Source: Gelidibacter pelagius
GTDB lineage: Bacteria > Bacteroidota > Bacteroidia > Flavobacteriales > Flavobacteriaceae
NCBI RefSeq assembly: GCF_017581925.1
Contig: NZ_JAGEVG010000008.1
Location: forward strand, 62,001-126,000
DNA length: 64,000 nucleotides
Direction of reading: 5' to 3'
Shown: positions 1-64,000 of the stretch, piece by piece
Layout: every line of letters begins with the position of its first letter
Numbering within the stretch: the stretch's first letter is position 1
Translations under genes and position numbers: made by a program
The notes under the pieces: generated by a model
Database searches by the model: none
Told to the model about the DNA's origin: nothing
What the model saw: only the letters and a program-made list of their open reading frames with translations

Positions 1-498
1 AAGGTCATTAACCTCGGGATTTCTTATCCTACAAAATTCAACGATTGGTGGAGCATCTATTTTACCGCCAATGCATCCAGAAGTATTTATGAGGCCACAA
101 ATGAAGACTTTTTATCAACTGAGCAAAACACTTTAAGTCTCTTTGCGCAAAACACCTTTAAAATTACCAAAAGTTTTAATGCTGAAGTTTCAGGTTGGTA
201 TAGTTCGCCTGCCATTTGGAGTGGAACTTATAAAATTAAGAGTTTAGGAGCATTAAACATTGCGTTCCAAAAGAAGTTTTTTGACGATAAACTTTCAGCA
301 AAATTAGGGTTTAATGACATCCTATACACGTCATCATGGCGCGGTACAACTCAGTTTGGTGATTTAAGAATTGATGGTAGTGGCGGAAGCGACAGCAGAC
401 AGGTTCAATTTAACCTCGCCTATAATTTTGGTGGAAGTGACATTAAAAAAGCTAGAAGTAGAGATACAGGAATAGAGGAGGAAAAGAATAGATTGTAA
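1..498 (+). CDS. Outer-membrane beta-barrel protein, C-terminal part (5' truncated by window edge)
   Basis: Frame 1 is open from the first base to a TAA at 496-498, giving the last 165 residues of a protein. The residues alternate aromatic/hydrophobic and polar in strand-like blocks (for example SGWYSSPAIWSG and QVQFNLAYNFGG). That pattern and the closing strand ending NLAYNFGG are typical of the barrel of Bacteroidota TonB-dependent-receptor-like proteins (outer membrane beta-barrel family). A short charged tail (KKARSRDTGIEEEKN) follows the last strand. The N-terminal plug or carboxypeptidase-regulatory domain would lie left of the window. The barrel assignment rests on sequence texture only; the substrate is unknown. 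It lies in the same direction as the next receptor but about 210 bases separate them. Confidence 0.75.
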   Translation, partial: KVINLGISYPTKFNDWWSIYFTANASRSIYEATNEDFLSTEQNTLSLFAQNTFKITKSFNAEVSGWYSSPAIWSGTYKIKSLGALNIAFQKKFFDDKLSAKLGFNDILYTSSWRGTTQFGDLRIDGSGGSDSRQVQFNLAYNFGGSDIKKARSRDTGIEEEKNRL

Positions 499-707
499 CT
501 TTTGAAATCTTACAAGTCATTGTTAATTGTATTTCATGAATGAGTTAGTCTTCAACATATCCATACAATTAATTCAAAGATTGATTAAATTATTTCATTA
601 GATTAATCTCATCTTTACAATTCCTGAATTGATTTTATAAATTTCCACAACAGCCCTTAACGATAGTGATTAAGGCTTTATTTAAACACCTCTAAACTTA
701 ATTGATA

Positions 708-3143
708 ATGAATAAGTTTTTGTTCTTTTTCTCTAGTTTTTTAATAATCGGTTTCTCTAGTTTTTCGCAGAAAGAAGGCCGAATTATTGGAAATATTCAG
801 GACAAAAACACTTTGGAAGCTCTAATGGGTGTCAACCTTTTAGTTGAAGAAACTTCGTTAGGAACTACAACGGATGATACTGGACGTTTTAATCTGATTC
901 TGCCTGTGGGAACCTATTCTATTACCGCATCTTTTTTAGGCTACAGGACATCCACCTTATATAGTATCGAAGTAACTTCGGGAAATGATCGGATCATTAA
1001 CTTCGAAATGGAGCCAGAATCGGAGGTTCTTGAAGGCGTAATCATTAGTTTTAACAGAAATGCTTCGGCAAAAACCACAGATATGGTCACGCCCCTATCT
1101 GTTCAACAATTGACCTCTCAAGAAATCAAATCCAATCCGGGAGGCAATTTTGATGTCTCGAAAGTTGTTCAGACCTTGCCTGGAGTTGGTCTTAGTAATG
1201 GCGTTGGCGAGCGGAATGACATTATTATTCGCGGAGGCGCACCAAATGAAAATGTTTATTATTTAGACGGCATAGAAATTCCCGTTTTGAACCATTTTCA
1301 AACCCAAGGAAGTTCGGGCGGTGCCCAAGGCATCTTGAATGTGTCTTTTATCGAAAGTTTAAAACTAACAACATCAGCATTCGATTCAAAGTATAACGAT
1401 GCTCTTGCTTCTACTTTTGTAATCAAACAGCGCAATGGAAATCCCGATCGGTTTTCTGGAAATGTTCGTGTAAGTTTAACGGAAACAGCCTTAACCTTAG
1501 AAGGGCCTCTATCTCCTAAGACCACTTTTTTAAGTTCCGTTCGAAAATCCTATTTAGGCCTACTTTTTAATATTGTAGACTTGCCGATTCGCCCAGATTT
1601 CTACGACTTTCAGTATAAGGTAAACCATGAATTTAATGACAAAACGACTTTAACTGCCATTGGCCTTGGAGCGATAGATGATTTCAGCTTTGCAAAAACA
1701 AAAGAATCGACACCTGAGGACATTTACATCCTTCGTTCAACGCCATATATCAATCAATGGACCTATACTATGGGTTTTAACTTAAATAGAAAAATCGAAA
1801 ATGGGTTTATGAATTTTGCTTTGAGCAGAAACATGTTTCACACCACTATTGACAAATTTGAGAATGAGCAAAGAATAGAACAAAACAGGACGTTGTTGGT
1901 AAATTCTGATGAAATTGAAAACAAATTTAGGTTTGATTATAATAAATTTGTAAACGGATGGCGTTTTTCTTCGGGATTGGATGCGCAGTATGTTGGGTAT
2001 TTTGGAGATGTCTTTAATAAAATAAGTAACGAGTTGAAAAACGAAGATGGCACTGTCATCTCTCCTGCACGTACGATTTCATTCAATAGCCAAATTAACT
2101 TCTTTAAATACGGCATGTTTGCACAAATTGCGAAACGATTTTATAATGAAAGGCTCCTTATTTCCGGTGGGATTCGTACGGACATGAATAGCTTTACCAA
2201 TACTGGCAATAACCCTCTAAAAACCTTATCACCACGCCTATCTGCCTCTTATAGCCTGAATGAACGTTGGAATATCAATGGGTCTTTAGGTACGTATTAC
2301 AAAGTACCAATTTATACATCATTGGGTTATAAGGATGACAATGGCGATTTTATAAATCGGGATTTGGAATACACACGTTCCACGCATTATGTACTTGGTA
2401 CAGAATTCCTTCCTAATCGATCTTTACGATTTACATTTGAAGGCTATTTTAAGCAGTATTCTGATTATCCAATTTCTGAATCTACTGGTGTGTCGCAAGC
2501 CAATCAAGGCACACAATTTGGGTCGGTGGGAAGTGAACGCATCTTATCTATCGGTGATGGCCAAACTTATGGTTTGGAATTCTTCGTGCAACAAAAAATG
2601 ACAGATCGACTCTTCTACGTTGCAAGCTATTCTTATGTGGTGAGTAAGTTCTCGGGTGCTGATGGCATTTTAAAACCATCATCATGGGATAATCGCCATT
2701 TATTTTCTGCGACCTTAGGATATCAATTTAATAACAACTGGGATTTGGGCCTAAAATATCGTTTTGCGGGAGGAAATCCATATACCCCATTTGATATGCC
2801 AGCTTCCCAACAAAATTATTTATTGCTGGGACAAGGTGTGCTTGATGTGGACCTGCTCAATCAAAACAGATTGTTAAACTATAACCAGTTGGATTTGCGA
2901 GTGGATAAAAAATTCAATTTCAATAAAACATCACTTGCGGTGTATTTGGATGTTCAAAATTTACTAATTCAAAAGAGTGAATCGAATCCAGATTACACAT
3001 TTCAACGTAATGCTGATAACACGGCATTCCAAACTACCGATGGGCAACCAATTCAAATGGACGGAAGCAACGCCATTCCTATTATTTTAGATAATAAAAG
3101 TGGGCATCCATTGCCTACTTTAGGAATTGTGTTTGAGTTTTAA
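708..3143 (+). CDS. TonB-dependent receptor with carboxypeptidase-regulatory-like N-terminal domain
   Basis: This is an outer-membrane active transporter of about 811 residues. The ATG at 708 is preferred over the TTG at 702 because it gives a clean signal peptide (MNKFLFFFSSFLIIGFSSFS-Q). Residues about 22-110 form a CarboxypepD_reg-like beta-sandwich (GRIIGNIQDKNTLEALMGVN). Residues about 120-240 are the plug domain, with the typical GVGERNDIIIRGGAPNENVY segment. The rest is a beta-barrel that closes with a terminal aromatic residue (GIVFEF), the usual outer-membrane insertion signal. Length fits the family. No SusD-like partner is adjacent, so it is probably not a polysaccharide-utilisation SusC; iron, vitamin or peptide uptake are all possible and the substrate cannot be called. 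Confidence 0.9.
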   Translation: MNKFLFFFSSFLIIGFSSFSQKEGRIIGNIQDKNTLEALMGVNLLVEETSLGTTTDDTGRFNLILPVGTYSITASFLGYRTSTLYSIEVTSGNDRIINFEMEPESEVLEGVIISFNRNASAKTTDMVTPLSVQQLTSQEIKSNPGGNFDVSKVVQTLPGVGLSNGVGERNDIIIRGGAPNENVYYLDGIEIPVLNHFQTQGSSGGAQGILNVSFIESLKLTTSAFDSKYNDALASTFVIKQRNGNPDRFSGNVRVSLTETALTLEGPLSPKTTFLSSVRKSYLGLLFNIVDLPIRPDFYDFQYKVNHEFNDKTTLTAIGLGAIDDFSFAKTKESTPEDIYILRSTPYINQWTYTMGFNLNRKIENGFMNFALSRNMFHTTIDKFENEQRIEQNRTLLVNSDEIENKFRFDYNKFVNGWRFSSGLDAQYVGYFGDVFNKISNELKNEDGTVISPARTISFNSQINFFKYGMFAQIAKRFYNERLLISGGIRTDMNSFTNTGNNPLKTLSPRLSASYSLNERWNINGSLGTYYKVPIYTSLGYKDDNGDFINRDLEYTRSTHYVLGTEFLPNRSLRFTFEGYFKQYSDYPISESTGVSQANQGTQFGSVGSERILSIGDGQTYGLEFFVQQKMTDRLFYVASYSYVVSKFSGADGILKPSSWDNRHLFSATLGYQFNNNWDLGLKYRFAGGNPYTPFDMPASQQNYLLLGQGVLDVDLLNQNRLLNYNQLDLRVDKKFNFNKTSLAVYLDVQNLLIQKSESNPDYTFQRNADNTAFQTTDGQPIQMDGSNAIPIILDNKSGHPLPTLGIVFEF

Positions 3144-3253
3144 GAACAGTATCATAATCCTTACTTCGACTTCGTTTAGTAATAATTTCGCGTCCTAATC
3201 AAATGCCATTTTTGGCGTTTTACACCAACAGTATTTTATAAAGCAACGACGCA

Positions 3254-3285
3254 CAAAAAAAGCCCTCAAATTACTTTGAAGGCTT
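3254..3285 (-). terminator. Intrinsic terminator of tRNA-His
   Basis: Read leftward, AAGCC...TCAAA pairs with TTTGA...GGCTT (arms at 3260-3270 and 3275-3285) around a TTAC-derived loop and is followed by a seven-T run. It lies 9 bases past the 3' end of the tRNA, so it most likely ends that transcript. Confidence 0.75.
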
Positions 3286-3293
3286 AAATTCTG

Positions 3294-3368
3294 GGTGGAA
3301 GACCGGGCTCGAACCGGCGACCCTCGGTACCACAAACCGATGCTCTAACCAACTGAGCTACAACCACC
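3294..3368 (-). tRNA. tRNA-His (GTG anticodon)
   Basis: The leftward sequence folds as a cloverleaf: D stem GCTC/GAGC, anticodon stem TCGGT/ACCGA with loop TTGTGGT (anticodon GTG), and T stem GCCGG/CCGGT with loop TTCGAGC. The extra G at position -1 facing discriminator C73 is the classic histidine identity element. CCA is not fully encoded. The acceptor stem (GTGGTTG against CTTCCAC) has two adjacent T-T oppositions at 5:68 and 6:67. The rest is canonical, so I read it as functional. Confidence 0.93.
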
Positions 3369-3443
3369 ATGTAGCCGCATCCTTAAATGCGACTGCAAAT
3401 GTAATTTATTTACTAATGTTTACAAAGCCTTTTGCCAAAAAAA

Positions 3444-4160
3444 TTATACTAAATCGAATAAACTTTTTACAGCAGCATACCGCTCCACTGTAAAACCCTC
3501 TGCGTGCTCTGTTCCTATCAATCGCCCTAAATCCCTGGCTCGGTAGTCAATACTATCCGTAAAGTTTTTACTGCTGATTGGCGTTTGGGGTGCTTTACTT
3601 TCAGGATCAAAGAATTGCGTTTTATAAGCCGCAACTGCCTCCATTTTTTTATCCATAAATCCCGACACATCTACCACAATATCTGGCTCAATATTTTTCC
3701 ATTGAATGTAATGGTACACAAATTTTGGGCGCCATTGCTGTTGAGTTTTTCCGTCATATTCTGTTTCAATTTTTACCAATCCGCTTAAAAAACAAGCGTC
3801 ACTAACTAATTGGCTGCCCTTTGCATGGTCAATATGCCGATCGCTGATAGCATTACATAAGACCATTTCAGGTTGGTATTTCCTGATCATTCGGATAAGT
3901 TCCAACTGATGGGCTTTATCATTTATAAAAAAACCATCCGCGAAACCCATATTCTCACGCACCACAACACCTAAAATTTTAGCACCGTCTTCGGCTTCCG
4001 ACTTTCTGGTTTCTGCAGTTCCCCGCGTCCCTAATTCACCACGTGTGAGATCAATAATTCCTACTTTTTTACCGTTATGAACTTCTTTTGCAATGGTAGC
4101 ACCACAACCCAATTCAATGTCGTCCGGATGTGCGCCAATAGCCAATATATCTAATTTCAT
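3444..4160 (-). CDS. bshB1: Bacillithiol biosynthesis deacetylase BshB1
   Basis: LmbE/PIG-L family zinc deacetylase of 238 residues. It removes the acetyl group from N-acetylglucosaminyl-malate in bacillithiol synthesis, in the cytoplasm. The zinc/catalytic motif AHPDDIELGCG sits at residues about 8-18, and DRHIDHAKGS at about 110-119 supplies the second histidine cluster. The TRGELGTRGTAETR segment is characteristic of BshB1 proteins. Full length. It lies 4 bases after rlmF on the same strand, so the two are probably co-transcribed. Bacillithiol is the main low-molecular-weight thiol of many Bacteroidota and Firmicutes. Confidence 0.92.
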   Translation of the reverse strand: MKLDILAIGAHPDDIELGCGATIAKEVHNGKKVGIIDLTRGELGTRGTAETRKSEAEDGAKILGVVVRENMGFADGFFINDKAHQLELIRMIRKYQPEMVLCNAISDRHIDHAKGSQLVSDACFLSGLVKIETEYDGKTQQQWRPKFVYHYIQWKNIEPDIVVDVSGFMDKKMEAVAAYKTQFFDPESKAPQTPISSKNFTDSIDYRARDLGRLIGTEHAEGFTVERYAAVKSLFDLV

Positions 4161-4164
4161 CTGT

Positions 4165-5058
4165 TTAATTTTTAATCCAATCGTTTTGTTCTGCTTTGGT
4201 CAAAAATGACCAAGCCACTACTCTACTCACTTTATTGCCTTGGATCATATCCAAAACCTGAAACTCTGTTGCGCCCAATTTTTTCAAAGAAGCTTCCATG
4301 GATCGCACATGACTGACATTTGACACCAGACTTGTATACCAATAGCATTGCTGCTTATACTGTGAACTTTCATATAAATAATTGTGCAAAAAAGCTTTTT
4401 CTCCACCAGCGTAACACAACTCTTTCGGCGTACCACTAAAGTTTCTAACGAGTTTATCGTTTCCTTTGCCCAACCCTTTCAACTTGGTTTTGGTTGCTTC
4501 GAGAGCATCTGCCTGACTTTTATAAAATGGCGGATTGCAAACCGAAGCTGTAAATTTATCCGATGACTTAAGAATTCCCTTTAAAATATGCTGATAATCT
4601 TTTTGATGACGCAATTCAATGGCATTCCCAAGATTGTTTTCATCTATAATTTTTTGCGCAATTTGAAGGGACTTTTCATCAATATCGGTACCTACAAAAC
4701 TCCAGTTATAAATAGCATTTCCCAATAGAGGGTATATACAGCTCGCACCTACACCAACGTCCAATATTTTGATATCAGTTTCTAACTGGCTTCGTCTTAA
4801 TAAATCAGACAGATGGTGCATATAATCTGCACGACTAGGTATTGGTGGGCACAAATTTTCGTCAGGAAACTCCCAGAATTTTACATTGTAATGGGTAAAC
4901 AACAATGCAGTATTCAAAGCCTTTACCGCATCAGGATTAGAGAAATCAATGGTTTGGGTTTGATAGTCATTGACAAAGACATAAGATTTCAAAGCCTCAT
5001 GGTTTTTTGTGAGTACATCAAAATCGTATTTTTTAATGTGAAGCGAGTTTTTATGCAA
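4165..5058 (-). CDS. rlmF: 23S rRNA (adenine(1618)-N(6))-methyltransferase
   Basis: SAM-dependent methyltransferase of 297 residues that methylates A1618 of 23S rRNA. The N-terminus MHKNSLHIKKYDF matches the conserved start of RlmF and fixes the start codon. The SAM-binding glycine motif ILDVGVGASCIYPL lies near residue 98. The catalytic NPPF tetrad typical of N6-adenine methyltransferases lies at about residue 175. The length agrees with the family. It sits between the TMEM175-like gene (12-base gap) and bshB1 (4-base gap), which suggests a shared leftward transcript, though the functions are unrelated. Confidence 0.93.
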   Translation of the reverse strand: MHKNSLHIKKYDFDVLTKNHEALKSYVFVNDYQTQTIDFSNPDAVKALNTALLFTHYNVKFWEFPDENLCPPIPSRADYMHHLSDLLRRSQLETDIKILDVGVGASCIYPLLGNAIYNWSFVGTDIDEKSLQIAQKIIDENNLGNAIELRHQKDYQHILKGILKSSDKFTASVCNPPFYKSQADALEATKTKLKGLGKGNDKLVRNFSGTPKELCYAGGEKAFLHNYLYESSQYKQQCYWYTSLVSNVSHVRSMEASLKKLGATEFQVLDMIQGNKVSRVVAWSFLTKAEQNDWIKN

Positions 5059-5070
5059 ATTATTTATGTT

Positions 5071-5655
5071 TTAGTGAGAAAGCTCTTTTAATTTATTTTC
5101 TATTCTTTTATCTGGAATTAACCACAGCAAGGCAACCAGAATAAAAATGGCGCCCCCAATCCGAACATCAATTAGAGCACCGACGATGCCACAGATATAT
5201 AAAATTGGTGATATCTTACCTTTAATATCTTTCCCTAAAGCAGACGCCAATATAGACTCTTTTCCTTGGTTTTTGATGATCGAATTCTGTAGCATAAAAT
5301 AGGCAATGGCAGCACATAGCAACACAACGCCATATAAAGTTACCGATGCCGTGGTAAAATCATTTTCACCCATCCAACCGGTCACGAAAGGAATCAATGA
5401 CAACCAAAAAAGTAAATGGATATTAGCCCACAAAATTGATCCGGATACTTGTTTTACGGTTTGCATCATATGATGGTGGTTGTTCCAATAAATAGCCACA
5501 TAAATAAAACTCAGTACATAACTGCCAAAAACAGGAAGCACAATCTGTAAATGTTTAAACTCACCACCGTGAGGCACTTTTAACTCCAACACCATAATCG
5601 TGATGATAATTGCTAAAACACCGTCAGTGAATGCTTCCATCCTACCTTTGTTCAT
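5071..5655 (-). CDS. TMEM175-family (DUF1211) potassium channel-like membrane protein
   Basis: Integral membrane protein of 194 residues. The start MNKGRMEAFTDGVLAIIITI contains the FSDGVxAI-like signature of the first helix of TMEM175/DUF1211 proteins (here FTDGVLAI). About five to six hydrophobic helices follow, including LSFIYVAIYWNNHHHMM, where the histidine-rich WNNHHH segment is a family hallmark. Bacterial members conduct potassium as tetramers. It lies upstream of rlmF in the same orientation. The fold assignment is firm, the ion selectivity is inferred from the family. Confidence 0.88.
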   Translation of the reverse strand: MNKGRMEAFTDGVLAIIITIMVLELKVPHGGEFKHLQIVLPVFGSYVLSFIYVAIYWNNHHHMMQTVKQVSGSILWANIHLLFWLSLIPFVTGWMGENDFTTASVTLYGVVLLCAAIAYFMLQNSIIKNQGKESILASALGKDIKGKISPILYICGIVGALIDVRIGGAIFILVALLWLIPDKRIENKLKELSH

Positions 5656-5697
5656 AATGATATAGGTATATATAGTGTTATTCTATTTCTGAAGCTT

Positions 5698-6873
5698 TTA
5701 ATTCTGAACTTGAAGTTTTGAACTTTTTACGGCTTCAATGGCTTGCTCAATATCAGCAATCAAATCTTTTTTAGATTCTATTCCAACTGAAAATCTGATC
5801 AAATTATCGCTCACTCCAATTTTATCACGTTCTTCTTGTGTCATTAAAGCATGCGACGTTTTATGAGGTGATAACATTGTGCTTTCCACTCCTGCCAAAC
5901 TCATGGACGATTTGATCAACTTCAATGCCTTTTGAAATGCCATGGCATCCAAGCCGTCAACCAACTCAAAAGAGAGCATGCCTCCAAAACCTTTCATTTG
6001 TGATTTTGCCAAATTATATTGTGGATGACTTTTAAGTCCCGGATAATAAACTTGTTTGACATCGTTATGGTTAGATAGAAATTGTGCCAGTTTTTTAGCA
6101 TTTTTATTTTGGGCCTTGACACGTAATGCCAAGGTTTTCATACTGCGTTCCAACATCCAAACGGTCATATCACTCAAACTGCCCCCTAAGTTCTTGGCAA
6201 CATTAAAAATCGTATTCATATGCACGCTATTACAAGCAACTGCACCTGCCAAAATATCAGAATGCCCTCCCAAATATTTTGTGGCTGAATGTATGACAAT
6301 GTCAATCCCAAAATCGATTGGCGTTTGATTGACAGGACTTGCAAAGGTATTATCAATAGTCGTTACGATATTTTTGGATTTCGCCAAATCGGCTACACCT
6401 TTTATATCTGTTATGGTCAATAAAGGATTGGATGGCGTTTCAATATGGATGAGTTTTGTGTTCGGTTGGATGGCCGCTTCAAAATCAGAAACTTCGTACC
6501 CATCCGTAAAGGTAAATTCGATGCCGTATTTTGGAAATTCTTCCCGAATAAAATTACTGGTACCACCATACAAGGTATTTTGGACGACAACATGATCGCC
6601 TTGTTTTAAAAACGCCAAAAACACAGTGCTTATGGCAGCCATGCCACTTCCAAAAATCATTCCTGATTCGGCGTGCTCCAATGCGGCAATCTTTTTGGAT
6701 AAAAACTCCTGGTTGGGCGTGTTGAAATACCGTGGATAACGTTTGACATCGACCTCGTCAAATTGATAGGACGTGGACATATAAATAGGCGAAACAGCCC
6801 CTTTAAACTGTTCGTCTTTGATTTCTCCAACATGCGTGCAAATGGTATTTAATCCGTATTTTGATTTTGACAT
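5698..6873 (-). CDS. Trans-sulfuration PLP enzyme (cystathionine gamma-synthase/beta-lyase or methionine gamma-lyase family)
   Basis: Fold-type I pyridoxal-phosphate enzyme of 391 residues, the normal length for the Cys/Met metabolism family. Visible landmarks are GSGMAAIS at about 76, the tyrosine-bearing QNTLYGGTSNF substrate/PLP loop, the aspartate in TIDNTFASP, and the Schiff-base lysine in SATKYLGGHSD at about residue 200. These enzymes make or break C-S bonds of cystathionine, homocysteine or methionine in the cytoplasm. Subfamily members with gamma-synthase, beta-lyase and gamma-lyase activity cannot be separated by eye. It is probably transcribed alone; about 270 bases of non-coding DNA lie upstream. 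Confidence 0.9.
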   Translation of the reverse strand: MSKSKYGLNTICTHVGEIKDEQFKGAVSPIYMSTSYQFDEVDVKRYPRYFNTPNQEFLSKKIAALEHAESGMIFGSGMAAISTVFLAFLKQGDHVVVQNTLYGGTSNFIREEFPKYGIEFTFTDGYEVSDFEAAIQPNTKLIHIETPSNPLLTITDIKGVADLAKSKNIVTTIDNTFASPVNQTPIDFGIDIVIHSATKYLGGHSDILAGAVACNSVHMNTIFNVAKNLGGSLSDMTVWMLERSMKTLALRVKAQNKNAKKLAQFLSNHNDVKQVYYPGLKSHPQYNLAKSQMKGFGGMLSFELVDGLDAMAFQKALKLIKSSMSLAGVESTMLSPHKTSHALMTQEERDKIGVSDNLIRFSVGIESKKDLIADIEQAIEAVKSSKLQVQN

Positions 6874-7143
6874 GAGTTCTGATTTATAATATGGTTTAAA
6901 ATTACGAATATTTGGTTATACATCGAAGAAATATCAAAGTGCTTTTAGGAGTTAGAATTTGGTTTTCGCAATATATACTATGAAGATCAGTTCATGTGAT
7001 TTTTTAAAAAAGCTCCCATTAACTCTTTATAAGTACATATAAAAGTAATTATCACAAAAAATATCCAAACTTAAAATCTGTATTTTAGGCATTGTAAGTC
7101 ATTTAACTTATATTCGTGACGCTATTAATAAATTACTCTCCAA

Positions 7144-7818
7144 ATGCTTAAAGCCGTATTATTTGATATGGACGGTGTTATTGTTAACACTGAACCATTA
7201 CATCAAAAATCCTATTCCCTCATGTTTGACGATGTCAATATTGAGGTGCCAAATGATCTCTATGCTACTTTTACAGGACAGTCCACAAGGGCAATTTGCG
7301 ACATGTTGATCAAACATTTTAAATTACCATTAGGCACTGAGACCTTACAGGAAATCAAACGCCATCACTTCAAATATTTGTTTGAAAACGATAACGAATT
7401 AGATCTTTTACCTGGCGTTTTAGACCTGATCAAAGATTATTACAACAATGGATTGACCTTGGTTCTTGCGTCTTCTGCAACAATGGAAAATATAAATAAT
7501 ATTTTTGAACGATTCAATTTGAACCCTTATTTCGTGGCCAAATTAAGTGGCGCCGATTTAAAAGCGTCTAAGCCACATCCAGAAATCTTCGAAAATGCTG
7601 CAAAAGCTGCCGGATTTGACCGTGACCAATGCATGGTGATCGAAGATTCGACAAACGGTATCAAAGCAGCGAAAGATGCTGGTATCTTTTGCGTGGGGTA
7701 TGATAGTTTGGATTCTAATCAAGATTTTTCACTTGCCGATTTGGTCGTGAACGATTTTAAGGATATTTCTTATAAGAATATTTCTAAGCATTTCAGTTCT
7801 GTTCTTTCTGAAAAATAA
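7144..7818 (+). CDS. HAD-superfamily phosphatase/phosphomutase, beta-phosphoglucomutase-like
   Basis: Haloacid-dehalogenase-fold protein of 224 residues. Motif I is DMDGVIVNTEP (residues 8-18), with the nucleophile aspartate and the DMDGV form typical of the beta-phosphoglucomutase subgroup. Motif II is the serine in LASSATMEN, motif III the lysine in SKPHPEIFENAAK, and motif IV is VIEDSTNGIKAAKDAG. An alpha-helical C1 cap lies between motifs I and II. Substrate is unknown; family members act on small sugar phosphates. Monocistronic, divergent from the trans-sulfuration gene and convergent with mscL. Confidence 0.9.
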   Translation: MLKAVLFDMDGVIVNTEPLHQKSYSLMFDDVNIEVPNDLYATFTGQSTRAICDMLIKHFKLPLGTETLQEIKRHHFKYLFENDNELDLLPGVLDLIKDYYNNGLTLVLASSATMENINNIFERFNLNPYFVAKLSGADLKASKPHPEIFENAAKAAGFDRDQCMVIEDSTNGIKAAKDAGIFCVGYDSLDSNQDFSLADLVVNDFKDISYKNISKHFSSVLSEK

Positions 7819-7909
7819 TACCGTCGTAAACAGATCCAGAGCTATAAAACCTATAGTTAAGGTTTCAGACTGACCACCTTTTTTTCCTATAAGAAAAACA
7901 CTTAGGTCA

Positions 7910-8353
7910 TCACTTCTGCTTTTTCAGCAAGTCATTTTGTTCCTGGATCAACTCCGTCAATTGCGAAAGTAACTCAATGTCTTTCGGTGTTTTGATCGTT
8001 TTATCTTTGACATCATGAGCCTTGTTTTTTAGACTATTCATGAATTTGACCACCAGAAAAACGGTAAATCCAATGATTAAAAAATCCATAAAGGCTTCAA
8101 AAAGGGCGCCATAACCAATCGCTACTTCATCAGAGATCAACTCCCCAGCAGGATCCATTAATTTTTCTCTTAAAACGAAACGCCTGTCCTGAAAATTTAA
8201 GCCATCGGTCATTAAAGATAAAGGAGGCATTAATACTTTTTTCACCAAGACATCAATAACCTTATTGAACGACGCACCAATAATGATTCCGATGGCCATA
8301 TCCATCATATTCCCTTTTACGGCAAATTCTTTAAATTGTTTAAAAAACCCCAT
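7910..8353 (-). CDS. mscL: Large-conductance mechanosensitive channel MscL
   Basis: Pentameric stretch-activated channel of the inner membrane that releases solutes on osmotic downshock. The 147-residue protein begins MGFFKQFKEFAVKGNMMDMA, with the N-terminal amphipathic helix and the pore helix GIIIGASFNKVIDVLVKKVL typical of MscL. A periplasmic loop and the second helix FMDFLIIGFTVFLVVKFM follow. The C-terminal cytoplasmic helix (ELLSQLTELIQEQNDLLKKQ) is also as expected. It lies downstream of the ResB/CcsA gene, with a hairpin at 8384-8410 between them, so it is probably a separate transcript. Confidence 0.96.
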   Translation of the reverse strand: MGFFKQFKEFAVKGNMMDMAIGIIIGASFNKVIDVLVKKVLMPPLSLMTDGLNFQDRRFVLREKLMDPAGELISDEVAIGYGALFEAFMDFLIIGFTVFLVVKFMNSLKNKAHDVKDKTIKTPKDIELLSQLTELIQEQNDLLKKQK

Positions 8354-8383
8354 CTCTTTTTATAGTTTTAATTTAAATTGCAA

Positions 8384-8410
8384 CAGCCACAAACAAAGTG
8401 TTTATGGCTG
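8384..8410 (-). terminator. Hairpin downstream of ResB/CcsA gene
   Basis: Arms 8384-8395 and 8399-8410 pair over 12 positions with a single mismatch around a 3-base loop. It lies 27 bases past the stop of the leftward cytochrome c biogenesis gene and before mscL. No long T run follows, so it is a weaker intrinsic terminator or a 3'-end stabiliser. Confidence 0.5.
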
Positions 8411-8436
8411 ATATAATATCTGAATTGTATTAGTTC

Positions 8437-11400
8437 CTATTTCTTATAATAAACGGCATATTTTCGGTAAGCAAAAAAGGCCAAAAGAGCTACAACACCT
8501 ACGGTAATTGCAATAAACTTCAAGCTGACAATTTGATCACCACTGGCATAGGCGTGAAGTCCTGAAAGGTAGAAGTTCACTCCAAAATAAGTCATCATAA
8601 TACTTGCAAAAGCAATAATCGAAGCCAAGTTAAATCCAAAACGTCCGCGAAGTCCTGGAACCAATCTCATGTGGATGACAAAAGCATACACCATAATACT
8701 GATCAAAGCCCACGTTTCTTTAGGATCCCAGCCCCAATAACGGCCCCAACTTTCATTGGCCCACATCCCACCTAAAAAGTTTCCGATGGTCAACAGCACC
8801 AAACCTGTGGTCAGCGCCAATTCGTTGATGATAGTGAGTTCCTTAATGTTGAGCAACATTTTTTGTTTATTCTTTTCGTTGGTAAAGATCATCAAGATCA
8901 AAGAGACTGCTCCCAAGATCATCCCAAGAGTAAAAGGTCCATAACTCATCACAATTACCGCAACGTGAATCATCAGCCAGTAACTGTCCAATACAGGCTC
9001 CAAGGTTGAAATGGCAGGATCCATCCAGTTCCAATGTGCAACCATCAATATAATGGCCGTCACAAAGGCCGTTGCCGCAATGGTCAAATCACTTTTTCGT
9101 CCGAAAGCCAATCCGAAGAACATGGTTGCCCAAGCCACGTAAATCATCGATTCGTAGGCATCACTCCATGGCGCATGCCCCGAAAGGTACCAGCGCACAC
9201 CCAATCCTGCGGTGTGAAGTATAAATAATCCTAAAAGTAAAAAACCGAAGACCTTAATACTAACATTGACGAACTTATTCTTGCCGTTAAAAATCTGTAC
9301 AATTAAAAGAACGAACATGAGCGTTCCCACGTACATGTACCAACTAAACAGATTTTTAAAAATATCATATTTATTATAGGCGATTTCTGTTTTTATCTTT
9401 TCATCAGACAACATGACTTCACTACCATATTTCTCCTGTGTTTTTTTAATCCCATTCAACACCGCATCAGATTTAGAAAAGTCACCATCTTGCTTTGCCT
9501 GGTTAAGCGTCAATAAATAGGCACTAAAACCGTTATTTATGAAATTTGCTAACAGTGAATCGCTCATTTTTTCGCGATACCCGCCATCTCTAAATTCCTT
9601 TGAAGATATCCATTTGTTATTGTCGTCCTCTGGAACAGGAAAGATTTTCATGGCACGACCTTCCAACGCATTGTGCATCAAATTAACGCGTTGATCCGCT
9701 TCTTTGAATTCCTTTTGAGACCCATTAGGTATTGCCGCTCGGTAGGCGCTTTCGAGATAGGGTTGTAATTTGTAGGTACCGTCTTCTGTAAAGAAATCGA
9801 TAAACGCCACATATTTTTGATCCATTGGAGTTCCAATAATTTTTCTGATGGTATCTGCTTTTTTTGCAGCCAAATAAATGACTGGTACATTATACCACAA
9901 TAATGGACTTTCCTGAATGGACAACATCACCTGATTGGCATCAAACCCTTCATAAGTATCCTGTTTGCTAAGTTTACGCAGCACTTCAGATGCATAAGTG
10001 TCCATCGGCATCATACGTCCGCTATAATCCTGAACAACCATGTGTCCAAACTTATCTGCTTCTTCTTTTGGAGTGATATTGGCCCTAAGCACAGAATCTA
10101 TCTGAGCTTTTGTTGGTCTGTCATTATGGCTGTGCCCATCATCTGGAGAATGTGATTGTGAGAAACCTAAGGTAGAACAGCCTATAAGTAAAATGGTAGC
10201 TAGTTTTCGTTTTTGTTTTTTAACCTTTTCGAGCATACGGTTCAAATCTGCAAATCGTGTGTTTTTATCAAACCAAATCGCCATAAGTCCGATATACAAT
10301 AGGATATATCCTATATAAGTCACCCATGTACCCCAAAAATCGTGATTCACAGAAAGAATTGTTCCTTTTTCATCAGAATCAAAACTTGCTTGGAAGAAGC
10401 GATAGCCTCTGTGATCCAGAATATTATTCATATAGATATGATAATCATAATCACCTTGTTCTTCATCCAAAACCGTTACCTTACTCTCATAAGACGAATA
10501 ACTTTTTTCAGTACCCGGATATTTCTTAGCAATAAATTCGTTGAGTTTCACCTCAAAAGGCAGCTCCATCAATTTGGACCCGTATTTTAACGCAATTTCC
10601 AAATTCCCGAATTTCAGTTGTTCGAAAGGGTTGTTTTTAAACGGACCGCCCAATAAGTTCACACGTTGCGTTTCACCGTCAACCGTCACCTTCAACACGA
10701 CGCCATCTTCATCTCCCGCTAACATTTCTGACTTTTTAACCACATCAAAAACACCTTTTTCAACTGGTTTTGGAAATACCATTGACATATTTCCAATAAG
10801 ATATCGCGACCGTAAAACCAAGGGCTGCATACTGTCTTTTACCACGGTTCCCGTTTCCATGGTTGCCATGGTCATATAAGTCCCTTCATAAGGGGACTCA
10901 ATGGTCAGGCCATCAGGTGTGGAGGTTATATTGATGGCACCGGGTGTTGGTTTGTCTAAAGCCACCAAAACGTTATGGAGATTGGAAACCTCTCCAACTT
11001 TCAAGAAATGATTGTGAGGCTGCCCATCTCCAGCTTCTACTAATTTAAGATACGACTCACCCGATTCGTCCGGAATTATATCTACTTCCGCACTTTTGAT
11101 ATATTTCTCCAACTCAAAAGTGATCGGAATATCATCATAATCAGTTTCCACATGGAATTTATTGTTCAAACGGTATGAAAAATCAACCTCACGCTCAATG
11201 ATCTTCCGCTGCGCCACGCCGTTTACCATGTAATCACCGTCTATATAAGCCGTAACATAGGTTTTTTGTGATAAAAACTGTTTTTCAGATGCACCTTCCC
11301 GTATATGCATCATCCCTTCATAGCCGATATATCTCGTAATAAATGCCCCGAAAATGATTAAAACAAAAGATAAATGTAGCATCAAGGTGGCCCATTTTTC

Positions 11401-11631
11401 CTTTCTCAACAAGCGATAACGAAACATATTACCAAAAAAATTGATCATAAAAAACCCCATGATGGCTTCAAACCACCACGCATTGTAAATCAAATGTCGT
11501 GTGTAAGGTGTAGGCGAAGTTTCTTGATTGGCATCTAAAAATGTCCCAATTGCCATAGCTAAGGCAAATACAACAAATAAAATGGCAGTTAAACGGGTGG
11601 AGAAAAGAATATTAGCGAGTCTTTTTTGCAT
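8437..11631 (-). CDS. ccsA: Cytochrome c biogenesis protein, ResB-CcsA fusion (system II haem lyase)
   Basis: Single polypeptide of about 1064 residues joining ResB (CcsB) and CcsA, which export haem and ligate it to apocytochrome c at the outer face of the inner membrane. I use the ATG at 11631 rather than the one at 11673, because a TAaaTTTG promoter box covers 11671-11678 and MQKRLANILF is the natural membrane start. ResB helices and a large periplasmic domain fill the first ~480 residues. A second signal-like helix (KLATILLIGCSTLGFSQS) opens a central periplasmic part. The C-terminal CcsA part has the haem-binding WWD motif WGRYWGWDPKETW. ResB and CcsA are separate proteins in many bacteria; fused forms are known in Bacteroidota and epsilonproteobacteria. 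Confidence 0.93.
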   Translation of the reverse strand: MQKRLANILFSTRLTAILFVVFALAMAIGTFLDANQETSPTPYTRHLIYNAWWFEAIMGFFMINFFGNMFRYRLLRKEKWATLMLHLSFVLIIFGAFITRYIGYEGMMHIREGASEKQFLSQKTYVTAYIDGDYMVNGVAQRKIIEREVDFSYRLNNKFHVETDYDDIPITFELEKYIKSAEVDIIPDESGESYLKLVEAGDGQPHNHFLKVGEVSNLHNVLVALDKPTPGAINITSTPDGLTIESPYEGTYMTMATMETGTVVKDSMQPLVLRSRYLIGNMSMVFPKPVEKGVFDVVKKSEMLAGDEDGVVLKVTVDGETQRVNLLGGPFKNNPFEQLKFGNLEIALKYGSKLMELPFEVKLNEFIAKKYPGTEKSYSSYESKVTVLDEEQGDYDYHIYMNNILDHRGYRFFQASFDSDEKGTILSVNHDFWGTWVTYIGYILLYIGLMAIWFDKNTRFADLNRMLEKVKKQKRKLATILLIGCSTLGFSQSHSPDDGHSHNDRPTKAQIDSVLRANITPKEEADKFGHMVVQDYSGRMMPMDTYASEVLRKLSKQDTYEGFDANQVMLSIQESPLLWYNVPVIYLAAKKADTIRKIIGTPMDQKYVAFIDFFTEDGTYKLQPYLESAYRAAIPNGSQKEFKEADQRVNLMHNALEGRAMKIFPVPEDDNNKWISSKEFRDGGYREKMSDSLLANFINNGFSAYLLTLNQAKQDGDFSKSDAVLNGIKKTQEKYGSEVMLSDEKIKTEIAYNKYDIFKNLFSWYMYVGTLMFVLLIVQIFNGKNKFVNVSIKVFGFLLLGLFILHTAGLGVRWYLSGHAPWSDAYESMIYVAWATMFFGLAFGRKSDLTIAATAFVTAIILMVAHWNWMDPAISTLEPVLDSYWLMIHVAVIVMSYGPFTLGMILGAVSLILMIFTNEKNKQKMLLNIKELTIINELALTTGLVLLTIGNFLGGMWANESWGRYWGWDPKETWALISIMVYAFVIHMRLVPGLRGRFGFNLASIIAFASIMMTYFGVNFYLSGLHAYASGDQIVSLKFIAITVGVVALLAFFAYRKYAVYYKK

Positions 11632-11670
11632 GATAGAAAAACTAATTTTTGCGTGTTCATTTAAGCAGTG

Positions 11671-11678
11671 CAAATTTA
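11671..11678 (-). promoter_or_regulatory. Bacteroidota -7 box (TAaaTTTG) for the ResB/CcsA gene
   Basis: Leftward TAAATTTG fits the TAnnTTTG -7 element of the phylum's primary sigma factor. It lies 39 bases before the chosen ATG, leaving a short leader. A clear -33 TTG at the ideal 19-base spacing is not seen. It rules against the longer start at 11673, which would fall inside the box. Confidence 0.5.
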
Positions 11679-11939
11679 GCCTTTTTTGTTGATGTTTGAA
11701 GGCATAATGAATGTTAAATTTCAGATAATTAAGATGCGCTAAAGTTTCGAAGAAACGTTTTGGAAAAAGAAGGTGTAGCCTTGCAAATAATTACTCCAGA
11801 AGACAAGGACTTACATTAAAAATAGGCACAACACATTTAACACTTGCTGAAATAAAAGAATGCAGGTCACTCACAGAAAGGCATCAATTTTGAATCTTGA
11901 ACTCTAAACTTTGGAATTTGGAATTTAAACTCTGGACAC
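11679..11939. other. Intergenic spacer with short-word repeats
   Basis: No credible gene. A 24-codon open stretch ending at a TAA near 11818 (RNVLEKEGVALQIITPEDKD) reads like a protein tail but has no start region or partner, so it may be a remnant. The last ~50 bases (11890-11938) are low-complexity words such as gaactctaaac and ttggaatttggaattt, the same style as other spacers in this window. Confidence 0.5.
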
Positions 11940-12341
11940 CTATCCCTGCCTCGCCTGAAAAATATTCAAATACATGAAAGATCCCATTTTACGCGCACGA
12001 TTTTTGGCATTTTGCGCATATTCGCCTTCAAAAAGCTCATCAAGAGTTGCGAACCACAGATTCATCCAAAGGCCAAAATGCAGTTCTGTAATGGTGTTGT
12101 CATTTTCTTGATCAACCTCTATATGTACCTGTAAAGGGTTTCCATGATAACGATTTTCCAACTTTCTGGTCATAAACAAACTGGTTTCCCAAAATGTGGT
12201 CAAACGCTCAATATGAGCATCCCAATCGGTTATGACACGATTAAAAAAGGGTCCTAAAACTTCATCTTTTCTAACTTTTCTATAAAATTCTGACACGAGT
12301 AGAAATACATCGTCCCGAGTCTCAATATCTTTTTTTTCCAT
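11940..12341 (-). CDS. Group III truncated haemoglobin
   Basis: Protein of 133 residues with the two-over-two truncated globin fold. It opens MEKKDIETRDDVFLLVSEFY, and the segment FYRKVRKDEVLGPFF is typical of group III (P) globins. The proximal histidine is probably that in ELHFGLWMNLW, and W at the G helix is conserved. Such globins are linked to oxygen, nitric oxide or peroxide chemistry. It follows the small membrane protein gene by 6 bases and is therefore probably co-transcribed with it, opposite a Crp/Fnr regulator, which fits control by oxygen or NO. Confidence 0.88.
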   Translation of the reverse strand: MEKKDIETRDDVFLLVSEFYRKVRKDEVLGPFFNRVITDWDAHIERLTTFWETSLFMTRKLENRYHGNPLQVHIEVDQENDNTITELHFGLWMNLWFATLDELFEGEYAQNAKNRARKMGSFMYLNIFQARQG

Positions 12342-12347
12342 TATAAG

Positions 12348-12638
12348 CTATGCCAAGCGTATCAGATTAATGATGAGGAACGTAGAATGCACTAAAATTG
12401 TTGCGATCAACAAATTATAGATGATTTTTGGCTTCATCTGCGCATACAAAGATCCATTATAAGCCATTGCAAAGCTAACAACTAATATCAAATCTAAAAA
12501 ACGAAAGGTATGGGTACTGTTCATAATGATAAACATCGCTGCAATAGAACCTAAGCAACTTTGAAAAATGATGGTCAACGGAACATATAAGGTCAAATGC
12601 TCTTTAAAATCTTCGAGTCCTTTGTCATAAAGTGTCAT
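12348..12638 (-). CDS. Small membrane protein upstream of truncated haemoglobin
   Basis: Protein of 96 residues, starting at the ATG at 12638 (MTLYDKGLEDFKEHL). An in-frame ATG at 12689 would place the start at the edge of the regulatory palindrome and is less likely. Three hydrophobic helices are visible (LTIIFQSCLGSIAAMFIIM; FRFLDLILVVSFAMAY; IIYNLLIATILVHSTFLIIN). I do not recognise a named family. Its position ahead of the globin gene, in the same operon, suggests a role in the same respiratory or nitrosative-stress response. That link is inference from context only. Confidence 0.7.
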   Translation of the reverse strand: MTLYDKGLEDFKEHLTLYVPLTIIFQSCLGSIAAMFIIMNSTHTFRFLDLILVVSFAMAYNGSLYAQMKPKIIYNLLIATILVHSTFLIINLIRLA

Positions 12639-12689
12639 ATTGTTTATTTTTAGTGTTCTCACAAAGTTCCTAAACGTTTCTTCGTACAT

Positions 12690-12707
12690 TTATGATTCAA
12701 ATCATAA
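12690..12707. promoter_or_regulatory. Inverted-repeat operator between globin operon and Crp/Fnr gene
   Basis: TTATGATT-CA-AATCATAA is an 8+2+8 perfect inverted repeat. It has the size and symmetry of a Crp/Fnr-family site (TTGATnnnnATCAA-like). It ends 4 bases before the regulator's ATG (12712) and lies 51 bases upstream of the leftward membrane protein/globin start at 12638. That geometry suits repression of the regulator itself and control of the globin operon. Confidence 0.55.
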
Positions 12708-12711
12708 GATT

Positions 12712-13299
12712 ATGATTCCTGAAGATATTATTTACGCTTTTGGAGGCAGTTTAAAAAACTATTCCAAAGATCGAACCATTTTCAATGAAGGTGAACGGGC
12801 CGATTTCTATTTTCAGATTAAAACAGGACATGTCAAAATGTTCAACATGACCGAAGAAGGAAAGGAATTTGTCCAAGGCTATTTTGAGAACGACAACTCC
12901 TTTGGAGAACCACCTCTGTTTGGAGCTTTCAAATATCCGGCAACAGCACTAACCCTTGAGATATCTGAAATTTATGTGCTTCCGAAGGCTTCGTTTCTTA
13001 AACTATTGAAAACACATCCGGACATTCATTTAAAATTCACAAAATTAATTTGTAAACGTATGGTCTACAAGGCGAAAATAGCAAGAGAGGTATCTATTTA
13101 TCCGCCAGAACATCGTATTTTAACCTTGTTGCACCATCTTAAAGGAAGTACAGAAAGGGATCGAACTTTTGAAGTGCCTTTAACACGACAACAAATTTCA
13201 GAATTAACCGGATTACGAGTGGAAACGGTTATCCGAGCCATTAAAAAACTCGAAAAATCAAAAGCTTTATCAATTATTGACCGAAAGGTATTTATATAA
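12712..13299 (+). CDS. Crp/Fnr-family transcriptional regulator
   Basis: Protein of 195 residues. The ATG at 12712 (MIPEDIIYAFGG) is chosen over the upstream TTG/ATG because the longer version would run through the operator. Residues about 10-115 form a cyclic-nucleotide-binding-like beta-roll (TIFNEGERADFYFQIKTGHV). The C-terminal winged helix has the recognition helix LTRQQISELTGLRVETVIRA. No Fnr-type iron-sulfur cysteine cluster is visible, so it is likely to sense haem, NO or another ligand, or the state of the beta-roll. It is divergent from the truncated globin operon, the classic arrangement of a nitrosative/oxygen stress regulator and its target. Confidence 0.9.
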   Translation: MIPEDIIYAFGGSLKNYSKDRTIFNEGERADFYFQIKTGHVKMFNMTEEGKEFVQGYFENDNSFGEPPLFGAFKYPATALTLEISEIYVLPKASFLKLLKTHPDIHLKFTKLICKRMVYKAKIAREVSIYPPEHRILTLLHHLKGSTERDRTFEVPLTRQQISELTGLRVETVIRAIKKLEKSKALSIIDRKVFI

Positions 13300-13413
13300 A
13301 TAATGCCCAAAAATTTCAATGCATTAGAACCAATCGCAAAGCTAATACAGGGAGATATCCAAAAATTCCTGTTTCTTAATTCTTAATTCCTATTTCTTCA
13401 TTAATTTAGCAGC

Positions 13414-14205
13414 ATGATTTCAGTGGTTATTCTTGGGGCAGGCAATGTCGCAACACATTTATTCAACGCTTTTGACAACGCAGATGCTATTTTTGTAAAC
13501 CAATGGTTTAACAGAAGTATCAGCAGATTACGATCTTACAAAAATAAAGTTGAGATTATTGACGATGTATCGCAATTAAAAGATGCAGACGTTTATATCA
13601 TTGCTGTCAGTGATGATGCAATTGCCAATCTATCAAAGCAATTACTCTTTGAAAACAGATTGGTGGTCCACACTTCTGGCACGGTCAACATTCACGATCT
13701 TGACAAGAAAAACCGACGTGGGGTATTTTATCCCTTACAAACATTTAGTAAAAGTGCTGCGTTAAATTTTGCGGATGTGCCCATTTGTATTGAGGCCATC
13801 GACAAAGCTGATCTTAAAACTTTAAAGGCACTGGCAAAAGCGATTGGCAGCAAAAGCCATAAGGTCAATACCGAGCAACGTAAAGCCTTGCATCTAGCAG
13901 CTGTGTTTGTCAATAATTTCACGAATCAACTGTATCGTGTGGCTCATGAAATCACTGAAGGAGAAGGCGTGGAATTTGATATTTTAAAACCGCTGATTTT
14001 AGAAACCGCAAAGAAAGTCCAAAACCTTTCCCCTTATATGGCGCAAACTGGCCCAGCAAAACGCAACGATAAAAAAACCATAAAAAAACATATAGAATTG
14101 TTGAAAAAGGAGCAGCATAAAGCTATTTATGAACTGCTGACAGCAAATATCCAGCAAACACATGGTGTTTCGACAGGTGCAACGGCCCAGTCGAAAAAAA
14201 AATAA
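13414..14205 (+). CDS. Rossmann-like and DUF2520 domain protein
   Basis: Protein of 263 residues. The N-terminal dinucleotide-binding fold has the glycine motif VVILGAGNVATHLFNAF at residues 4-20. The C-terminal helical DUF2520 domain includes HLAAVFVNNFTNQLYRVAHE. Members resemble NADP-dependent oxidoreductases of the 6-phosphogluconate dehydrogenase type; no substrate is established for this subfamily. It is followed 5 bases later by kdsC and then the UbiA and maf genes, a neighbourhood I believe is recurrent in Flavobacteriaceae. Confidence 0.88.
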   Translation: MISVVILGAGNVATHLFNAFDNADAIFVNQWFNRSISRLRSYKNKVEIIDDVSQLKDADVYIIAVSDDAIANLSKQLLFENRLVVHTSGTVNIHDLDKKNRRGVFYPLQTFSKSAALNFADVPICIEAIDKADLKTLKALAKAIGSKSHKVNTEQRKALHLAAVFVNNFTNQLYRVAHEITEGEGVEFDILKPLILETAKKVQNLSPYMAQTGPAKRNDKKTIKKHIELLKKEQHKAIYELLTANIQQTHGVSTGATAQSKKK

Positions 14206-14210
14206 TGTAA

Positions 14211-14741
14211 ATGGAAGAAAAAAGTTATAAAGAATACCTAGAACACATCACCACGTTTGTTCTTGATGTAGACGGTGTCCTGACCGATGGCACAATTTTA
14301 TTGACTACCAATGGCGACATGCTACGAACCATGCATACCAAAGATGGATTTGCCATGAAAACCGCTATAGATGCTGGTTATCACCTGTGCATCATTTCTG
14401 GAGGTAGTAATGAAGGGGTCCGTCAGCGCTTAAACGCACTTGGAGTTACCGATATCTATTTGGGTGCCCACAATAAAATTGACCAATTGAACGAGTATAT
14501 GGACAAAAATAATATCAAACATGAACAGGTGCTATACATGGGTGATGACATTCCTGATTATCCGGTGATGAAACTCGTTGGAATGCCCACCTGTCCTCAA
14601 GATGCAGTCCCAGAAATCAAGGCCATCTCCAAATATATCTCCCATAAAAATGGCGGCCGAGGTTGCGTGAGAGATGTGATTGAGCAGGTATTAAAAGTCC
14701 AGGGAAAATGGAATGGGAATTTTGATGCGAAGTATGACTGA
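14211..14741 (+). CDS. kdsC: KdsC-type 3-deoxy-D-manno-octulosonate 8-phosphate phosphatase (HAD C0)
   Basis: Small HAD phosphatase of 176 residues without a cap domain, as in tetrameric KdsC. Motif I LDVDGVLTDG (about residues 18-27) carries the nucleophile aspartate. Then come IISGGSNEGV (motif II), a lysine in NKIDQL, and motif IV GDDIPDYPVMKLVG. KdsC removes phosphate from KDO 8-phosphate in lipopolysaccharide core synthesis. A few family members act on other sugar acids, so the substrate is by homology. It is tightly coupled (5-base gap) to the DUF2520 gene. Confidence 0.88.
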   Translation: MEEKSYKEYLEHITTFVLDVDGVLTDGTILLTTNGDMLRTMHTKDGFAMKTAIDAGYHLCIISGGSNEGVRQRLNALGVTDIYLGAHNKIDQLNEYMDKNNIKHEQVLYMGDDIPDYPVMKLVGMPTCPQDAVPEIKAISKYISHKNGGRGCVRDVIEQVLKVQGKWNGNFDAKYD

Positions 14742-15039
14742 GGGAGCTTGAAGCATGAAGCTTGAAGCACGGAGCTTGAAGTTGGAAGACCGAGGACGGG
14801 TGACTGATGAACGGATGATACCAGGCATGAGGGATTAGTATGACTAATAAAATCTCGAATCATTACGACTAAGTAATTTACGCGAATCTAAGGGAAACTC
14901 CCTGGGGATTGGAGATTATCGATTTTTGATTGAAGACTATAATTTAGAATCCGCTTTTAACTTAATACACTGATTATTTGATAATCAAATCCGTCAAGTC
15001 TGCGAATATCTGCAGGAAAAAACTTAAAAAATGAGGTGA
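14742..15039. repeat. Low-complexity intergenic spacer with gcttgaag-type words
   Basis: Bases 14750-14830 are built of short recurring words (gcttgaagcatgaagcttgaagc; gatgaacggatgat) with no coding potential. The rest up to the UbiA gene contains no recognised signal. Style matches the spacers at 42.2-42.7 kb (read on the other strand) and 36.2-36.4 kb. Confidence 0.6.
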
Positions 15040-16032
15040 ATGAATTTGGATTTCGAACTCATAACTCTGAACATAACTCATAACTTTAAACCTAACACCA
15101 CCAACCAATTGAACATTCTAAATTTAATCCGCTGGAAAAATTTATTGATGATTGCTTTTGTGCAATTGCTCATTAAATATGCCCTATTTCAACCATTCTT
15201 AGAAACCACAGAACTGACTATTACACTCAATGGTTTTGGATTTGGACTTTTAGTGCTATCCACACTTTGTATTGCCGCAGCAGGAAATATCATCAATGAT
15301 ATTTACGATGTTGAAACGGATTTGGTCAACAGACCAACAAAAGTGATTATCGGTAAAAAGATTTCTGAGAAAACGGCCTATACCCTATTCATTGCACTCA
15401 ATGTGATTGGCGTTCTGATCGGATTTTACCTATCACATTTGGTAGGAAGAAGTGGTTTTTTTGCCATTTTCGTCATCATCTCCGCACTGCTTTATGTCTA
15501 TGCATCCTATCTCAAACAGATGCTTTTATTAGGAAACATTCTGATCTCGGCGTTGGTAGGATTGAGTATTCTTATCGTTGGTGTCTTCGAGTTGATGCCA
15601 GTTATTACTGATCAAAATCAAGCCACACAATTGACTTTTTTTAAGATTCTTTTTGACTATGCCCTATTTGCTTTCCTGATTAACCTTGTGCGCGAAATTA
15701 TCAAGGACCTTGAGGATGTCGATGGCGATTATAAATCTGGCATGAACACCCTGCCAATAGTTATCGGTCGTGATAGAGCTTCAAAAATAGCGTTTTTTGC
15801 TTCCCTATTACCGCTATTGGGCTCCATATATTATGTTGCCTCTTATCTTTTAAAATATGAATTGTTTATCGGCTATTTTTTGGTGATGATTATCGTACCA
15901 TTAATTTATATTGCCATAAAATCTTTCAATGCAAAAACGAAAAAACACTACCATCATATTAGTAATATGCTTAAATTGGTCATGTTATTTGGGATGTTGT
16001 CCTTACTACTTTATCCGATTGTTCTGAAGTAG
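15040..16032 (+). CDS. UbiA-family prenyltransferase (geranylgeranylglycerol-phosphate geranylgeranyltransferase-like)
   Basis: Integral membrane enzyme of up to 330 residues with about nine helices. The first aspartate-rich motif is NDIYDVETDLVNRP at about residue 88, the second is KDLEDVDGDYKSGMNTLP at about 225; together they bind prenyl diphosphate through magnesium. Family members join a prenyl chain to an aromatic or glycerol phosphate head group. Flavobacterial copies in this setting are usually annotated as geranylgeranylglycerol-phosphate transferases, though bacterial roles are not well tested. The first ~30 residues are hydrophilic and poorly conserved, so the true start may be a later codon close to NLIRWKNLLMIAF. 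Confidence 0.85.
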   Translation: MNLDFELITLNITHNFKPNTTNQLNILNLIRWKNLLMIAFVQLLIKYALFQPFLETTELTITLNGFGFGLLVLSTLCIAAAGNIINDIYDVETDLVNRPTKVIIGKKISEKTAYTLFIALNVIGVLIGFYLSHLVGRSGFFAIFVIISALLYVYASYLKQMLLLGNILISALVGLSILIVGVFELMPVITDQNQATQLTFFKILFDYALFAFLINLVREIIKDLEDVDGDYKSGMNTLPIVIGRDRASKIAFFASLLPLLGSIYYVASYLLKYELFIGYFLVMIIVPLIYIAIKSFNAKTKKHYHHISNMLKLVMLFGMLSLLLYPIVLK

Positions 16033-16203
16033 AAACTCTTAAGTGTTTTCTCGCAGAGGATTTTAAGATAGAAGCTGGAAGATAGAAGCACGAAGAATAG
16101 CTGATCAACCCCATTGGGGCATTGACAACCTGCCAACTGCCTGCCTGTCCGTAACTAATTGGAGGCGGGAAGACTGCCTACTGCTCATTGAAGACTAAAA
16201 AAA
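16033..16203. repeat. Short low-complexity spacer before maf
   Basis: Bases 16067-16198 consist of short recurring words (gatagaagctggaagatagaagc; tgccaactgcctgcctg; ggaggcgggaagactgcc). A ggaggcggga word recurs at 36192-36201. No gene or hairpin terminator is evident. Confidence 0.5.
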
Positions 16204-16797
16204 ATGCTCAACGAAAAACTAAAACAGTACAACATCATCTTAGCCTCGGCATCCCCAAGGCGACAACAGTTTTTCAAAGATCTGGGGTTACAATTTGAAA
16301 TTCGCTTAAAACCTGTCCATGAAGAATATCCACAGCGATTGAAACATTTTGAAATCAGTGATTATCTGGCACAACTTAAAGCTTTAACCTTTAAGAAAGA
16401 TCTAAAGCCTAATGATATCCTCATTACCAGTGACACCATTGTTTGGCTCAACAATAAAGCTTTGGGTAAACCAAAAGACGCTGCAGAAGCTTTTGAAATT
16501 TTAAAATCATTGAGCAATGCCACACATGAGGTCATTACCTCAGTTTGCTTTACCTCTCTCTCCTTCGAAAAAACGGTGAATGCGGTTACAAAAGTGACCT
16601 TCAAACGCTTCTCTGATGAAGAAATCAACTATTATATCAACACGTGCAAACCCTTCGACAAGGCGGGTGCCTATGGTATTCAAGAATGGATTGGTCAAAT
16701 TGGGGTGACCAAAATTGAAGGTTCCTATTTTAATGTGATGGGCTTGCCAACCCATCTTGTTTATGAAACGTTAAATGACATGGTTAAAAGCATTTAG
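16204..16797 (+). CDS. maf: Maf-family nucleoside triphosphate pyrophosphatase
   Basis: Protein of 197 residues that hydrolyses non-canonical or UTP/dTTP-type nucleotides to monophosphates (house-cleaning enzyme; cytoplasm). The start region IILASASPRRQQFFKDLGL is the family signature with the SPRR motif near residue 18. SDTIVWLNNKALGKPKDAAEA is the second conserved block. DKAGAYGIQEWIGQIGVTKI near residue 155 is the third. Probably read with the lipoprotein gene 29 bases downstream. Confidence 0.95.
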   Translation: MLNEKLKQYNIILASASPRRQQFFKDLGLQFEIRLKPVHEEYPQRLKHFEISDYLAQLKALTFKKDLKPNDILITSDTIVWLNNKALGKPKDAAEAFEILKSLSNATHEVITSVCFTSLSFEKTVNAVTKVTFKRFSDEEINYYINTCKPFDKAGAYGIQEWIGQIGVTKIEGSYFNVMGLPTHLVYETLNDMVKSI

Positions 16798-16826
16798 CAT
16801 TGTATTTTTAGTCAAAACGATTTTCA

Positions 16827-17759
16827 ATGAAAGTATCACTCCCATTATTTTTTACTTCTATCCTTCTTCTCATAACGTTTTCATGTAAGGACGAGACAAA
16901 AGAAACTCAAAAGCCACAAGAAATTATATCGTCTACTACGGAAGAAACCCTAAAAGACGCTCAACCGTTATCGGACAAGTTCAAAACTTATTGGTTTAAC
17001 AATGAGGCCGAAATCACCTCTTACACTTTGGAGCAAGGTCGCTATGGCGAAATTCGAGAAGGTAATGCCGTATTGGTGTTTGTCACCGAACCATTTTTAA
17101 GAGAAGAACAAGTTAAAGCAGATGAAGCCTCTTCCACGAACATTCCTGTACTAAAACTAAATGCCACAAAAAACTTCAATACGGGCATCTACCCGTATAG
17201 CATTATGCAAAGTATCTTTTATCCCCTGGCAAACAATCAGCATGCCTTAAAGATATCAAGCTCTGTGCAAGAATGGTGTGGTCATGTCTATACGCAACTC
17301 AATAACCGATCGGAGTTTGAAGTGGTTTCCCACTCTTATTTTGAAGGTGAAGCTGACGAGAGTTTTGGTTTGGGCAAAGCCATCTTAGAAAACGAATTAT
17401 GGACACAGTTGCGCATCAATCCGGAAAGTTTACCAACTGGCGATTTGGAAATCATTCCTTCTTTTGAGTTTTTACGCCTAAGACATATCCCTTTTAAAGC
17501 CTATGCCGCTTCCGCAGAATTGCTTTCCGGCACCTACACCATCACTTATCCAGATTTAAACCGAAGTCTCAGCATCAATTTCAATCCGCAATTTCCCTTT
17601 GACATTACCTCTTGGGAAGAAACGTTTATCAGTGGTTATGGTGAAAGTGCCAAGCCATTGACCACCAAAGCGACTAAAATAAACACCATAAAATCCGACT
17701 ATTGGAACAAGACCACAAATGACGATTTTTCACTTAGAGAAAGCCTTGGTTTAAATTAG
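16827..17759 (+). CDS. Septum-associated hypothetical lipoprotein downstream of maf
   Basis: Protein of 310 residues with a lipoprotein signal peptide (MKVSLPLFFTSILLLITFSC, cysteine at residue 20 as the lipidation site). The mature part is acidic near the N-terminus, then a mixed alpha/beta domain with the conserved-looking VQEWCGHVYTQLNNR. I do not recognise a functional family; similar proteins occur next to maf in flavobacteria. Position suggests co-transcription with maf. Localisation in the envelope is well supported, function unknown. Confidence 0.8.
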   Translation: MKVSLPLFFTSILLLITFSCKDETKETQKPQEIISSTTEETLKDAQPLSDKFKTYWFNNEAEITSYTLEQGRYGEIREGNAVLVFVTEPFLREEQVKADEASSTNIPVLKLNATKNFNTGIYPYSIMQSIFYPLANNQHALKISSSVQEWCGHVYTQLNNRSEFEVVSHSYFEGEADESFGLGKAILENELWTQLRINPESLPTGDLEIIPSFEFLRLRHIPFKAYAASAELLSGTYTITYPDLNRSLSINFNPQFPFDITSWEETFISGYGESAKPLTTKATKINTIKSDYWNKTTNDDFSLRESLGLN

Positions 17760-17777
17760 ACTTCTACGTTTTCTGTG

Positions 17778-17785
17778 TATCTTTG
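17778..17785 (+). promoter_or_regulatory. Bacteroidota -7 box (TAtcTTTG) for the MscS-like gene
   Basis: TATCTTTG fits TAnnTTTG and ends 24 bases before the ATG at 17810. It overlaps the upstream alternative start at 17783, which supports the shorter protein. Confidence 0.6.
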
Positions 17786-17809
17786 CAAATAATTCTACAC
17801 CAAAAAATT

Positions 17810-18364
17810 ATGTTTTTTCAAAATTATCAACAAGAGTTCATTTATACTGGCATTGTTCTTATTTTTTTATTGGTTACCCGATACTTCATCAACGCACTTA
17901 TTGGTAAAATATCAAGAAGAAACGGAATTAATGTAGCACGTACTCAATTAATGCAACGTTACGTGAGTGTGGCATTGCTCATGCTTGCTTTTTTAATCAT
18001 TCCATTTATTTTTGGAACTCAGGCCAACGATTTGGTCGTACTTTTTTCTTCTGTATTTGCAGTTATAGGGATTGGTCTTTTCGCAATTTGGTCTATTTTA
18101 AGTAATATCACTTCGGGAATTATTATGTTCCTCTCGTTTCCTTATAAAGTAGGTGATAAAATAAAAATTCACGACCACGATTTCCCTTTGGAAGGGATAA
18201 TCGAAGACATTAGAGCTTTTCAATTGCATTTGCGAATTGAAAATGGCGATTTGATCACCTACCCTAACAACCTGATGCTCCAAAAACCAGTCACATTAAT
18301 CAAAAAGGACGCCATTTACGATGTCATTGATGACAGTACCGATTTAATAAAAGCCGAAAAATAG
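17810..18364 (+). CDS. Small MscS-type mechanosensitive channel domain protein
   Basis: Protein of about 184 residues starting MFFQNYQQEFIYTGIVL. Two to three transmembrane helices occupy residues 12-100 (VALLMLAFLIIPFIFG; LVVLFSSVFAVIGIGLFAIW), followed by the MscS pore-lining/beta domain core (LSNITSGIIMFLSFPYKVGDKIKIHDHD). It is much shorter than E. coli MscS and lacks most of the C-terminal alpha/beta domain. It therefore belongs to the minimal MscS-like group. Monocistronic, with its own promoter just upstream. Confidence 0.85.
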   Translation: MFFQNYQQEFIYTGIVLIFLLVTRYFINALIGKISRRNGINVARTQLMQRYVSVALLMLAFLIIPFIFGTQANDLVVLFSSVFAVIGIGLFAIWSILSNITSGIIMFLSFPYKVGDKIKIHDHDFPLEGIIEDIRAFQLHLRIENGDLITYPNNLMLQKPVTLIKKDAIYDVIDDSTDLIKAEK

Positions 18365-18480
18365 GATTCATTCTCCGTTCAATCTTATTTCATTTTCTTT
18401 ACGCCCTTTCAAAGAAAATCCAATCTTTCAGATTTTGAGTTAAATAAAAACTAAAATCGGAAATTACGATGCTTCTTTTT

Positions 18481-18488
18481 TATATTTG
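18481..18488 (+). promoter_or_regulatory. Bacteroidota -7 box (TAtaTTTG) for PIG-L gene
   Basis: TATATTTG lies 23 bases before the ATG at 18512, at the usual distance for a leader of about 16 bases. It probably drives the deacetylase-transporter-oxidoreductase cluster. Confidence 0.6.
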
Positions 18489-18511
18489 AGGAATTAGCTA
18501 AAGTCCAAAAA

Positions 18512-21037
18512 ATGTTCAGACCCTATTTTTTCCTATTTATTATTTTATTTTATTGCTTTCCCGCCCAAGCACAACATCCAAAAAAGCCTACAAGTTCAGA
18601 AATTCACCAAGCCATAGAGAAACTAAATTTTTTAGGTTCAGTGCTTTATGTTGCGGCGCATCCAGATGATGAGAACACACGACTTATCTCCCACATGGCC
18701 AATGGCGTAAAGGCAAGAACTGCGTATCTCTCCCTAACGCGTGGAGATGGCGGACAAAACCTTATTGGGCCAGAGCTTAAAGAGCTATTGGGCGTGATCA
18801 GAACCCAAGAATTACTGGTCGCACGCCAAATTGATGGCGGTGAGCAACTTTTCACAAGAGCCGATGATTTTGGCTACTCCAAACATCCAGATGAAACCTT
18901 GGCTATATGGAATGAAAATGAGGTGCTTAGCGATGTGGTTTGGGCCATTCGCAAGTTCCAACCAGACATTATAATTAATCGATTTGATCATAGAAGTCCA
19001 GGTACAACCCATGGCCATCACACAAGTTCAGCGCTCTTGAGCATGGAAGCTTTTGATAGTGCTGCCGATAAATCAAAATTCCCAAATCAATTGAAATCCG
19101 TTGACGTTTGGCAAGCAAAGCGCGAATTTTTCAATACGTCCTGGTGGTTTTATGGCAGTAAAGAAAAATTTGATGCTGCTGATAAAACCAATCAGTATGC
19201 TGTGGAAGTTGGCGATTTTTATCCCGCTTTAGGCTTGTCAAATCCTGAAATTGCGGCTTTGAGCAGAAGTGCACATAAATCGCAGGGTTTTGGGAACACA
19301 GGAACCCGAGGAAGTGATTTTGAATATTTAGAACTCGTTAAAGGCGAGGCTCCAAAAGACAAAAATAATATTTTTGAAGGCATTGATACCAGTTGGAACC
19401 GTGTCAAAGGTGGTAAACCCATTGGAGTGTTGTTGAAAGAAGTTCAGTACCATTACAATTTTAAAAATCCGTCAGCCTCCATTCCAAAATTGATTGAGGC
19501 CTATAGATTGGTTCAAAAACTCGAAAATTCTCATTGGAAAACCATCAAGTCCGAAGATCTTAAAAATGTCATTGCTGCTTGCGCTGGATTGTTTGTGGAA
19601 GCCGTGGCGGAGTCCAATCTTGCAACGCCAAACAGCAACATAAAATTGAAATTGGAGGCCATAAACCGCAGTGCCCAGAACATGGCATTAACGTCTATAG
19701 TCCTATCTGACGGCACAAGGATTGAAAAAAACACAGATTTAAAATTCAATGAGTCCCACCGATTTGAATCCCAAATAAACATCCCTTCAACCACATCCTA
19801 TTCCACTCCATATTGGTTGGAATCCAAAGGCACTTTAGGCATGTACAAAGTCGATGATCAAAGTTTAATCGGCTTGCCCGAAACGCCAAAAGAGATCATT
19901 GCAACATTTAATGTTTCCATTGAAGGAGAAACACTAGCGTACACAAAACCAATCGTTTATAAAACCAACGATCCTGTAAAAGGTGAAGTGTATAAGCCTT
20001 TTGAAATTGTTCCGGAAGTTTCGGCCCACATTGCTGAACCCGTCATTATTTTTGCCGATGACCAACAAAAGGATATCCAGGTGGTGGTAAAGGCCAATCG
20101 TACAAATTTAGAAGGTTTTGTTCAATTGGCACATCCTAAAGGATGGCAGGTGTATCCTGAAAAACAGAATATAGCCATCTCCAATAAAGGCGAAGAACAA
20201 ACCTTGACCTTCACCGTCATTCCTCCAAAAAACCAAAGCGAAGGCCTAATGACACCCATGGTGCATATAGGCAACGATATTTTCACTAAAAAACTTGTTG
20301 AAATCAACTATGACCATATTCCATTTCAAATGGTATTGTTGCCAAGTGAAAGTAAAGTGGTCCGATTGGACATCAAGAAAAAAGGTGAAAACATTGGTTA
20401 TATTGAAGGTGCTGGAGATGTTGTTCCAGAAAGTCTGCGACAAATTGGGTACAATGTGGCCATCATCAAGCCCGAAGATATCAACGCCGAAACCCTAAAC
20501 CGTTTTGATGCCATTGTGGTGGGTATTAGAGCCTACAATACAGTGGATGCCTTAAAATTCAAACAGCAACAATTATTCGATTTTGTAGAACAGGGCGGTA
20601 ATTTAATTGTCCAGTACAACACTAATGGTGGTCTTGTAGTAGAGCAATTGGCGCCATATCCATTGGAATTATCAAGAGATCGTGTGACCGATGAACACTC
20701 AAAAGTGGTATTGCTAAACACAACCCACGAGCTGCTCAACTATCCCAACAAGATTACCCAAAAAGATTTTGAAGGCTGGGTGCAAGAACGCGGCCTCTAT
20801 TTTCCAGATAAATGGTCAAAAGAATTTACGCCCTTATTATCCATGCACGACAAAAATGAATCACCAAAAGAAGGCAGCTTATTGGTGGCCAAACACGGAA
20901 AAGGGCATTATATTTATACCGGATTGAGCTTTTTCAGAGAATTTCCAGAAGGTGTGGCTGGCGCCTACCGTTTATTTGCCAATATGCTTTCTGTAGGGAA
21001 AGAAACAATCAAAGCTGATGTTCAATTAAAAGACTAA
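18512..21037 (+). CDS. Secreted PIG-L/LmbE family deacetylase with C-terminal glutamine-amidotransferase-like domain
   Basis: Protein of 841 residues with a signal peptide (FLFIILFYCFPAQAQ). Residues about 38-200 are the PIG-L zinc deacetylase domain: AAHPDDENTR, LTRGDGGQN, and HGHHTSSALL as the metal-binding histidine cluster. A beta-sandwich middle region (about 380-600) follows. Residues about 630-830 resemble ThuA-like/class I amidotransferase folds (YNVAIIKPEDINAETLNRFD; FVEQGGNLIVQYNTNGG). Family members deacetylate N-acetyl sugars outside or at the cell surface; the substrate is unknown. It heads a same-strand cluster with a small membrane protein, a solute symporter and an oxidoreductase, which suggests catabolism of a sugar derivative. 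Confidence 0.85.
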   Translation: MFRPYFFLFIILFYCFPAQAQHPKKPTSSEIHQAIEKLNFLGSVLYVAAHPDDENTRLISHMANGVKARTAYLSLTRGDGGQNLIGPELKELLGVIRTQELLVARQIDGGEQLFTRADDFGYSKHPDETLAIWNENEVLSDVVWAIRKFQPDIIINRFDHRSPGTTHGHHTSSALLSMEAFDSAADKSKFPNQLKSVDVWQAKREFFNTSWWFYGSKEKFDAADKTNQYAVEVGDFYPALGLSNPEIAALSRSAHKSQGFGNTGTRGSDFEYLELVKGEAPKDKNNIFEGIDTSWNRVKGGKPIGVLLKEVQYHYNFKNPSASIPKLIEAYRLVQKLENSHWKTIKSEDLKNVIAACAGLFVEAVAESNLATPNSNIKLKLEAINRSAQNMALTSIVLSDGTRIEKNTDLKFNESHRFESQINIPSTTSYSTPYWLESKGTLGMYKVDDQSLIGLPETPKEIIATFNVSIEGETLAYTKPIVYKTNDPVKGEVYKPFEIVPEVSAHIAEPVIIFADDQQKDIQVVVKANRTNLEGFVQLAHPKGWQVYPEKQNIAISNKGEEQTLTFTVIPPKNQSEGLMTPMVHIGNDIFTKKLVEINYDHIPFQMVLLPSESKVVRLDIKKKGENIGYIEGAGDVVPESLRQIGYNVAIIKPEDINAETLNRFDAIVVGIRAYNTVDALKFKQQQLFDFVEQGGNLIVQYNTNGGLVVEQLAPYPLELSRDRVTDEHSKVVLLNTTHELLNYPNKITQKDFEGWVQERGLYFPDKWSKEFTPLLSMHDKNESPKEGSLLVAKHGKGHYIYTGLSFFREFPEGVAGAYRLFANMLSVGKETIKADVQLKD

Positions 21038-21074
21038 AGCTTAAACCTTTGAGATTTTTACAAAAACAACAATT

Positions 21075-21194
21075 ATGCAGAACCAACCAACGAATCAACC
21101 ACCAAAAGAGCCTTGGAAAAAATCATACACCTTGGTGTTGGTTGCCAACGCCATTTACATCGTATTGTTTTACTTTATCATGAAATCCTTCTAA
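21075..21194 (+). CDS. 39-residue single-helix membrane protein preceding the symporter
   Basis: A short ORF, MQNQPTNQPPKEPWKKSYTL..., ends in one hydrophobic helix (LVLVANAIYIVLFYFIMKSF) and stops one base before the symporter ATG at 21196. The spacing, the same strand and the clean soluble-N/membrane-C design support a real gene. Possibly a small regulatory or stabilising subunit for the sodium-solute symporter; that role is inferred from adjacency. Confidence 0.65.
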   Translation: MQNQPTNQPPKEPWKKSYTLVLVANAIYIVLFYFIMKSF

Positions 21195-21195
21195 A

Positions 21196-22887
21196 ATGCA
21201 GACATTAGATTGGATTGTCCTTATTGGAACGCTGGTTTCCATCGTTGCTTATGGTACTTGGAAAACGCGACATAGCAATAAGAATGTTGAAGATTATTTA
21301 AAAGGTGGCAATGAGGCCAAATGGTGGACTATTGGCTTAAGTGTTATGGCAACCCAAGCCAGTGCGATTACATTTCTCTCTACTCCCGGACAGGCTTTCC
21401 ATGATGGGATGGGCTTTGTCCAATTCTATTTTGGATTGCCCATTGCCATGATCATCATCTGTTTGGTGTTTATTCCCTTATATCACCGACTCAAAGTCTA
21501 TACGGCGTATGAATTTTTAGAAAATCGGTTCGATCTAAAGACCAGAAGCCTGACCGCTATCTTATTTTTGATCCAACGCGGATTGGCGGCCGGGATCACC
21601 ATTTATGCACCGGCCATTATTCTATCCGCCGTTTTGGGTTGGAACTTGAATATTCTCATTGTCATCATCGGTATTTTGGTGATCATTTATACTGTTTCTG
21701 GAGGTACAAAAGCAGTCAGTATTACGCAAAAGCATCAGATGGCGGTTATTTTTACGGGCATGTTTATCGCCTTCTTTTTAATCGTGAGCTATCTTCCAGA
21801 AAATATCACCTTCACTAATGCTTTGGAGATTGCCAGTGCCAGCGGGAAAATGGACATCCTCGATTTTTCATTCGATTTTAACAATCGCTATACTTTCTGG
21901 AGTGGAATTATTGGTGGAACGTTTTTGGCCCTCTCCTATTTTGGTACGGATCAAAGTCAGGTGCAACGCTACCTTTCAGGAAAATCGGTAAAAGAAATGC
22001 AAATGGGATTGATTTTCAATGGTTTATTAAAAGTACCGATGCAGTTTTTTATCTTGCTGGTTGGCGTGATGGTTTTCGTCTTCTATCAATTTAATACGTC
22101 TCCGATTAATTTTAATCCTGCTGCAACCGAAACAGTGATGAATTCTTCCTACGCTGAGGACTATATCGCATTGCAAAACGAGCAAGATGCCATTTTTACA
22201 AAGAAGAAAGATTTGATGAGCGCTTATGCAGAAACAAAATCTGATGCTATTGCCCAACAGATTGCTTCCTATAATATAGGTGATAGAGCAAACAGAGAGG
22301 CGGCCAAAGAATTGATTGTCAAAGCAAATGAAGAACGGACACTCTCAGTTGAAACCAATGATAAAGACTACGTATTCATACACTTCATCTTAAATAATCT
22401 GCCTCGAGGTTTAATCGGACTGTTGTTGGCAGTAATTTTAAGCGCTGCCATGTCCAGCACTGCCAGTGAGCTCAACGCATTGGCGTCAACCACGACTATG
22501 GATCTTTATAAACGTAGTTTTGTACAAAATGAAGACGAGAATCATTATTTAAAAGCCTCAAAATGGTTTACCTTAGGTTGGGGAAGTTTAGCCATATTGA
22601 TTGCAAGTGTAGCCTATTTGGCAGATAATTTAATACAATTGGTCAATATCATCGGCTCCATATTTTACGGGAACGTTTTAGGGATTTTCCTGCTGGCATT
22701 TTTCTTCAAATATATAAAAGGGAATGCCGTATTTATGGCCGCTCTAGTTACTCAAGTTATAGTAATTACGGGCTGGTGGTACGATTGGATGCCGTATTTA
22801 TGGTTGAATCTATTCGGATGTGCATTAGTCATTGCAATCGCTTTTATAATTCAATTTATGAACTCACAACAAAATGAAAACGCCTAA
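21196..22887 (+). CDS. Sodium:solute symporter (SSS family)
   Basis: Inner-membrane transporter of 563 residues with the LeuT-like fold and about 13 helices. It starts MQTLDWIVLIGTLVSIVAYG. SSS landmarks include GGNEAKWWTIGLSVMATQAS near residue 40, YTVSGGTKAVSITQ near 170, and LSAAMSSTASELNALAST near residue 420. A hydrophilic insert of about 100 residues (about 310-390: NPAATETVMNSSYAEDY to NDKDYVFIHF) lies between helices, a feature seen in the SglT-like/putative sugar or sialic-acid transporters of Bacteroidota. The context with a deacetylase and a Gfo/Idh oxidoreductase favours a sugar or amino-sugar substrate. Confidence 0.9.
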   Translation: MQTLDWIVLIGTLVSIVAYGTWKTRHSNKNVEDYLKGGNEAKWWTIGLSVMATQASAITFLSTPGQAFHDGMGFVQFYFGLPIAMIIICLVFIPLYHRLKVYTAYEFLENRFDLKTRSLTAILFLIQRGLAAGITIYAPAIILSAVLGWNLNILIVIIGILVIIYTVSGGTKAVSITQKHQMAVIFTGMFIAFFLIVSYLPENITFTNALEIASASGKMDILDFSFDFNNRYTFWSGIIGGTFLALSYFGTDQSQVQRYLSGKSVKEMQMGLIFNGLLKVPMQFFILLVGVMVFVFYQFNTSPINFNPAATETVMNSSYAEDYIALQNEQDAIFTKKKDLMSAYAETKSDAIAQQIASYNIGDRANREAAKELIVKANEERTLSVETNDKDYVFIHFILNNLPRGLIGLLLAVILSAAMSSTASELNALASTTTMDLYKRSFVQNEDENHYLKASKWFTLGWGSLAILIASVAYLADNLIQLVNIIGSIFYGNVLGIFLLAFFFKYIKGNAVFMAALVTQVIVITGWWYDWMPYLWLNLFGCALVIAIAFIIQFMNSQQNENA

Positions 22888-23854
22888 AACCATACGTTGG
22901 GGAATTATCGGACTTGGTAAAATCGCCAATAAATTTGCTGCCGATCTACAGGCCGTTGCCCATTGCGAACTTTATGCAGTGGCCTCAAGACATCAGGAAA
23001 AAGCCAATTCATTTGCCAAACAATACAATGCCACAAAGTCTTATGGTGATTATGAAAGTTTGGCTGCCGACCCAAATGTTGATGCCGTATATATCGCCAC
23101 CCCGCATAGCTCCCATAAAGAATACGCCATTTTATGTTTAAATCATAAAAAAGCGGTGTTATGTGAAAAGCCATTGGCCATGAATCTTCAAGAAGTCGAA
23201 GAAATGATTGCTGTGGCAAACGCCAACAATGTATTGTTGATGGAAGCTTTGTGGACGTATTTTCTGCCGCACTACCAATTTGTCTTAAAGGAATTATACA
23301 CCGGAAGGTATGGCTCTATCAATAAACTGGAAGCCGATTTTGGGTTTAAGCCAAAGATGGATATGCATTCTCGGGTTTTTAATAAAGCGCTTGGAGGCGG
23401 CAGTTTACTGGATATTGGCATCTACCCTATTTTTGCAGCTTTATCTACCTTGGGCAGACCCGTTGACGTGGAGGCAAAAGCCAGGTTTTTTGATAATGGC
23501 GTTGACGCATCCTGTAAGATCATCTTTAATTATTATAATGGCGTCAAGGCATTCTTAAAAAGCTCGTTTTTAGAGGAAACACCAACCGAAGCTATTTTTT
23601 ATTGCGAAAAGGGAATCATCAAAATCAACGGGCAGTTTCATAGACCTTCTACGGTAACCATTACCTACAATGGCAAACAAGCCACACATGATTTTGATTG
23701 CCACACATTAGGGTATAGTTATGAAACGGAGCATTTTAATGAATTGCTAAGAAACAACAAAACAGAAAGCCCGATAATGACCCATGATTTTAGTAGGGAC
23801 TTGATGTTTATTTTAGATGATGTCAGATATTTAATCAATCTAAAATACGATTAA
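22874..23854 (+). CDS. Gfo/Idh/MocA-family oxidoreductase
   Basis: NAD(P)-dependent dehydrogenase of 326 residues. The N-terminal Rossmann fold shows RWGIIGLGKIANKFAADL at residues 8-25, and the sugar-dehydrogenase signature CEKPLAMNLQEVEEM near residue 97 carries the catalytic lysine. The C-terminal domain has KALGGGSLLDIGIYP near residue 172 with the typical GG.L.D.G motif. It starts within the last 14 bases of the symporter gene, so the two are translationally coupled. This supports uptake followed by oxidation of a sugar-like substrate. Confidence 0.92.
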   Translation: MKTPKTIRWGIIGLGKIANKFAADLQAVAHCELYAVASRHQEKANSFAKQYNATKSYGDYESLAADPNVDAVYIATPHSSHKEYAILCLNHKKAVLCEKPLAMNLQEVEEMIAVANANNVLLMEALWTYFLPHYQFVLKELYTGRYGSINKLEADFGFKPKMDMHSRVFNKALGGGSLLDIGIYPIFAALSTLGRPVDVEAKARFFDNGVDASCKIIFNYYNGVKAFLKSSFLEETPTEAIFYCEKGIIKINGQFHRPSTVTITYNGKQATHDFDCHTLGYSYETEHFNELLRNNKTESPIMTHDFSRDLMFILDDVRYLINLKYD

Positions 23855-23898
23855 AAATCACGAACCTCGGGGTATTAAAACCCACTATTTGAAATAAA

Positions 23899-23926
23899 GT
23901 AGCCCCACAAAATTTTGCGGGGCTAC
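23899..23926. terminator. Bidirectional hairpin terminator
   Basis: A 28-base near-perfect palindrome (GTAGCCCC...GGGGCTAC with AAAATTTT at the centre and one mismatch) lies between the convergent oxidoreductase and DUF2911 genes. It can end transcripts from both sides. Confidence 0.75.
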
Positions 23927-23949
23927 GATAAATATTATGTAGTTATTAT

Positions 23950-24795
23950 TTAATTCGCTCCCCATTCTTTCAATGAATCCTTATTCATTTTAATATAATC
24001 AGGATTGCCTGCTTCTTCTGAGGCTTTTAAAGATTTTTTGGCAAGTTCAATCGCTCCTTTCTTGTCCCCTGCTTTTGCATATATCAACGACTGTTGTCTC
24101 AATTGGTAAAAAGCTGGTTTTGGCATCATTGACATCGCTTTATCCATCCATGTTTTGGCTTGGTTGATATCTTTTCCTTCTTGATAATAGTATACGGCAG
24201 CAGCATAATAATCGCCAGCTCCTGGACCGTTCATCACTTTATCAATTGAAGCCGCTACTATTTTATCGGTTGGCACTTCAAATTTCACACCAGCATATAC
24301 ATTGGCCCACATCATCCCGAGAGTGGCTCCTGTACTTGACAAATCATCAAAGCCCATAGTGAAGGTTTCGATATTCATTGGTAATGGATACGTTTCTGCT
24401 TTTACTTTGGCAGCAATCTTTGATTCGTCCAATTCTTGAGGTGCTCCCCAATTTTCAGCACTTGAATAAAATACGATATCCCAATTATTTTCGTTCGGGA
24501 TCGCAAAAAGCGCATAAGTTCCAGCTTTCAAAGACTTCCCTCCCACGGTAACATCTGTGCTAAAGCTTATTTTAGTATTCTCATTCGCACCCAAACGCCA
24601 TACTTTGCCATAAGGTACCAAATCGCCAAAAACAGTACGTGCTCTCATATTCGGACGAGAATATTCCAAGGTTACATCAGTCAATCCCACAGTTTGCTCC
24701 ACTTTAGAAAACGGACTTGGTTGTGGTGTTTGAATTTGGGCATTTGTTGTAAAGGTCATTCCTAAAACGCCAATAAATAGCATAATTTTTTTCAT
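23950..24795 (-). CDS. DUF2911 protein, exported
   Basis: Protein of 281 residues with a signal peptide (MKKIMLFIGVLGMTFTTNAQ). Residues about 30-170 form the DUF2911 domain (YGKVWRLGANENTKISFSTD; KAGTYALFAIPNENNWDIVF). The C-terminal ~100 residues contain TPR-like helices (YYQEGKDINQAKTWMDKAM; AKAGDKKGAIELAKKSL). Function of DUF2911 is unknown; it is common in Bacteroidota periplasm or surface. Monocistronic, about 220 bases from the divergent TetR-like gene. Confidence 0.9.
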   Translation of the reverse strand: MKKIMLFIGVLGMTFTTNAQIQTPQPSPFSKVEQTVGLTDVTLEYSRPNMRARTVFGDLVPYGKVWRLGANENTKISFSTDVTVGGKSLKAGTYALFAIPNENNWDIVFYSSAENWGAPQELDESKIAAKVKAETYPLPMNIETFTMGFDDLSSTGATLGMMWANVYAGVKFEVPTDKIVAASIDKVMNGPGAGDYYAAAVYYYQEGKDINQAKTWMDKAMSMMPKPAFYQLRQQSLIYAKAGDKKGAIELAKKSLKASEEAGNPDYIKMNKDSLKEWGAN

Positions 24796-25018
24796 AATAA
24801 TTTATTTTTAGTTGATTATTTTATTCAAAAAACAAAATTACATTTTTTAAAACCCTCAATTGTTAACGAAATCTTAAAATAAAAACTGTCCGAAAGCTAA
24901 ATTACTGAAATGCATTCATTTAAAACAGCACTCAAAAGTCTTAAACCGTTGTTAAATTTTGTTTAATCTAATACATTAAAAGTTAAACATATTGTATCTT
25001 TACAGTAAATTAATAGTC

Positions 25019-25675
25019 ATGGCAAAAAAGAAAAACATATCAGATCAAAACATCATCTCTTTTTATATGGATTATGTTTTAGAACATGGTGCACAACCTA
25101 AATCAGTTTACATATTCAGTAAGGCCAATAACTTTGAAGAATCAAAATTTTACGAACATTTTGGAACCTTTGAAGCCGTTGAGAAACAAATTTTCAGAGC
25201 ACTTTTTGACACAACCTTACATCTATTGAATAAAAGTGAAGATTATAACTCATTTGATCCTCGCAATAAATTGTTAAGCTTTTACTTTACTTTTTTTGAG
25301 AATTTGACTGCCAATAGAAGTTATGTACTATTTGCCCTGCAACAACATAAAAACGCATTAAAAAACCTATCGGTTTTAACCGAATTGAAAAAAGGCTTTA
25401 TAAAATATATTGATAGTTTAGATATTGAAACTTTAGATCTAAAAGAAGAACGCATGGATAAACTACAACATCGGGCATTGCAAGAATCAGCCTGGGTACA
25501 ACTGTTGTTGACCATGAAGTTTTGGATGGATGATACTTCAGCTTCGTTTGAAAAAACAGATGTTTTTATTGAGAAATCAGTAAATACCAGTTTTGACGTC
25601 CTTAATATAGCCCCTTTAAAAAGCGTGATTGATCTTGGGAAATTTCTCTTCAAGGAAAAAATGCACATGAAATAG
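25019..25675 (+). CDS. TetR-like regulator (C-terminal domain type) upstream of ABC1 kinase
   Basis: Protein of 218 residues, starting at the ATG at 25019 (MAKKKNISDQNIISFYMDY). The first ~50 residues form a helix-turn-helix-like region (YIFSKANNFEESKFYEHFGT) resembling TetR family N-termini but degenerate. The rest is all alpha-helical. Flavobacterial proteins of this type are annotated as TetR family C-terminal domain proteins. It stops immediately before the ATG of the ABC1 kinase gene (zero-base gap), so the two are one operon. DNA binding is not certain because the N-terminal helix-turn-helix is weak; a partner or adaptor role for the kinase is possible. Confidence 0.75.
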   Translation: MAKKKNISDQNIISFYMDYVLEHGAQPKSVYIFSKANNFEESKFYEHFGTFEAVEKQIFRALFDTTLHLLNKSEDYNSFDPRNKLLSFYFTFFENLTANRSYVLFALQQHKNALKNLSVLTELKKGFIKYIDSLDIETLDLKEERMDKLQHRALQESAWVQLLLTMKFWMDDTSASFEKTDVFIEKSVNTSFDVLNIAPLKSVIDLGKFLFKEKMHMK

Positions 25676-26986
25676 ATGAAAACAATAGACAAAATCCCCA
25701 CATCAAAAATACAAAGAGCTTCAAAATTGGTTACTACCGGCGCTAAGGTTGGGGTCAATTACCTCAAATATTATGGTGATAAAATTACGAAAACTGAGGA
25801 TGAAGCACGTTCAAGATTGAATGAAAACAATGCAGAGGACATCTACGATAGCTTAAAACAGCTTAAAGGCAGTGCGCTCAAAGTTGCGCAAATGTTGAGC
25901 ATGGAAAAAAGCATCATGCCACAGGCTTATGTAGAGAAATTCTCCTTGGCCCAATTTTCAGTACCTCCACTGTCGCCACCGTTAGTCATCAAAACTTTTA
26001 AAACCTATTTTGGCAAGATGCCAAATGAACTCTATGACTCCTTCAACACAACTTCGGTAAATGCTGCAAGTATCGGACAAGTCCATATTGCAGAAAAAAA
26101 CGGGAAGAAACTTGCTGTGAAAATCCAATATCCTGGAGTTGCCGAAAGTATCTCGTCTGATCTGGCCCTCGTAAAACCTATTGCCATGAAAATGTTCAAT
26201 ATTAAGGGTAAGGATTCGGACAAATACTTTAAGGAAGTTGAAGGAAAGCTTATTGAGGAAACAAATTATATCTTGGAAATGCAGCAAAGCAAAGAAATTG
26301 CCGCAGCGTGTGCGCATATTCCAAACCTTTTGTTTCCTCAATATTATGAAGACTTATCCTCTGAGAGAATCATTACTATGGATTATATGGAGGGTGAGCA
26401 TCTTTCGGAATTTACGACCAGAAATACGAATCAAAAAATGGCCAACAAACTGGGTCAGGCCCTCTGGGACTTTTATATGTTCCAAATCCATAAGCTTAAA
26501 AAAGTCCATGCCGATCCGCATCCCGGAAATTTCTTGGTATCTGAAGATCATAATTTAGTCGCACTCGATTTTGGTTGCATGAAATCTATTCCCGACGATT
26601 TTTATGTCCCTTATTTTGAATTGGCAAAACCTGAAAACATCACAGATAAGGCCTTCTTTACTTCAAAACTATACCAATTGGAGATCCTTCGTGAAGATGA
26701 TTCAAAAGAAGAAGTGCTGTTTTTCTCCGAGATGTTCCACGAACTACTGAGCCTGTTTACACAACCCTTTCATGCAGAGACTTTTGATTTCTCTGATACT
26801 CAGTTCTTTGGAAAGATCACAGAATTGGGACAACGGTATTCAAAAAGTACGGAACTGAGAAAAATGAACGGCAATCGAGGTTCCAAGCATTTTATCTATA
26901 TGAACCGCACGTTTTTTGGCTTATACAATCTTATGTTTGATCTAAAGGCGAAAGACATCAAAATCAATAATTTCACAACCCTATAA
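25676..26986 (+). CDS. ABC1/AarF/UbiB-family atypical kinase
   Basis: Protein-kinase-like fold of 436 residues. Landmarks: the KxGQ-like N-terminal segment KGSALKVAQMLSME (about residue 62), the alanine-rich nucleotide loop AASIGQVHIAE (about 127), the catalytic-type lysine in LAVKIQYPG, the HADPHPGNFLV catalytic loop (about 280), and LDFGCMK (metal-binding DFG). The family supports isoprenoid quinone synthesis or membrane lipid homeostasis (UbiB/COQ8). Bacteroidota make menaquinone, so a ubiquinone role is not expected; function here is open. Joined to the TetR-like gene. Confidence 0.9.
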   Translation: MKTIDKIPTSKIQRASKLVTTGAKVGVNYLKYYGDKITKTEDEARSRLNENNAEDIYDSLKQLKGSALKVAQMLSMEKSIMPQAYVEKFSLAQFSVPPLSPPLVIKTFKTYFGKMPNELYDSFNTTSVNAASIGQVHIAEKNGKKLAVKIQYPGVAESISSDLALVKPIAMKMFNIKGKDSDKYFKEVEGKLIEETNYILEMQQSKEIAAACAHIPNLLFPQYYEDLSSERIITMDYMEGEHLSEFTTRNTNQKMANKLGQALWDFYMFQIHKLKKVHADPHPGNFLVSEDHNLVALDFGCMKSIPDDFYVPYFELAKPENITDKAFFTSKLYQLEILREDDSKEEVLFFSEMFHELLSLFTQPFHAETFDFSDTQFFGKITELGQRYSKSTELRKMNGNRGSKHFIYMNRTFFGLYNLMFDLKAKDIKINNFTTL

Positions 26987-27241
26987 CCTAATTTACTCAA
27001 AATAAGAGCTTAGTGTCGCCTCACAAAATGGACATCAAAAAAGTCATTTCGATTGATGGAAGATTCAGGATATTAAGATCAAATAGTGAGGGAAAAATCT
27101 TAACAAATTCATTCTACTCAAATACTTTTAAGCTGTCGTTCGTCTTAGCCATCGGCATAATTGATTGACGTCAAATTGCAATAAAGTACTGTCAAACGGT
27201 TTCCAGTTTATTTTTAAATTTCTATTGTTTTCCTGCTAATT
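26987..27241. other. Intergenic region with uncertain 46-codon ORF
   Basis: An ATG-initiated 46-codon ORF at 27028-27168 (starting MDIKKVISIDGRFRI) exists but has no visible ribosome-binding site, domain or partner. No other feature is seen apart from the TATCTTTA box at 27247-27254, just to the right. Confidence 0.3.
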
Positions 27242-30200
27242 TTGGATATCTTTAGCCCGTTGAAACCTGCGAACTCACTACTTACTTTGATTAATATAAA
27301 TCCCCAAACAGCACAGTTTTCACTTGTTGATTCTACCATCTATGAGTTATTCAATTCAGAGCTCTATGATGGTGTTTGGTATTGTGAAAAGTCACACTCA
27401 AGACATATTTTCATCAGTAAACGTTTCAATGCTTTACTGGGCTACGAGCCAAATCGAAAACTATTATGGGATGCTATTCTTCATCCCGACGATATCCATA
27501 AACTTCAAAAACACCTCTCTACCATTTGTGGCCAAAATGAGATTGGTATCAACGAAGACCTAAGGCTCATCCATAAATCGGGAGACATCTTATGGTTACA
27601 ATCTCATATATACTTTAAGCCACAAGCTGAACAAGACTCCCAATTTATTTTTATTGCTTTTAAAAACAACTCTAAAAAAAGGGTTTCAGAATTGGAGTTA
27701 ATTCATCAACAAGAAAGGGCTCATGAAATCCTTAGTGACAGCTCCATTGGGACTTGGGAGTGCGATTTAATTACTGGAGAATCATACAGCAATGAAAGCT
27801 TGGCCACTATTATCGGTTATACGGCCGATGAGATGAAGAATTTTAATATTGATACATGGACAACTCTAACTCATCCAAATGATGTTTTGGAGGCAAATCA
27901 ACTATTGGAGGAACACTTCCGGTCTAAGTCATCTTGTTTTAACAATGAATATCGAATAAAGCATAAGAAAGGCCATTGGGTTTGGGTAACCTCGATAGGA
28001 AAAGTTATCAATTACACCAAAGATCACCAGCCTAAACGATTGGAAGGCATACTATACGAAATCACCGACAGGAAGAACAACGAGCTTCAAATACAAAAAT
28101 ATAAAGAACTATTAGAAGGTGTCAATAAAGCTGCAGAAATTGGTGTTTGGGAAGTTGATTTAGAAACTGACAAAGTCTATTTGAGTGCGGAAATTAAAAA
28201 AATGTTTGGAGTTCCCATGTCTTTCGAACCAACTCTTGAAGATATTTTTGATTTCTTCAAGGAAGGTGAGAGTCGCCAAAAAGTGATTGATGCGGTTCAA
28301 AACGCCATCGAAAACGGAAAGAATTACGATATAGAATTGCAATCGATCACCGCAGATAATAAAGTCATCTGGACAAGGTCCATTGGAGTTTCAGAATTCA
28401 AAGACGGTATATGCACCCGCCTATTCGGCTTTTTTCAAAACATTCACGAAAAGACCATCGCATCAAAAAAGCTGGCTTTAAACGAAGAACTCTTTAGAAA
28501 AACATTCGCACATGCACCGGTAGGTATGGCAATTATCGACTTGAAAGGAAATATTTCCCAAGTCAATAAAAATTTATGCGAGTGTCTGGGCCAAACCGAA
28601 AAAGAGCTTTTACAAAACAACTTCAACAAATTCTCACATCCTGACGACACAAATATATCCAACGACCTTGTAGGCCAACTTTTAAAAGGAAAGCGAGAGA
28701 GTTTTAAATTGGATAAGCGCTATATCCATAAAAATGGTGCAACCATTTGGACTCAACTATCTGTATCATCGGTTAAAAATGAATTGCTTGAAATCACACA
28801 CTTTGTAGTTCAGGTTCAAGACATTACAGAACGAAAAAAGAATGAATTGCTATTGGTCAATTATAAAGACTTGCTTGAGCGCTCCAATTATGTTGCAAAA
28901 ATCGGGTCTTGGGAGATCAATGTTGGTGATCATACCGTCTCCTGGAGCAAATCCATGCATAATATACTGAATACGAGAGAGCATTTCGTTCCTAATTTTA
29001 ATGAGTCCATTGATTACTTCACCAGCAATCCAAAACAGAAAGAGCTTTTAAAGTCCGCATTAAATAAGAGTTTAAAGGAAGGGATCAACTTTGATATTGA
29101 AACGCTGGCAAAGACTTATGGTGAAAAGCAGAAATGGGTGAGAATAATCGGCATTTCAGAATTTGTAGATGGCAAGTGCATAAGGTTATATGGTCTTATC
29201 CAAGATATAAATGACATTAAAGAGGCACAATTAGGTATTACCGTTAAAGAAGAACAGTGGCGAACCACTCTTAGCCATGCCAAGGCAGGGATGGCATTGA
29301 TTAACTTTAATGGCAAAGCGGATAATGTCAACAAAAGTTTATGTGACATTTTCGGTTATAGTATGCAGGAAATGCAAGAGATTGGCATCAAAGATATTTC
29401 TTTGAGCGAAGATCTTGAAAGCAACATCAAATTAATGAACGATTTGATCCATGGACAGAGCGACAATTTCACGGATGATTTACGGTTTCTGAATAAAAAC
29501 GGATCGATTATTTGGGCAAATGTCTCCGTTTCTGCCGTGAAAAACGACTACAATGAGTTTACGCACATGGTAGCTCAAGTGGTTGATATTACGGAATCAA
29601 AAACAAATCAACTCTTGTTAAAAGAGTACAAAGAAAGTTTAGAGCGCTCAAATAAAGTGGCGAAAATTGGATCTTGGAAAATGGATCCGGAAACCAAAAG
29701 CTTAAATTGGAACGAAAACCTTGGACGTTTGCTTGGTAACACAGAATTTATACCGCAAAATTTAAGCGAATTCATTAACTACTTTGCGCTTGAGAAAAAC
29801 CATGAACAACTGCTCATTTTAGTACAAGAAGCCGTAAATAACGGTTCTAATTTCGATATTGAAATTCCTTTTAAAACGACCAAAGGCTTACGGTGGATGC
29901 GTTTGTTGGGTATCTCAGATTTTGAAGACGGCACCTGCAAAATGCTGCATGGATTAGTTCAAGATATAGACGATTTCAAACAGGCGCAATTGGAAATTGT
30001 ACTTCGCGAAGAGGAGTTCAGACAAACCTTTTGGCATGCGCCCATTGGGATGGCCTTACTGGATTTAAACGGTAAGATTATTAAAGTCAATCCGGTAATC
30101 TGTGAAACTTTTGGTTATACTGAACAGGAAATGATTGCAATAGACAAGCATGTTATTTCCCATCCAGAGGATACAGAACTCTCAAACAAATTAATTGCAG

Positions 30201-31063
30201 AAGTTTTAAGTGGCGAGCGGGAGAGTTTTCAACAGGAAAAACGCTATTTCCATAAAAACGGAAAATTGATTTGGGCCATCCTATCCATTTCTGCCGTTAA
30301 AAATGATCAAGGAGAAACAACGCATCTGGTACTACAAGTCAGTAATATTACCGATAAAAAACTGCTGACAGAAAGCCTTAAGGAACACAATAACCGACTT
30401 CAAAATTATGCCCATATCGTATCGCATAATTTACGTTCGCATACAGGAAACCTGTCTATGCTGTTGGAGCTTACTGAAATCAACAACAATCAAACTTATG
30501 ATGATGAATTGTATGAACACATCAAATCAGCCTCCAACAACATGAATGAGACGGTGCAGCATTTGAGTGAGATTGTCGAAATTAACAACCTCATTAAAGA
30601 CACATTAGTACCCCAAAATTTAAAAAAGCGTGTTAATAAAGCGATAGAAAACGTTAAATCGACCTTGAACCAAGTTAACGGTGAGATGACCATTAAGATT
30701 AATGAAGAGTTCATGGTCTATGCGGTTCCCTCCTATTTGGACAGCATCGTGCTGAATTTACTCACCAACGCCATAAAATACAGATCCCATCACCGACTTT
30801 TAAAAATTGAGATAAAAGCTGGACAAAAGGATGGCCATACCTTCCTTAGTATTTCGGACAATGGTTTGGGGATTGATCTCGAAAAAAATGGTTCAAAGAT
30901 TTTTGGTATGTACAAAACATTCCATGAGCACAAAAATGCTAGAGGCATTGGTCTGTTTATTACCAAAAACCAAATAGAAGCCATGGGAGGTAGCATTGAA
31001 GTTGAAAGTCAACTTGATGTTGGAACTACATTCACAATATATTTTAAAGATGAAAAAAATTAA
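27242..31063 (+). CDS. Multi-PAS sensor histidine kinase (about eight PAS domains)
   Basis: Soluble-looking histidine kinase of up to 1273 residues; no transmembrane helix is evident. The start is uncertain: no ATG is in frame near the beginning, and a TATCTTTA promoter-like box covers 27247-27254, so TTG codons at 27260 or about 27287 are plausible. Two PAS/PAC units fill about residues 35-275. Residues about 276-1037 are three tandem copies of a 254-residue two-PAS module, each opening (K/R)xN(E/Q)L...YK(E/D)(L/S)LE. The kinase core follows: phosphoacceptor H1062 in IVSHNLRSHTGN, N box LLTNAIKYRS, G boxes ISDNGLGID and ARGIGLFITK. A response regulator gene overlaps the end by 14 bases, so they form a two-component pair. 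Ligands are unknown. Confidence 0.9.
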   Translation: MDIFSPLKPANSLLTLININPQTAQFSLVDSTIYELFNSELYDGVWYCEKSHSRHIFISKRFNALLGYEPNRKLLWDAILHPDDIHKLQKHLSTICGQNEIGINEDLRLIHKSGDILWLQSHIYFKPQAEQDSQFIFIAFKNNSKKRVSELELIHQQERAHEILSDSSIGTWECDLITGESYSNESLATIIGYTADEMKNFNIDTWTTLTHPNDVLEANQLLEEHFRSKSSCFNNEYRIKHKKGHWVWVTSIGKVINYTKDHQPKRLEGILYEITDRKNNELQIQKYKELLEGVNKAAEIGVWEVDLETDKVYLSAEIKKMFGVPMSFEPTLEDIFDFFKEGESRQKVIDAVQNAIENGKNYDIELQSITADNKVIWTRSIGVSEFKDGICTRLFGFFQNIHEKTIASKKLALNEELFRKTFAHAPVGMAIIDLKGNISQVNKNLCECLGQTEKELLQNNFNKFSHPDDTNISNDLVGQLLKGKRESFKLDKRYIHKNGATIWTQLSVSSVKNELLEITHFVVQVQDITERKKNELLLVNYKDLLERSNYVAKIGSWEINVGDHTVSWSKSMHNILNTREHFVPNFNESIDYFTSNPKQKELLKSALNKSLKEGINFDIETLAKTYGEKQKWVRIIGISEFVDGKCIRLYGLIQDINDIKEAQLGITVKEEQWRTTLSHAKAGMALINFNGKADNVNKSLCDIFGYSMQEMQEIGIKDISLSEDLESNIKLMNDLIHGQSDNFTDDLRFLNKNGSIIWANVSVSAVKNDYNEFTHMVAQVVDITESKTNQLLLKEYKESLERSNKVAKIGSWKMDPETKSLNWNENLGRLLGNTEFIPQNLSEFINYFALEKNHEQLLILVQEAVNNGSNFDIEIPFKTTKGLRWMRLLGISDFEDGTCKMLHGLVQDIDDFKQAQLEIVLREEEFRQTFWHAPIGMALLDLNGKIIKVNPVICETFGYTEQEMIAIDKHVISHPEDTELSNKLIAEVLSGERESFQQEKRYFHKNGKLIWAILSISAVKNDQGETTHLVLQVSNITDKKLLTESLKEHNNRLQNYAHIVSHNLRSHTGNLSMLLELTEINNNQTYDDELYEHIKSASNNMNETVQHLSEIVEINNLIKDTLVPQNLKKRVNKAIENVKSTLNQVNGEMTIKINEEFMVYAVPSYLDSIVLNLLTNAIKYRSHHRLLKIEIKAGQKDGHTFLSISDNGLGIDLEKNGSKIFGMYKTFHEHKNARGIGLFITKNQIEAMGGSIEVESQLDVGTTFTIYFKDEKN

Positions 31064-31454
31064 GACGATATGCATCATAGACGACGACCCGATCTTTAGA
31101 TTTGGAACCAAAAAAATGATGGAAAGCGTTCAAAATTCACTTAATTTTTTGGTCTATAAAAATGGAAAGGACGCCTTCGATAATTTATTGCCTAAATTAC
31201 ATTTGAACAATACGTTGCCCGATGTCATCTTGTTAGACCTAAACATGCCAGTGATGGACGGGTGGCAGTTTCTGGACGAACTCGTTAAAAGTCCAGTTGC
31301 AGAGAACATACCAATCTATATCGTCAGTTCATCTGTGGATAGCCGCGATATTAAAAGAGCAAAGAGCTATAAAATGGTCAATAAGTATATCGTAAAACCA
31401 TTTTCTGTTTCCAAGGTGCAAGAACTTATGGAAGAGTTAGAAAATCGATTTTAA
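31050..31454 (+). CDS. Single-domain response regulator (REC only)
   Basis: Protein of 134 residues starting at the ATG at 31050 (MKKIKTICIIDDDPIFRFG). It is a stand-alone receiver domain: acidic pair DDD at 10-12, phosphoacceptor aspartate in LLDLNMP at about residue 63, serine in IVSSSVD, and the conserved lysine in YIVKPFSVSK. No output domain. It overlaps the histidine kinase gene and is its likely phospho-relay partner; output probably goes by protein contact. Confidence 0.92.
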   Translation: MKKIKTICIIDDDPIFRFGTKKMMESVQNSLNFLVYKNGKDAFDNLLPKLHLNNTLPDVILLDLNMPVMDGWQFLDELVKSPVAENIPIYIVSSSVDSRDIKRAKSYKMVNKYIVKPFSVSKVQELMEELENRF

Positions 31455-31560
31455 TCTCTTCAAACATTAGGCTTAATCTCTTTGCCTCATCAACAATCAT
31501 TCAAATTTTCGAGATCTACTTCATTTTGAGATGCACCTTCATCCTTTAAACTTCATTTTA

Positions 31561-31568
31561 TATCTTTG
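31561..31568 (+). promoter_or_regulatory. Bacteroidota -7 box (TAtcTTTG) for SDR/DUF2867 gene
   Basis: TATCTTTG fits TAnnTTTG, 57 bases before the TTG start at 31626. Confidence 0.5.
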
Positions 31569-31625
31569 TTTAACATTTGTAATATTTCATTAGACATTTC
31601 GTATATTTATTGAAAATCTACACAC

Positions 31626-33056
31626 TTGAAAATAGTTGTTACCGGTTCTACCGGATATATCGGAAAAAGATTGATTCCCATTCTTATCAATGAAGGTCAC
31701 GACGTAATTTGTCCCGTACGGGATAAATTGAGAGCAGACAATAGCCTCCTCGAAGAAGGTCATGTCTCTATTGTGGAAGCCGATTTTCTCAAGCCTGAGA
31801 CCCTCGAGAATATACCTAAGGACATTGATGTTGCCTATTATTTAATTCATTCCATGTCAAGTTCCTCTGATGAATTTGAGAAATTGGAGGCCGCATGCGC
31901 CAAAAACTTTAAAACCTATTTTGATACCACCAGTGTCAAACAAGTGATTTATTTGAGTGGCATCACCAACGAAGAACACCTCTCAAAGCATTTAGCATCT
32001 CGGAAAAATGTAGAAGATTTATTGGCATCAGATAATTATGCACTTACCATATTCAAAGCCGGTATTATCGTAGGTTCTGGAAGCTCTTCTTTTGAAATCA
32101 TTCGGGATTTAGTTGAAAAACTACCTGTGATGATTGCTCCCAAATGGTTGAACACAAAAACACAACCCTTGGCAGTCAGAGATGTGCTATCATTTTTATC
32201 GAAAGCCAAAGGCAGAGAAGAATTGTATAATAAAAGTTTTGATGTTTTTGGTCCGGAAACGATGACCTACAAAGAGATGCTGCTCAAGTTTGCTGAAATC
32301 CGAAATTTGAAACGATACATCTTGACGGTGCCTATTATGACTCCAAAACTATCTTCCTATTGGCTTTATTTTGTGACTTCTACGTCCTATAAGCTCGCCG
32401 CCTCTCTTGTGGATAGTATGGGGATCCAAATTATTGGTAAGAAAAGTAACATTAACGAGCTGCTTGACGTACAACCCATTAGTTATCGTGAAGCCGTGGC
32501 ATTGGCTTTTGAAAAGATTGAGCAAAACAGTATCGTTTCAAGTTGGAAGGATTCCATGGTCAGTAGTGGCCGACTCAAAAACAGTCTTCACAAATATGTG
32601 AATGTCCCTACATACGGATGCTTCACCGATTACAAAGAGCGGAAGGTTTTGGATATGGATATCACCATTAATCGCATCTGGTCCATTGGCGGATCTACCG
32701 GTTGGTATTATGGGAATTATTTATGGAAAATAAGAGGCCATCTCGATAAGTTATTTGGTGGCATTGGCCTAAGACGTGGCAGAACCCATGTTTCTGAATT
32801 AAATGCTGGAGATGCCCTGGATTTCTGGCGCGTGATTTTCAGCGATAAAAAAGACCGAAAGCTATTGCTTTACGCCGAAATGAAACTTCCTGGTGAAGCA
32901 TGGCTTGAATTCAAGATTGAAGACGGACTCCTGAAGCAAACCGCTACATTTAGACCTCACGGATTGGCAGGCAGGTTATATTGGTATAGCGTGTTGCCTT
33001 TTCATGGATTCATCTTTAAAGGAATGATCAATAAGCTGGTAGAAATTAAAGAATAA
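31626..33056 (+). CDS. SDR-family NAD(P)-binding protein with C-terminal DUF2867 domain
   Basis: Protein of 476 residues starting at a TTG codon. Residues 1-280 form an extended/atypical short-chain dehydrogenase Rossmann fold: VVTGSTGYIGKRLIPIL at 4-20, and YLIHSMSSS and YLSGITNEEHLSKHLASR further on. The last ~150 residues (TVERIWSIGG-like region ITINRIWSIGGSTGWYYGNY to the end) are DUF2867, a SRPBCC-like domain. Such fusions are widespread in marine Bacteroidota. The reaction is not known. Monocistronic. Confidence 0.9.
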   Translation: MKIVVTGSTGYIGKRLIPILINEGHDVICPVRDKLRADNSLLEEGHVSIVEADFLKPETLENIPKDIDVAYYLIHSMSSSSDEFEKLEAACAKNFKTYFDTTSVKQVIYLSGITNEEHLSKHLASRKNVEDLLASDNYALTIFKAGIIVGSGSSSFEIIRDLVEKLPVMIAPKWLNTKTQPLAVRDVLSFLSKAKGREELYNKSFDVFGPETMTYKEMLLKFAEIRNLKRYILTVPIMTPKLSSYWLYFVTSTSYKLAASLVDSMGIQIIGKKSNINELLDVQPISYREAVALAFEKIEQNSIVSSWKDSMVSSGRLKNSLHKYVNVPTYGCFTDYKERKVLDMDITINRIWSIGGSTGWYYGNYLWKIRGHLDKLFGGIGLRRGRTHVSELNAGDALDFWRVIFSDKKDRKLLLYAEMKLPGEAWLEFKIEDGLLKQTATFRPHGLAGRLYWYSVLPFHGFIFKGMINKLVEIKE

Positions 33057-33341
33057 GTTTTTAGGACGTATTTAAATCACGAGAATAATTTTCTTCATTA
33101 ATTTGACCGCGTACAACCTACTTTGTTCCTAACGTATTTAATGTATATCAGAAATTTTCTGAAATAACCACAATGGCATATTCTTTCCCCACAATCGAGA
33201 ATTGATAGATTTCAGTTCAATATTGGTCATTTATTTCCAATAAACGCGTAATACGCCAAATTCTCTAAACAATGTGTTAATTATTGTTTAATGTTTTGAC
33301 CATAACTGTAAACGCAGATTTTATTTAACTATCTTTAGACC

Positions 33342-33776
33342 ATGATTTTGAACACCACATATTCCAATAAAAAGCACGATGAACTCATCAATGATTTGGT
33401 GGGTAAACCTTTTAGTTTGTGGCAATCCATCACGATGAGAGGGATCGGTTCCAAACGAATGATTATTGAAGAAGTGAGCCCAAATATGAATCAATATCTC
33501 AATACCGTATCGGATGTCAATTATGCCAATCTGGAAATGCGTCCGGTAGGCGTGCTCGTCAGAATAAATAAAGGCTTGAAAAATTATACATGGATCATTC
33601 CGTATTATAAGTTGGCCATTCATAAGAGCAACGGTAGCAGTATTCATGCTGAAGGAAAGTTCATCAATTTCAGACCGAACGCGAATCTTAGGGAAAACAA
33701 AGCTTTTTTTGACAAACTCTTGGACGAAAAAGTAAAATATGAAGTTGAATACCATACGCTCCCGTCATTTCAATGA
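33342..33776 (+). CDS. Conserved hypothetical protein, 144 residues
   Basis: A soluble alpha/beta protein starting MILNTTYSNKKHDELINDLV. A conserved-looking block is LEMRPVGVLVRINKGLKNYT, with alternating strands that follow (WIIPYYKLAIHK). I do not recognise a family. A TATCTTTA box lies directly upstream (near 33330-33338), which suits a short leader and supports this strand over the equally long antisense ORF. The next gene, folE, is on the same strand 64 bases on. Confidence 0.7.
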   Translation: MILNTTYSNKKHDELINDLVGKPFSLWQSITMRGIGSKRMIIEEVSPNMNQYLNTVSDVNYANLEMRPVGVLVRINKGLKNYTWIIPYYKLAIHKSNGSSIHAEGKFINFRPNANLRENKAFFDKLLDEKVKYEVEYHTLPSFQ

Positions 33777-33840
33777 AACACTTGACTCACAATTTAATTT
33801 TTAAAACCAATCGTTGCTTTGCTTTGGAAATCAAACTCCA

Positions 33841-34563
33841 ATGACAGCACATAAAAAAGACCAAATGATTCCAGAAAAAGATTTAAATATATTTAGAGTC
33901 AATCAGCTCATCAAAGATTTCAATGCCAATGATATCGGTGACGATCATTTATATACGGGATTGGAGACGCCAATGAGGCCCGATGCCTTTAAACTCTCTG
34001 ATAAGGAGAAGAAAGAGCGGATTTCCGTTTTGTTTGAAGAAATCATGGAAGTGTTAGGATTGGATCTCACCAACGACTCATTAAAAGGCACTCCAAATCG
34101 GGTCGCTAAAATGTATGTGGATGAGATTTTTTCTGGCTTAAATCCTGCCAATAAACCAAAAGTCACATTGTTTGACAACAACTACCAGTACAATCAAATG
34201 TTGGTGGAAAAAAACATTAGCTTCCACTCCAACTGCGAACATCATTTTGTACCCATTTTTGGCAAAGCCCATGTCGCTTATATTTCTTCTGGCAAAGTTA
34301 TTGGCTTATCAAAACTGAACCGTATCGTCCAATATTATGCAAAACGTCCGCAAGTTCAGGAGCGTTTGACCAATCAGATTGCAGAAGATTTAAAACATAT
34401 TTTAGGAACTGAAGATGTTGCCGTCATTATTGATGCCAAACATTTATGCGTTTCCTCACGAGGCATCAAAGATGAATCCTCAACAACAATTACCTCATAT
34501 TACGGTGGAAAGTTTGGCGCACCTGAAAAAATCGCCGAATTACATAATTATTTAAAAGATTGA
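33841..34563 (+). CDS. folE: GTP cyclohydrolase I
   Basis: Enzyme of about 240 residues that converts GTP to dihydroneopterin triphosphate, the first step of folate and tetrahydrobiopterin synthesis. The start at 33841 (MTAHKKDQMIPEKD) is preferred to 33814; 33865 is also possible. Zinc ligands appear in SNCEHHFVPIFGKAHVAYI (cysteine and histidine) and a second cysteine in AKHLCVSSRGIKDESS. LSKLNRIVQYYAKRPQVQER is the family signature 2. Full length. Followed 4 bases later by a small helical protein gene, probably co-transcribed. Confidence 0.95.
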   Translation: MTAHKKDQMIPEKDLNIFRVNQLIKDFNANDIGDDHLYTGLETPMRPDAFKLSDKEKKERISVLFEEIMEVLGLDLTNDSLKGTPNRVAKMYVDEIFSGLNPANKPKVTLFDNNYQYNQMLVEKNISFHSNCEHHFVPIFGKAHVAYISSGKVIGLSKLNRIVQYYAKRPQVQERLTNQIAEDLKHILGTEDVAVIIDAKHLCVSSRGIKDESSTTITSYYGGKFGAPEKIAELHNYLKD

Positions 34564-34567
34564 CATT

Positions 34568-34792
34568 ATGGACCTTATTAATGAAGCACTCGAATTTGAG
34601 CAACAAAAACTAAGATCACTTTCTACAAGTGACAGAATAGAAATTTCCAGAAAAGCCAAAACTTTAATTTTAGGCTTAAATGAAATTTATAAACGTAAAA
34701 AAGATGAACAGATCATGGATATTATGAAACGATTGACGGTCATCAAACAGAAAGTGGAAAAACGATTGAAGGGAAAACCACTTACTGCTTAG
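34568..34792 (+). CDS. Small helical hypothetical protein downstream of folE
   Basis: Protein of 74 residues, MDLINEALEFEQQKLRSLST onward, highly charged and predicted all-alpha with a coiled-coil-like C-terminus (KKDEQIMDIMKRLTVIKQKV). It follows folE by 4 bases and ends shortly before a long hairpin. I recognise no family. Coding is supported by length, spacing and amino-acid composition. Confidence 0.65.
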   Translation: MDLINEALEFEQQKLRSLSTSDRIEISRKAKTLILGLNEIYKRKKDEQIMDIMKRLTVIKQKVEKRLKGKPLTA

Positions 34793-34811
34793 GTAATATA
34801 TAAAGTATTTA

Positions 34812-34870
34812 GCTGGGACCGTATTGAGTTATTTAGACATTAGGCTAAAGTAACTCAATACAATCCCAGC
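34812..34870. repeat. Long inverted repeat/stem-loop after the folE operon
   Basis: Arms GCTGGGA+GTATTGAGTTA (34812-34831) and TAACTCAATAC+TCCCAGC (34851-34870) pair over 18 positions with a 2-base internal bulge. The 19-base loop can itself pair TTTAG with CTAAA. No T run follows, so it is either a strong bidirectional 3'-end structure or a small repeat element. Confidence 0.65.
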
Positions 34871-35075
34871 ATTTGAATATGAAATGTTCTTTAACTCTGT
34901 AGCTAAGGGTCAGGGTTTTTATTTAAAATATTCTATAGGAGCATCGTTAATATTAGAGACGATACTAAGATAGAATTTTTATTTTTTTATAAACTCTTTC
35001 AAAAATCAATAGTGTTCTAAACGTACTTTGGGGATTGTTACCCTTGAAGATGCAACGAATAATTCAAAGTAAATA

Positions 35076-35537
35076 ATGAAGTTTTTAAAACCACTTTTCG
35101 TATTTTTAATCCTCAACTTTGGCGCCTTGGGACTTGGCATTTTATTCATGGGAAACGGCCCAACGAGCGATTGGTATACTTCTATGAGCCAAGCGCCATG
35201 GACACCTCCCAATTGGGTCTTTGGAACGGCGTGGACATTCATCATGCTCTGCTTTTCATTTTACATGACCTTTCTTTATCTTAAGCAACCCACCAATAAA
35301 GTCATCACTCTTTTTATCATTCAATTTGTTTTGAATATTGCCTGGAACTTCGTCTTCTTCAATCAGCATTTGATTGCCTTTGGGTTGGCAACTATTATCG
35401 CTTTGACATTTATCATTACCGTGTTTTTAGTCACATATTTTAAGTTGATGAAAGCTTATTCATTTTTGATCCTTCCGTATTTTGTCTGGATATGTATTGC
35501 GACCTCACTCAATCTGTACATTTTAATACATAATTAA
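35076..35537 (+). CDS. tspO: TspO/MBR-family membrane protein
   Basis: Five-helix membrane protein of 153 residues. The family hallmark WYTSMSQAPWTPPNWVFGTA lies near residues 34-53. Helices include FLNFGALGLGILFM-like N-terminus (PLFVFLILNFGALGLGILF), TFIMLCFSFYMTFLYL and ATIIALTFIITVFLVTYF. TspO binds porphyrins and tunes tetrapyrrole or stress responses in bacteria. The N-terminal helix, length and motif agree with TspO. Monocistronic. Confidence 0.93.
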   Translation: MKFLKPLFVFLILNFGALGLGILFMGNGPTSDWYTSMSQAPWTPPNWVFGTAWTFIMLCFSFYMTFLYLKQPTNKVITLFIIQFVLNIAWNFVFFNQHLIAFGLATIIALTFIITVFLVTYFKLMKAYSFLILPYFVWICIATSLNLYILIHN

Positions 35538-35677
35538 AGAAAAATCTTTGAGAGCGATTCAATGTTTCAAATGCAATTCACTGTATCAAAAGGGTTCCTC
35601 GCGATCGTTGTTGGGATTGAAGAAATGAAAATATAAAAGAAAACAAATAAACAGATCCCACTTTTTTGGGCATTACC

Positions 35678-36160
35678 ATGAAAATATACACGCTCCACCA
35701 AAAACAGAACTTACCCATTAGCATTGACACTGCATGGAATTTTCTTTCTGATCCAAGAAATTTAAAAACCATTACGCCAGAATACATGGGTTTCCATATT
35801 CTTTCTGGAGCGGATAGACCCATGTTTGCTGGTCAAATAATCCAATATATTGTGACACCGGTTTTGGGTATTAAAACCAAATGGGTCACGGAGATTACCC
35901 ATAGCGTTAAAAATGAATATTTTGTGGATGAGCAACGTTATGGACCTTATGCCTTGTGGCACCATAAACATTTCATAAAAGAAATAGACGGTGGTGTGGA
36001 GATGGAAGATATTATTGACTATAAATTACCCTTCGGTATATTAGGTCAGTTGGTACACCCTATCATTGTCAAACCAAAATTGGAAGAAATATTCAATTAT
36101 AGAACGAAAAAACTGGAAGCGCTGTTTGGGGTTTATAAAGATCGAATTCCAAACGTATAA
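35678..36160 (+). CDS. SRPBCC-superfamily ligand-binding protein
   Basis: Protein of 160 residues starting at 35678 (MKIYTLHQKQNLPISIDTA). The pattern AWNFLSDPRNLKTITPEYMG near residue 19 and the final long helix are typical of polyketide-cyclase/START-like SRPBCC domains. Residues FGILGQLVHPIIVKPKLEEI resemble the C-terminal helix of cell-division-inhibitor-like SRPBCC proteins found beside photolyases and SDR/DUF2867 genes. Ligand unknown. It precedes the photolyase gene across a repeat-filled spacer, so the two may be a light-response or pigment set. Confidence 0.85.
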   Translation: MKIYTLHQKQNLPISIDTAWNFLSDPRNLKTITPEYMGFHILSGADRPMFAGQIIQYIVTPVLGIKTKWVTEITHSVKNEYFVDEQRYGPYALWHHKHFIKEIDGGVEMEDIIDYKLPFGILGQLVHPIIVKPKLEEIFNYRTKKLEALFGVYKDRIPNV

Positions 36161-36206
36161 CTGCTCGTTCGACTGCCCGTTCGAAGCGAAGCGGAGGCGG
36201 GAAACT

Positions 36207-36401
36207 TTGAACACCGAATAACGAATTTTGAATAGCGAATGATGAAGTAGAACTTCGCAAAAACTCTGAACTCTGAACTCTGAATCCTAAATCGATGCAA
36301 AGAGCTGAGAATTTGAACCCTTAATTTTTGAACACCGAATAACGAATTTTGAATAGCGAATGATGAAGTAGAACTTCGCAAAAACTCTGAACTCTGAACT
36401 C
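36207..36401. repeat. 74-bp direct repeat pair in SRPBCC-photolyase spacer
   Basis: An identical 74-base unit occurs at 36207-36280 and 36328-36401 (start-to-start distance 121). It begins ttgaacaccgaataacgaat and ends aactctgaactctgaactc. The sequence between is also built from short words. It lies just before the photolyase start at 36422. Confidence 0.85.
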
Positions 36402-36421
36402 GAAACTTGAAACCCAAAACA

Positions 36422-37726
36422 ATGAAAAACCCCATCAACATCTTCTGGTTCCGTCGTGATTTGAGATTGGACGACAACGTCGGTTTCTATGAGGCCTTGA
36501 AATCGGAATATCCTGTCTTGCCTCTCTTTATTTTTGACACCGAAATCTTGGAGGATCTTCCTGAGGATGATGCTCGGGTGAACTTTATATTTGATTCGCT
36601 TCAAAACATGCGAACCCGCTTACAAAATGACCACAATAGTAGTTTGGCCCTATACCACGGAAAACCTTTGGATATTTTCAAACAACTTGTCAAGGATTTT
36701 GATATTGCCGCAGTTTACACCAATCACGATTACGAGCCTTACGCTCAATCACGGGATACCGAAATAAAAAATCTCCTTTCATCAAAGGAAATTGACTTTC
36801 ACACCTATAAGGATCAGGTAATTTTCGAGAAAGACGAAGTTGTAAAAAAAGATGGCAAACCTTATATGGTTTATACACCCTATATGAAGGTTTGGAAAGA
36901 GAAATTCAGAACTATGGAGCTTAAGATTTTCTATACCAATTCCCATCTCCATAATCTCGTTAAAAACACGAGCTTACCAAACTTAAGCCTATCCGAAATC
37001 GGGTTTAAAAAAGCATCACAAAAGATTGCCGACTATGAGGTGACGCCAACCTTAATTCAAGACTACGAAAAAACCCGAAATTTCCCTGCCCAAGACAGCA
37101 CGTCACGATTGGGTCCGCATTTGCGTTTTGGAACCGTCAGCATTCGTAAAATGATAAAAAAGGCCATTGCTGAAAAGAATGAAGTATTTTGGCAAGAACT
37201 TATATGGCGTGAATTCTTTATGCAAATTCTATGGCACTTTCCACATACAGTCAACGATAGTTTCAAACCGAAATATGACCGCATTGAATGGCGTAATAAT
37301 GAAGCAGAATTCAAGCTTTGGTGTGAAGGCCATACCGGATATCCGCTCGTTGATGCTGGGATGAGACAACTGAATGAGACAGGTTTTATGCACAACCGTG
37401 TGCGGATGTTGGTCGGCAGTTTTTTATGCAAACACCTCTTGATCGACTGGCGCTGGGGTGAAGCCTACTTTGCCGAAAAGCTGCACGATTATGAAATGTC
37501 AAGTAATGTTGGAAATTGGCAATGGGTTGCCGGTAGTGGCGTAGACGCTGCTCCTTATTTCCGAATTTTTAATCCAACCACGCAGATTGAGAAATTTGAC
37601 AAAGATTTAAAATACATCAGCAAATGGGTCCCTGAGTTTCAAGAATTGACCTATCCTGAAAAAATGGTAGATCATAAGGAAGCACGATTGCGTTGTTTGG
37701 AAACTTATAAACGTGCCTTAGATTAA
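36422..37726 (+). CDS. phrB: Cryptochrome/photolyase family protein (deoxyribodipyrimidine photolyase)
   Basis: FAD-dependent light-driven DNA repair enzyme of 434 residues. The start at 36422 (MKNPINIFWFRRDLRLDDN) gives the canonical N-terminus, with the antenna-domain motif FWFRRDLRLDDN. The FAD domain shows TSRLGPHLRFGTVS near 230, WQELIWREFFMQILWHFP near 265, GYPLVDAGMRQL, and SSNVGNWQWVAGSGVDAAPY/FRIFNP near 365-385. The tryptophan triad candidates are in place. Class I CPD photolyase is likely, though cryptochrome function cannot be ruled out. Confidence 0.93.
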   Translation: MKNPINIFWFRRDLRLDDNVGFYEALKSEYPVLPLFIFDTEILEDLPEDDARVNFIFDSLQNMRTRLQNDHNSSLALYHGKPLDIFKQLVKDFDIAAVYTNHDYEPYAQSRDTEIKNLLSSKEIDFHTYKDQVIFEKDEVVKKDGKPYMVYTPYMKVWKEKFRTMELKIFYTNSHLHNLVKNTSLPNLSLSEIGFKKASQKIADYEVTPTLIQDYEKTRNFPAQDSTSRLGPHLRFGTVSIRKMIKKAIAEKNEVFWQELIWREFFMQILWHFPHTVNDSFKPKYDRIEWRNNEAEFKLWCEGHTGYPLVDAGMRQLNETGFMHNRVRMLVGSFLCKHLLIDWRWGEAYFAEKLHDYEMSSNVGNWQWVAGSGVDAAPYFRIFNPTTQIEKFDKDLKYISKWVPEFQELTYPEKMVDHKEARLRCLETYKRALD

Positions 37727-38179
37727 GGACACTTCCTCATAAAAAAACTACATAATCTTTTTATATTATTTTCATTAGATGGAATTGTTAACCGCATTTG
37801 TCACTAATGAGGTAACAAATTGATCGCTATCTTTTGAACTCCATTGAAAATTAAAAAATAATTGCTTATCCGCTTTTGATCAAAGGAATCAAAACTTGAA
37901 AATACAATGCCGATTTTTTGTTTGCCCTCCCGGTAGATCGGGACTAAAAGGAGCAAAAAATATCAATGAATAATTGATTTGAGCATAAGCCACCCTTTAG
38001 TATCCATAGCTATTGGGAGGATTAAGGTTTATTCGGATTTTAAATGAGCAATTTTAATTTTTTTTAGGATTAATTATAGCTATGTAATAAAAATAATTCA
38101 AAAAATACTGTAACATTTTTAAGATGCTCGTATCCAAAAGAAAAATAAACGAACCTTAATTTAATCTTTTGAGACTATT
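37727..38179. other. 453-base intergenic region with interrupted hairpin and ECF-type promoter
   Basis: No gene is visible. An interrupted hairpin lies at about 37915-37960: TTTGC/GCAAA, CCT/AGG and CCCG/CGGG arms around gtagat. It is the size of a REP-like or terminator element. The right end holds the probable ECF promoter listed separately. Confidence 0.45.
38109..38135 (+). promoter_or_regulatory. Probable ECF-sigma promoter (TGTAAC ... CGTATCC)
   Basis: TGTAAC at 38109-38114 and CGTATCC at 38129-38135 resemble the -35 AAC and -10 CGT elements of ECF promoters. The 14-base spacer is shorter than in the best-known examples, which lowers confidence. It sits 45 bases before the hydrolase ATG of an operon that encodes an ECF sigma factor, so autoregulation is plausible. 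Confidence 0.4.
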
Positions 38180-39031
38180 ATGAACATCAAAATCAGCATT
38201 GCCTTAATCATGTGTCTTATTAATTTTTATACCCCTTCTCTTGACACTCCCACAAGCTATCCCTTTACTGTCCAAATATCAGGACAAGGCGATAAATCGA
38301 TCATTTTCATTCCAGGATTTGCAAGCTCAGGTGAGGTCTGGAAAGACACCGTAAAACAATTTGAGAGCAACTTTACATGCCATATCTTGACCATGGCGGG
38401 ATTTGCAGGAGCGGCACCTCAAAGTCCAATCACTTTTGAACATTGGAAGTCCCAAATTGCCAATTACATCAAAAACGAAAACATTGAAGGGCTTATCCTT
38501 GTTGGCCATAGTATGGGAGGTGGATTAGCCATGGCCATTGCCGCAGATTATCCAGAGCTCATTGAGAAAATTGTTATCGTAGATGCTCTTCCAGCTTTAA
38601 TGGCGCTGACCAATCCCGAATTTAAATCCAATAACAATTTAGACTGTTCTGAACAGGTCAAGCACTTTCAAGAAATGAGCAACCAACAATTTTATGAAAT
38701 GCAAAAATCAAGCATGCCCATCTTAATGGCTAATGTGGAGATGCATGACACCGTTCTTGGTTGGAGTATGGCATCAGATAGGGAAACCTTTGCCAAAATG
38801 TACTGTGACTTTTCCAATACCGATTTGAGATCTCGACTTAATCGGATTGAGTGTCCTACACTCGTGCTTTTGGAGTCTTATTTTGTAAATTTCAAACCAG
38901 CAATTGAAGAACAATACAAAGAATTAAAAACAGGTCAGTTCCGATATGCCAATAAAGGCCTACACTTTATTATGTATGATGATGTCGATTGGTATTTAAA
39001 CGAGTTAAATCAATTTATTACAGCCTATTAA
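38180..39031 (+). CDS. Exported alpha/beta hydrolase
   Basis: Alpha/beta hydrolase of 283 residues with an N-terminal hydrophobic signal (IKISIALIMCLINFYTPSLD). The nucleophile elbow is GHSMGGG (serine at about residue 110), preceded by IFIPGFASSGEVW as the oxyanion loop. The aspartate may lie in LLESYF-region or downstream, and the terminal histidine is in NKGLHFIMYDD. Substrate unknown. It shares one base of stop/start with the sigma factor gene (TAATG), so the products are made together; this hydrolase-sigma-membrane protein set is likely a cell-envelope stress module. Confidence 0.85.
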   Translation: MNIKISIALIMCLINFYTPSLDTPTSYPFTVQISGQGDKSIIFIPGFASSGEVWKDTVKQFESNFTCHILTMAGFAGAAPQSPITFEHWKSQIANYIKNENIEGLILVGHSMGGGLAMAIAADYPELIEKIVIVDALPALMALTNPEFKSNNNLDCSEQVKHFQEMSNQQFYEMQKSSMPILMANVEMHDTVLGWSMASDRETFAKMYCDFSNTDLRSRLNRIECPTLVLLESYFVNFKPAIEEQYKELKTGQFRYANKGLHFIMYDDVDWYLNELNQFITAY

Positions 39032-39501
39032 TGTCTTTTGAAGATATTTACAATCACTATTGGTCAAAAATTTTCCGTCTCTGCATGGGTTATGTGAATG
39101 ACCATGCCGTGGCTCAAGATTTGGCACAAGAGACCTTCATCATCGTTTGGCAACAATTACCAAAGTTCAGGAAAGAATCAAGCATCGGAACATGGATTTA
39201 CAGAATTGCCTCAAATAGATGCTTGAGACAGCTTGAAACAGACAAAAAGATTCAAAAATCAGAACTGCCATTTCAAATAAAGGAAGACGTTCCTATTTCG
39301 ATAGAACCACAAATTCAGTTTTTATATACCTGCATTTCTAATCTTCCAGAAACCGATCGTATTATTATATCATTGGAATTAGAAGATGTCAAACAGGCTG
39401 AAATCGCTAAAATTGTCGGGTTATCAGAAGGCAATATCAGAGTAAGAATTCATCGTATCAAAGCTATTTTAACAGAAAAATTCAAAGTTTATGAACGCTA
39501 A
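39031..39501 (+). CDS. ECF-type RNA polymerase sigma factor
   Basis: Sigma-70 family factor of 156 residues with regions 2 and 4 only. Region 2 is YWSKIFRLCMGYVNDHAVAQ then DLAQETFIIVWQQLPKF, the classic 2.2-2.4 block. Region 4 is LPETDRIIISLELEDVKQAE followed by helix-turn-helix IAKIVGLSEGNIRVRIHRIK. The ATG at 39031 overlaps the hydrolase stop codon; the longer ORF start at 38989 is inside the hydrolase frame and is rejected. The gene after it encodes a membrane protein in the anti-sigma position. Confidence 0.93.
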   Translation: MSFEDIYNHYWSKIFRLCMGYVNDHAVAQDLAQETFIIVWQQLPKFRKESSIGTWIYRIASNRCLRQLETDKKIQKSELPFQIKEDVPISIEPQIQFLYTCISNLPETDRIIISLELEDVKQAEIAKIVGLSEGNIRVRIHRIKAILTEKFKVYER

Positions 39502-40099
39502 TATCGATTTTAAAAATCTTTGGAAACAGCAAGATATTGAACAACCCAATCACGCGGACTTACTGCTAACATTAAAGCGTTACAAAAACAAAGGTCTGAG
39601 ACGCTTAGTATTAACCAATGTTTTATTATTCATTACGATAGTGTGTTTAGTGTTGATTTGGTATTTTTTTCAACCTCAAATGATCACCACCAAAATCGGA
39701 CTTATAACTACCATATTAGCTATGGTTATTTTTGTTTTTGCCTACAATACTCTGTTTAAATATTATAAAGCGGCTTCTGAATCTGAAAGTAATCGTGCGT
39801 ATTTGCAGGATTTAATTGCTATTAAACGCAAACAAAAGTTTGTGCAAACTAAAATGCTACAGTTCTATTTTATTTTACTCTCCCTTGGGGTTTGTTTATA
39901 TCTTTATGAATATGTCAACAAGATGCCAACAGCAATAGGGCTATTGGTGTATGCTTTAACCCTGTTGTGGATAGCATTCAATTGGTTTTATCTCAGACCA
40001 AAGATGATCAAAAAACAAGAAGAAAAATTGGACACCTTGATCAAAAAGTTTGAGTTGATCAATCGACAATTGGATGAACAGCTTGAAATTAAAGCATAA
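39491..40099 (+). CDS. Four-helix membrane protein, probable anti-sigma factor
   Basis: Protein of 202 residues overlapping the sigma gene by 11 bases. The N-terminal cytoplasmic part (MNANIDFKNLWKQQDIEQPN) would be the sigma-binding segment. Four transmembrane helices come as two pairs (RLVLTNVLLFITIVCLVLIW and GLITTILAMVIFVFAY, then LQFYFILLSLGVCLYLY and AIGLLVYALTLLWIAF). A long charged C-terminal helix follows. No zinc-binding anti-sigma motif is visible. The anti-sigma role is inferred from operon position and topology, a common pattern in Bacteroidota ECF loci. Confidence 0.75.
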   Translation: MNANIDFKNLWKQQDIEQPNHADLLLTLKRYKNKGLRRLVLTNVLLFITIVCLVLIWYFFQPQMITTKIGLITTILAMVIFVFAYNTLFKYYKAASESESNRAYLQDLIAIKRKQKFVQTKMLQFYFILLSLGVCLYLYEYVNKMPTAIGLLVYALTLLWIAFNWFYLRPKMIKKQEEKLDTLIKKFELINRQLDEQLEIKA

Positions 40100-40103
40100 A
40101 AAA

Positions 40104-40122
40104 GCCTCGAAAAATTCGAGGC
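40104..40122. terminator. Bidirectional hairpin between anti-sigma gene and murA
   Basis: GCCTCGAA-AAA-TTCGAGGC is a perfect 8-bp stem, flanked by an A run on the left (T run for the leftward transcript). It lies between convergent genes. Confidence 0.75.
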
Positions 40123-40155
40123 ATTCATATCCATAGTTTTTATAGGCAAAGGCAA

Positions 40156-41466
40156 TTAATTCACCCTTTTAATTTTCGCGCCAATAGCTCGCAAACGTTC
40201 ATCGATACGCTCGTATCCACGATCAATCTGCTCGATATTATGAATGGTCGACGTGCCCTTTGCCGATAACGCAGCAATCAACAGAGAAATTCCAGCTCTA
40301 ATATCTGGCGACGTCATTGTCGTGGCTTTTAAGGTCGATTTGAAATCGTGACCTATCACTGTAGCACGGTGCGGATCACAAAGAATAATTTTAGCGCCCA
40401 TATCAATCAGCTTATCCACGAAGAATAAACGGCTTTCAAACATCTTTTGATGTACCAAAACAGCGCCTCTTGCTTGTGTGGCAACCACTAATACGATGCT
40501 CAACAAATCTGGAGTAAATCCAGGCCATGGGGCATCGGCAACCGTCAAAATGGAACCATCGATATAACTTTGGATTTCGTAACCATCTTTATGTGCAGGA
40601 ATATGGATATCATCACCATCTCTCTCAACGGTAATGCCTAGTTTTCTGAAGACATTGGGAATTTGTCCCAAATCATCCCAACTGACATTTTTAATCGTCA
40701 GTTCACTTTTGGTCATGGCCGCCAATCCGATCCAGCTTCCAATTTCAATCATGTCAGGAAGCATCTTATGTTCTGTTCCTTTTAATGAATCGACACCTTC
40801 AATGATCAACATATTGGAACCAACACCACTGATCTTAGCACCCATCCGGTTCAACATTTTGCACAGTTGCTGCAAATATGGTTCACAAGCAGCATTGTAG
40901 ATCGTGGTCGTACCTTCGGCCAACACAGCAGCCATCACAATATTGGCCGTTCCGGTTACGGAAGCTTCATCCAATAGCATATAGGTTCCTTTTAATCGGT
41001 CTGCTTCCACACCATAAAAATGGTCCTCACGGTTGTATCGGAATTTCGCTCCCAGATTTATAAAGCCCTCAAAGTGGGTATCCAATCTTCGACGTCCAAT
41101 TTTATCACCTCCAGGTTTCGGGATATAGCCTTTACCAAAACGTGCCAAAAGTGGTCCTACAATCATTATGGAACCACGCAATCCTTTTCCGTCCTCTTTA
41201 AACTCAGCAGATTCAAGGTATTTCATATTCACTTCATCCGCTTGAAACTCATAAGAACCAGGACCAATTTTATTGATTTTGACTCCTAAGTTTTCTAAAA
41301 GCGAAATCAGTTTATTGACATCGATGATATCGGGAATATTATGGATGGTGACGATTTCGGGGGTGAGCAAAACAGCACACAAAATTTGTAGTGCTTCATT
41401 TTTTGCGCCTTGAGGTTGGATACTTCCTTTTAATTGATGACCTCCTTCAATTATAAATGTTGTCAT
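40156..41466 (-). CDS. murA: UDP-N-acetylglucosamine 1-carboxyvinyltransferase
   Basis: First committed enzyme of peptidoglycan synthesis, 436 residues, cytoplasmic. The start MTTFIIEGGHQLKGSIQPQG AKNE carries the conserved KNE near residue 22. RGSIMIVGPLLARFGKGYIP is the family block near 95-115. The phosphoenolpyruvate-binding cysteine is usually in a GGCxIG loop; here that loop reads GGDKIGRRRLD, so aspartate replaces cysteine, as in the fosfomycin-insensitive MurA enzymes of some phyla. The substrate-binding PDIRAGISLLIAAL segment follows near 390. Co-directional with the DUF4290 gene, 6 bases upstream. Confidence 0.94.
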   Translation of the reverse strand: MTTFIIEGGHQLKGSIQPQGAKNEALQILCAVLLTPEIVTIHNIPDIIDVNKLISLLENLGVKINKIGPGSYEFQADEVNMKYLESAEFKEDGKGLRGSIMIVGPLLARFGKGYIPKPGGDKIGRRRLDTHFEGFINLGAKFRYNREDHFYGVEADRLKGTYMLLDEASVTGTANIVMAAVLAEGTTTIYNAACEPYLQQLCKMLNRMGAKISGVGSNMLIIEGVDSLKGTEHKMLPDMIEIGSWIGLAAMTKSELTIKNVSWDDLGQIPNVFRKLGITVERDGDDIHIPAHKDGYEIQSYIDGSILTVADAPWPGFTPDLLSIVLVVATQARGAVLVHQKMFESRLFFVDKLIDMGAKIILCDPHRATVIGHDFKSTLKATTMTSPDIRAGISLLIAALSAKGTSTIHNIEQIDRGYERIDERLRAIGAKIKRVN

Positions 41467-41472
41467 GTATAT

Positions 41473-42120
41473 TTAGTAGCGTTTTCTATTGCGGCTGGAA
41501 CTGCCTTTTTTAGAGTGTGTTTTCTTAGTGCTTGAAGAGTATTTCTTTTTGTTTCTCATCAACGTCGTAACGTCAGATAAATCTTCATCTTCCTCCTTCA
41601 GATTGATTTTCCCGCCGGACAATTCATATAAATGATTAAAGATGACATCATCTTCCACGGTGTCCTTGTTCCAATTCAAGAAACATTTTTTCATGTGATT
41701 GGCAATCGTATAGATCAAAGCCTCTTTTAAATCGCCGTCTTCCCATGTATTGGCAACATCAATCATCGTTTTGATATTATTGCCGTAAAAACGGTATTTC
41801 GGGAAATTTTGTGGGTATTTTAAAGGTTCAGGATGTGCCTGTAATTCTTCTTTTAATGGTTTCGGATAAGGAGAATCCACATCCAAATCAAAATCGGCCA
41901 TAATAAACAGCTGATCCCAAAGCTTGTGCTGAAAATCGGGAACATCTCTTAAATGCGGTTGTAGATTGCCCATTACAGAAATAATGGCTTTCGAAACTTT
42001 GTTGCGTTCTTCTTTTGTTTCACGCTCTTTGGCGAAATTGATCATCTTCTGCAAATGTCTTCCATATTCAGGAATAATCAAATGTTCACGCTCAGTATTG
42101 TATTCTAAATTGTCTATCAA
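41473..42120 (-). CDS. DUF4290 protein
   Basis: Soluble, mostly helical protein of 215 residues. The N-terminus (MIDNLEYNTEREHLIIPEYG RHLQKM) and the middle (FPKYRFYGNNIKTMID) match DUF4290, a Bacteroidota-specific family found upstream of murA. The C-terminal ~25 residues are lysine/serine/arginine-rich (SSTKKTHSKKGSSSRNRKRY), suggesting an RNA or anionic-polymer contact. Function unknown; probable operon with murA. Confidence 0.9.
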   Translation of the reverse strand: MIDNLEYNTEREHLIIPEYGRHLQKMINFAKERETKEERNKVSKAIISVMGNLQPHLRDVPDFQHKLWDQLFIMADFDLDVDSPYPKPLKEELQAHPEPLKYPQNFPKYRFYGNNIKTMIDVANTWEDGDLKEALIYTIANHMKKCFLNWNKDTVEDDVIFNHLYELSGGKINLKEEDEDLSDVTTLMRNKKKYSSSTKKTHSKKGSSSRNRKRY

Positions 42121-42240
42121 AATAATTAGTGTGTAGTATTAAATGTTATGCATCGCAGTACTTTGTGCATGTCTGCAAAATACGAAAAAAAATAAGGAAA
42201 GTTTAATTGTGCTATAAAAGTTTCGAAAAAAGACGGAAAT

Positions 42241-42655
42241 CAGTTGGCAGTCCTCAGTTGGCAGTCGGCAGTTGACAGTTTCAGTTGACAACGATCTTTC
42301 ATTTTCCGTAATCCCTCATCCGTCTTAGGTCACCTGTCATCGGGCACACGTCATAACTCATAACTCATAACTCTGAACAATATGAAATAGTCTTCAGTCG
42401 CCAGTCTTCAGTCGCCAGTCTTCAGTCTTCATTCTTCACTCTTCAGTGATCTGGTCATCCGTCATCACTCATCACTCATCACTCATAACTCATAACTCAT
42501 AACTCTGAACAATATGAAATAGTCTTCAGTCGCCAGTCTTCAGTGATCCGGTCATCCGTCATCACTCATAACTCATCACTCATCACTCACCCGTCACTCG
42601 TCATCCGTCCTCCGTCATAACTCATAACTCTGAACTCATAACTCTGAACTCCCCC
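42241..42655. repeat. 415-base low-complexity intergenic repeat tract
   Basis: The entire spacer (from about 42241 up to the DUF493 gene end) is made of short words such as ataactc, cagtcttcagt, catccgtcatcactc and ctctgaac. An exact 62-base duplication occurs at 42351-42412 and 42483-42544. No ORF and no terminator structure is evident. The bases 42121-42240 just left of it are ordinary A/T-rich leader of the DUF4290 gene. Confidence 0.85.
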
Positions 42656-42949
42656 CTACAACGAAATTACCCCTTCCACATTCTCCGTCACTTCCTTATA
42701 TTTTTCAATAACGCTCTCAGGTGTCAACATCTGCAAATTAATGGACACACTGGTATATTTTCCGTTTTTTGAGGGCTTGGTTTTGATGACCGCTCCCATA
42801 TTATCAAAAACAGTTTCTATTTGTTGCACCTTATCGCCTTCTGATACGACGATAAACTTATAAAGGTATTCCGATGGCCAGCTTGCCGTTGCATAAAGCT
42901 GTGATCGTAATTTATCGTAAAATTCGTCTTGATTTTTCTCTGTACTCAT
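42656..42949 (-). CDS. DUF493 (YbeD-like) protein
   Basis: Small alpha/beta protein of 97 residues with an ACT-like fold. The start MSTEKNQDEFYDKLRSQLYA leads into YLYKFIVVSEGDKVQQIETV, and the C-terminal SINLQMLTPESVIEKYKEV block is typical of DUF493. E. coli YbeD is linked to lipoic acid metabolism genes; the role here is unknown. A TAtcTTTG box on the same strand supports an independent promoter. The stop codon abuts the repeat tract. Confidence 0.88.
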   Translation of the reverse strand: MSTEKNQDEFYDKLRSQLYATASWPSEYLYKFIVVSEGDKVQQIETVFDNMGAVIKTKPSKNGKYTSVSINLQMLTPESVIEKYKEVTENVEGVISL

Positions 42950-42968
42950 AATGGTTCTTATTCATTTG

Positions 42969-42976
42969 CAAAGATA
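42969..42976 (-). promoter_or_regulatory. Bacteroidota -7 box (TAtcTTTG) for DUF493 gene
   Basis: Leftward TATCTTTG, 19 bases before the ATG at 42949, matches TAnnTTTG at the usual leader length. Confidence 0.6.
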
Positions 42977-43041
42977 CATTTTACTTTACATTTTTTAGTT
43001 TCTATTAAAATTACGATTTTTGCATCCAAAATCCTGCCAAA

Positions 43042-43581
43042 TTGAGCACTAAGAAGATTGTTATTACTGGGGGACCAGGCACTGGGAAATCATCAATAAT
43101 AGAGGAATTAAAAAAAAGAGGACATATTTGCTTTGAAGAAATCTCAAGACAAGTAACGCTCGAAGCGCGAGAGAACGGCATAGAACAGCTTTTCCTGTCA
43201 CAACCCCTGCTCTTCAGCAAACTGCTTTTAGAAGGCAGGGCAAAACAATTTACTGAAGCCGATACCTACGAAAACACCACTATATTTCTCGATCGGGGCC
43301 TGCCTGATGTTTTGGCATATATGGATTTTTATGACAGTGAATATCCTGAAAGCTTTGTAAAAGTCTGCCAAAACAGCACCTATGACACCGTTTTTATTGT
43401 GACGCCTTGGAAAGATATTTTCCAAAGTGACAATGTCCGCTATGAAACTTTCGAACAGTCAGAGCAGATTCATGAGCAACTCTTGAACACTTATAAAAAA
43501 TTCGGGTATCATTTGGTCCCTATTCCTTTTGATACCGTAAAAAAACGCGCAGACTTCATATTAGATTCCTTAAATTTATAG
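43042..43581 (+). CDS. P-loop AAA ATPase/kinase-like protein
   Basis: Nucleotide-binding protein of 179 residues with a TTG start (MSTKKIVITGGPGTGKSSII). The Walker A GGPGTGKSS is at residues 9-17; FLDRGLPDVLAYMDFY near 83 is a Walker-B-like block with the DRGxxD pattern of AAA_28 proteins. Related proteins include ATP-binding kinases of unknown substrate (NadR-like fold). It is followed by recQ after 2 bases and so belongs to the recQ-fmt operon. Confidence 0.88.
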   Translation: MSTKKIVITGGPGTGKSSIIEELKKRGHICFEEISRQVTLEARENGIEQLFLSQPLLFSKLLLEGRAKQFTEADTYENTTIFLDRGLPDVLAYMDFYDSEYPESFVKVCQNSTYDTVFIVTPWKDIFQSDNVRYETFEQSEQIHEQLLNTYKKFGYHLVPIPFDTVKKRADFILDSLNL

Positions 43582-43583
43582 CG

Positions 43584-45488
43584 ATGTCACATCCTATAAT
43601 CATTTTAGAACGCTATTGGCACCATACTTCTTTTCGCCCATTGCAAGAGGAGATTATCGAGGCAGTCTTAAATAACGAGGACACTTTTGTATTACTGCCA
43701 ACAGGCGGTGGAAAATCCATTTGCTTTCAAGTTCCCGCCTTAGTCAAAGATGGCATCTGTATTGTCGTCTCTCCACTGATCGCCTTAATGAAAGATCAGG
43801 TCGATCAACTTAAAGCCAAGGGCATTAAAGCCATGGCAATTACCAGTGGTATTCCGTACAACACTTTAGATACCCTCTTGGACAATTGCATTTATGGCAA
43901 TTATAAATTCCTCTATCTCTCTCCAGAGCGTTTACAACAATCCTTGGTTCAGGACAGGATCCAACAAATGCCGGTCAATTTAATCGCGGTTGATGAGGCG
44001 CATTGCATCAGTCAGTGGGGAAATGATTTCAGGCCTGCCTACAAAAACATTAATGTTTTACGTCAATTACATCCGTCAGTCAATGTGATTGCACTTACGG
44101 CAACGGCGAAACCTAAAGTTGTACAAGAAATCATGACGGAATTGGACTTTATGGCGCCAAAGGTTTTTCAGGCCTCCTTTAAAAGACCAAACATTGCCTA
44201 TATGGTTTTGGACACCAATGATAAGCACTACAAAATTGAACAGATCCTAAAAAAATATCCAGGGACGTCCATTATTTACGTCAGGACAAGGCGTGCGACC
44301 TTAGAGATTCATTCGTTTTTGGAATCGAAGGGCATTTCTGCCACTTACTATCACGGCGGGATAAGTAGTAAAGAAAAGAATGCGCATTTGGAACAATGGA
44401 CCAACAACCAAAAAACGGTGATGGTCGCTACAACAGCCTTTGGAATGGGCATTGATAAGGCCGATGTCAAAACCGTTATCCATATCAATTTGCCCGAAAG
44501 CCTAGAAAGCTATTACCAAGAAGCAGGGCGTGCAGGTCGGAATGGCGAGAAGGCCTTTGCTGTCATTCTAAAAAATGCTTCCGACGAGCAACAACTTAAA
44601 CATCAGTTTTTAAGCACCCTGCCTTCGGTGGATTTTATCAAACAAGTGTATCGTAAACTGTGCAATTATTTTCAGATTTCTTATGGTGAAGGCCACTTGA
44701 CACAACATCAATTTAATTTTAATGTCTTCTGTAAAACCTACGGATTTCCGACAAGCACCGCCTACAACGCGGTTCAAATTCTGGACAGCAACAGCATCAT
44801 TAGTTTATCGCAGCAGTTCAATTATCAAACCAAACTACAGTTCCTAATTAGCAGTCCAGCGTTGTTTGGCTATCTGAACACCCATAAATCTTTTGAACCT
44901 GTTATTAAGGCTATTTTACGCACTTACGGTGGTATTTTTGAGCATCAACTGAAAATCAATCTCAATTTGGTTTCCGAGAAGTCGAATGTCGATGAAAATA
45001 AAGTCTTAAATATTCTTCAGCAATTGGATAAGGATGGGGTTGTGGAATTTCAACACTCCAATACCGATTCTGAACTGACCTTCCTACAACCTCGTGAAGA
45101 CGATAAGACCATCAACAGAATAGCCTCTATTATTGAACAACAGCAACGCTTAAAAGAAAATCAAATTGACGCGGTTATTGATTATATTTCTGATGAAAAG
45201 CATTGCAAGAGCATGATGCTGCTGGACTATTTTGGTGAGAAGAACAGCACGCCCTGTGGTATTTGTTCCTATTGTATTTTACAAAAACCAAAAGCCAAAA
45301 CCTCGTCCGCAAAAAGTGTTTCACACGAGATCATTTTGCTTTTAGAAAACCAACCTTTGAGTTCAAGAGCATTGGTTGAACAGATGCAGCATTCAGAACA
45401 AGAAATTTTAGAAACACTTAAACTGATGCTTGCCAATAATATCTTGGAAATCACCTCTAACAATTCGTACAAAATAAAACATACATGA
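43584..45488 (+). CDS. recQ: RecQ-family ATP-dependent DNA helicase
   Basis: Helicase of 634 residues with all core motifs: FRPLQEEIIEAVL (motif 0), LLPTGGGKSICFQ (I), DEAHCISQWGNDFRPAY (II), ALTATA (III), VATTAFGMGIDKADVK (V) and QEAGRAGRNG (VI). The RecQ zinc-binding region is present as a CKSMMLLDYFGEKNSTPCGICSYC-like cluster near residue 545-570. A C-terminal winged-helix-like tail follows. It unwinds 3'-tailed or forked DNA in recombination and replication repair. Located in a housekeeping operon (AAA ATPase, recQ, fmt), this is the chromosomal RecQ, in contrast to the larger paralogue at 57-60.7 kb. Confidence 0.95.
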   Translation: MSHPIIILERYWHHTSFRPLQEEIIEAVLNNEDTFVLLPTGGGKSICFQVPALVKDGICIVVSPLIALMKDQVDQLKAKGIKAMAITSGIPYNTLDTLLDNCIYGNYKFLYLSPERLQQSLVQDRIQQMPVNLIAVDEAHCISQWGNDFRPAYKNINVLRQLHPSVNVIALTATAKPKVVQEIMTELDFMAPKVFQASFKRPNIAYMVLDTNDKHYKIEQILKKYPGTSIIYVRTRRATLEIHSFLESKGISATYYHGGISSKEKNAHLEQWTNNQKTVMVATTAFGMGIDKADVKTVIHINLPESLESYYQEAGRAGRNGEKAFAVILKNASDEQQLKHQFLSTLPSVDFIKQVYRKLCNYFQISYGEGHLTQHQFNFNVFCKTYGFPTSTAYNAVQILDSNSIISLSQQFNYQTKLQFLISSPALFGYLNTHKSFEPVIKAILRTYGGIFEHQLKINLNLVSEKSNVDENKVLNILQQLDKDGVVEFQHSNTDSELTFLQPREDDKTINRIASIIEQQQRLKENQIDAVIDYISDEKHCKSMMLLDYFGEKNSTPCGICSYCILQKPKAKTSSAKSVSHEIILLLENQPLSSRALVEQMQHSEQEILETLKLMLANNILEITSNNSYKIKHT

Positions 45489-46438
45489 AAAAGAAGGATT
45501 TAAGAATTGTGTTTATGGGCACCCCAGAATTTGCGGTCGCCACTTTAAAGCTATTGGTTGAAAACGATTATCAGATTGTCGGTGTCATCACAGCCCCTGA
45601 CCGACCTGCGGGACGTGGTCAAAAACTGCACCAATCTGATGTAAAAAAATATGCCCTTTCCCAAAATTTAAAACTTTTACAGCCTACCAATTTAAAAGAC
45701 GACACTTTTTTAGCGGAATTAAAATCTTTAGATGCCAATGTACAAATTGTCGTTGCGTTTAGAATGCTGCCCGAAGTGGTATGGAAAATGCCAGAATACG
45801 GCACTTTCAATCTGCATGCTTCCCTTCTACCCGATTACCGAGGCGCTGCGCCAATCCATTGGGCGGTGATTAATGGTGAGAAGAAAACGGGCGTGACCAC
45901 TTTCTTTATTGACGATAAAATTGATACAGGTGCCATAATTTTACAAAAAGAAGTTGAGGTTAAAGATGATGAAACCGTTGGCACCTTGCATGATACCCTC
46001 CAAGAAATTGGAAGTGAATTGGTCATCGATACCTTAAAATTGATAGAAACCGGTGATGTCAAGACCACGATCCAACCCAAAGTAGAGCAGCCCAAAACCG
46101 CTTACAAACTCAATAAGGAGAATTGTCAGATTGACTGGACTCAGAATCTGGATGCCATCTACAACAAAATCAGGGGCCTGAATCCATTTCCTGGAGCTTG
46201 GAGCTATCTTAACACTAGGGATGGGAATTTAACGGTCAAATTATTTGATGTTTCTAAAGAGCACTTATCGCATTCAGAATTGGCTGGAACGATCATTTCG
46301 AGTAAAAATGAGTTAAAAGTCGCAGTTCAAGGAGGTTATCTTTTTATTAATGAAATGCAGCTCCCTGGAAAGCGAAAAATGGATATCAAGTCGCTTTTGA
46401 ATGGTTTTAATTTTTCTGAGGATGATAAAATGCTGTAA
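45485..46438 (+). CDS. fmt: Methionyl-tRNA formyltransferase
   Basis: Enzyme of 317 residues that formylates initiator Met-tRNA. The start RIVFMGTPEFAVATLKLLVE carries the family N-terminus. GVITAPDRPAGRGQKL is the flexible loop near residue 37-52. The catalytic core SLLPDYRGAAPIHWAVINGE near residue 113 includes the asparagine/histidine/aspartate region, and the C-terminal OB-like domain contains NPFPGAWSYL. It overlaps the recQ stop by 4 bases. Confidence 0.96.
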   Translation: MKKKDLRIVFMGTPEFAVATLKLLVENDYQIVGVITAPDRPAGRGQKLHQSDVKKYALSQNLKLLQPTNLKDDTFLAELKSLDANVQIVVAFRMLPEVVWKMPEYGTFNLHASLLPDYRGAAPIHWAVINGEKKTGVTTFFIDDKIDTGAIILQKEVEVKDDETVGTLHDTLQEIGSELVIDTLKLIETGDVKTTIQPKVEQPKTAYKLNKENCQIDWTQNLDAIYNKIRGLNPFPGAWSYLNTRDGNLTVKLFDVSKEHLSHSELAGTIISSKNELKVAVQGGYLFINEMQLPGKRKMDIKSLLNGFNFSEDDKML

Positions 46439-46564
46439 CCCCTTATGGGCATTGATATTGCAAGAAATCGACTAAAACCCTTTAGCTTTATTAACAAATG
46501 GCCAAAGTTATCAACAAAAATCCGTATTTCCCTTGTCATTACTTGCGTGAATGAATATTCCGTA

Positions 46565-46572
46565 TAATTTTG
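46565..46572 (+). promoter_or_regulatory. Bacteroidota -7 box (TAatTTTG) for HU gene
   Basis: TAATTTTG fits TAnnTTTG, 59 bases upstream of the HU ATG, leaving a leader of about 50 bases. Confidence 0.5.
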
Positions 46573-46631
46573 TAAGAGGATTTGACAAAATGTTAACCCA
46601 ACTATTATTTAATAATTAAAATTTCAATTTT

Positions 46632-46904
46632 ATGAACAAAACAGATTTAATCAATGGAATGGCTGAAAATGCTGGAATTACAAAAGCAGCAGCTAAAAAA
46701 GCATTAGATTCTTTATTAACTGATATCGAAGGTTCTTTACAAAAAGGTGATAGAGTATCTTTAGTAGGATTTGGATCTTGGTCAGTTTCTAAAAGATCAG
46801 CGAGAGAGGGAAGAAACCCACAAACAGGTAAAACTATCCAAATCAAAGCTAAAAACGTAGTTAAGTTTAAAGCTGGTTCTGATTTAAGCAGTGCTGTAAA
46901 CTAA
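46632..46904 (+). CDS. hup: HU-family DNA-binding protein
   Basis: Nucleoid protein of 90 residues. The start MNKTDLINGMAENAGITKAA leads into the helical body; FGSWSVSKRSAREGRNPQTG is the HU signature, with the DNA-intercalating proline in RNPQTGK. The length is that of classical HU. It bends DNA non-specifically. Codon usage is clean and A-ending, as in highly expressed genes. It is followed by a strong terminator. Confidence 0.96.
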   Translation: MNKTDLINGMAENAGITKAAAKKALDSLLTDIEGSLQKGDRVSLVGFGSWSVSKRSAREGRNPQTGKTIQIKAKNVVKFKAGSDLSSAVN

Positions 46905-46924
46905 GATCACATTAAATATATTTG

Positions 46925-46955
46925 AAAGTCCACTCACTTGAGTGGACTTTTTTTA
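46925..46955 (+). terminator. Intrinsic terminator after HU gene
   Basis: AAAGTCCACTC (46925-46935), loop ACTT, GAGTGGACTTT (46940-46950), then a T run: a perfect 11-bp stem with a poly-T tail, 20 bases past the stop codon. Confidence 0.93.
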
Positions 46956-47024
46956 TGACATTTTTTAACAAATCTATTGGATTTTTAGAAAATATGTTTT
47001 AGATTTAATTCCAAATCATGACTT

Positions 47025-47585
47025 ATGATTACAATTAAACCCGAAAAAGGACATCTTCTGATTGCCGAACCCTCCATTATTGGAGACACATCTTTTAACC
47101 GTTCCGTTATTTTATTAGCAGATCATACCAGTGAAGGATCTGTAGGCTTTATACTAAATAAGCCTTTAAGATACACTTTAAAAGATTTAGTGCCAGATAC
47201 CAAAGCCGAGTTAAAAGTATATAACGGAGGTCCTGTTGAACAGGACAATCTCTATTTTATACATAAAATTCCAGATTTAATACCTGAGAGTATCGAAATT
47301 TCTTTGGGTATTTATTGGGGTGGCGATTTTGATGTGGTCCTGGCGCTGATCAATAATGGCGTGATTAAAGCCTGCGACATTCGATTTTTCCTTGGCTATT
47401 CTGGTTGGGAACCTTCTCAATTGGAAAGTGAACTGGAAACCAATTCATGGATCGTCACTGAAAACATCTACAAAAAGTCCATCATTGAAAAAAAGGATGA
47501 CAGTTTTTGGAAAGAAAAGATGTTGGAATTAGGTGGCGACTATAGTATTTGGTCAAATGCTCCCGAAAACCCTACTTACAATTAA
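47025..47585 (+). CDS. YqgE/AlgH family protein
   Basis: Protein of 186 residues. GHLLIAEPSIIGDTSFNRSV at residues 7-26 is the DUF179 signature; VGFILNKPLRYTLKDL and YNGGPVEQDNLYFIH follow in the normal order, and GYSGWEPSQLESEL near 125. AlgH-like proteins are cytoplasmic and of uncertain function; an alginate role in Pseudomonas is not general. The stop codon overlaps the end of the convergent aminotransferase gene by 4 bases. Confidence 0.92.
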   Translation: MITIKPEKGHLLIAEPSIIGDTSFNRSVILLADHTSEGSVGFILNKPLRYTLKDLVPDTKAELKVYNGGPVEQDNLYFIHKIPDLIPESIEISLGIYWGGDFDVVLALINNGVIKACDIRFFLGYSGWEPSQLESELETNSWIVTENIYKKSIIEKKDDSFWKEKMLELGGDYSIWSNAPENPTYN

Positions 47586-48427
47586 GACAGCCTAATCTTA
47601 GTATTAAGTCTTTCTATGAGCAGTTTTGATACGTCTCGTGTGAATTCCTTTTTCCTATAATTGGTTATGGGTTGAATCCCTACAATGCAATTGGTTATAA
47701 ATAACTCATCGGCTTTTTGAAGTTCAAAAGGCGAAATAGGTGCTTCCTCCAAAGTATAGCCCTCAAGCTTTTCAACCAGCTCTATAATTTGCTTTCGCAT
47801 CACCCCTTTAAGGCATCCTTCAGACAAAGGTGGTGTTTTAATGACCCTGTCTTTGACCAAAAACAGGTTGCCATTCAATGCCTCAACCACCGTTTTGTCG
47901 GTATTTAGCAATAAACAGTTCTCAAAATTATTTTCCTTGGCATAAATACTTCCCAAGATATTAATGTTTTTATTGTTGCTCTTTAGGGTGGACAACAAGC
48001 CAGGTGCAACATAAAAATCCTTGAATAATTCAACCGTGTACTGTTCCGTATTTAAAGCATAAAAATCAGATGCCAATTTTTCTGTGATGATATTATAACT
48101 GATATCATTGGATGTTGGACCATACTTTCCGCCTTCCACACGATGCACATTCATACGCACTCTTGCTGAACTCTTCAACAATTGATTGGCTTCAACCGTC
48201 TTTAAGATTTCACTTTCTATAAATTCCATGGTAAAATTCATAGGAATTTCCATTCTCAGAATCCGCATGGAGGCCATTAATCTAAAATAATGATCTTCCC
48301 AAAACAGGATTTTCCCGTGCACTACCTTGATGGTTTCAAAGAGTGCATCACCATAGGCATAACCTCTGTTTTCAAGGGACAATAGATTTGAAGAAGATTC
48401 GTGAAGGGTACCGTTAAAATTAACCAT
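47582..48427 (-). CDS. Class IV aminotransferase (branched-chain aminotransferase/aminodeoxychorismate lyase-like)
   Basis: Fold-type IV PLP enzyme of 281 residues. It begins MVNFNGTLHE, and RGYAYGDALFETIKVVHGKI near residue 28 is the family N-terminal block. Later blocks are SNNKNINILGSIYAKE with the substrate-loop region, and EALNGNLFLVKDRVIKTPPL near 195, which carries the PLP-phosphate contacts. The lysine that binds PLP is expected at the start of the LKSNNKN block. The family includes PabC (folate) and IlvE; precise activity is not decidable by eye. The 5' end is unusual: a terminator-like hairpin lies directly before the ATG. Confidence 0.9.
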   Translation of the reverse strand: MVNFNGTLHESSSNLLSLENRGYAYGDALFETIKVVHGKILFWEDHYFRLMASMRILRMEIPMNFTMEFIESEILKTVEANQLLKSSARVRMNVHRVEGGKYGPTSNDISYNIITEKLASDFYALNTEQYTVELFKDFYVAPGLLSTLKSNNKNINILGSIYAKENNFENCLLLNTDKTVVEALNGNLFLVKDRVIKTPPLSEGCLKGVMRKQIIELVEKLEGYTLEEAPISPFELQKADELFITNCIVGIQPITNYRKKEFTRDVSKLLIERLNTKIRLS

Positions 48428-48467
48428 AAAAAAAGTCTCGAAGTTTTAAAAAATCGAGACAAATATA
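48428..48467 (-). promoter_or_regulatory. Promoter box and terminator hairpin directly before the aminotransferase ATG
   Basis: On the leftward strand TATATTTG (48460-48467) fits the -7 box. The hairpin GTCTCGA...TCGAGAC (arms 48435-48441 and 48454-48460) starts at the last base of the box, and the T run (48428-48434) touches the ATG at 48427. The hairpin can end the upstream START-like transcript while the box starts the next one. Confidence 0.6.
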
Positions 48468-48489
48468 CTATTTATAAAAAAGAGTCGGA

Positions 48490-48882
48490 CTAAGCAGAGC
48501 CTAAAACCTGCTTTAAATCGGAGATTTGATTTTCCCAGAGCATTTTGGCTTCTTCAACTTCATCTTCATCAATAAAATCAGTAATTATAATTGACACATC
48601 CTTAGTGATTTCATCCACTTGAATTCTGATTTCAAAATAATAAGAATCCCCTTCATCGTCATCGACCATCCATCTAAATTTGATGCGCTCACCACTTTTT
48701 TTACTGAGTAACTTCGCCTTCTCTTCACTATCATTCCAGATGAACGTAAACAACTCCCCACGTGAGTTTACGTTGTCTGCAAACCATTCAGATAAACCTG
48801 AAGGTGTCGATATATATTGATATAATAGTTGAGGAGATGACTGAATGGGAAACTCCAATTCAAATTTAATTTTTTCTTGCAT
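48490..48882 (-). CDS. START-like (SRPBCC/AHSA1-type) domain protein
   Basis: Protein of 130 residues starting MQEKIKFELEFPIQSSPQLL. The pattern LYQYISTPSGLSEWFADNVN is the entrance of SRPBCC/AHSA1 domains, and FTFIWNDSEEKAKLLSKKSG marks the central strands. A final helix (EEAKMLWENQISDLKQVL) closes the cavity. Flavobacterial copies next to class IV aminotransferases are annotated simply as START-like. Ligand unknown. It is acidic overall and probably cytoplasmic. Confidence 0.88.
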   Translation of the reverse strand: MQEKIKFELEFPIQSSPQLLYQYISTPSGLSEWFADNVNSRGELFTFIWNDSEEKAKLLSKKSGERIKFRWMVDDDEGDSYYFEIRIQVDEITKDVSIIITDFIDEDEVEEAKMLWENQISDLKQVLGSA

Positions 48883-48979
48883 AGGTCTATTTTGTTAACC
48901 CGCTCAATATATAATTAATTGTTTAGTTTAAAGACAAATTGACTAAAATAATTTTATCGCATTTTTATGGTTTTAATGT

Positions 48980-49009
48980 TTGGTGAGATTAATATTGTTT
49001 TTATATTTG
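48980..49009 (+). promoter_or_regulatory. Bacteroidota promoter for tRNA-Met (TTG-N19-TAtaTTTG)
   Basis: TTG at 48980-48982 and TATATTTG at 49002-49009, separated by exactly 19 bases, match the full -33/-7 consensus of the phylum. It lies about 110 bases upstream of tRNA-Met and no gene is between. Confidence 0.65.
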
Positions 49010-49121
49010 CAGCCTTAAATTATGGCAGTATGGCCTTATGGCTTGTCAGTCCAATCCGAAGTCAGCTTCGAAATGGAAACATTGGATTCAATATCTGATG
49101 GGCGTTATAAAATAAGTTAAT

Positions 49122-49195
49122 GGCGAGGTAGCTCAGCTGGTTAGAGCGTCGGATTCATAACCCGGAGGTCAGGGGATCGTGCCCCCTTCTCGCTA
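49122..49195 (+). tRNA. tRNA-Met (CAT anticodon)
   Basis: Cloverleaf of 74 bases: acceptor GGCGAGG with TCTCGCT (G-T wobble at both ends) and discriminator A; D stem GCTC/GAGC; anticodon stem/loop TCGGA-TTCATAA-CCCGG (one A-C opposition next to the loop); T stem AGGGG/CCCCT. The T loop reads ATCGTGC rather than TTCGAnn, so the usual T54-A58 pair is swapped to A54-T58. CCA is not encoded. CAT anticodon means methionine (or tilS-modified isoleucine); three G-C pairs before the anticodon loop, as in initiators, are absent, so elongator Met is favoured. Confidence 0.93.
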
Positions 49196-49210
49196 CATTG
49201 TAAACGAAGG

Positions 49211-49242
49211 AAAAGTCAAGATATCTACATCTTGACTTTTTT
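49211..49242 (+). terminator. Intrinsic terminator of tRNA-Met
   Basis: AAAAGTCAAGAT (49211-49222) pairs with ATCTTGACTTTT (49229-49240) around a 6-base loop and is followed by further T. It lies 16 bases past the tRNA. Confidence 0.85.
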
Positions 49243-49864
49243 ATTTGCTAAAACATTTAGACATTTTAAATTCATTCCTGTCTTTCTCACACCGTAAAAT
49301 TTCTTTTAACTCGTTGTATTACTCCATTCCATACACTATCCATACACTATCCATGGAGTATCTATGGAGTATCTATGGAGTATCTATGCACTATGATTAG
49401 AGCGGTTGATTGAAGGAACAATATTTGCATAATCCTAAAATCCCACAACTTTTTGACTTGATCCGAAGTAATGTGGCATTGGAAGCCTTCTGAAATGGGA
49501 TCCATTGAACATGAGATTGCCGCGCTCGTGCCTCGCTCGCAATGACGGGTGATTAGACCGAAAAATATTAACCAAGAAACCCTTCTCTTTTAAAACTCCC
49601 CAATATCCGCTCCCCTATTCCCTGATCCAATTTAATATCTGCATTCAGCACATTCGTTTTAATAATACCTAATCTTGCTGATAGTATCATATTAGCCTGT
49701 TAGTTTTGTAAGTAAAATCCCAACATATATAATATAATTATTATATTTAAACCCTCCCTCAAAAAACAACCCGGTTTTTAATTAGTTATTCCACAAAATA
49801 GTAAAAAGTAACAGGCTCTACCCAATAAATATGAATGGGTTGGATGACTAATTAAAACAATAAA
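49243..49864. other. 622-base intergenic start of the accessory region
   Basis: No gene is supported. It contains the 11-bp tandem array (49329-49394) and a piece (about 49512-49547) that reads, on the other strand, like the widespread cgtcattgcgagcga repeat (leftward CGTCATTGCGAGCGAGGCAC). Base composition becomes more A/T-rich from about 49680 on. Confidence 0.5.
49329..49394. repeat. Six tandem 11-bp units, helically phased
   Basis: Units are CCATACACTAT (twice), CCATGGAGTAT, CTATGGAGTAT (twice), CTATGCACTAT, head to tail from 49329 with no gap. The consensus is C(C/T)AT(A/G)(C/G)A(C/G)TAT. An 11-base period is close to one helical turn. Confidence 0.9.
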
Positions 49865-50026
49865 ATGCAATTAATAAATACAGAACACAGTTTTTCATTT
49901 TATAACAAACTACTATCAGCCAAAGAACCAGACAACGAATTTGATATCAATCAATTTACTGGCAGTAAAGGTTCAGGTTCCAATTTAAATCAAACTCAAT
50001 TTAGATATTTGAGAAAAGGCCTATAA
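49865..50026 (+). CDS. 53-residue ORF before GIY-YIG gene
   Basis: ATG at 49865 opens MQLINTEHSFSFYNKLLSAK..., 53 residues, hydrophilic, no domain recognised. It stops 41 bases before the ATG of the GIY-YIG gene on the same strand. It is a candidate small partner of that protein, but coding is only moderately supported. Confidence 0.45.
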   Translation: MQLINTEHSFSFYNKLLSAKEPDNEFDINQFTGSKGSGSNLNQTQFRYLRKGL

Positions 50027-50067
50027 ATGAAATTGTTTATTTGAAATCAAATACATTTAAAGAAATA

Positions 50068-50970
50068 ATGCCAAATTATAGCTGGAACTTATGTAATACC
50101 CTAGATGACTTTTCAGAGAATAGTAATGGAGGTGTCTATCTTTTAGTATTTAAAGGTTCACCTAAAAGAATAATCTATGTTGGAACAACTCACTGCTTTT
50201 CGAAAAGATTACTTCAACATAAAATTGGATACCTGAATGGAAATCGAACTTTATGGAAAACATCTTTATCAGAAGACATCTATGAACTAATGAGCAGTCA
50301 AGGACTTGGAAGAGTTGGTAGATTTAAGTATTATGCTTCTCTGGCGAAAAAAGGACTATTATGGGCAAGTACTACTATAGAAAAAGATTTAAAATTTAAT
50401 GATCTAAATCCAAAAGAGAACTTTCAAAATACTTGGAAAGAATATTCATCAACATTTTTTGTGAAGAATATTGAAGTGTGGACGTGTAACATGTATGGAG
50501 ATCAAGAAAGAGCACTGGCTTTAGAATCAAAAATTCAAACTACTTTCCAGAAAAACTACAATATTGCATCTCACATTAATGGTGAAGGTATGTGTTTCTT
50601 AGGAAAAATTGAAATAAGAGAAAACCTGTCTAAATATAAATTCAATTTTCTCAATTCACCAGATTTAGGGAAAGATGACATTAAGTTAATTAATGAATTA
50701 CCGGATATAAAAATTATCGATTTCAAAAAAAAGTTAACAAGGAAAAAATCTCTCATAAAAACAAACAAAATTAAAGAAGCGAGAAAAACACGTAGATTTG
50801 CTTATACTAGTTGGGATGATATAGAAAATGATATTCTATTCAGTTGTTGTATGTTAAATATTGAGATAAAAGATATCGCTGAATCTTATCTCCAAAGGAC
50901 TGACAAAGAAGTGAGTCAAAGAATCAAATATTTGAGTAAATATTATACCTTTCCTAAAAACTATACTTGA
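50068..50970 (+). CDS. GIY-YIG domain protein
   Basis: Protein of 300 residues (ATG at 50068; a TTG at 50041 would add nine). The first ~100 residues carry the GIY-YIG nuclease core: GGVYLLVFKGS at 21-31 and IIYVGTTHCFSKRLLQHKIG at about 35-54, that is GVY and YVG elements 12 residues apart followed by an arginine (KRLLQH). The remaining ~180 residues are unrelated to known UvrC or homing-endonuclease partners, with a basic helical segment (KKKLTRKKSLIKTNKIKEAR) near 220-240 that could bind nucleic acid. The acidic catalytic residue is not obvious. Possibly a nuclease of a mobile or defence element; function unknown. A strong hairpin follows. Confidence 0.75.
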   Translation: MPNYSWNLCNTLDDFSENSNGGVYLLVFKGSPKRIIYVGTTHCFSKRLLQHKIGYLNGNRTLWKTSLSEDIYELMSSQGLGRVGRFKYYASLAKKGLLWASTTIEKDLKFNDLNPKENFQNTWKEYSSTFFVKNIEVWTCNMYGDQERALALESKIQTTFQKNYNIASHINGEGMCFLGKIEIRENLSKYKFNFLNSPDLGKDDIKLINELPDIKIIDFKKKLTRKKSLIKTNKIKEARKTRRFAYTSWDDIENDILFSCCMLNIEIKDIAESYLQRTDKEVSQRIKYLSKYYTFPKNYT

Positions 50971-51004
50971 TAAGATAAATGTAAATTAAAACAACATTAA
51001 AAAA

Positions 51005-51042
51005 AACAATCTCGCCATCATAATTGAATAAGCGAGATTGTT
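51005..51042. terminator. Hairpin after GIY-YIG gene
   Basis: AACAATCTCGC (51005-51015) pairs perfectly with GCGAGATTGTT (51032-51042). It lies between the rightward GIY-YIG gene and a leftward small gene, so it can serve both. Confidence 0.75.
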
Positions 51043-51057
51043 ATCAAAGAGTTTAAT

Positions 51058-51165
51058 TTAGTTTTCTTCCCTTGAGTGGTGGTACTCTTCGTGATCTGGA
51101 TTTAATTGATTTCCATGATTAACATCGTCTGGATGATTGTTTCCTTTGTCGTTCTTTGATTTCAT
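51058..51165 (-). CDS. 35-residue hydrophilic protein
   Basis: ATG at 51165 to TAA at 51058-51060 encodes MKSKNDKGNNHPDDVNHGNQ..., which is rich in N, D, H and E and ends YHHSREEN. Low-complexity and likely unstructured; the histidine content hints at metal binding. It is arranged in tandem with the SMP-like gene on its right, on the same strand. Too short for certainty. Confidence 0.5.
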   Translation of the reverse strand: MKSKNDKGNNHPDDVNHGNQLNPDHEEYHHSREEN

Positions 51166-51189
51166 AAGTATTGAATTTAGAAGTTGAAA

Positions 51190-51333
51190 TTATTTATTAC
51201 TATTCTTAGATGCGGAACTTTGCGCTCGAGAGGCAAAACTTCCTTTTGCCACACCACCTGAATTGGAACTTTTGGCTGAAGAACTTTGGATTCTTGAAGC
51301 TGCTTGACTACTCATTGATTTTGATTTACTCAT
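51190..51333 (-). CDS. 47-residue SMP-like (seed-maturation-type) protein
   Basis: ATG at 51333 gives MSKSKSMSSQAASRIQSSSA then a second similar half KGSFASRAQSSASKNS. The two blocks AASRIQSS and SFASRAQSSA have the A-x-R-x-Q-S pattern I associate with the SMP (seed maturation protein) domain of plants and fungi and with small bacterial homologues. Probably a natively unfolded stress/desiccation protein. Family placement is from memory of the motif and should be tested. Confidence 0.65.
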   Translation of the reverse strand: MSKSKSMSSQAASRIQSSSAKSSNSGGVAKGSFASRAQSSASKNSNK

Positions 51334-51459
51334 GTTTTTTATATTTTAATTATTGATTAAGAATGGTAGTAATTATGAAGTCTTTCTCCACTACTACCGG
51401 TTTCAAATTCAAATATCAGAATAACTTAACTTAAATTTTTCAGTTTGTGATAGAGCGCT

Positions 51460-51467
51460 TATATTTG
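51460..51467 (+). promoter_or_regulatory. Bacteroidota -7 box (TAtaTTTG) for the LytS-like gene
   Basis: TATATTTG fits TAnnTTTG and lies 95 bases before the ATG at 51563; leader of about 90 bases. The -33 TTG is not at the ideal distance. Confidence 0.5.
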
Positions 51468-51562
51468 GGATATCGCAACTGTTTTTTGTGATTTTAAGAT
51501 GAGATGAATAACAAATGTCATTTCTCTTTTAATTTGTGAAGCCTACTTAACCACCCAAATTA

Positions 51563-52597
51563 ATGAAAAACCCACCATATGATCTAGGCGCCTCCAGTGA
51601 TCAATTTATTGCCCTTTTTTTAGTTCTTATATGTCTATTTGTAATACTTGTTTTTAGGAATTGGTACAACCTATTTAAAAAACGTAGTTTAAGAAAAGAA
51701 AATAGACGACTGACAGAACAGTTAAAAGCACATCAACGTGATATTTCGAACTTTAACATTCAAGTGAAAAAGACGAAGGCTATTGAAGAGCGACTTAAAT
51801 TCAGTCAAGCAGCAATTACTCAATTAGATAACGAGCTAAGAGCCTATAAGGAGAAATTCTATTCCACATTAAGCCAAAAAGAAAAAGAAATAGAAGAACA
51901 AAAGGACATTATTAATCATCAGAAAATAGCTTACGAACGTTATGTTAATTTTAAAAACGTTGAAACCAACAATACCAGACTTGGTGCACATTTTATTAAG
52001 AATGTGATAAGTCAGATTTATATTGATTTAGATACAGCAGAAAATAACCCTAAATCATTTTTCGGCATTTATTACAGTTTTAAAAATACAGAAAATAAGA
52101 TTCCCCCTCTGATCGCCTTAAAGCATATTTTTAAACTTTTAGACTACAATGTTCACGCTATAAATAAAGAACACATCAGTTTAGACGAGGAATGGAGACA
52201 TATTGAAATGTTTATGGAGTTAATTCAATATCTTAAACCAAATACGGACATCAAATTAGAAACCCAGATAAGTATAGAGCAAAAAAGACTTTTAAAAATA
52301 AAACCTACTTTATTTTTTCCATTTGTAGAAAATGCTCTAAAACATGGAAGCTTAAATAATGAGAACTCTTTTATACGAATTGTTTTAAAGGAAAATGAAG
52401 ACAAACAATTAATCTATTGCCTGGTGAATAGTGCTGAACAAAGAGGAGCTGGCGATAGTAAAGTCACACCAACTGCTAATTTTGGTTTAAATGCACTACA
52501 ACAGTTGCTAAATGCCTACTACCCTAATAGCAAATTAGAACACAAAATATTACCAAACAACCAATATCAATCTGAACTAACTTTAAACCTGAATTAA
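51563..52597 (+). CDS. LytS-type sensor histidine kinase
   Basis: Protein of 344 residues with one N-terminal membrane helix (FIALFLVLICLFVILVF, residues about 12-28), no extracellular sensor, then a long coiled coil (about 45-125). The kinase part is of the LytS/HPK10 type: phosphoacceptor H143 in LGAHFIKNVISQIY, and N box PFVENALKHGSLNNE near residue 255. It is a minimal relay kinase, as is common in flavobacterial LytTR systems, where signal comes from membrane or partner proteins. The regulator gene starts at its stop codon. Confidence 0.9.
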   Translation: MKNPPYDLGASSDQFIALFLVLICLFVILVFRNWYNLFKKRSLRKENRRLTEQLKAHQRDISNFNIQVKKTKAIEERLKFSQAAITQLDNELRAYKEKFYSTLSQKEKEIEEQKDIINHQKIAYERYVNFKNVETNNTRLGAHFIKNVISQIYIDLDTAENNPKSFFGIYYSFKNTENKIPPLIALKHIFKLLDYNVHAINKEHISLDEEWRHIEMFMELIQYLKPNTDIKLETQISIEQKRLLKIKPTLFFPFVENALKHGSLNNENSFIRIVLKENEDKQLIYCLVNSAEQRGAGDSKVTPTANFGLNALQQLLNAYYPNSKLEHKILPNNQYQSELTLNLN

Positions 52598-53356
52598 TTG
52601 ATACGTTATATTCTAGTAGACGACAATCCAAGTGTTTTACATTCTGTAAAAACAAAAATAGAAGCTTTACCGAAAGATTATGATCTGCAACATATAAAGA
52701 GCTATGACAGTTCTAAAAAAGCGTTTGAAGAAGTGAACGAGAGTAATTACGATTTATTGATCGTAGATTATGAAATGCCAGTGTATAATGGTCTTGAATT
52801 AGCTCGAAAAATTGGAAAGAACAAGAAAATTATCTTTTTAACCTCCACGACTGATAACGAAAAAAAAGTGATTAACACCCTTGATATTTCCGGATATTTA
52901 AGTAAACCATTTGACATAGAGGAATTTAAGTATATTATTAAACATAAAATTATCGGCAAAATAAATTCTTCCAAAGCATATTTAAAACCTCACACAATAA
53001 CCTTGAACATTGGCGCTAACAAAGATGTGCGTTTTCTAACGAATCAAGTGTATTACATTAGCAAATCATTAACTGATAATGGTGAACAGCCCATCAAAAA
53101 TCATGTACATTTATATGGGAAAAATGATGTTGTTTTATATGCGAACCTAAGGATTACTATAAAAGACCTTTATGAGAAATTAGCAGATTACAACTTTGAG
53201 AAGATAGATCAGAGTAATATAATTAACATGGATTATTTAAAAGAACGTGATAACATGCATATTAGACTACAGGATTGTAGAGAAAGCTTTGTAGTTACCT
53301 CTAAGCACAAACCTGGAATTGTGGCAAAATTAAGAGCTATACTAACGCAAAATTAA
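52598..53356 (+). CDS. LytTR-family response regulator
   Basis: Protein of 252 residues starting at TTG (MIRYILVDDNPSVLHSVKTK) right after the kinase stop. The receiver domain has D57 in LLIVDYEMP and K in GYLSKPFDIEEF. The C-terminal ~110 residues match LytTR: VYYISKSLTDNGEQPIKNHV, YANLRITIKDLYEKLADYNF and KIDQSNIINMDYLKER. LytTR domains bind DNA in tandem sites. Targets are unknown; the next genes on the other strand end at 53371, so this operon stops here. Confidence 0.92.
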   Translation: MIRYILVDDNPSVLHSVKTKIEALPKDYDLQHIKSYDSSKKAFEEVNESNYDLLIVDYEMPVYNGLELARKIGKNKKIIFLTSTTDNEKKVINTLDISGYLSKPFDIEEFKYIIKHKIIGKINSSKAYLKPHTITLNIGANKDVRFLTNQVYYISKSLTDNGEQPIKNHVHLYGKNDVVLYANLRITIKDLYEKLADYNFEKIDQSNIINMDYLKERDNMHIRLQDCRESFVVTSKHKPGIVAKLRAILTQN

Positions 53357-53370
53357 ATTAGTTTTAAGAA

Positions 53371-56337
53371 CTAATAATACTCTTTTATATAAGCACAAGC
53401 TCTTTCAAATAAGATCTGATCCTTATGCAGTTTGTACTTTAAAAGTGCCTTACGTAACGACTTTTGAACTTCACGCTCTCCAGAACTTGTCACTTGCCAA
53501 CCCGGAAAACGAACTATCCGCACAATGGCATCAATGTCTTCAACGATACGTTCTACTACGGCTGGTGTTTGGTCGGTTTTAAGCTCTAAGAACAATTCGG
53601 TCAATGCTGCTTTTGGTGTTCTTTCTATGAGAAGCTCTTCAAGCTCCTTCTCTGCCTCTACAGTTTGTTTGGCCAGTTTACAAAGTTCCTTAATAAATTC
53701 TATGGAAGTAATTAAGCCTTGTTCGGCTTGATTCCTTAAATCTTCAAGACGTTCACTTAGTGATTTAAATTTTGGATTTCCCGCGAATTTCTTGAAACGC
53801 TTTATTAATATCTTTTCAAGTTTTTTAACGCTCTGTGGATCTGGGTTGTTAAATATATCTTCAATTATATCAGCATCTAACCTGAATTCTTCAAGCTGAT
53901 GCACCTCTCCCACATGAATGTTATCGTGAATCAACTTTGTAGTTTGTGCACCCAATGAAAACCAAAGTAATTTCCCGATATTATCTGAAGCGGGCCTTAC
54001 GGATTCAAAGACTTGACTTAACCATTTATAATCCTCTTGGTAACTATTTAAAACGTTATCCGGTGATAGTGACTCCCATAATTTGGAAAGAAATTTATAA
54101 TCACTAGCAAAAGCATCCTTCTTTTTGTTATCACCTATTGCATTCTGGGCAAGTTCCAACCCTTCAAAACCACCTATGGCCCTATCTACACCTTCAAAAT
54201 GTGACAAAGTATCTTTCATGGCATCAGGTAATTTCTCCCTTAATTCTGATAGATTTGTAATAACTGTTTTAATACTTTCTTCATCAAATTGTAAAGCTTT
54301 AGCTGCATCATCAAAGACGCCAAAATAATCTACGATGCGACCAAAGGATTTTCCTTTATACAAGCGGTTTGTTCTACAGATGGCTTGCAAAAGTGTATGG
54401 TCTTTAATTGATTTATCTAAATACATAGTCTGCAAAATAGGCGCGTCAAATCCTGTCAATAATTTCGCGGTAACGATTATAAACTGTAAATCACCCAATG
54501 GATCATTAAATTCGTCTACAATTTTTTCTTGTTGTCCTTTATCAACAGCCCACTTTTGTTTAAACTCCAAAGTATCATTTGCTGAAGTTGAAATCACGAC
54601 GCGACTGGCATCTACAGGGAAGTATTTATCTAGCTCTTCTTTGTATTGAACACAAGCATATCTATCTGGTGTAACAATCATGGCTTTAAAACCATGTGGT
54701 TCTACTTTTTCCTTGAAATGAATAGCGATGTCCTTCACGATTTTATCGACACGCTCTGGTGACTTTAAAAACGCCGACATCTTTGCCGATTTCTTATTTA
54801 ATGCATCTGCTTCTTCATCTGTAAGTGCTGACGATTCTCTAAATTCCTCAAAAGCTTTATCAATTGTTTCTTTATCCACATGTACATCTACCAAACGGGG
54901 TTCAAAGTGTAATGGTAAAGTAGCATTATCCCTAATAGAGTCATGAAAGGTATAGCGCGACATGTAACCCCCTTTGTCTTCTTCAGCTCCAAATGCCCAA
55001 AAGGTATTCTTATCTGCTTTGTTGACTGGTGTTCCTGTTAATCCAAAAAGAAAAGCATTCGGCAATGCAGCTCTCATTTGTCGACCCAAATCACCTTCTT
55101 GTGTGCGGTGCGCTTCATCAACCAAAACAATAATATTGTCTCTGGTGTTCATGTTAGGTTTTGCATCCCTGAACTTAAAAATCATAGAAATGATAATCTT
55201 TCTGGTATCGTTTTCTAATAATTTTTGAAGCTGTTTGATATTATCGGTAGTCTCAACATTTGCAATATCTGCTGCATTGAACGTTCCTGTAATTTGTGTA
55301 TCTAAATCCGTTCGATCCACTAAGACAATTACCGTAGGACTTTTCAAGTCTTTTTCGCGCCTCAATTTTTGAGCGGCAAAAACCATTAATAACGATTTAC
55401 CAGACCCTTGAAAATGCCAAATCAAACCTTTTTTAATTTTACCCTCCTTAACACGTTCTACAATTTTATTGGCACCTTCATATTGTTGAAAACGCGGTAT
55501 AATTTTAATACGTTGCTTCTTATTATTAGTGGTGAAAAGTGAAAAATTCAAGAGTATATCCAATAAACGTCTGGGATGCATTAAATCTGATAACTCTTTA
55601 CCGATCTCACCTAAACCCAAACGCTTGGCTATGGCATCTTCATCATTCTCTAAGCGCCAAGGCGCCCAAAACTCTAAGGGTGTTCTAATAGCCCCATAAT
55701 AGAGCTCTTTCCCTTCCGTTGCAAAGGATAATATGTTAGGAACGAATAATTGAGAGATAGAGTTCTCATAAATATCATGAACCTCATAGGCACCATCCAG
55801 CCAACTGACCGATGGACGAATTGGGGTCTTTGCTTCCCCTATAACTACTGGGATTCCGTTTATAAATAAGACAATATCTGGTATTTTGGTCTCTCTGTGA
55901 TGAATTCTTAGTTGAGAAGTTGCAATAAAACTATTGTTCTTCAATTCTTCAAAGTCGATTAGCCTAATTGGCACATGTCGATTATTCTCACCAAAAGGCA
56001 TGGTTTTATCACCTTGTAACCATTGAAAGAACTCCTCATTGGCACGAACCAACCCAACTTGATGTACGGAAATTAGAATAGCCCGTAACTTATAAATTAC
56101 TTCATCAGCTAAATCGGGGTTTTGTGTGATTTCAGGGTTTAGCCGAATTAATGCTTCTTTTAATTTTGATTCAATCAACACCTCATTTACGGAACGTTGT
56201 AATTCTTGGGAAGATTTATATTTCCAAAACCTCGGATACGATGTTGAATCTTCAGATACTTCATTAGTATTTAAATTAACACCCGTAAGTTGTTTGATGA
56301 TGTAGTTTTCTACACTGTTTAGTTCGTTGAAGCTCAT
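53371..56337 (-). CDS. hsdR: Type I restriction endonuclease subunit HsdR
   Basis: Motor and nuclease subunit of a type I restriction system, 988 residues. The PD-(D/E)XK nuclease lies near 150-172: PDIVLFINGIPVVIGEAKTP, with D and ExK. The SF2 translocase has Walker A FQGSGKSLLM near 310, DEAH in IVLVDEAHRTQEGDLGRQ near 408 and LTGTPVNKADKNTFW near 432. Domain 2 shows TAKLLTGFDAPILQTMYLDK and the HAQ-type arginine finger region QAICRTNRLYKGKSFGRIVD. The C-terminus is helical. No hsdM or hsdS lies in the window; they may be beyond the right edge. It is the last gene of the leftward operon, 9 bases after the coiled-coil gene. Confidence 0.93.
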   Translation of the reverse strand: MSFNELNSVENYIIKQLTGVNLNTNEVSEDSTSYPRFWKYKSSQELQRSVNEVLIESKLKEALIRLNPEITQNPDLADEVIYKLRAILISVHQVGLVRANEEFFQWLQGDKTMPFGENNRHVPIRLIDFEELKNNSFIATSQLRIHHRETKIPDIVLFINGIPVVIGEAKTPIRPSVSWLDGAYEVHDIYENSISQLFVPNILSFATEGKELYYGAIRTPLEFWAPWRLENDEDAIAKRLGLGEIGKELSDLMHPRRLLDILLNFSLFTTNNKKQRIKIIPRFQQYEGANKIVERVKEGKIKKGLIWHFQGSGKSLLMVFAAQKLRREKDLKSPTVIVLVDRTDLDTQITGTFNAADIANVETTDNIKQLQKLLENDTRKIIISMIFKFRDAKPNMNTRDNIIVLVDEAHRTQEGDLGRQMRAALPNAFLFGLTGTPVNKADKNTFWAFGAEEDKGGYMSRYTFHDSIRDNATLPLHFEPRLVDVHVDKETIDKAFEEFRESSALTDEEADALNKKSAKMSAFLKSPERVDKIVKDIAIHFKEKVEPHGFKAMIVTPDRYACVQYKEELDKYFPVDASRVVISTSANDTLEFKQKWAVDKGQQEKIVDEFNDPLGDLQFIIVTAKLLTGFDAPILQTMYLDKSIKDHTLLQAICRTNRLYKGKSFGRIVDYFGVFDDAAKALQFDEESIKTVITNLSELREKLPDAMKDTLSHFEGVDRAIGGFEGLELAQNAIGDNKKKDAFASDYKFLSKLWESLSPDNVLNSYQEDYKWLSQVFESVRPASDNIGKLLWFSLGAQTTKLIHDNIHVGEVHQLEEFRLDADIIEDIFNNPDPQSVKKLEKILIKRFKKFAGNPKFKSLSERLEDLRNQAEQGLITSIEFIKELCKLAKQTVEAEKELEELLIERTPKAALTELFLELKTDQTPAVVERIVEDIDAIVRIVRFPGWQVTSSGEREVQKSLRKALLKYKLHKDQILFERACAYIKEYY

Positions 56338-56346
56338 ATTACATTT

Positions 56347-57018
56347 TTATAATAATTTATACATCATAAATCCAAAACTTACCACCGTAACTATAAGAAT
56401 AGATACAACAAATAGTAAAAGCTGATCTATTTTTTTCCTATTCATATCTAATTTGGAACTTAAGTTTACCATTTGCCTCAAAACTTCGTTTTCCTTCTCA
56501 TCGACTAATTGTAGTTGTTCTAATAATCTGCTTTGACTATCCGTTATTGATTTATTAAGTTTTTTAGTGTTAATATCAATTTCTCCGGAAGTTGATTTCG
56601 AAAAACGACTAAAATCCTCACTAACTACTTCTTTAAGGCTCTTTAGTTCAGCAGAATAGGTATCAACCTTTTTTTGAAACTTATCGAGAACTGAATCAAG
56701 AGTTTGATTAGTTGATTCCTCATAATTATTAGCTAAAGTTTCAAACTTATGGCTTTGGTCCGAAACATTGCTACTTAATGTTATTAATGCATCATTCAAA
56801 GACTTCTTTATAACTTCAAAGTCATTTTTCTTAGATTGATAATCATTTTCAATAGATGTCTTAAAAATTTGTACAGATTGTACAAAAGACTCAATTTCAT
56901 CAATTGTTTTTTTTGCGTTTTCGCTATTTTTCGATGTTATCTCGTTTATTGATTTTAAACGCTCAAGTTCATTTATTAGCGCTTCAAATTCTTCTTGTAA
57001 TTTTATAGTTTTAGCCAT
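56347..57018 (-). CDS. C-tail-anchored coiled-coil membrane protein
   Basis: Protein of 223 residues, almost entirely long coiled coil (residues about 1-195, e.g. EFEALINELERLKSINEIT and KYNDEE-like heptads LDSVLDKFQKKVDTYSAELK), ending in one transmembrane helix (LLLFVVSILIVTVVSFGFMM) with a two-residue tail. Topology implies a rod on the cytoplasmic side anchored by its C-terminus. No family recognised. Its ATG overlaps the RecQ-like stop codon (TAATG), so it is translationally coupled. A membrane anchor or length-sensor for the helicase complex is an inference. Confidence 0.85.
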   Translation of the reverse strand: MAKTIKLQEEFEALINELERLKSINEITSKNSENAKKTIDEIESFVQSVQIFKTSIENDYQSKKNDFEVIKKSLNDALITLSSNVSDQSHKFETLANNYEESTNQTLDSVLDKFQKKVDTYSAELKSLKEVVSEDFSRFSKSTSGEIDINTKKLNKSITDSQSRLLEQLQLVDEKENEVLRQMVNLSSKLDMNRKKIDQLLLFVVSILIVTVVSFGFMMYKLL

Positions 57019-60000
57019 TATTCTGTGATTTTATCTAGAAGTTCTTTTAATCTAAAATGTGTTCTGTTCACCAATAATTCAGAAGATAGTTCATTCATTA
57101 AAGTTTCAATTTCTGAATTAAAATCAAGGGTTTTTTTATTGAATAGATCAATTAAAGACATCACCTCCTCCCATGAGTCAATGCGCAACATACGCCTAAA
57201 TCCTGATCTATATAAATCAATTGCTGTAGCTACTAATGGCTTAGTATTAGCACTTTCTAAGGTATCTTCTTCCTTCAACTCCAAAGCAAATAAACTAAAG
57301 GAGGTTAATAAATCAACACTAGCATTATCCACCATGTTAATCCGTAAATTATCACAGGCACCTCTCAAGTGTTTGGCGTTATCAATCTGTCCTCCTAGCC
57401 CATCTGGTGGTTTATCAATAAAATTGATGTATTTTTTTACAATAGCACAATTTTCTTTAGTTCCTTTTTCAGTGTCGGCAGGCAGATAATCTTGGCGAGC
57501 ATATTTAGAAGTAAAGTATCTAATCATTCGATCACGAAATTCATCCTCCCCCTCACTTAAGTGAACCTTACACAATTCTTGCATATAATCTATTGAACGT
57601 TTTCTTTTGTCTGAAATCTCGCTTTCAATAAATTCAATTAACACATACAATACCTTAGTAAGTATAGAGTTTTCTTTGACTTTTCTAACTTTATTAAGCC
57701 ACAGCTTGGTGGTTTCTATTCCCAAGTATCTTCTTAAATAAGATTTAAAGTTGTTTCTATATTCTCTATCACTTTTTGCCTTAAAACGTACTTCAATAGA
57801 TTGTCCAACATAATCAATAACATAATCATCAATTATCCCTAAAATATTCAAACGATAAACAGCACGTTGAGTGTCCTGAGCATTCCTTATCCTTGAAAAA
57901 TTATCTTTCAAAAACTTTTCAGTATCGCTATTTGGAGAAAATTCCCGTTTTGCTACGCCATACTTATTGATTTGAAATTTATAATATTGATATCTAATAC
58001 TTTCTGAAAAATCATCTTTATCAGTACTAAAGTTATAAGCAGCTCGTATAATCCGCTCTTCGAAATCCTGATACCCAATTCCTTTAATAACTTCATTCAT
58101 TTTAGAAACTGTTCCATTTGTAAAACCTATTTTCAATCTATACTGATCATTTGTACCACTCTCAATAAGTGTTCTTATACCATCTGCTGTTTTAGTTTTA
58201 AAATAGCCTAAGTAGTCGTTATTCTCACAAGAATCTTTTAAGGTCTTTCTTGCAAATTCGAGTATCTCATTTGCTTTCTCAATATTAAAGTTTTGTGTGG
58301 CATCTGGATAACTGCGCAGATTCCTCTCCAAATCTAATAATCCAATTTTTACACGCACATCTGCGTTATCGTGCCAAGGCCCGTTTACATAAACATACCG
58401 ATCTTTATATAGATTCACCGATTTCACCTCTGGATATTTATCTGTAATCTGTTGCTTCAAAACATTTACGAAAAAGTTATCTTCATACTGAACTTCTTCT
58501 AAAAGTTCATCTATTATAAGTCTTTCTCGCTCTATACCCTTAAAGGCATTCTTATAAAAATCATAATTAGTTTCAACATCTGCGGGATGATACAGAATGG
58601 AACATAACGAAGGATTTCCATCTCGACCAGCTCGACCAGCTTCTTGATAGAAACTTTCTACAGAGTTAGGAAAAGAGTAATGTATCGAATAACGAATATT
58701 AGGCTTATCTATTCCCATTCCAAAAGCCTTAGTTGCTATCATTAAGTTGGCTTTGTTCTTAATAAAATCATCTTGATTACCATATGATTCTTCAGCTTCA
58801 GATTCCACTAAATTATCTTTGATAACATTATCATCTCCACCACCAAAAAAAGTTCTAATATCTAAAAATGACAAATCTTTAAGACCTCCACCAAAATTGT
58901 CTCTGCCATAAGCTAAATGCATTACTCCATTGGGCAGTTTAGTTGATTTTATTGGGCAAAAAATTACACCAGCATTTTTATATTCATTATTTGATTTTCC
59001 GAAAAAATCTAAATCTTCATTGATATATCCATATTGTTTTTCTAAAGCACGGATTCTATTAGGCATAGCCGTGATGAAATCTTTAATAACAGGATATTTA
59101 CTGAGCCCAAGTTTTCGTTCTCTCTCGTAAAATTCTAAACCGTTTGGAACTTCAGCTTTTATAGGAATAATATTAAAATTAAGCTCTGCTCTGTCAATGG
59201 ATTCTGCGGCTAAGCTAATTATGGCTTCTTCATTCAAGTCCAATTCTCGCTGTACATCAGCTAACACATCAAATGATGCTGTAGCCGTAAGTCCGAAAAT
59301 GGTAAGTTTACCTTTCTTGGCAGAGCAATGTCGTTTTAAATTTTCGGCCAAGTTTAAATACACGTGTCTAAAGTCATGGCCCCATTCAGATACACAGTGT
59401 GCTTCATCGATTACTGCATAACTGAAATACACATTTAAATCTCGACAACTTGATAATATCTGTCGGAAATTCTCCATTTGAAACCGTTCAGGAGAAACAA
59501 ATAGAATTAAATAATTTCCCTCTATAAGTTTTACCATACGCTCTTCGCGTTCTTCCTTAGTATTGAAAGAATTGATATAGCTTGCATTACTAATACCATT
59601 ATCAATCAATTTATCGTATTGGTCCTTCATTAAAGAGTTAATAGGATCCACCACCATGGTAACTCCTGGATGCAACAATGCACAAATTTGAAAAGTTAAA
59701 GACTTACCACCACCGGTAGGCAACAGGCCTATTACATCTTTACCAATTAGCGCTCTATTAATAATAGCCTCTTGGCCTGGCCTAAAATGAGCTTTTCTAA
59801 AAATATTTTGTAAGATATATTGTAAAGCGTCTTTCTGTTTCTGAGTGTAATATTCAAAACTATGTAATTCCCTACGCTTACCGTTTGTCATCTCTTTTTC
59901 CGTAATGACAACTTTTCCTAATTTTTTGTAATTAATTTGACGGTCTGTAAGAATCTTGAAATTTAAAGAAGATTTCTTCCCTTCTGTGAGGGAGGACAAT

Positions 60001-60674
60001 ACTATTGCATTTTCATTCTCGTCATTTATTGATATCAGTACTTCATTATTCAATTGATTCTTTCCTAAAAGTGGTATTTTAATCTCATCTTTATCAGATA
60101 AGTTATTCAACGCGCTGAACAGTTCATTTAAATCATCTTGTAATAAGCTATTTTCCTGATCAGTAAGTCCTTTTATTTTAAAAGAAGTCTCTACAGGATT
60201 TGACATAAGCACCAACAACATGGTTTTTTGAAGTTGGTTATATGTGATTCCCATTTTTAAACATTTGAAAATATTGAAAATGGAGTGATTTAGATCATAA
60301 ACCTGCTTTTCTTCTAGAAAACCAAATTGCTGCATTACCAAAGTAAGATCGGTCGTATTAACATTTTGATCCCAATTTAATTTCGATTTAATTTCTGGTC
60401 TCGAAAAGTTAAAAGGCTGGTGATCAGAAAAAAACCTATTAAGTAGATATGTACTTATTTTTAACGAAGCTCGTGTTACATCGCCCCTATTTAAAATGTT
60501 CCAACCTGTTTTAAGTAGAGGTGGTACTTCACTTTGATTTATATAATTTGGCGCATTACTAATTGAACACGAACTATTTTTCGTATAAAATTCTGCAACA
60601 TTTTCAGTACCTATAAGTGAGCTGAGGTATTGATTTAATTCATCTATATAAAAGGCTCCATTTATTACAGTCAT
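57018..60674 (-). CDS. Large RecQ-like helicase (1218 residues) of the accessory operon
   Basis: SF2 DNA helicase, twice the length of RecQ. Residues 1-~290 form an N-terminal domain of unknown type. The helicase core follows: FRPGQEAIINRAL (motif 0, ~300), GLLPTGGGKSLTFQ (Walker A, ~316), VIDEAHCVSEWGHDFRHVY (DEAH, ~422), GLTATASFDVL (~464), IATKAFGMGIDKPNIRYS (V, ~645) and QEAGRAGRDGNPS (VI, ~678). About 175 residues separate motifs III and V, roughly 60 more than in the housekeeping RecQ in this window; the insert includes the glycine-rich GRDNFGGGLKDLS. No CxxC zinc cluster typical of RecQ is visible after the core. Residues ~720-1218 are helical and unassigned. Fifty-eight bases separate it from the SF1 helicase gene. 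Confidence 0.9.
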   Translation of the reverse strand: MTVINGAFYIDELNQYLSSLIGTENVAEFYTKNSSCSISNAPNYINQSEVPPLLKTGWNILNRGDVTRASLKISTYLLNRFFSDHQPFNFSRPEIKSKLNWDQNVNTTDLTLVMQQFGFLEEKQVYDLNHSIFNIFKCLKMGITYNQLQKTMLLVLMSNPVETSFKIKGLTDQENSLLQDDLNELFSALNNLSDKDEIKIPLLGKNQLNNEVLISINDENENAIVLSSLTEGKKSSLNFKILTDRQINYKKLGKVVITEKEMTNGKRRELHSFEYYTQKQKDALQYILQNIFRKAHFRPGQEAIINRALIGKDVIGLLPTGGGKSLTFQICALLHPGVTMVVDPINSLMKDQYDKLIDNGISNASYINSFNTKEEREERMVKLIEGNYLILFVSPERFQMENFRQILSSCRDLNVYFSYAVIDEAHCVSEWGHDFRHVYLNLAENLKRHCSAKKGKLTIFGLTATASFDVLADVQRELDLNEEAIISLAAESIDRAELNFNIIPIKAEVPNGLEFYERERKLGLSKYPVIKDFITAMPNRIRALEKQYGYINEDLDFFGKSNNEYKNAGVIFCPIKSTKLPNGVMHLAYGRDNFGGGLKDLSFLDIRTFFGGGDDNVIKDNLVESEAEESYGNQDDFIKNKANLMIATKAFGMGIDKPNIRYSIHYSFPNSVESFYQEAGRAGRDGNPSLCSILYHPADVETNYDFYKNAFKGIERERLIIDELLEEVQYEDNFFVNVLKQQITDKYPEVKSVNLYKDRYVYVNGPWHDNADVRVKIGLLDLERNLRSYPDATQNFNIEKANEILEFARKTLKDSCENNDYLGYFKTKTADGIRTLIESGTNDQYRLKIGFTNGTVSKMNEVIKGIGYQDFEERIIRAAYNFSTDKDDFSESIRYQYYKFQINKYGVAKREFSPNSDTEKFLKDNFSRIRNAQDTQRAVYRLNILGIIDDYVIDYVGQSIEVRFKAKSDREYRNNFKSYLRRYLGIETTKLWLNKVRKVKENSILTKVLYVLIEFIESEISDKRKRSIDYMQELCKVHLSEGEDEFRDRMIRYFTSKYARQDYLPADTEKGTKENCAIVKKYINFIDKPPDGLGGQIDNAKHLRGACDNLRINMVDNASVDLLTSFSLFALELKEEDTLESANTKPLVATAIDLYRSGFRRMLRIDSWEEVMSLIDLFNKKTLDFNSEIETLMNELSSELLVNRTHFRLKELLDKITE

Positions 60675-60705
60675 AATTTAAATATATAACACCGGTTAGC
60701 TAAAT

Positions 60706-60719
60706 CCCAATGTATTGGG
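60706..60719 (-). promoter_or_regulatory. Small intercistronic hairpin between SF1 and RecQ-like genes
   Basis: CCCAAT-GT-ATTGGG is a perfect 6-bp inverted repeat in the only sizeable gap (58 bases) of the operon. No T run follows, so an RNA-processing or expression-tuning site is more likely than a terminator. Confidence 0.35.
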
Positions 60720-60732
60720 CTATGTTAATAAT

Positions 60733-62553
60733 CTACCAATTATCCTCTTTCAATACCTCTTCGATTTTACTGGATAGTTTAAAATAATTTTTGAATGTAT
60801 CTAAACTTGGCTTCAGTATTTCAAATTCAGGTAACTCCACAAGTTCCTCATCAATTATATCAAACACTTTATAATTTGCAATGACAATACATTTTATCAT
60901 ACCTCTTGTAATAGCTACATTCAAACGATTTGGACTGTAAAAAAAGTCCAGCCTTCTTTTAGACTCTAAAGGATGAGAGTTAGACATACTGTAAATAATA
61001 TAATCTCTCTCTTGTCCTTGCATTCTGTCTACAGTATCAATAAAAATAGGCTCTGCATCAATATTTTGAACAAATTTATTCAGGGCTTTTTTAATTTCTC
61101 TAACTTGTGCTCTATATGGAGTTAATACCCCAATATTCTTTAAATCAACACCATCATTTATTAAATCATTAACTATTTCAGCAACAATATTAGCCTCATG
61201 TTGAGACCTTCCTTGAGAATCAAAAATTTTATGTAAATACAATACCTTCGAATCTGGGTGATTAATTACTTTTGAAAACCCATTGCTTTTTATATAAAAT
61301 GACTCAAAAGGACGAGCAGACGTTAGATTATTATTATAAAATAAAGTATTAGGTATCCTGATAAGTTTATCGTTTAATCTGTATGAAATATTTAATAATG
61401 ACTTTTCATTTGGATACAACCTTACTAATCTACTAAAAACAGATTCAGAGAACATTGAAACTCCCGTACCAGATGGCATAATTGGATCAAGCTGTTGGTG
61501 GTCACCAACAAAAATAAATTTATCTGATTTTGACATTACAGAAACTGCCATAGGAATACTCATTTGTGCAGCTTCATCTATAATAGCAACATCAAACTCC
61601 CAATTGTTTAAGCGTTTAGAAGCTGGGTAACACATCGAGTATGGCGTTCCACCTATAACTATGCCTTCCTTGCTTACATGAGTGTTAAACGCGTATTTAT
61701 CCATAGGCAATCTAATCATTCTCGTCAAATTTTCATTTCCTATAACCTCAGCGGCTTGGTACTTTTCTCCTATTTTGACAACTTTAGATTTATCTTTTAT
61801 TTTGTTAGATATTGCGTTTAAACAATTATTGATGGCTGTATGTGTTGGTGCCGATACAAATACTTTTTTTCCTGCATCAACTAAAAGTTTAGCTATATGT
61901 GCTATAGTTTCTGTTTTACCTGTACCTGGTGGACCTTGTATCAAATGAAAATTTGGAGCACAAATAGCTCTGTTTACCGCATTATTCTGAGAGTCATTTA
62001 ATTGGATATAATTAAATGTGTTACTACTTAAATTTCTTAATTCTCCCTTGAGTAAATTCTCAATTTTGTTAAGACGCAAACTGTCATTCTCTAAATTGCC
62101 AGCTGTTGCTGATAATAATTTTAACGTGATATCTGTTTTTACAATATTAATTTCCCAGTGATTCCGATTGTAATTTTCTGAATCTATATAACAGGATTTA
62201 ACATCGAAATCATTTGGTGCTAGTATGAAATTATCAAGAGAGTCTTCAATAATCTCCATTTTGAATTTTATATTACCATTACTAAGAACCACTAAGCCAC
62301 CTTCTCTAAACTTAGATATGTTATTATCACAGTAAATTTTAGCAGACTGAATGAACTTTATAGGATAATTTAATTGCTGACACCATTGGTTAGGTGCCTG
62401 ATCAAAAAAACTAAACACAACTTTTAGGTTGGTCATAGTTGTTCCCTTTGCCACACGTTCATCTAAAGGCAAGTTTATTTGCTCTTCATAAGATTCATCA
62501 TCTTTATTTTGCTGGATTGAAATCGCTTGCCTAAACTCTGTTAATACTGACAT
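60733..62553 (-). CDS. SF1 (UPF1/Dna2-like) helicase
   Basis: Superfamily 1 helicase of 606 residues. Residues 1-~180 are a beta-rich N-terminal part. Core motifs: Q-like NAVNRAICAPNFHLIQGPP then Walker A GPPGTGKTETIAH (~206), VAIIDEAAQMSIPMAVSVM (motif II DEAA, ~325), FVGDHQQLDPIMPSGTG (III, ~350), LNISYRLNDKLIRIPNTLFY (IV), DTVDRMQGQERDYIIYSMS (V, ~510) and RRLDFFYSPNRLNVAITRGM (VI, ~540). The DEAA and LNVAITR forms are those of the UPF1/Dna2/Smubp2 branch, which moves 5' to 3'. It has no nuclease of its own; the upstream gene (2-base gap) supplies one. Confidence 0.92.
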   Translation of the reverse strand: MSVLTEFRQAISIQQNKDDESYEEQINLPLDERVAKGTTMTNLKVVFSFFDQAPNQWCQQLNYPIKFIQSAKIYCDNNISKFREGGLVVLSNGNIKFKMEIIEDSLDNFILAPNDFDVKSCYIDSENYNRNHWEINIVKTDITLKLLSATAGNLENDSLRLNKIENLLKGELRNLSSNTFNYIQLNDSQNNAVNRAICAPNFHLIQGPPGTGKTETIAHIAKLLVDAGKKVFVSAPTHTAINNCLNAISNKIKDKSKVVKIGEKYQAAEVIGNENLTRMIRLPMDKYAFNTHVSKEGIVIGGTPYSMCYPASKRLNNWEFDVAIIDEAAQMSIPMAVSVMSKSDKFIFVGDHQQLDPIMPSGTGVSMFSESVFSRLVRLYPNEKSLLNISYRLNDKLIRIPNTLFYNNNLTSARPFESFYIKSNGFSKVINHPDSKVLYLHKIFDSQGRSQHEANIVAEIVNDLINDGVDLKNIGVLTPYRAQVREIKKALNKFVQNIDAEPIFIDTVDRMQGQERDYIIYSMSNSHPLESKRRLDFFYSPNRLNVAITRGMIKCIVIANYKVFDIIDEELVELPEFEILKPSLDTFKNYFKLSSKIEEVLKEDNW

Positions 62554-62555
62554 AT

Positions 62556-64000
62556 TTATATTTTATGGTTAATGGAATTTAATATTATAGCTACTTCTTT
62601 ATCCATATTTACAAGGCTAACCCTATGATAATCCTCATAGTTTTCATGTAGCACTATTAAATTCATAGATGAGATGGGCATATTGTACTTTTTTTGAAGT
62701 ATGTGTTTATAAATATTTTGTTGTAAAGCATATTTATAATAGCTCGAGTTATCTATATGGCTTAAGTCTGACATAGCATATCCGTAACCGTATTTTTTCG
62801 GATATCCATCTACCACAAGTTTCTTACTACGTTTCCAATCTGCAATTAGATACTCCTCTTTGTTCGGCTTTTTAAAAAGCGCATCTACGGTTCCGGCAAC
62901 ATTAAATTCATCCAGCAGAATTCTTTTTTCTGCCTCAACAAACTCAAATCCCTTTTCTACAACAATTTCTTCATAAAATTTTTTGAATAATCTAAACTCC
63001 TTAGAGTTGGCATCATGTTTTTCGCCTTTTAAGAAGTTCTCAATTTGTTCATGCATAAAAGTTCCCCTTTCTGCAGCCTCATCCCTCATTTTAAGAAATT
63101 CATCTAAAACCTCTTCCTCTGTTCTTTCTTCCCTTTTGGCTTTAACTTCAATAAACCTATCCATATCAAATGGAAAGAATCTATCAATTACTGTAGTCAC
63201 TGATATATATTCGGCATTCCCAGTCTCGTCTTTTGGATGATGGTATTTATGAGATTCATCTTCAAAAGCAATATTTTCTTGAAGTGTAGCGGATTTAAAT
63301 TTTTTTGTTCTTTCTAATTGATTCTCAATACCATCTATATCATATATATCTACTAAAATTTCTGAAGATCTATTTTGTTTCTCAAATTTCTCAATCCCTA
63401 AATACCGTTCTCTATAATTGTCTTTTTGCCATCTTACTGCTTGTTGATAAGACCATTGTGGCTCAGAGGCACAAGTGGAGAGTTGTTCTAGTTTATAACT
63501 GCGTATGGAATTTATGACATCCGTTATAAATGCAATACATTCCTGTTCTTGAAGATGTACTTGGCGCTCAGTGAATCTAATAACTACCCATCCACTTTCT
63601 GTAAAAAACAAATCTCTAGTATCATCTTTTTCTTCCTCATGAGTTGGGAAACGATAGTACCCATCATAAGGCTCGTCTATCTCAATATCGATATATAGAT
63701 TTATATTTTTATCTATTAAAACAATGTCTGGTTCATAAGGTTTGTTGTAAAATGGAATTACCATATGTAAATCCATTGCAATTTCCATATCATGAATTTT
63801 TGCACAAATAGCCTCATAAAAATCTTGCTCTTTGTATCCTTTTCCCAGAGCTCTACCTTTTCTAGGTAATTTAAGAAATGACTCCTCTTTAGGCATTTTT
63901 ACAACAGGATACTCATAAACTTCTCCTTGTTCAAAAAATTGATTAGGATAGAAATTAATTTTTAGATTATCTGTTTGATTTGGATTTTTTTCAGAATGTA
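62556..64000 (-). CDS. Two-domain PD-(D/E)XK nuclease protein (5' end beyond window)
   Basis: The reading frame is open to the right edge; it continues upstream of the ATG at 63896 with protein-like residues (NFYPNQFFEQGEVYEYPVVK), so the true start is probably outside and at least 480 residues are present. N-terminal domain (about 20-130 from the internal ATG): PDIVLIDKN, then IDIEIDEPYDG and GWVVIRFTERQV, a DUF559/Vsr-like restriction fold. C-terminal domain (about 215-446): GTFMHEQIENF, NVAGTVDALF, EYLIADWKRSKK and YALQQNIYKHIL match the RecB/Cas4 nuclease motifs (H, D, DWK, QxxxY). It has no cysteines, so no Cas4/Dna2-type iron-sulfur cluster. Coupled to the SF1 helicase gene by a 2-base gap. 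Confidence 0.85.
   Translation of the reverse strand, partial: HSEKNPNQTDNLKINFYPNQFFEQGEVYEYPVVKMPKEESFLKLPRKGRALGKGYKEQDFYEAICAKIHDMEIAMDLHMVIPFYNKPYEPDIVLIDKNINLYIDIEIDEPYDGYYRFPTHEEEKDDTRDLFFTESGWVVIRFTERQVHLQEQECIAFITDVINSIRSYKLEQLSTCASEPQWSYQQAVRWQKDNYRERYLGIEKFEKQNRSSEILVDIYDIDGIENQLERTKKFKSATLQENIAFEDESHKYHHPKDETGNAEYISVTTVIDRFFPFDMDRFIEVKAKREERTEEEVLDEFLKMRDEAAERGTFMHEQIENFLKGEKHDANSKEFRLFKKFYEEIVVEKGFEFVEAEKRILLDEFNVAGTVDALFKKPNKEEYLIADWKRSKKLVVDGYPKKYGYGYAMSDLSHIDNSSYYKYALQQNIYKHILQKKYNMPISSMNLIVLHENYEDYHRVSLVNMDKEVAIILNSINHKI

Follow-up and report, generated by a model that had tools for sequence, protein, structure and literature searches.

Dna2 holds nuclease and helicase in one polypeptide, and an Fe-S cluster is present in Dna2, AddB and Cas4. 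SF1 enzymes of the UPF1/Dna2 branch move 5' to 3', while nuclease domains of the RecB/MGME1 type cut single strands and follow a PD-(D/E)XK pattern consisting of H, D, D/E-x-K and QxxxY. Among helicase-containing defence systems, Mokosh carries a kinase. In the RqlHI system, RqlI restrains RqlH (PMC4670107). Type I restriction-modification (RM) operons with embedded two-gene systems are also already known: TgvAB of VPI-2 is a two-gene defence system embedded in such an operon (PMC11411939), and DarTG2 of the EPEC RRDM island sits exactly between hsdS and hsdR (PMC12255303). The helicase pairs described here, which are likewise two-gene units inside a type I RM operon, would be further cases, and differ from TgvAB and DarTG2 in their cargo, a helicase-nuclease pair and a RecQ-TM pair, in the presence of two different HsdM genes, and in their Bacteroidota host. 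Our main reading of the locus, to which we assign a probability of roughly 0.7, is that it is a type I RM operon on a horizontally variable, tRNA-adjacent island, carrying two separable helicase-based modules that are probably anti-phage.

The window, a 64-kb stretch of Gelidibacter pelagius DNA, was subjected to an ORF check, which located five minus-strand ORFs at the coordinates, and with the intergenic gaps of 2, 58, -1 and 9 bases, that a preliminary description had given. The end of the window interrupts the gene for the dual nuclease-like protein, hereafter NUC, and the same-strand run continues beyond it into the next stretch of the contig (L002, in which position p equals window-equivalent 61999 + p). 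The features are as follows.

49122-49196, plus strand: tRNA-Met, left edge of the island
53371-56337, minus strand: HsdR (P0001, 988 aa), the endonuclease/translocase subunit of type I restriction, from Pfam/TIGR and PADLOC matches
56347-57018, minus strand: coiled-coil-looking protein with a C-terminal transmembrane (TM) segment (P0002, 223 aa), which comes second in the RecQ pair
57018-60674, minus strand: RecQ-like helicase (P0003, 1218 aa), which comes first in the RecQ pair
60733-62553, minus strand: UPF1/Dna2-branch SF1 helicase (P0004, 606 aa), which comes second in the NUC-SF1 pair
62556-64000, minus strand: NUC, dual nuclease-like protein (P0005, 480 of 585 aa in the window), first gene of the NUC-SF1 pair
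62556-64313 in window-equivalent positions (L002:557-2314), minus strand: whole NUC protein (P0006, 585 aa)
62559-63215, minus strand: NUC C-terminal RecB/MGME1-like PD-(D/E)XK domain, about P0005 residues 262-480
63504-63911, minus strand: NUC N-terminal DUF559/Vsr-like domain, about P0005 residues 30-165

Beyond NUC lie six more genes on the same strand, spaced by -1 to 76 bases. They encode a 117-aa protein, a protein weakly resembling GIY-YIG (E 0.0012, sub-cutoff), HsdS, HsdM2, a protein matched by GmrSD_N (7.8e-32), and HsdM1. The whole locus thus comprises 11 same-strand genes, which their spacing suggests are carried on a single transcript: the two HsdM genes, the GmrSD_N protein, HsdS, the weak GIY-YIG protein, the 117-aa protein, NUC, SF1, the RecQ-like protein, the coiled-coil/TM protein and HsdR. 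As shown by matches to HsdM_N/N6_Mtase, Methylase_S and HSDR_N, and to hsdR above cutoff, HsdM, HsdS and HsdR are present in one locus, and HsdR, previously treated as a separate partner of the helicases and nuclease, belongs instead as a subunit to a full type I RM system. HsdR contains HSDR_N and SWI2_SNF2 domains and matches TIGR00348 hsdR at E 1.7e-164 and the PADLOC model REase_I at 3.8e-131. HsdM1 and HsdM2 are 51% identical and both contain motif I and NPPF/NPPY, and the motifs of the RM core are intact for its predicted methylation and restriction activities. Two different HsdM genes (L002:7991-9511 and L002:4442-5908) stand alongside one HsdS, and both are also found in L030, L033, L061, L181-L184 and L188. 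Profile and PDB matches bore out the initial calls for HsdR and the two helicases: the SF1 protein contains AAA_11/AAA_12 and best matches NAM7/UPF1 (8.3e-33) and DNA2 (1e-30) in the PDB, while the RecQ-like protein contains DEAD and Helicase_C in Pfam, with E. coli RecQ as its best PDB match (3.1e-59) and no RQC or HRDC domain reported. The motifs of both helicases and of HsdR are intact.

The locus lies on an island of approximately 24.4 kb. Similarity to the best-matching congener, G008, ends at 49203, seven bases past the tRNA-Met, and resumes at L002:11622 (window-equivalent 73621), while the corresponding G008 interval at the same tRNA is approximately 1.5 kb long and lacks the RM locus. 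No NUC was found in any of the eight congeners searched. Elsewhere on the island, a short ORF at 49865-50026 corresponds to the beginning of a gene for a 500-aa protein in congener G005 (L209) and is likely a remnant of earlier island content, and the interval 51563-53356, facing HsdR, encodes a 344-aa protein resembling a histidine kinase, a reading without Pfam support, and a LytTR-domain response regulator. A 61-base remnant at L002:16682-16742 shares 84% identity with the 3' end of hsdS, which lies about 13.4 kb away at L002:3256-3316.

The Pfam matches of NUC were all below cutoff (PDDEXK_1, 0.0023; DUF559, 0.0011), and no match was obtained with PADLOC at 0.001 (P0005) or NCBIfam at 0.01 (P0006). 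An AlphaFold2 model of NUC (pLDDT 91.8) was used as a Foldseek query, and returned MGME1 first (9.2e-8), then AdnAB, RecE and Cas4, with Dna2 at rank 22 (3.7e-3); by HMM, MGME1 was matched at E 0.24. The C-terminal domain fits the RecB/MGME1-type PD-(D/E)XK pattern, its H, D, D-x-K and QxxxY residues being present in 51 of 51 aligned relatives, in which H316, E357, D372, D387, K389, Q426 and Y430 (P0005 numbering) are invariant. In the N-terminal domain, E106 and D108 are found in 51 of 51 aligned rows and D91 in 48. When modelled alone (pLDDT 88.0), this domain had no PDB match at E 0.001 in Foldseek, the DUF559-type protein 3hrl ranking fourth (E 0.065, TMt 0.77); from this fold likeness, the sub-cutoff Pfam match to DUF559, and a motif order that we take to resemble that of DUF559/Vsr, we call the domain DUF559/Vsr-like. 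Across the 51 rows, no column of the C-terminal domain exceeds 51% cysteine, and the single column above 51% (98%) sits in the N-terminal domain. An Fe-S cluster such as that of Dna2, AddB and Cas4 is therefore not expected in NUC.

These results bear on the parallel with Dna2 that had been drawn for this locus. The parallel holds for the branch of the SF1 helicase, and the NUC nuclease does belong to the broad RecB/Cas4 group. It fails for the closer identity of the nuclease, whose C-terminal domain is nearer in fold to MGME1 than to Dna2, lacks the Fe-S cysteine set, and is joined to an extra N-terminal nuclease-like domain; nuclease and helicase are, moreover, encoded by two genes. MGME1 is the best fold match of the C-terminal domain, yet NUC differs from it in being bacterial, in its additional nuclease-like domain and in being paired with a helicase.

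A scan of one genome per species identified 345 relatives of NUC, and the best 80 of the 345 were examined as loci, some of them on short contigs where an absence says little. In 35 of the 80 loci, and at the focal locus, an SF1 gene comes no more than two genes after NUC on its strand. The gap is at most 20 bases in 27 of the 35, and the two are separate genes in every case. A NUC tree of 81 rows (quick search, midpoint root) contained one clade of 34 rows with an SH-aLRT of 100, in which SF1 follows in 33, the exception being L053; among the remaining 47 rows SF1 was present in three, all from Hymenobacter (L076, L084, L088), and missing from 44. The claim that a RecB-family-type nuclease and an SF1 helicase form neighbouring genes thus extends to a conserved pair. 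NUC and SF1 divergence correlated with an r of 0.95 over 33 pairs, a value that includes the effect of shared host ancestry and was reached in 0 of 999 permutations. In the stretches examined, hsd genes at 45% identity or more lie near NUC in only 7 of 81 rows (L029, L030, L031, L033, L038, L061 and the focal locus), indicating that the NUC-SF1 pair is independent of RM. Any match to NUC was found in 10 of 395 genomes of the phylum. There was no match in 50,697 phage records, and plasmids yielded partial matches alone, none covering 80%; viral contigs contained four NUC loci, one of which (L116) has the NUC-SF1 pair. By hydropathy, a TM segment is present in the N-terminal region of NUC in 6 of 35 SF1-paired versus 30 of 45 unpaired proteins, counts in which several N-termini are cut or have an unsure start.

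At L050:5844-8450, on the same contig as L021, NUC has a long N-terminal extension with a signal-peptide-like start, a TM segment and a vWA-like reading, and SF1 then follows, while in L046 and L049 the usual N-terminal region is replaced by one reading like an HU/IHF-type DNA-binding domain. In L146, an SF1 relative (30%) adjoins a type I RM operon that has no NUC, and relatives in L147 and L148 have no NUC match in the stretch examined. The solo NUC genes of marine Flavobacteriales (L093, L097-L099, L102) occur in a common gene order, which points to vertical inheritance.

The rumen Bacteroidales loci (L051-L056 and L058-L060) have NUC-SF1 behind a shared upstream gene in nine of nine cases, L053 being the member of this group in which NUC is present without SF1, and their downstream genes are presumably those for EF-P, LpxD and GyrA. 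The EPD motif of the N-terminal domain is absent from all nine by a scripted motif test, and D91 is replaced by A in the three rumen loci within alignment A3. In this group NUC-SF1 looks to be vertically inherited and perhaps has a housekeeping role, which speaks against an exclusively defensive function. This fixed locus, together with the nearest fold being that of a mitochondrial DNA maintenance exonuclease, is what recommends the idea that NUC-SF1 is a DNA-repair helicase-nuclease, acting in resection or flap processing, that hitch-hikes in RM operons. The patchy spread of NUC in the phylum, its absence from all eight congeners, the island location and the defence-gene neighbours argue against such a role, and we regard it as improbable.

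Those neighbours were assessed in a PADLOC scan (E 1e-15) around 18 NUC-SF1 loci that belong neither to RM operons nor to the rumen group, comparing 86 proteins within 3 kb with 86 of 100 proteins further out. Among the matches listed, the near set contained RT_UG19 (two proteins), WYL (two), PsyrT, PsyrA, MkoA, AbiEi, AbiEii and another reverse transcriptase (RT), and the far, control set RT models only. The near set matched 104 PADLOC families versus 44 for the far set, with the first 25 of each listed, in a single control draw and as counts of models, of which one RT can match many; the enrichment of defence genes around NUC-SF1 is thus suggestive. In L034 and L035 an RT, probably PADLOC UG19, and a 211-aa protein lie directly upstream of NUC-SF1.

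A closer association with restriction is seen among the nearest relatives of the focal locus. NUC-SF1 is present in all five RM operons of this kind traced through to HsdR (focal, L029, L030, L033 and L061), the HsdR proteins of the latter four being 79-82% identical to that of the focal locus. In the focal NUC subclade, six of seven rows lie inside RM operons, L032 being outside, with NUC-SF1 consistently located between HsdS and HsdR. It is possible, if rather unlikely, that NUC-SF1 alone is a working accessory of this RM subtype that chews HsdR-made ends, with RecQ-TM as an unrelated passenger. While the constancy of the subclade fits such a role, no RM genes lie near L032 or near most members of the 34-row clade, and other operons of the dual-HsdM type manage without NUC-SF1: both NUC and SF1 are absent from 11 of 11 operon stretches with HsdR 53-67% identical to that of the focal locus, four of which are short (L185, L186, L187 and L189), and five of the 11 contain both HsdM genes. 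The same slots in those operons are filled by other genes, for example for an AAA_13 ATPase, GNAT and AAA_17.

The second pair has a distribution of its own. A RecQ-like match at E 1e-100 or better was found in 7 of 395 genomes of the phylum, the focal genome included, and the next same-strand gene encodes a protein of 163-292 aa with a C-terminal hydrophobic segment in 11 of 11 testable loci, namely the seven genomes, L030 and three plasmids (Salinibacter, Rhodothermus and Klebsiella), with G568 left out because its contig ends 180 bases after the RecQ-like gene. A second Rhodothermus plasmid (H23) was also among the matches and is not part of this count. For P0002 the hydropathy reaches 2.78 at residue 199. 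Judged by eye the partners are coiled-coil-looking; by phmmer they split into one group of the focal protein, L030, L120 and L121 and another of L122-L125, with no cross-matches at E 0.01, a grouping that does not establish common descent of all the membrane partners. The RecQ proteins of the pair also differ in their N-terminal parts. No NUC match was found in the L120-L125 stretches. On the Klebsiella plasmid (L215:2699-8786), a DprA-annotated gene is followed directly by genes for a RecQ-family protein of 1558 aa and a TM protein of 163 aa.

The distribution of the two pairs does not favour the three-part nuclease-SF1-RecQ cassette originally proposed. NUC-SF1 and RecQ-TM each recur, NUC-SF1 mostly outside restriction operons, but the three genes stand together only at the focal locus and in L030, the one locus of the 80 to repeat the full gene set, and the RecQ pair is absent from L029, L033 and L061, three of the five related operons. 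We therefore reject a conserved cassette, and RecQ is not a conserved partner of NUC-SF1 as it would be in a Dna2-Sgs1/BLM arrangement. The associated mechanism, in which HsdR cuts and NUC, SF1 and RecQ then jointly resect the ends in Dna2/Sgs1 fashion and so degrade foreign DNA, draws on the placement of all three activities on one strand between HsdS and HsdR in the focal locus and L030, on the correct branches of both helicases, and on the constancy of NUC-SF1 in the five operons. Given that each pair is found without the other and without RM, and that the nuclease is closer to MGME1, we consider this mechanism very improbable.

Comparison with named systems gave likenesses for single proteins, so that the novelty first suggested applies to the pairs as pairs and not to their members. 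MkoA of Mokosh is the best PADLOC match of SF1 (6.5e-55), but P0004 has no reported kinase domain and no Mko partner was present among the other seven proteins scanned. The RecQ-like protein has DpdF as its best PADLOC match (8e-90), although its NCBIfam DpdF score is far below cutoff (160 versus 550 bits) and the rest of the Dpd set is absent from the operon. Like PsyrTA and RqlHI, the pair has a RecQ-family helicase, the PsyrT model matches P0003 at 2.3e-62, and the Klebsiella version of the pair has a DprA-annotated gene ahead of it; unlike them, P0003 has no reported PRTase domain, the operon lacks a DprA-like gene, and the partner is a TM protein. As for Zorya, with its ZorA/ZorB membrane motor, P0002 matches ZorA models at 9.8e-5 over its coil-like part only, with no ZorB among the proteins scanned. 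On this domain, partner, cutoff and cysteine evidence, assignment to Dna2, Mokosh, PsyrTA, Dpd or Zorya was rejected. Neither NUC-SF1 nor RecQ-TM was found as a named system in the defence libraries searched or the open-access literature, and within these the pairs are unnamed.

Taking the locus as an RM operon with two separable modules, both pairs most likely act against invading DNA. The simplest model for NUC-SF1 would be helicase-driven degradation of foreign DNA, in which SF1 would unwind or track along DNA 5' to 3', the MGME1/RecB-like domain of NUC would digest the single strand thus laid bare, and the DUF559/Vsr-like domain may give access by nicking or cutting. The RM core would supply self/non-self marking and HsdR double-strand cuts, the ends of which would be good substrates for NUC-SF1. 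As RM genes are missing from the stretches examined around most NUC-SF1 pairs, DNA ends must also arise elsewhere. RecQ and its membrane-anchored partner would form a separate DNA-processing module, with a helicase related in sequence to DpdF and PsyrT/RqlH, that may act at the membrane, or the partner may hold the helicase in check, as RqlI does with RqlH. A bolder version, which we hold to be unlikely, is that the locus contains two unnamed immune modules: NUC-SF1, which in one lineage has become a permanent component of a type I RM system with two HsdM proteins, destroying DNA from HsdR-made ends, and a membrane-tethered RecQ meeting DNA on entry.

What appeared as one striking but rare arrangement becomes two gene pairs that are widespread and open to testing. 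The first, NUC-SF1, would be a compact helicase-nuclease, within a NUC family of two branches, one paired with the helicase and mostly soluble, the other solo and mostly membrane-anchored, and RecQ-TM would be a membrane-tethered RecQ module that spans phyla, from Bacteroidota to a Klebsiella plasmid. Looking for defence genes embedded in type I RM operons, of which this locus would provide further examples, is a practical route to new systems.
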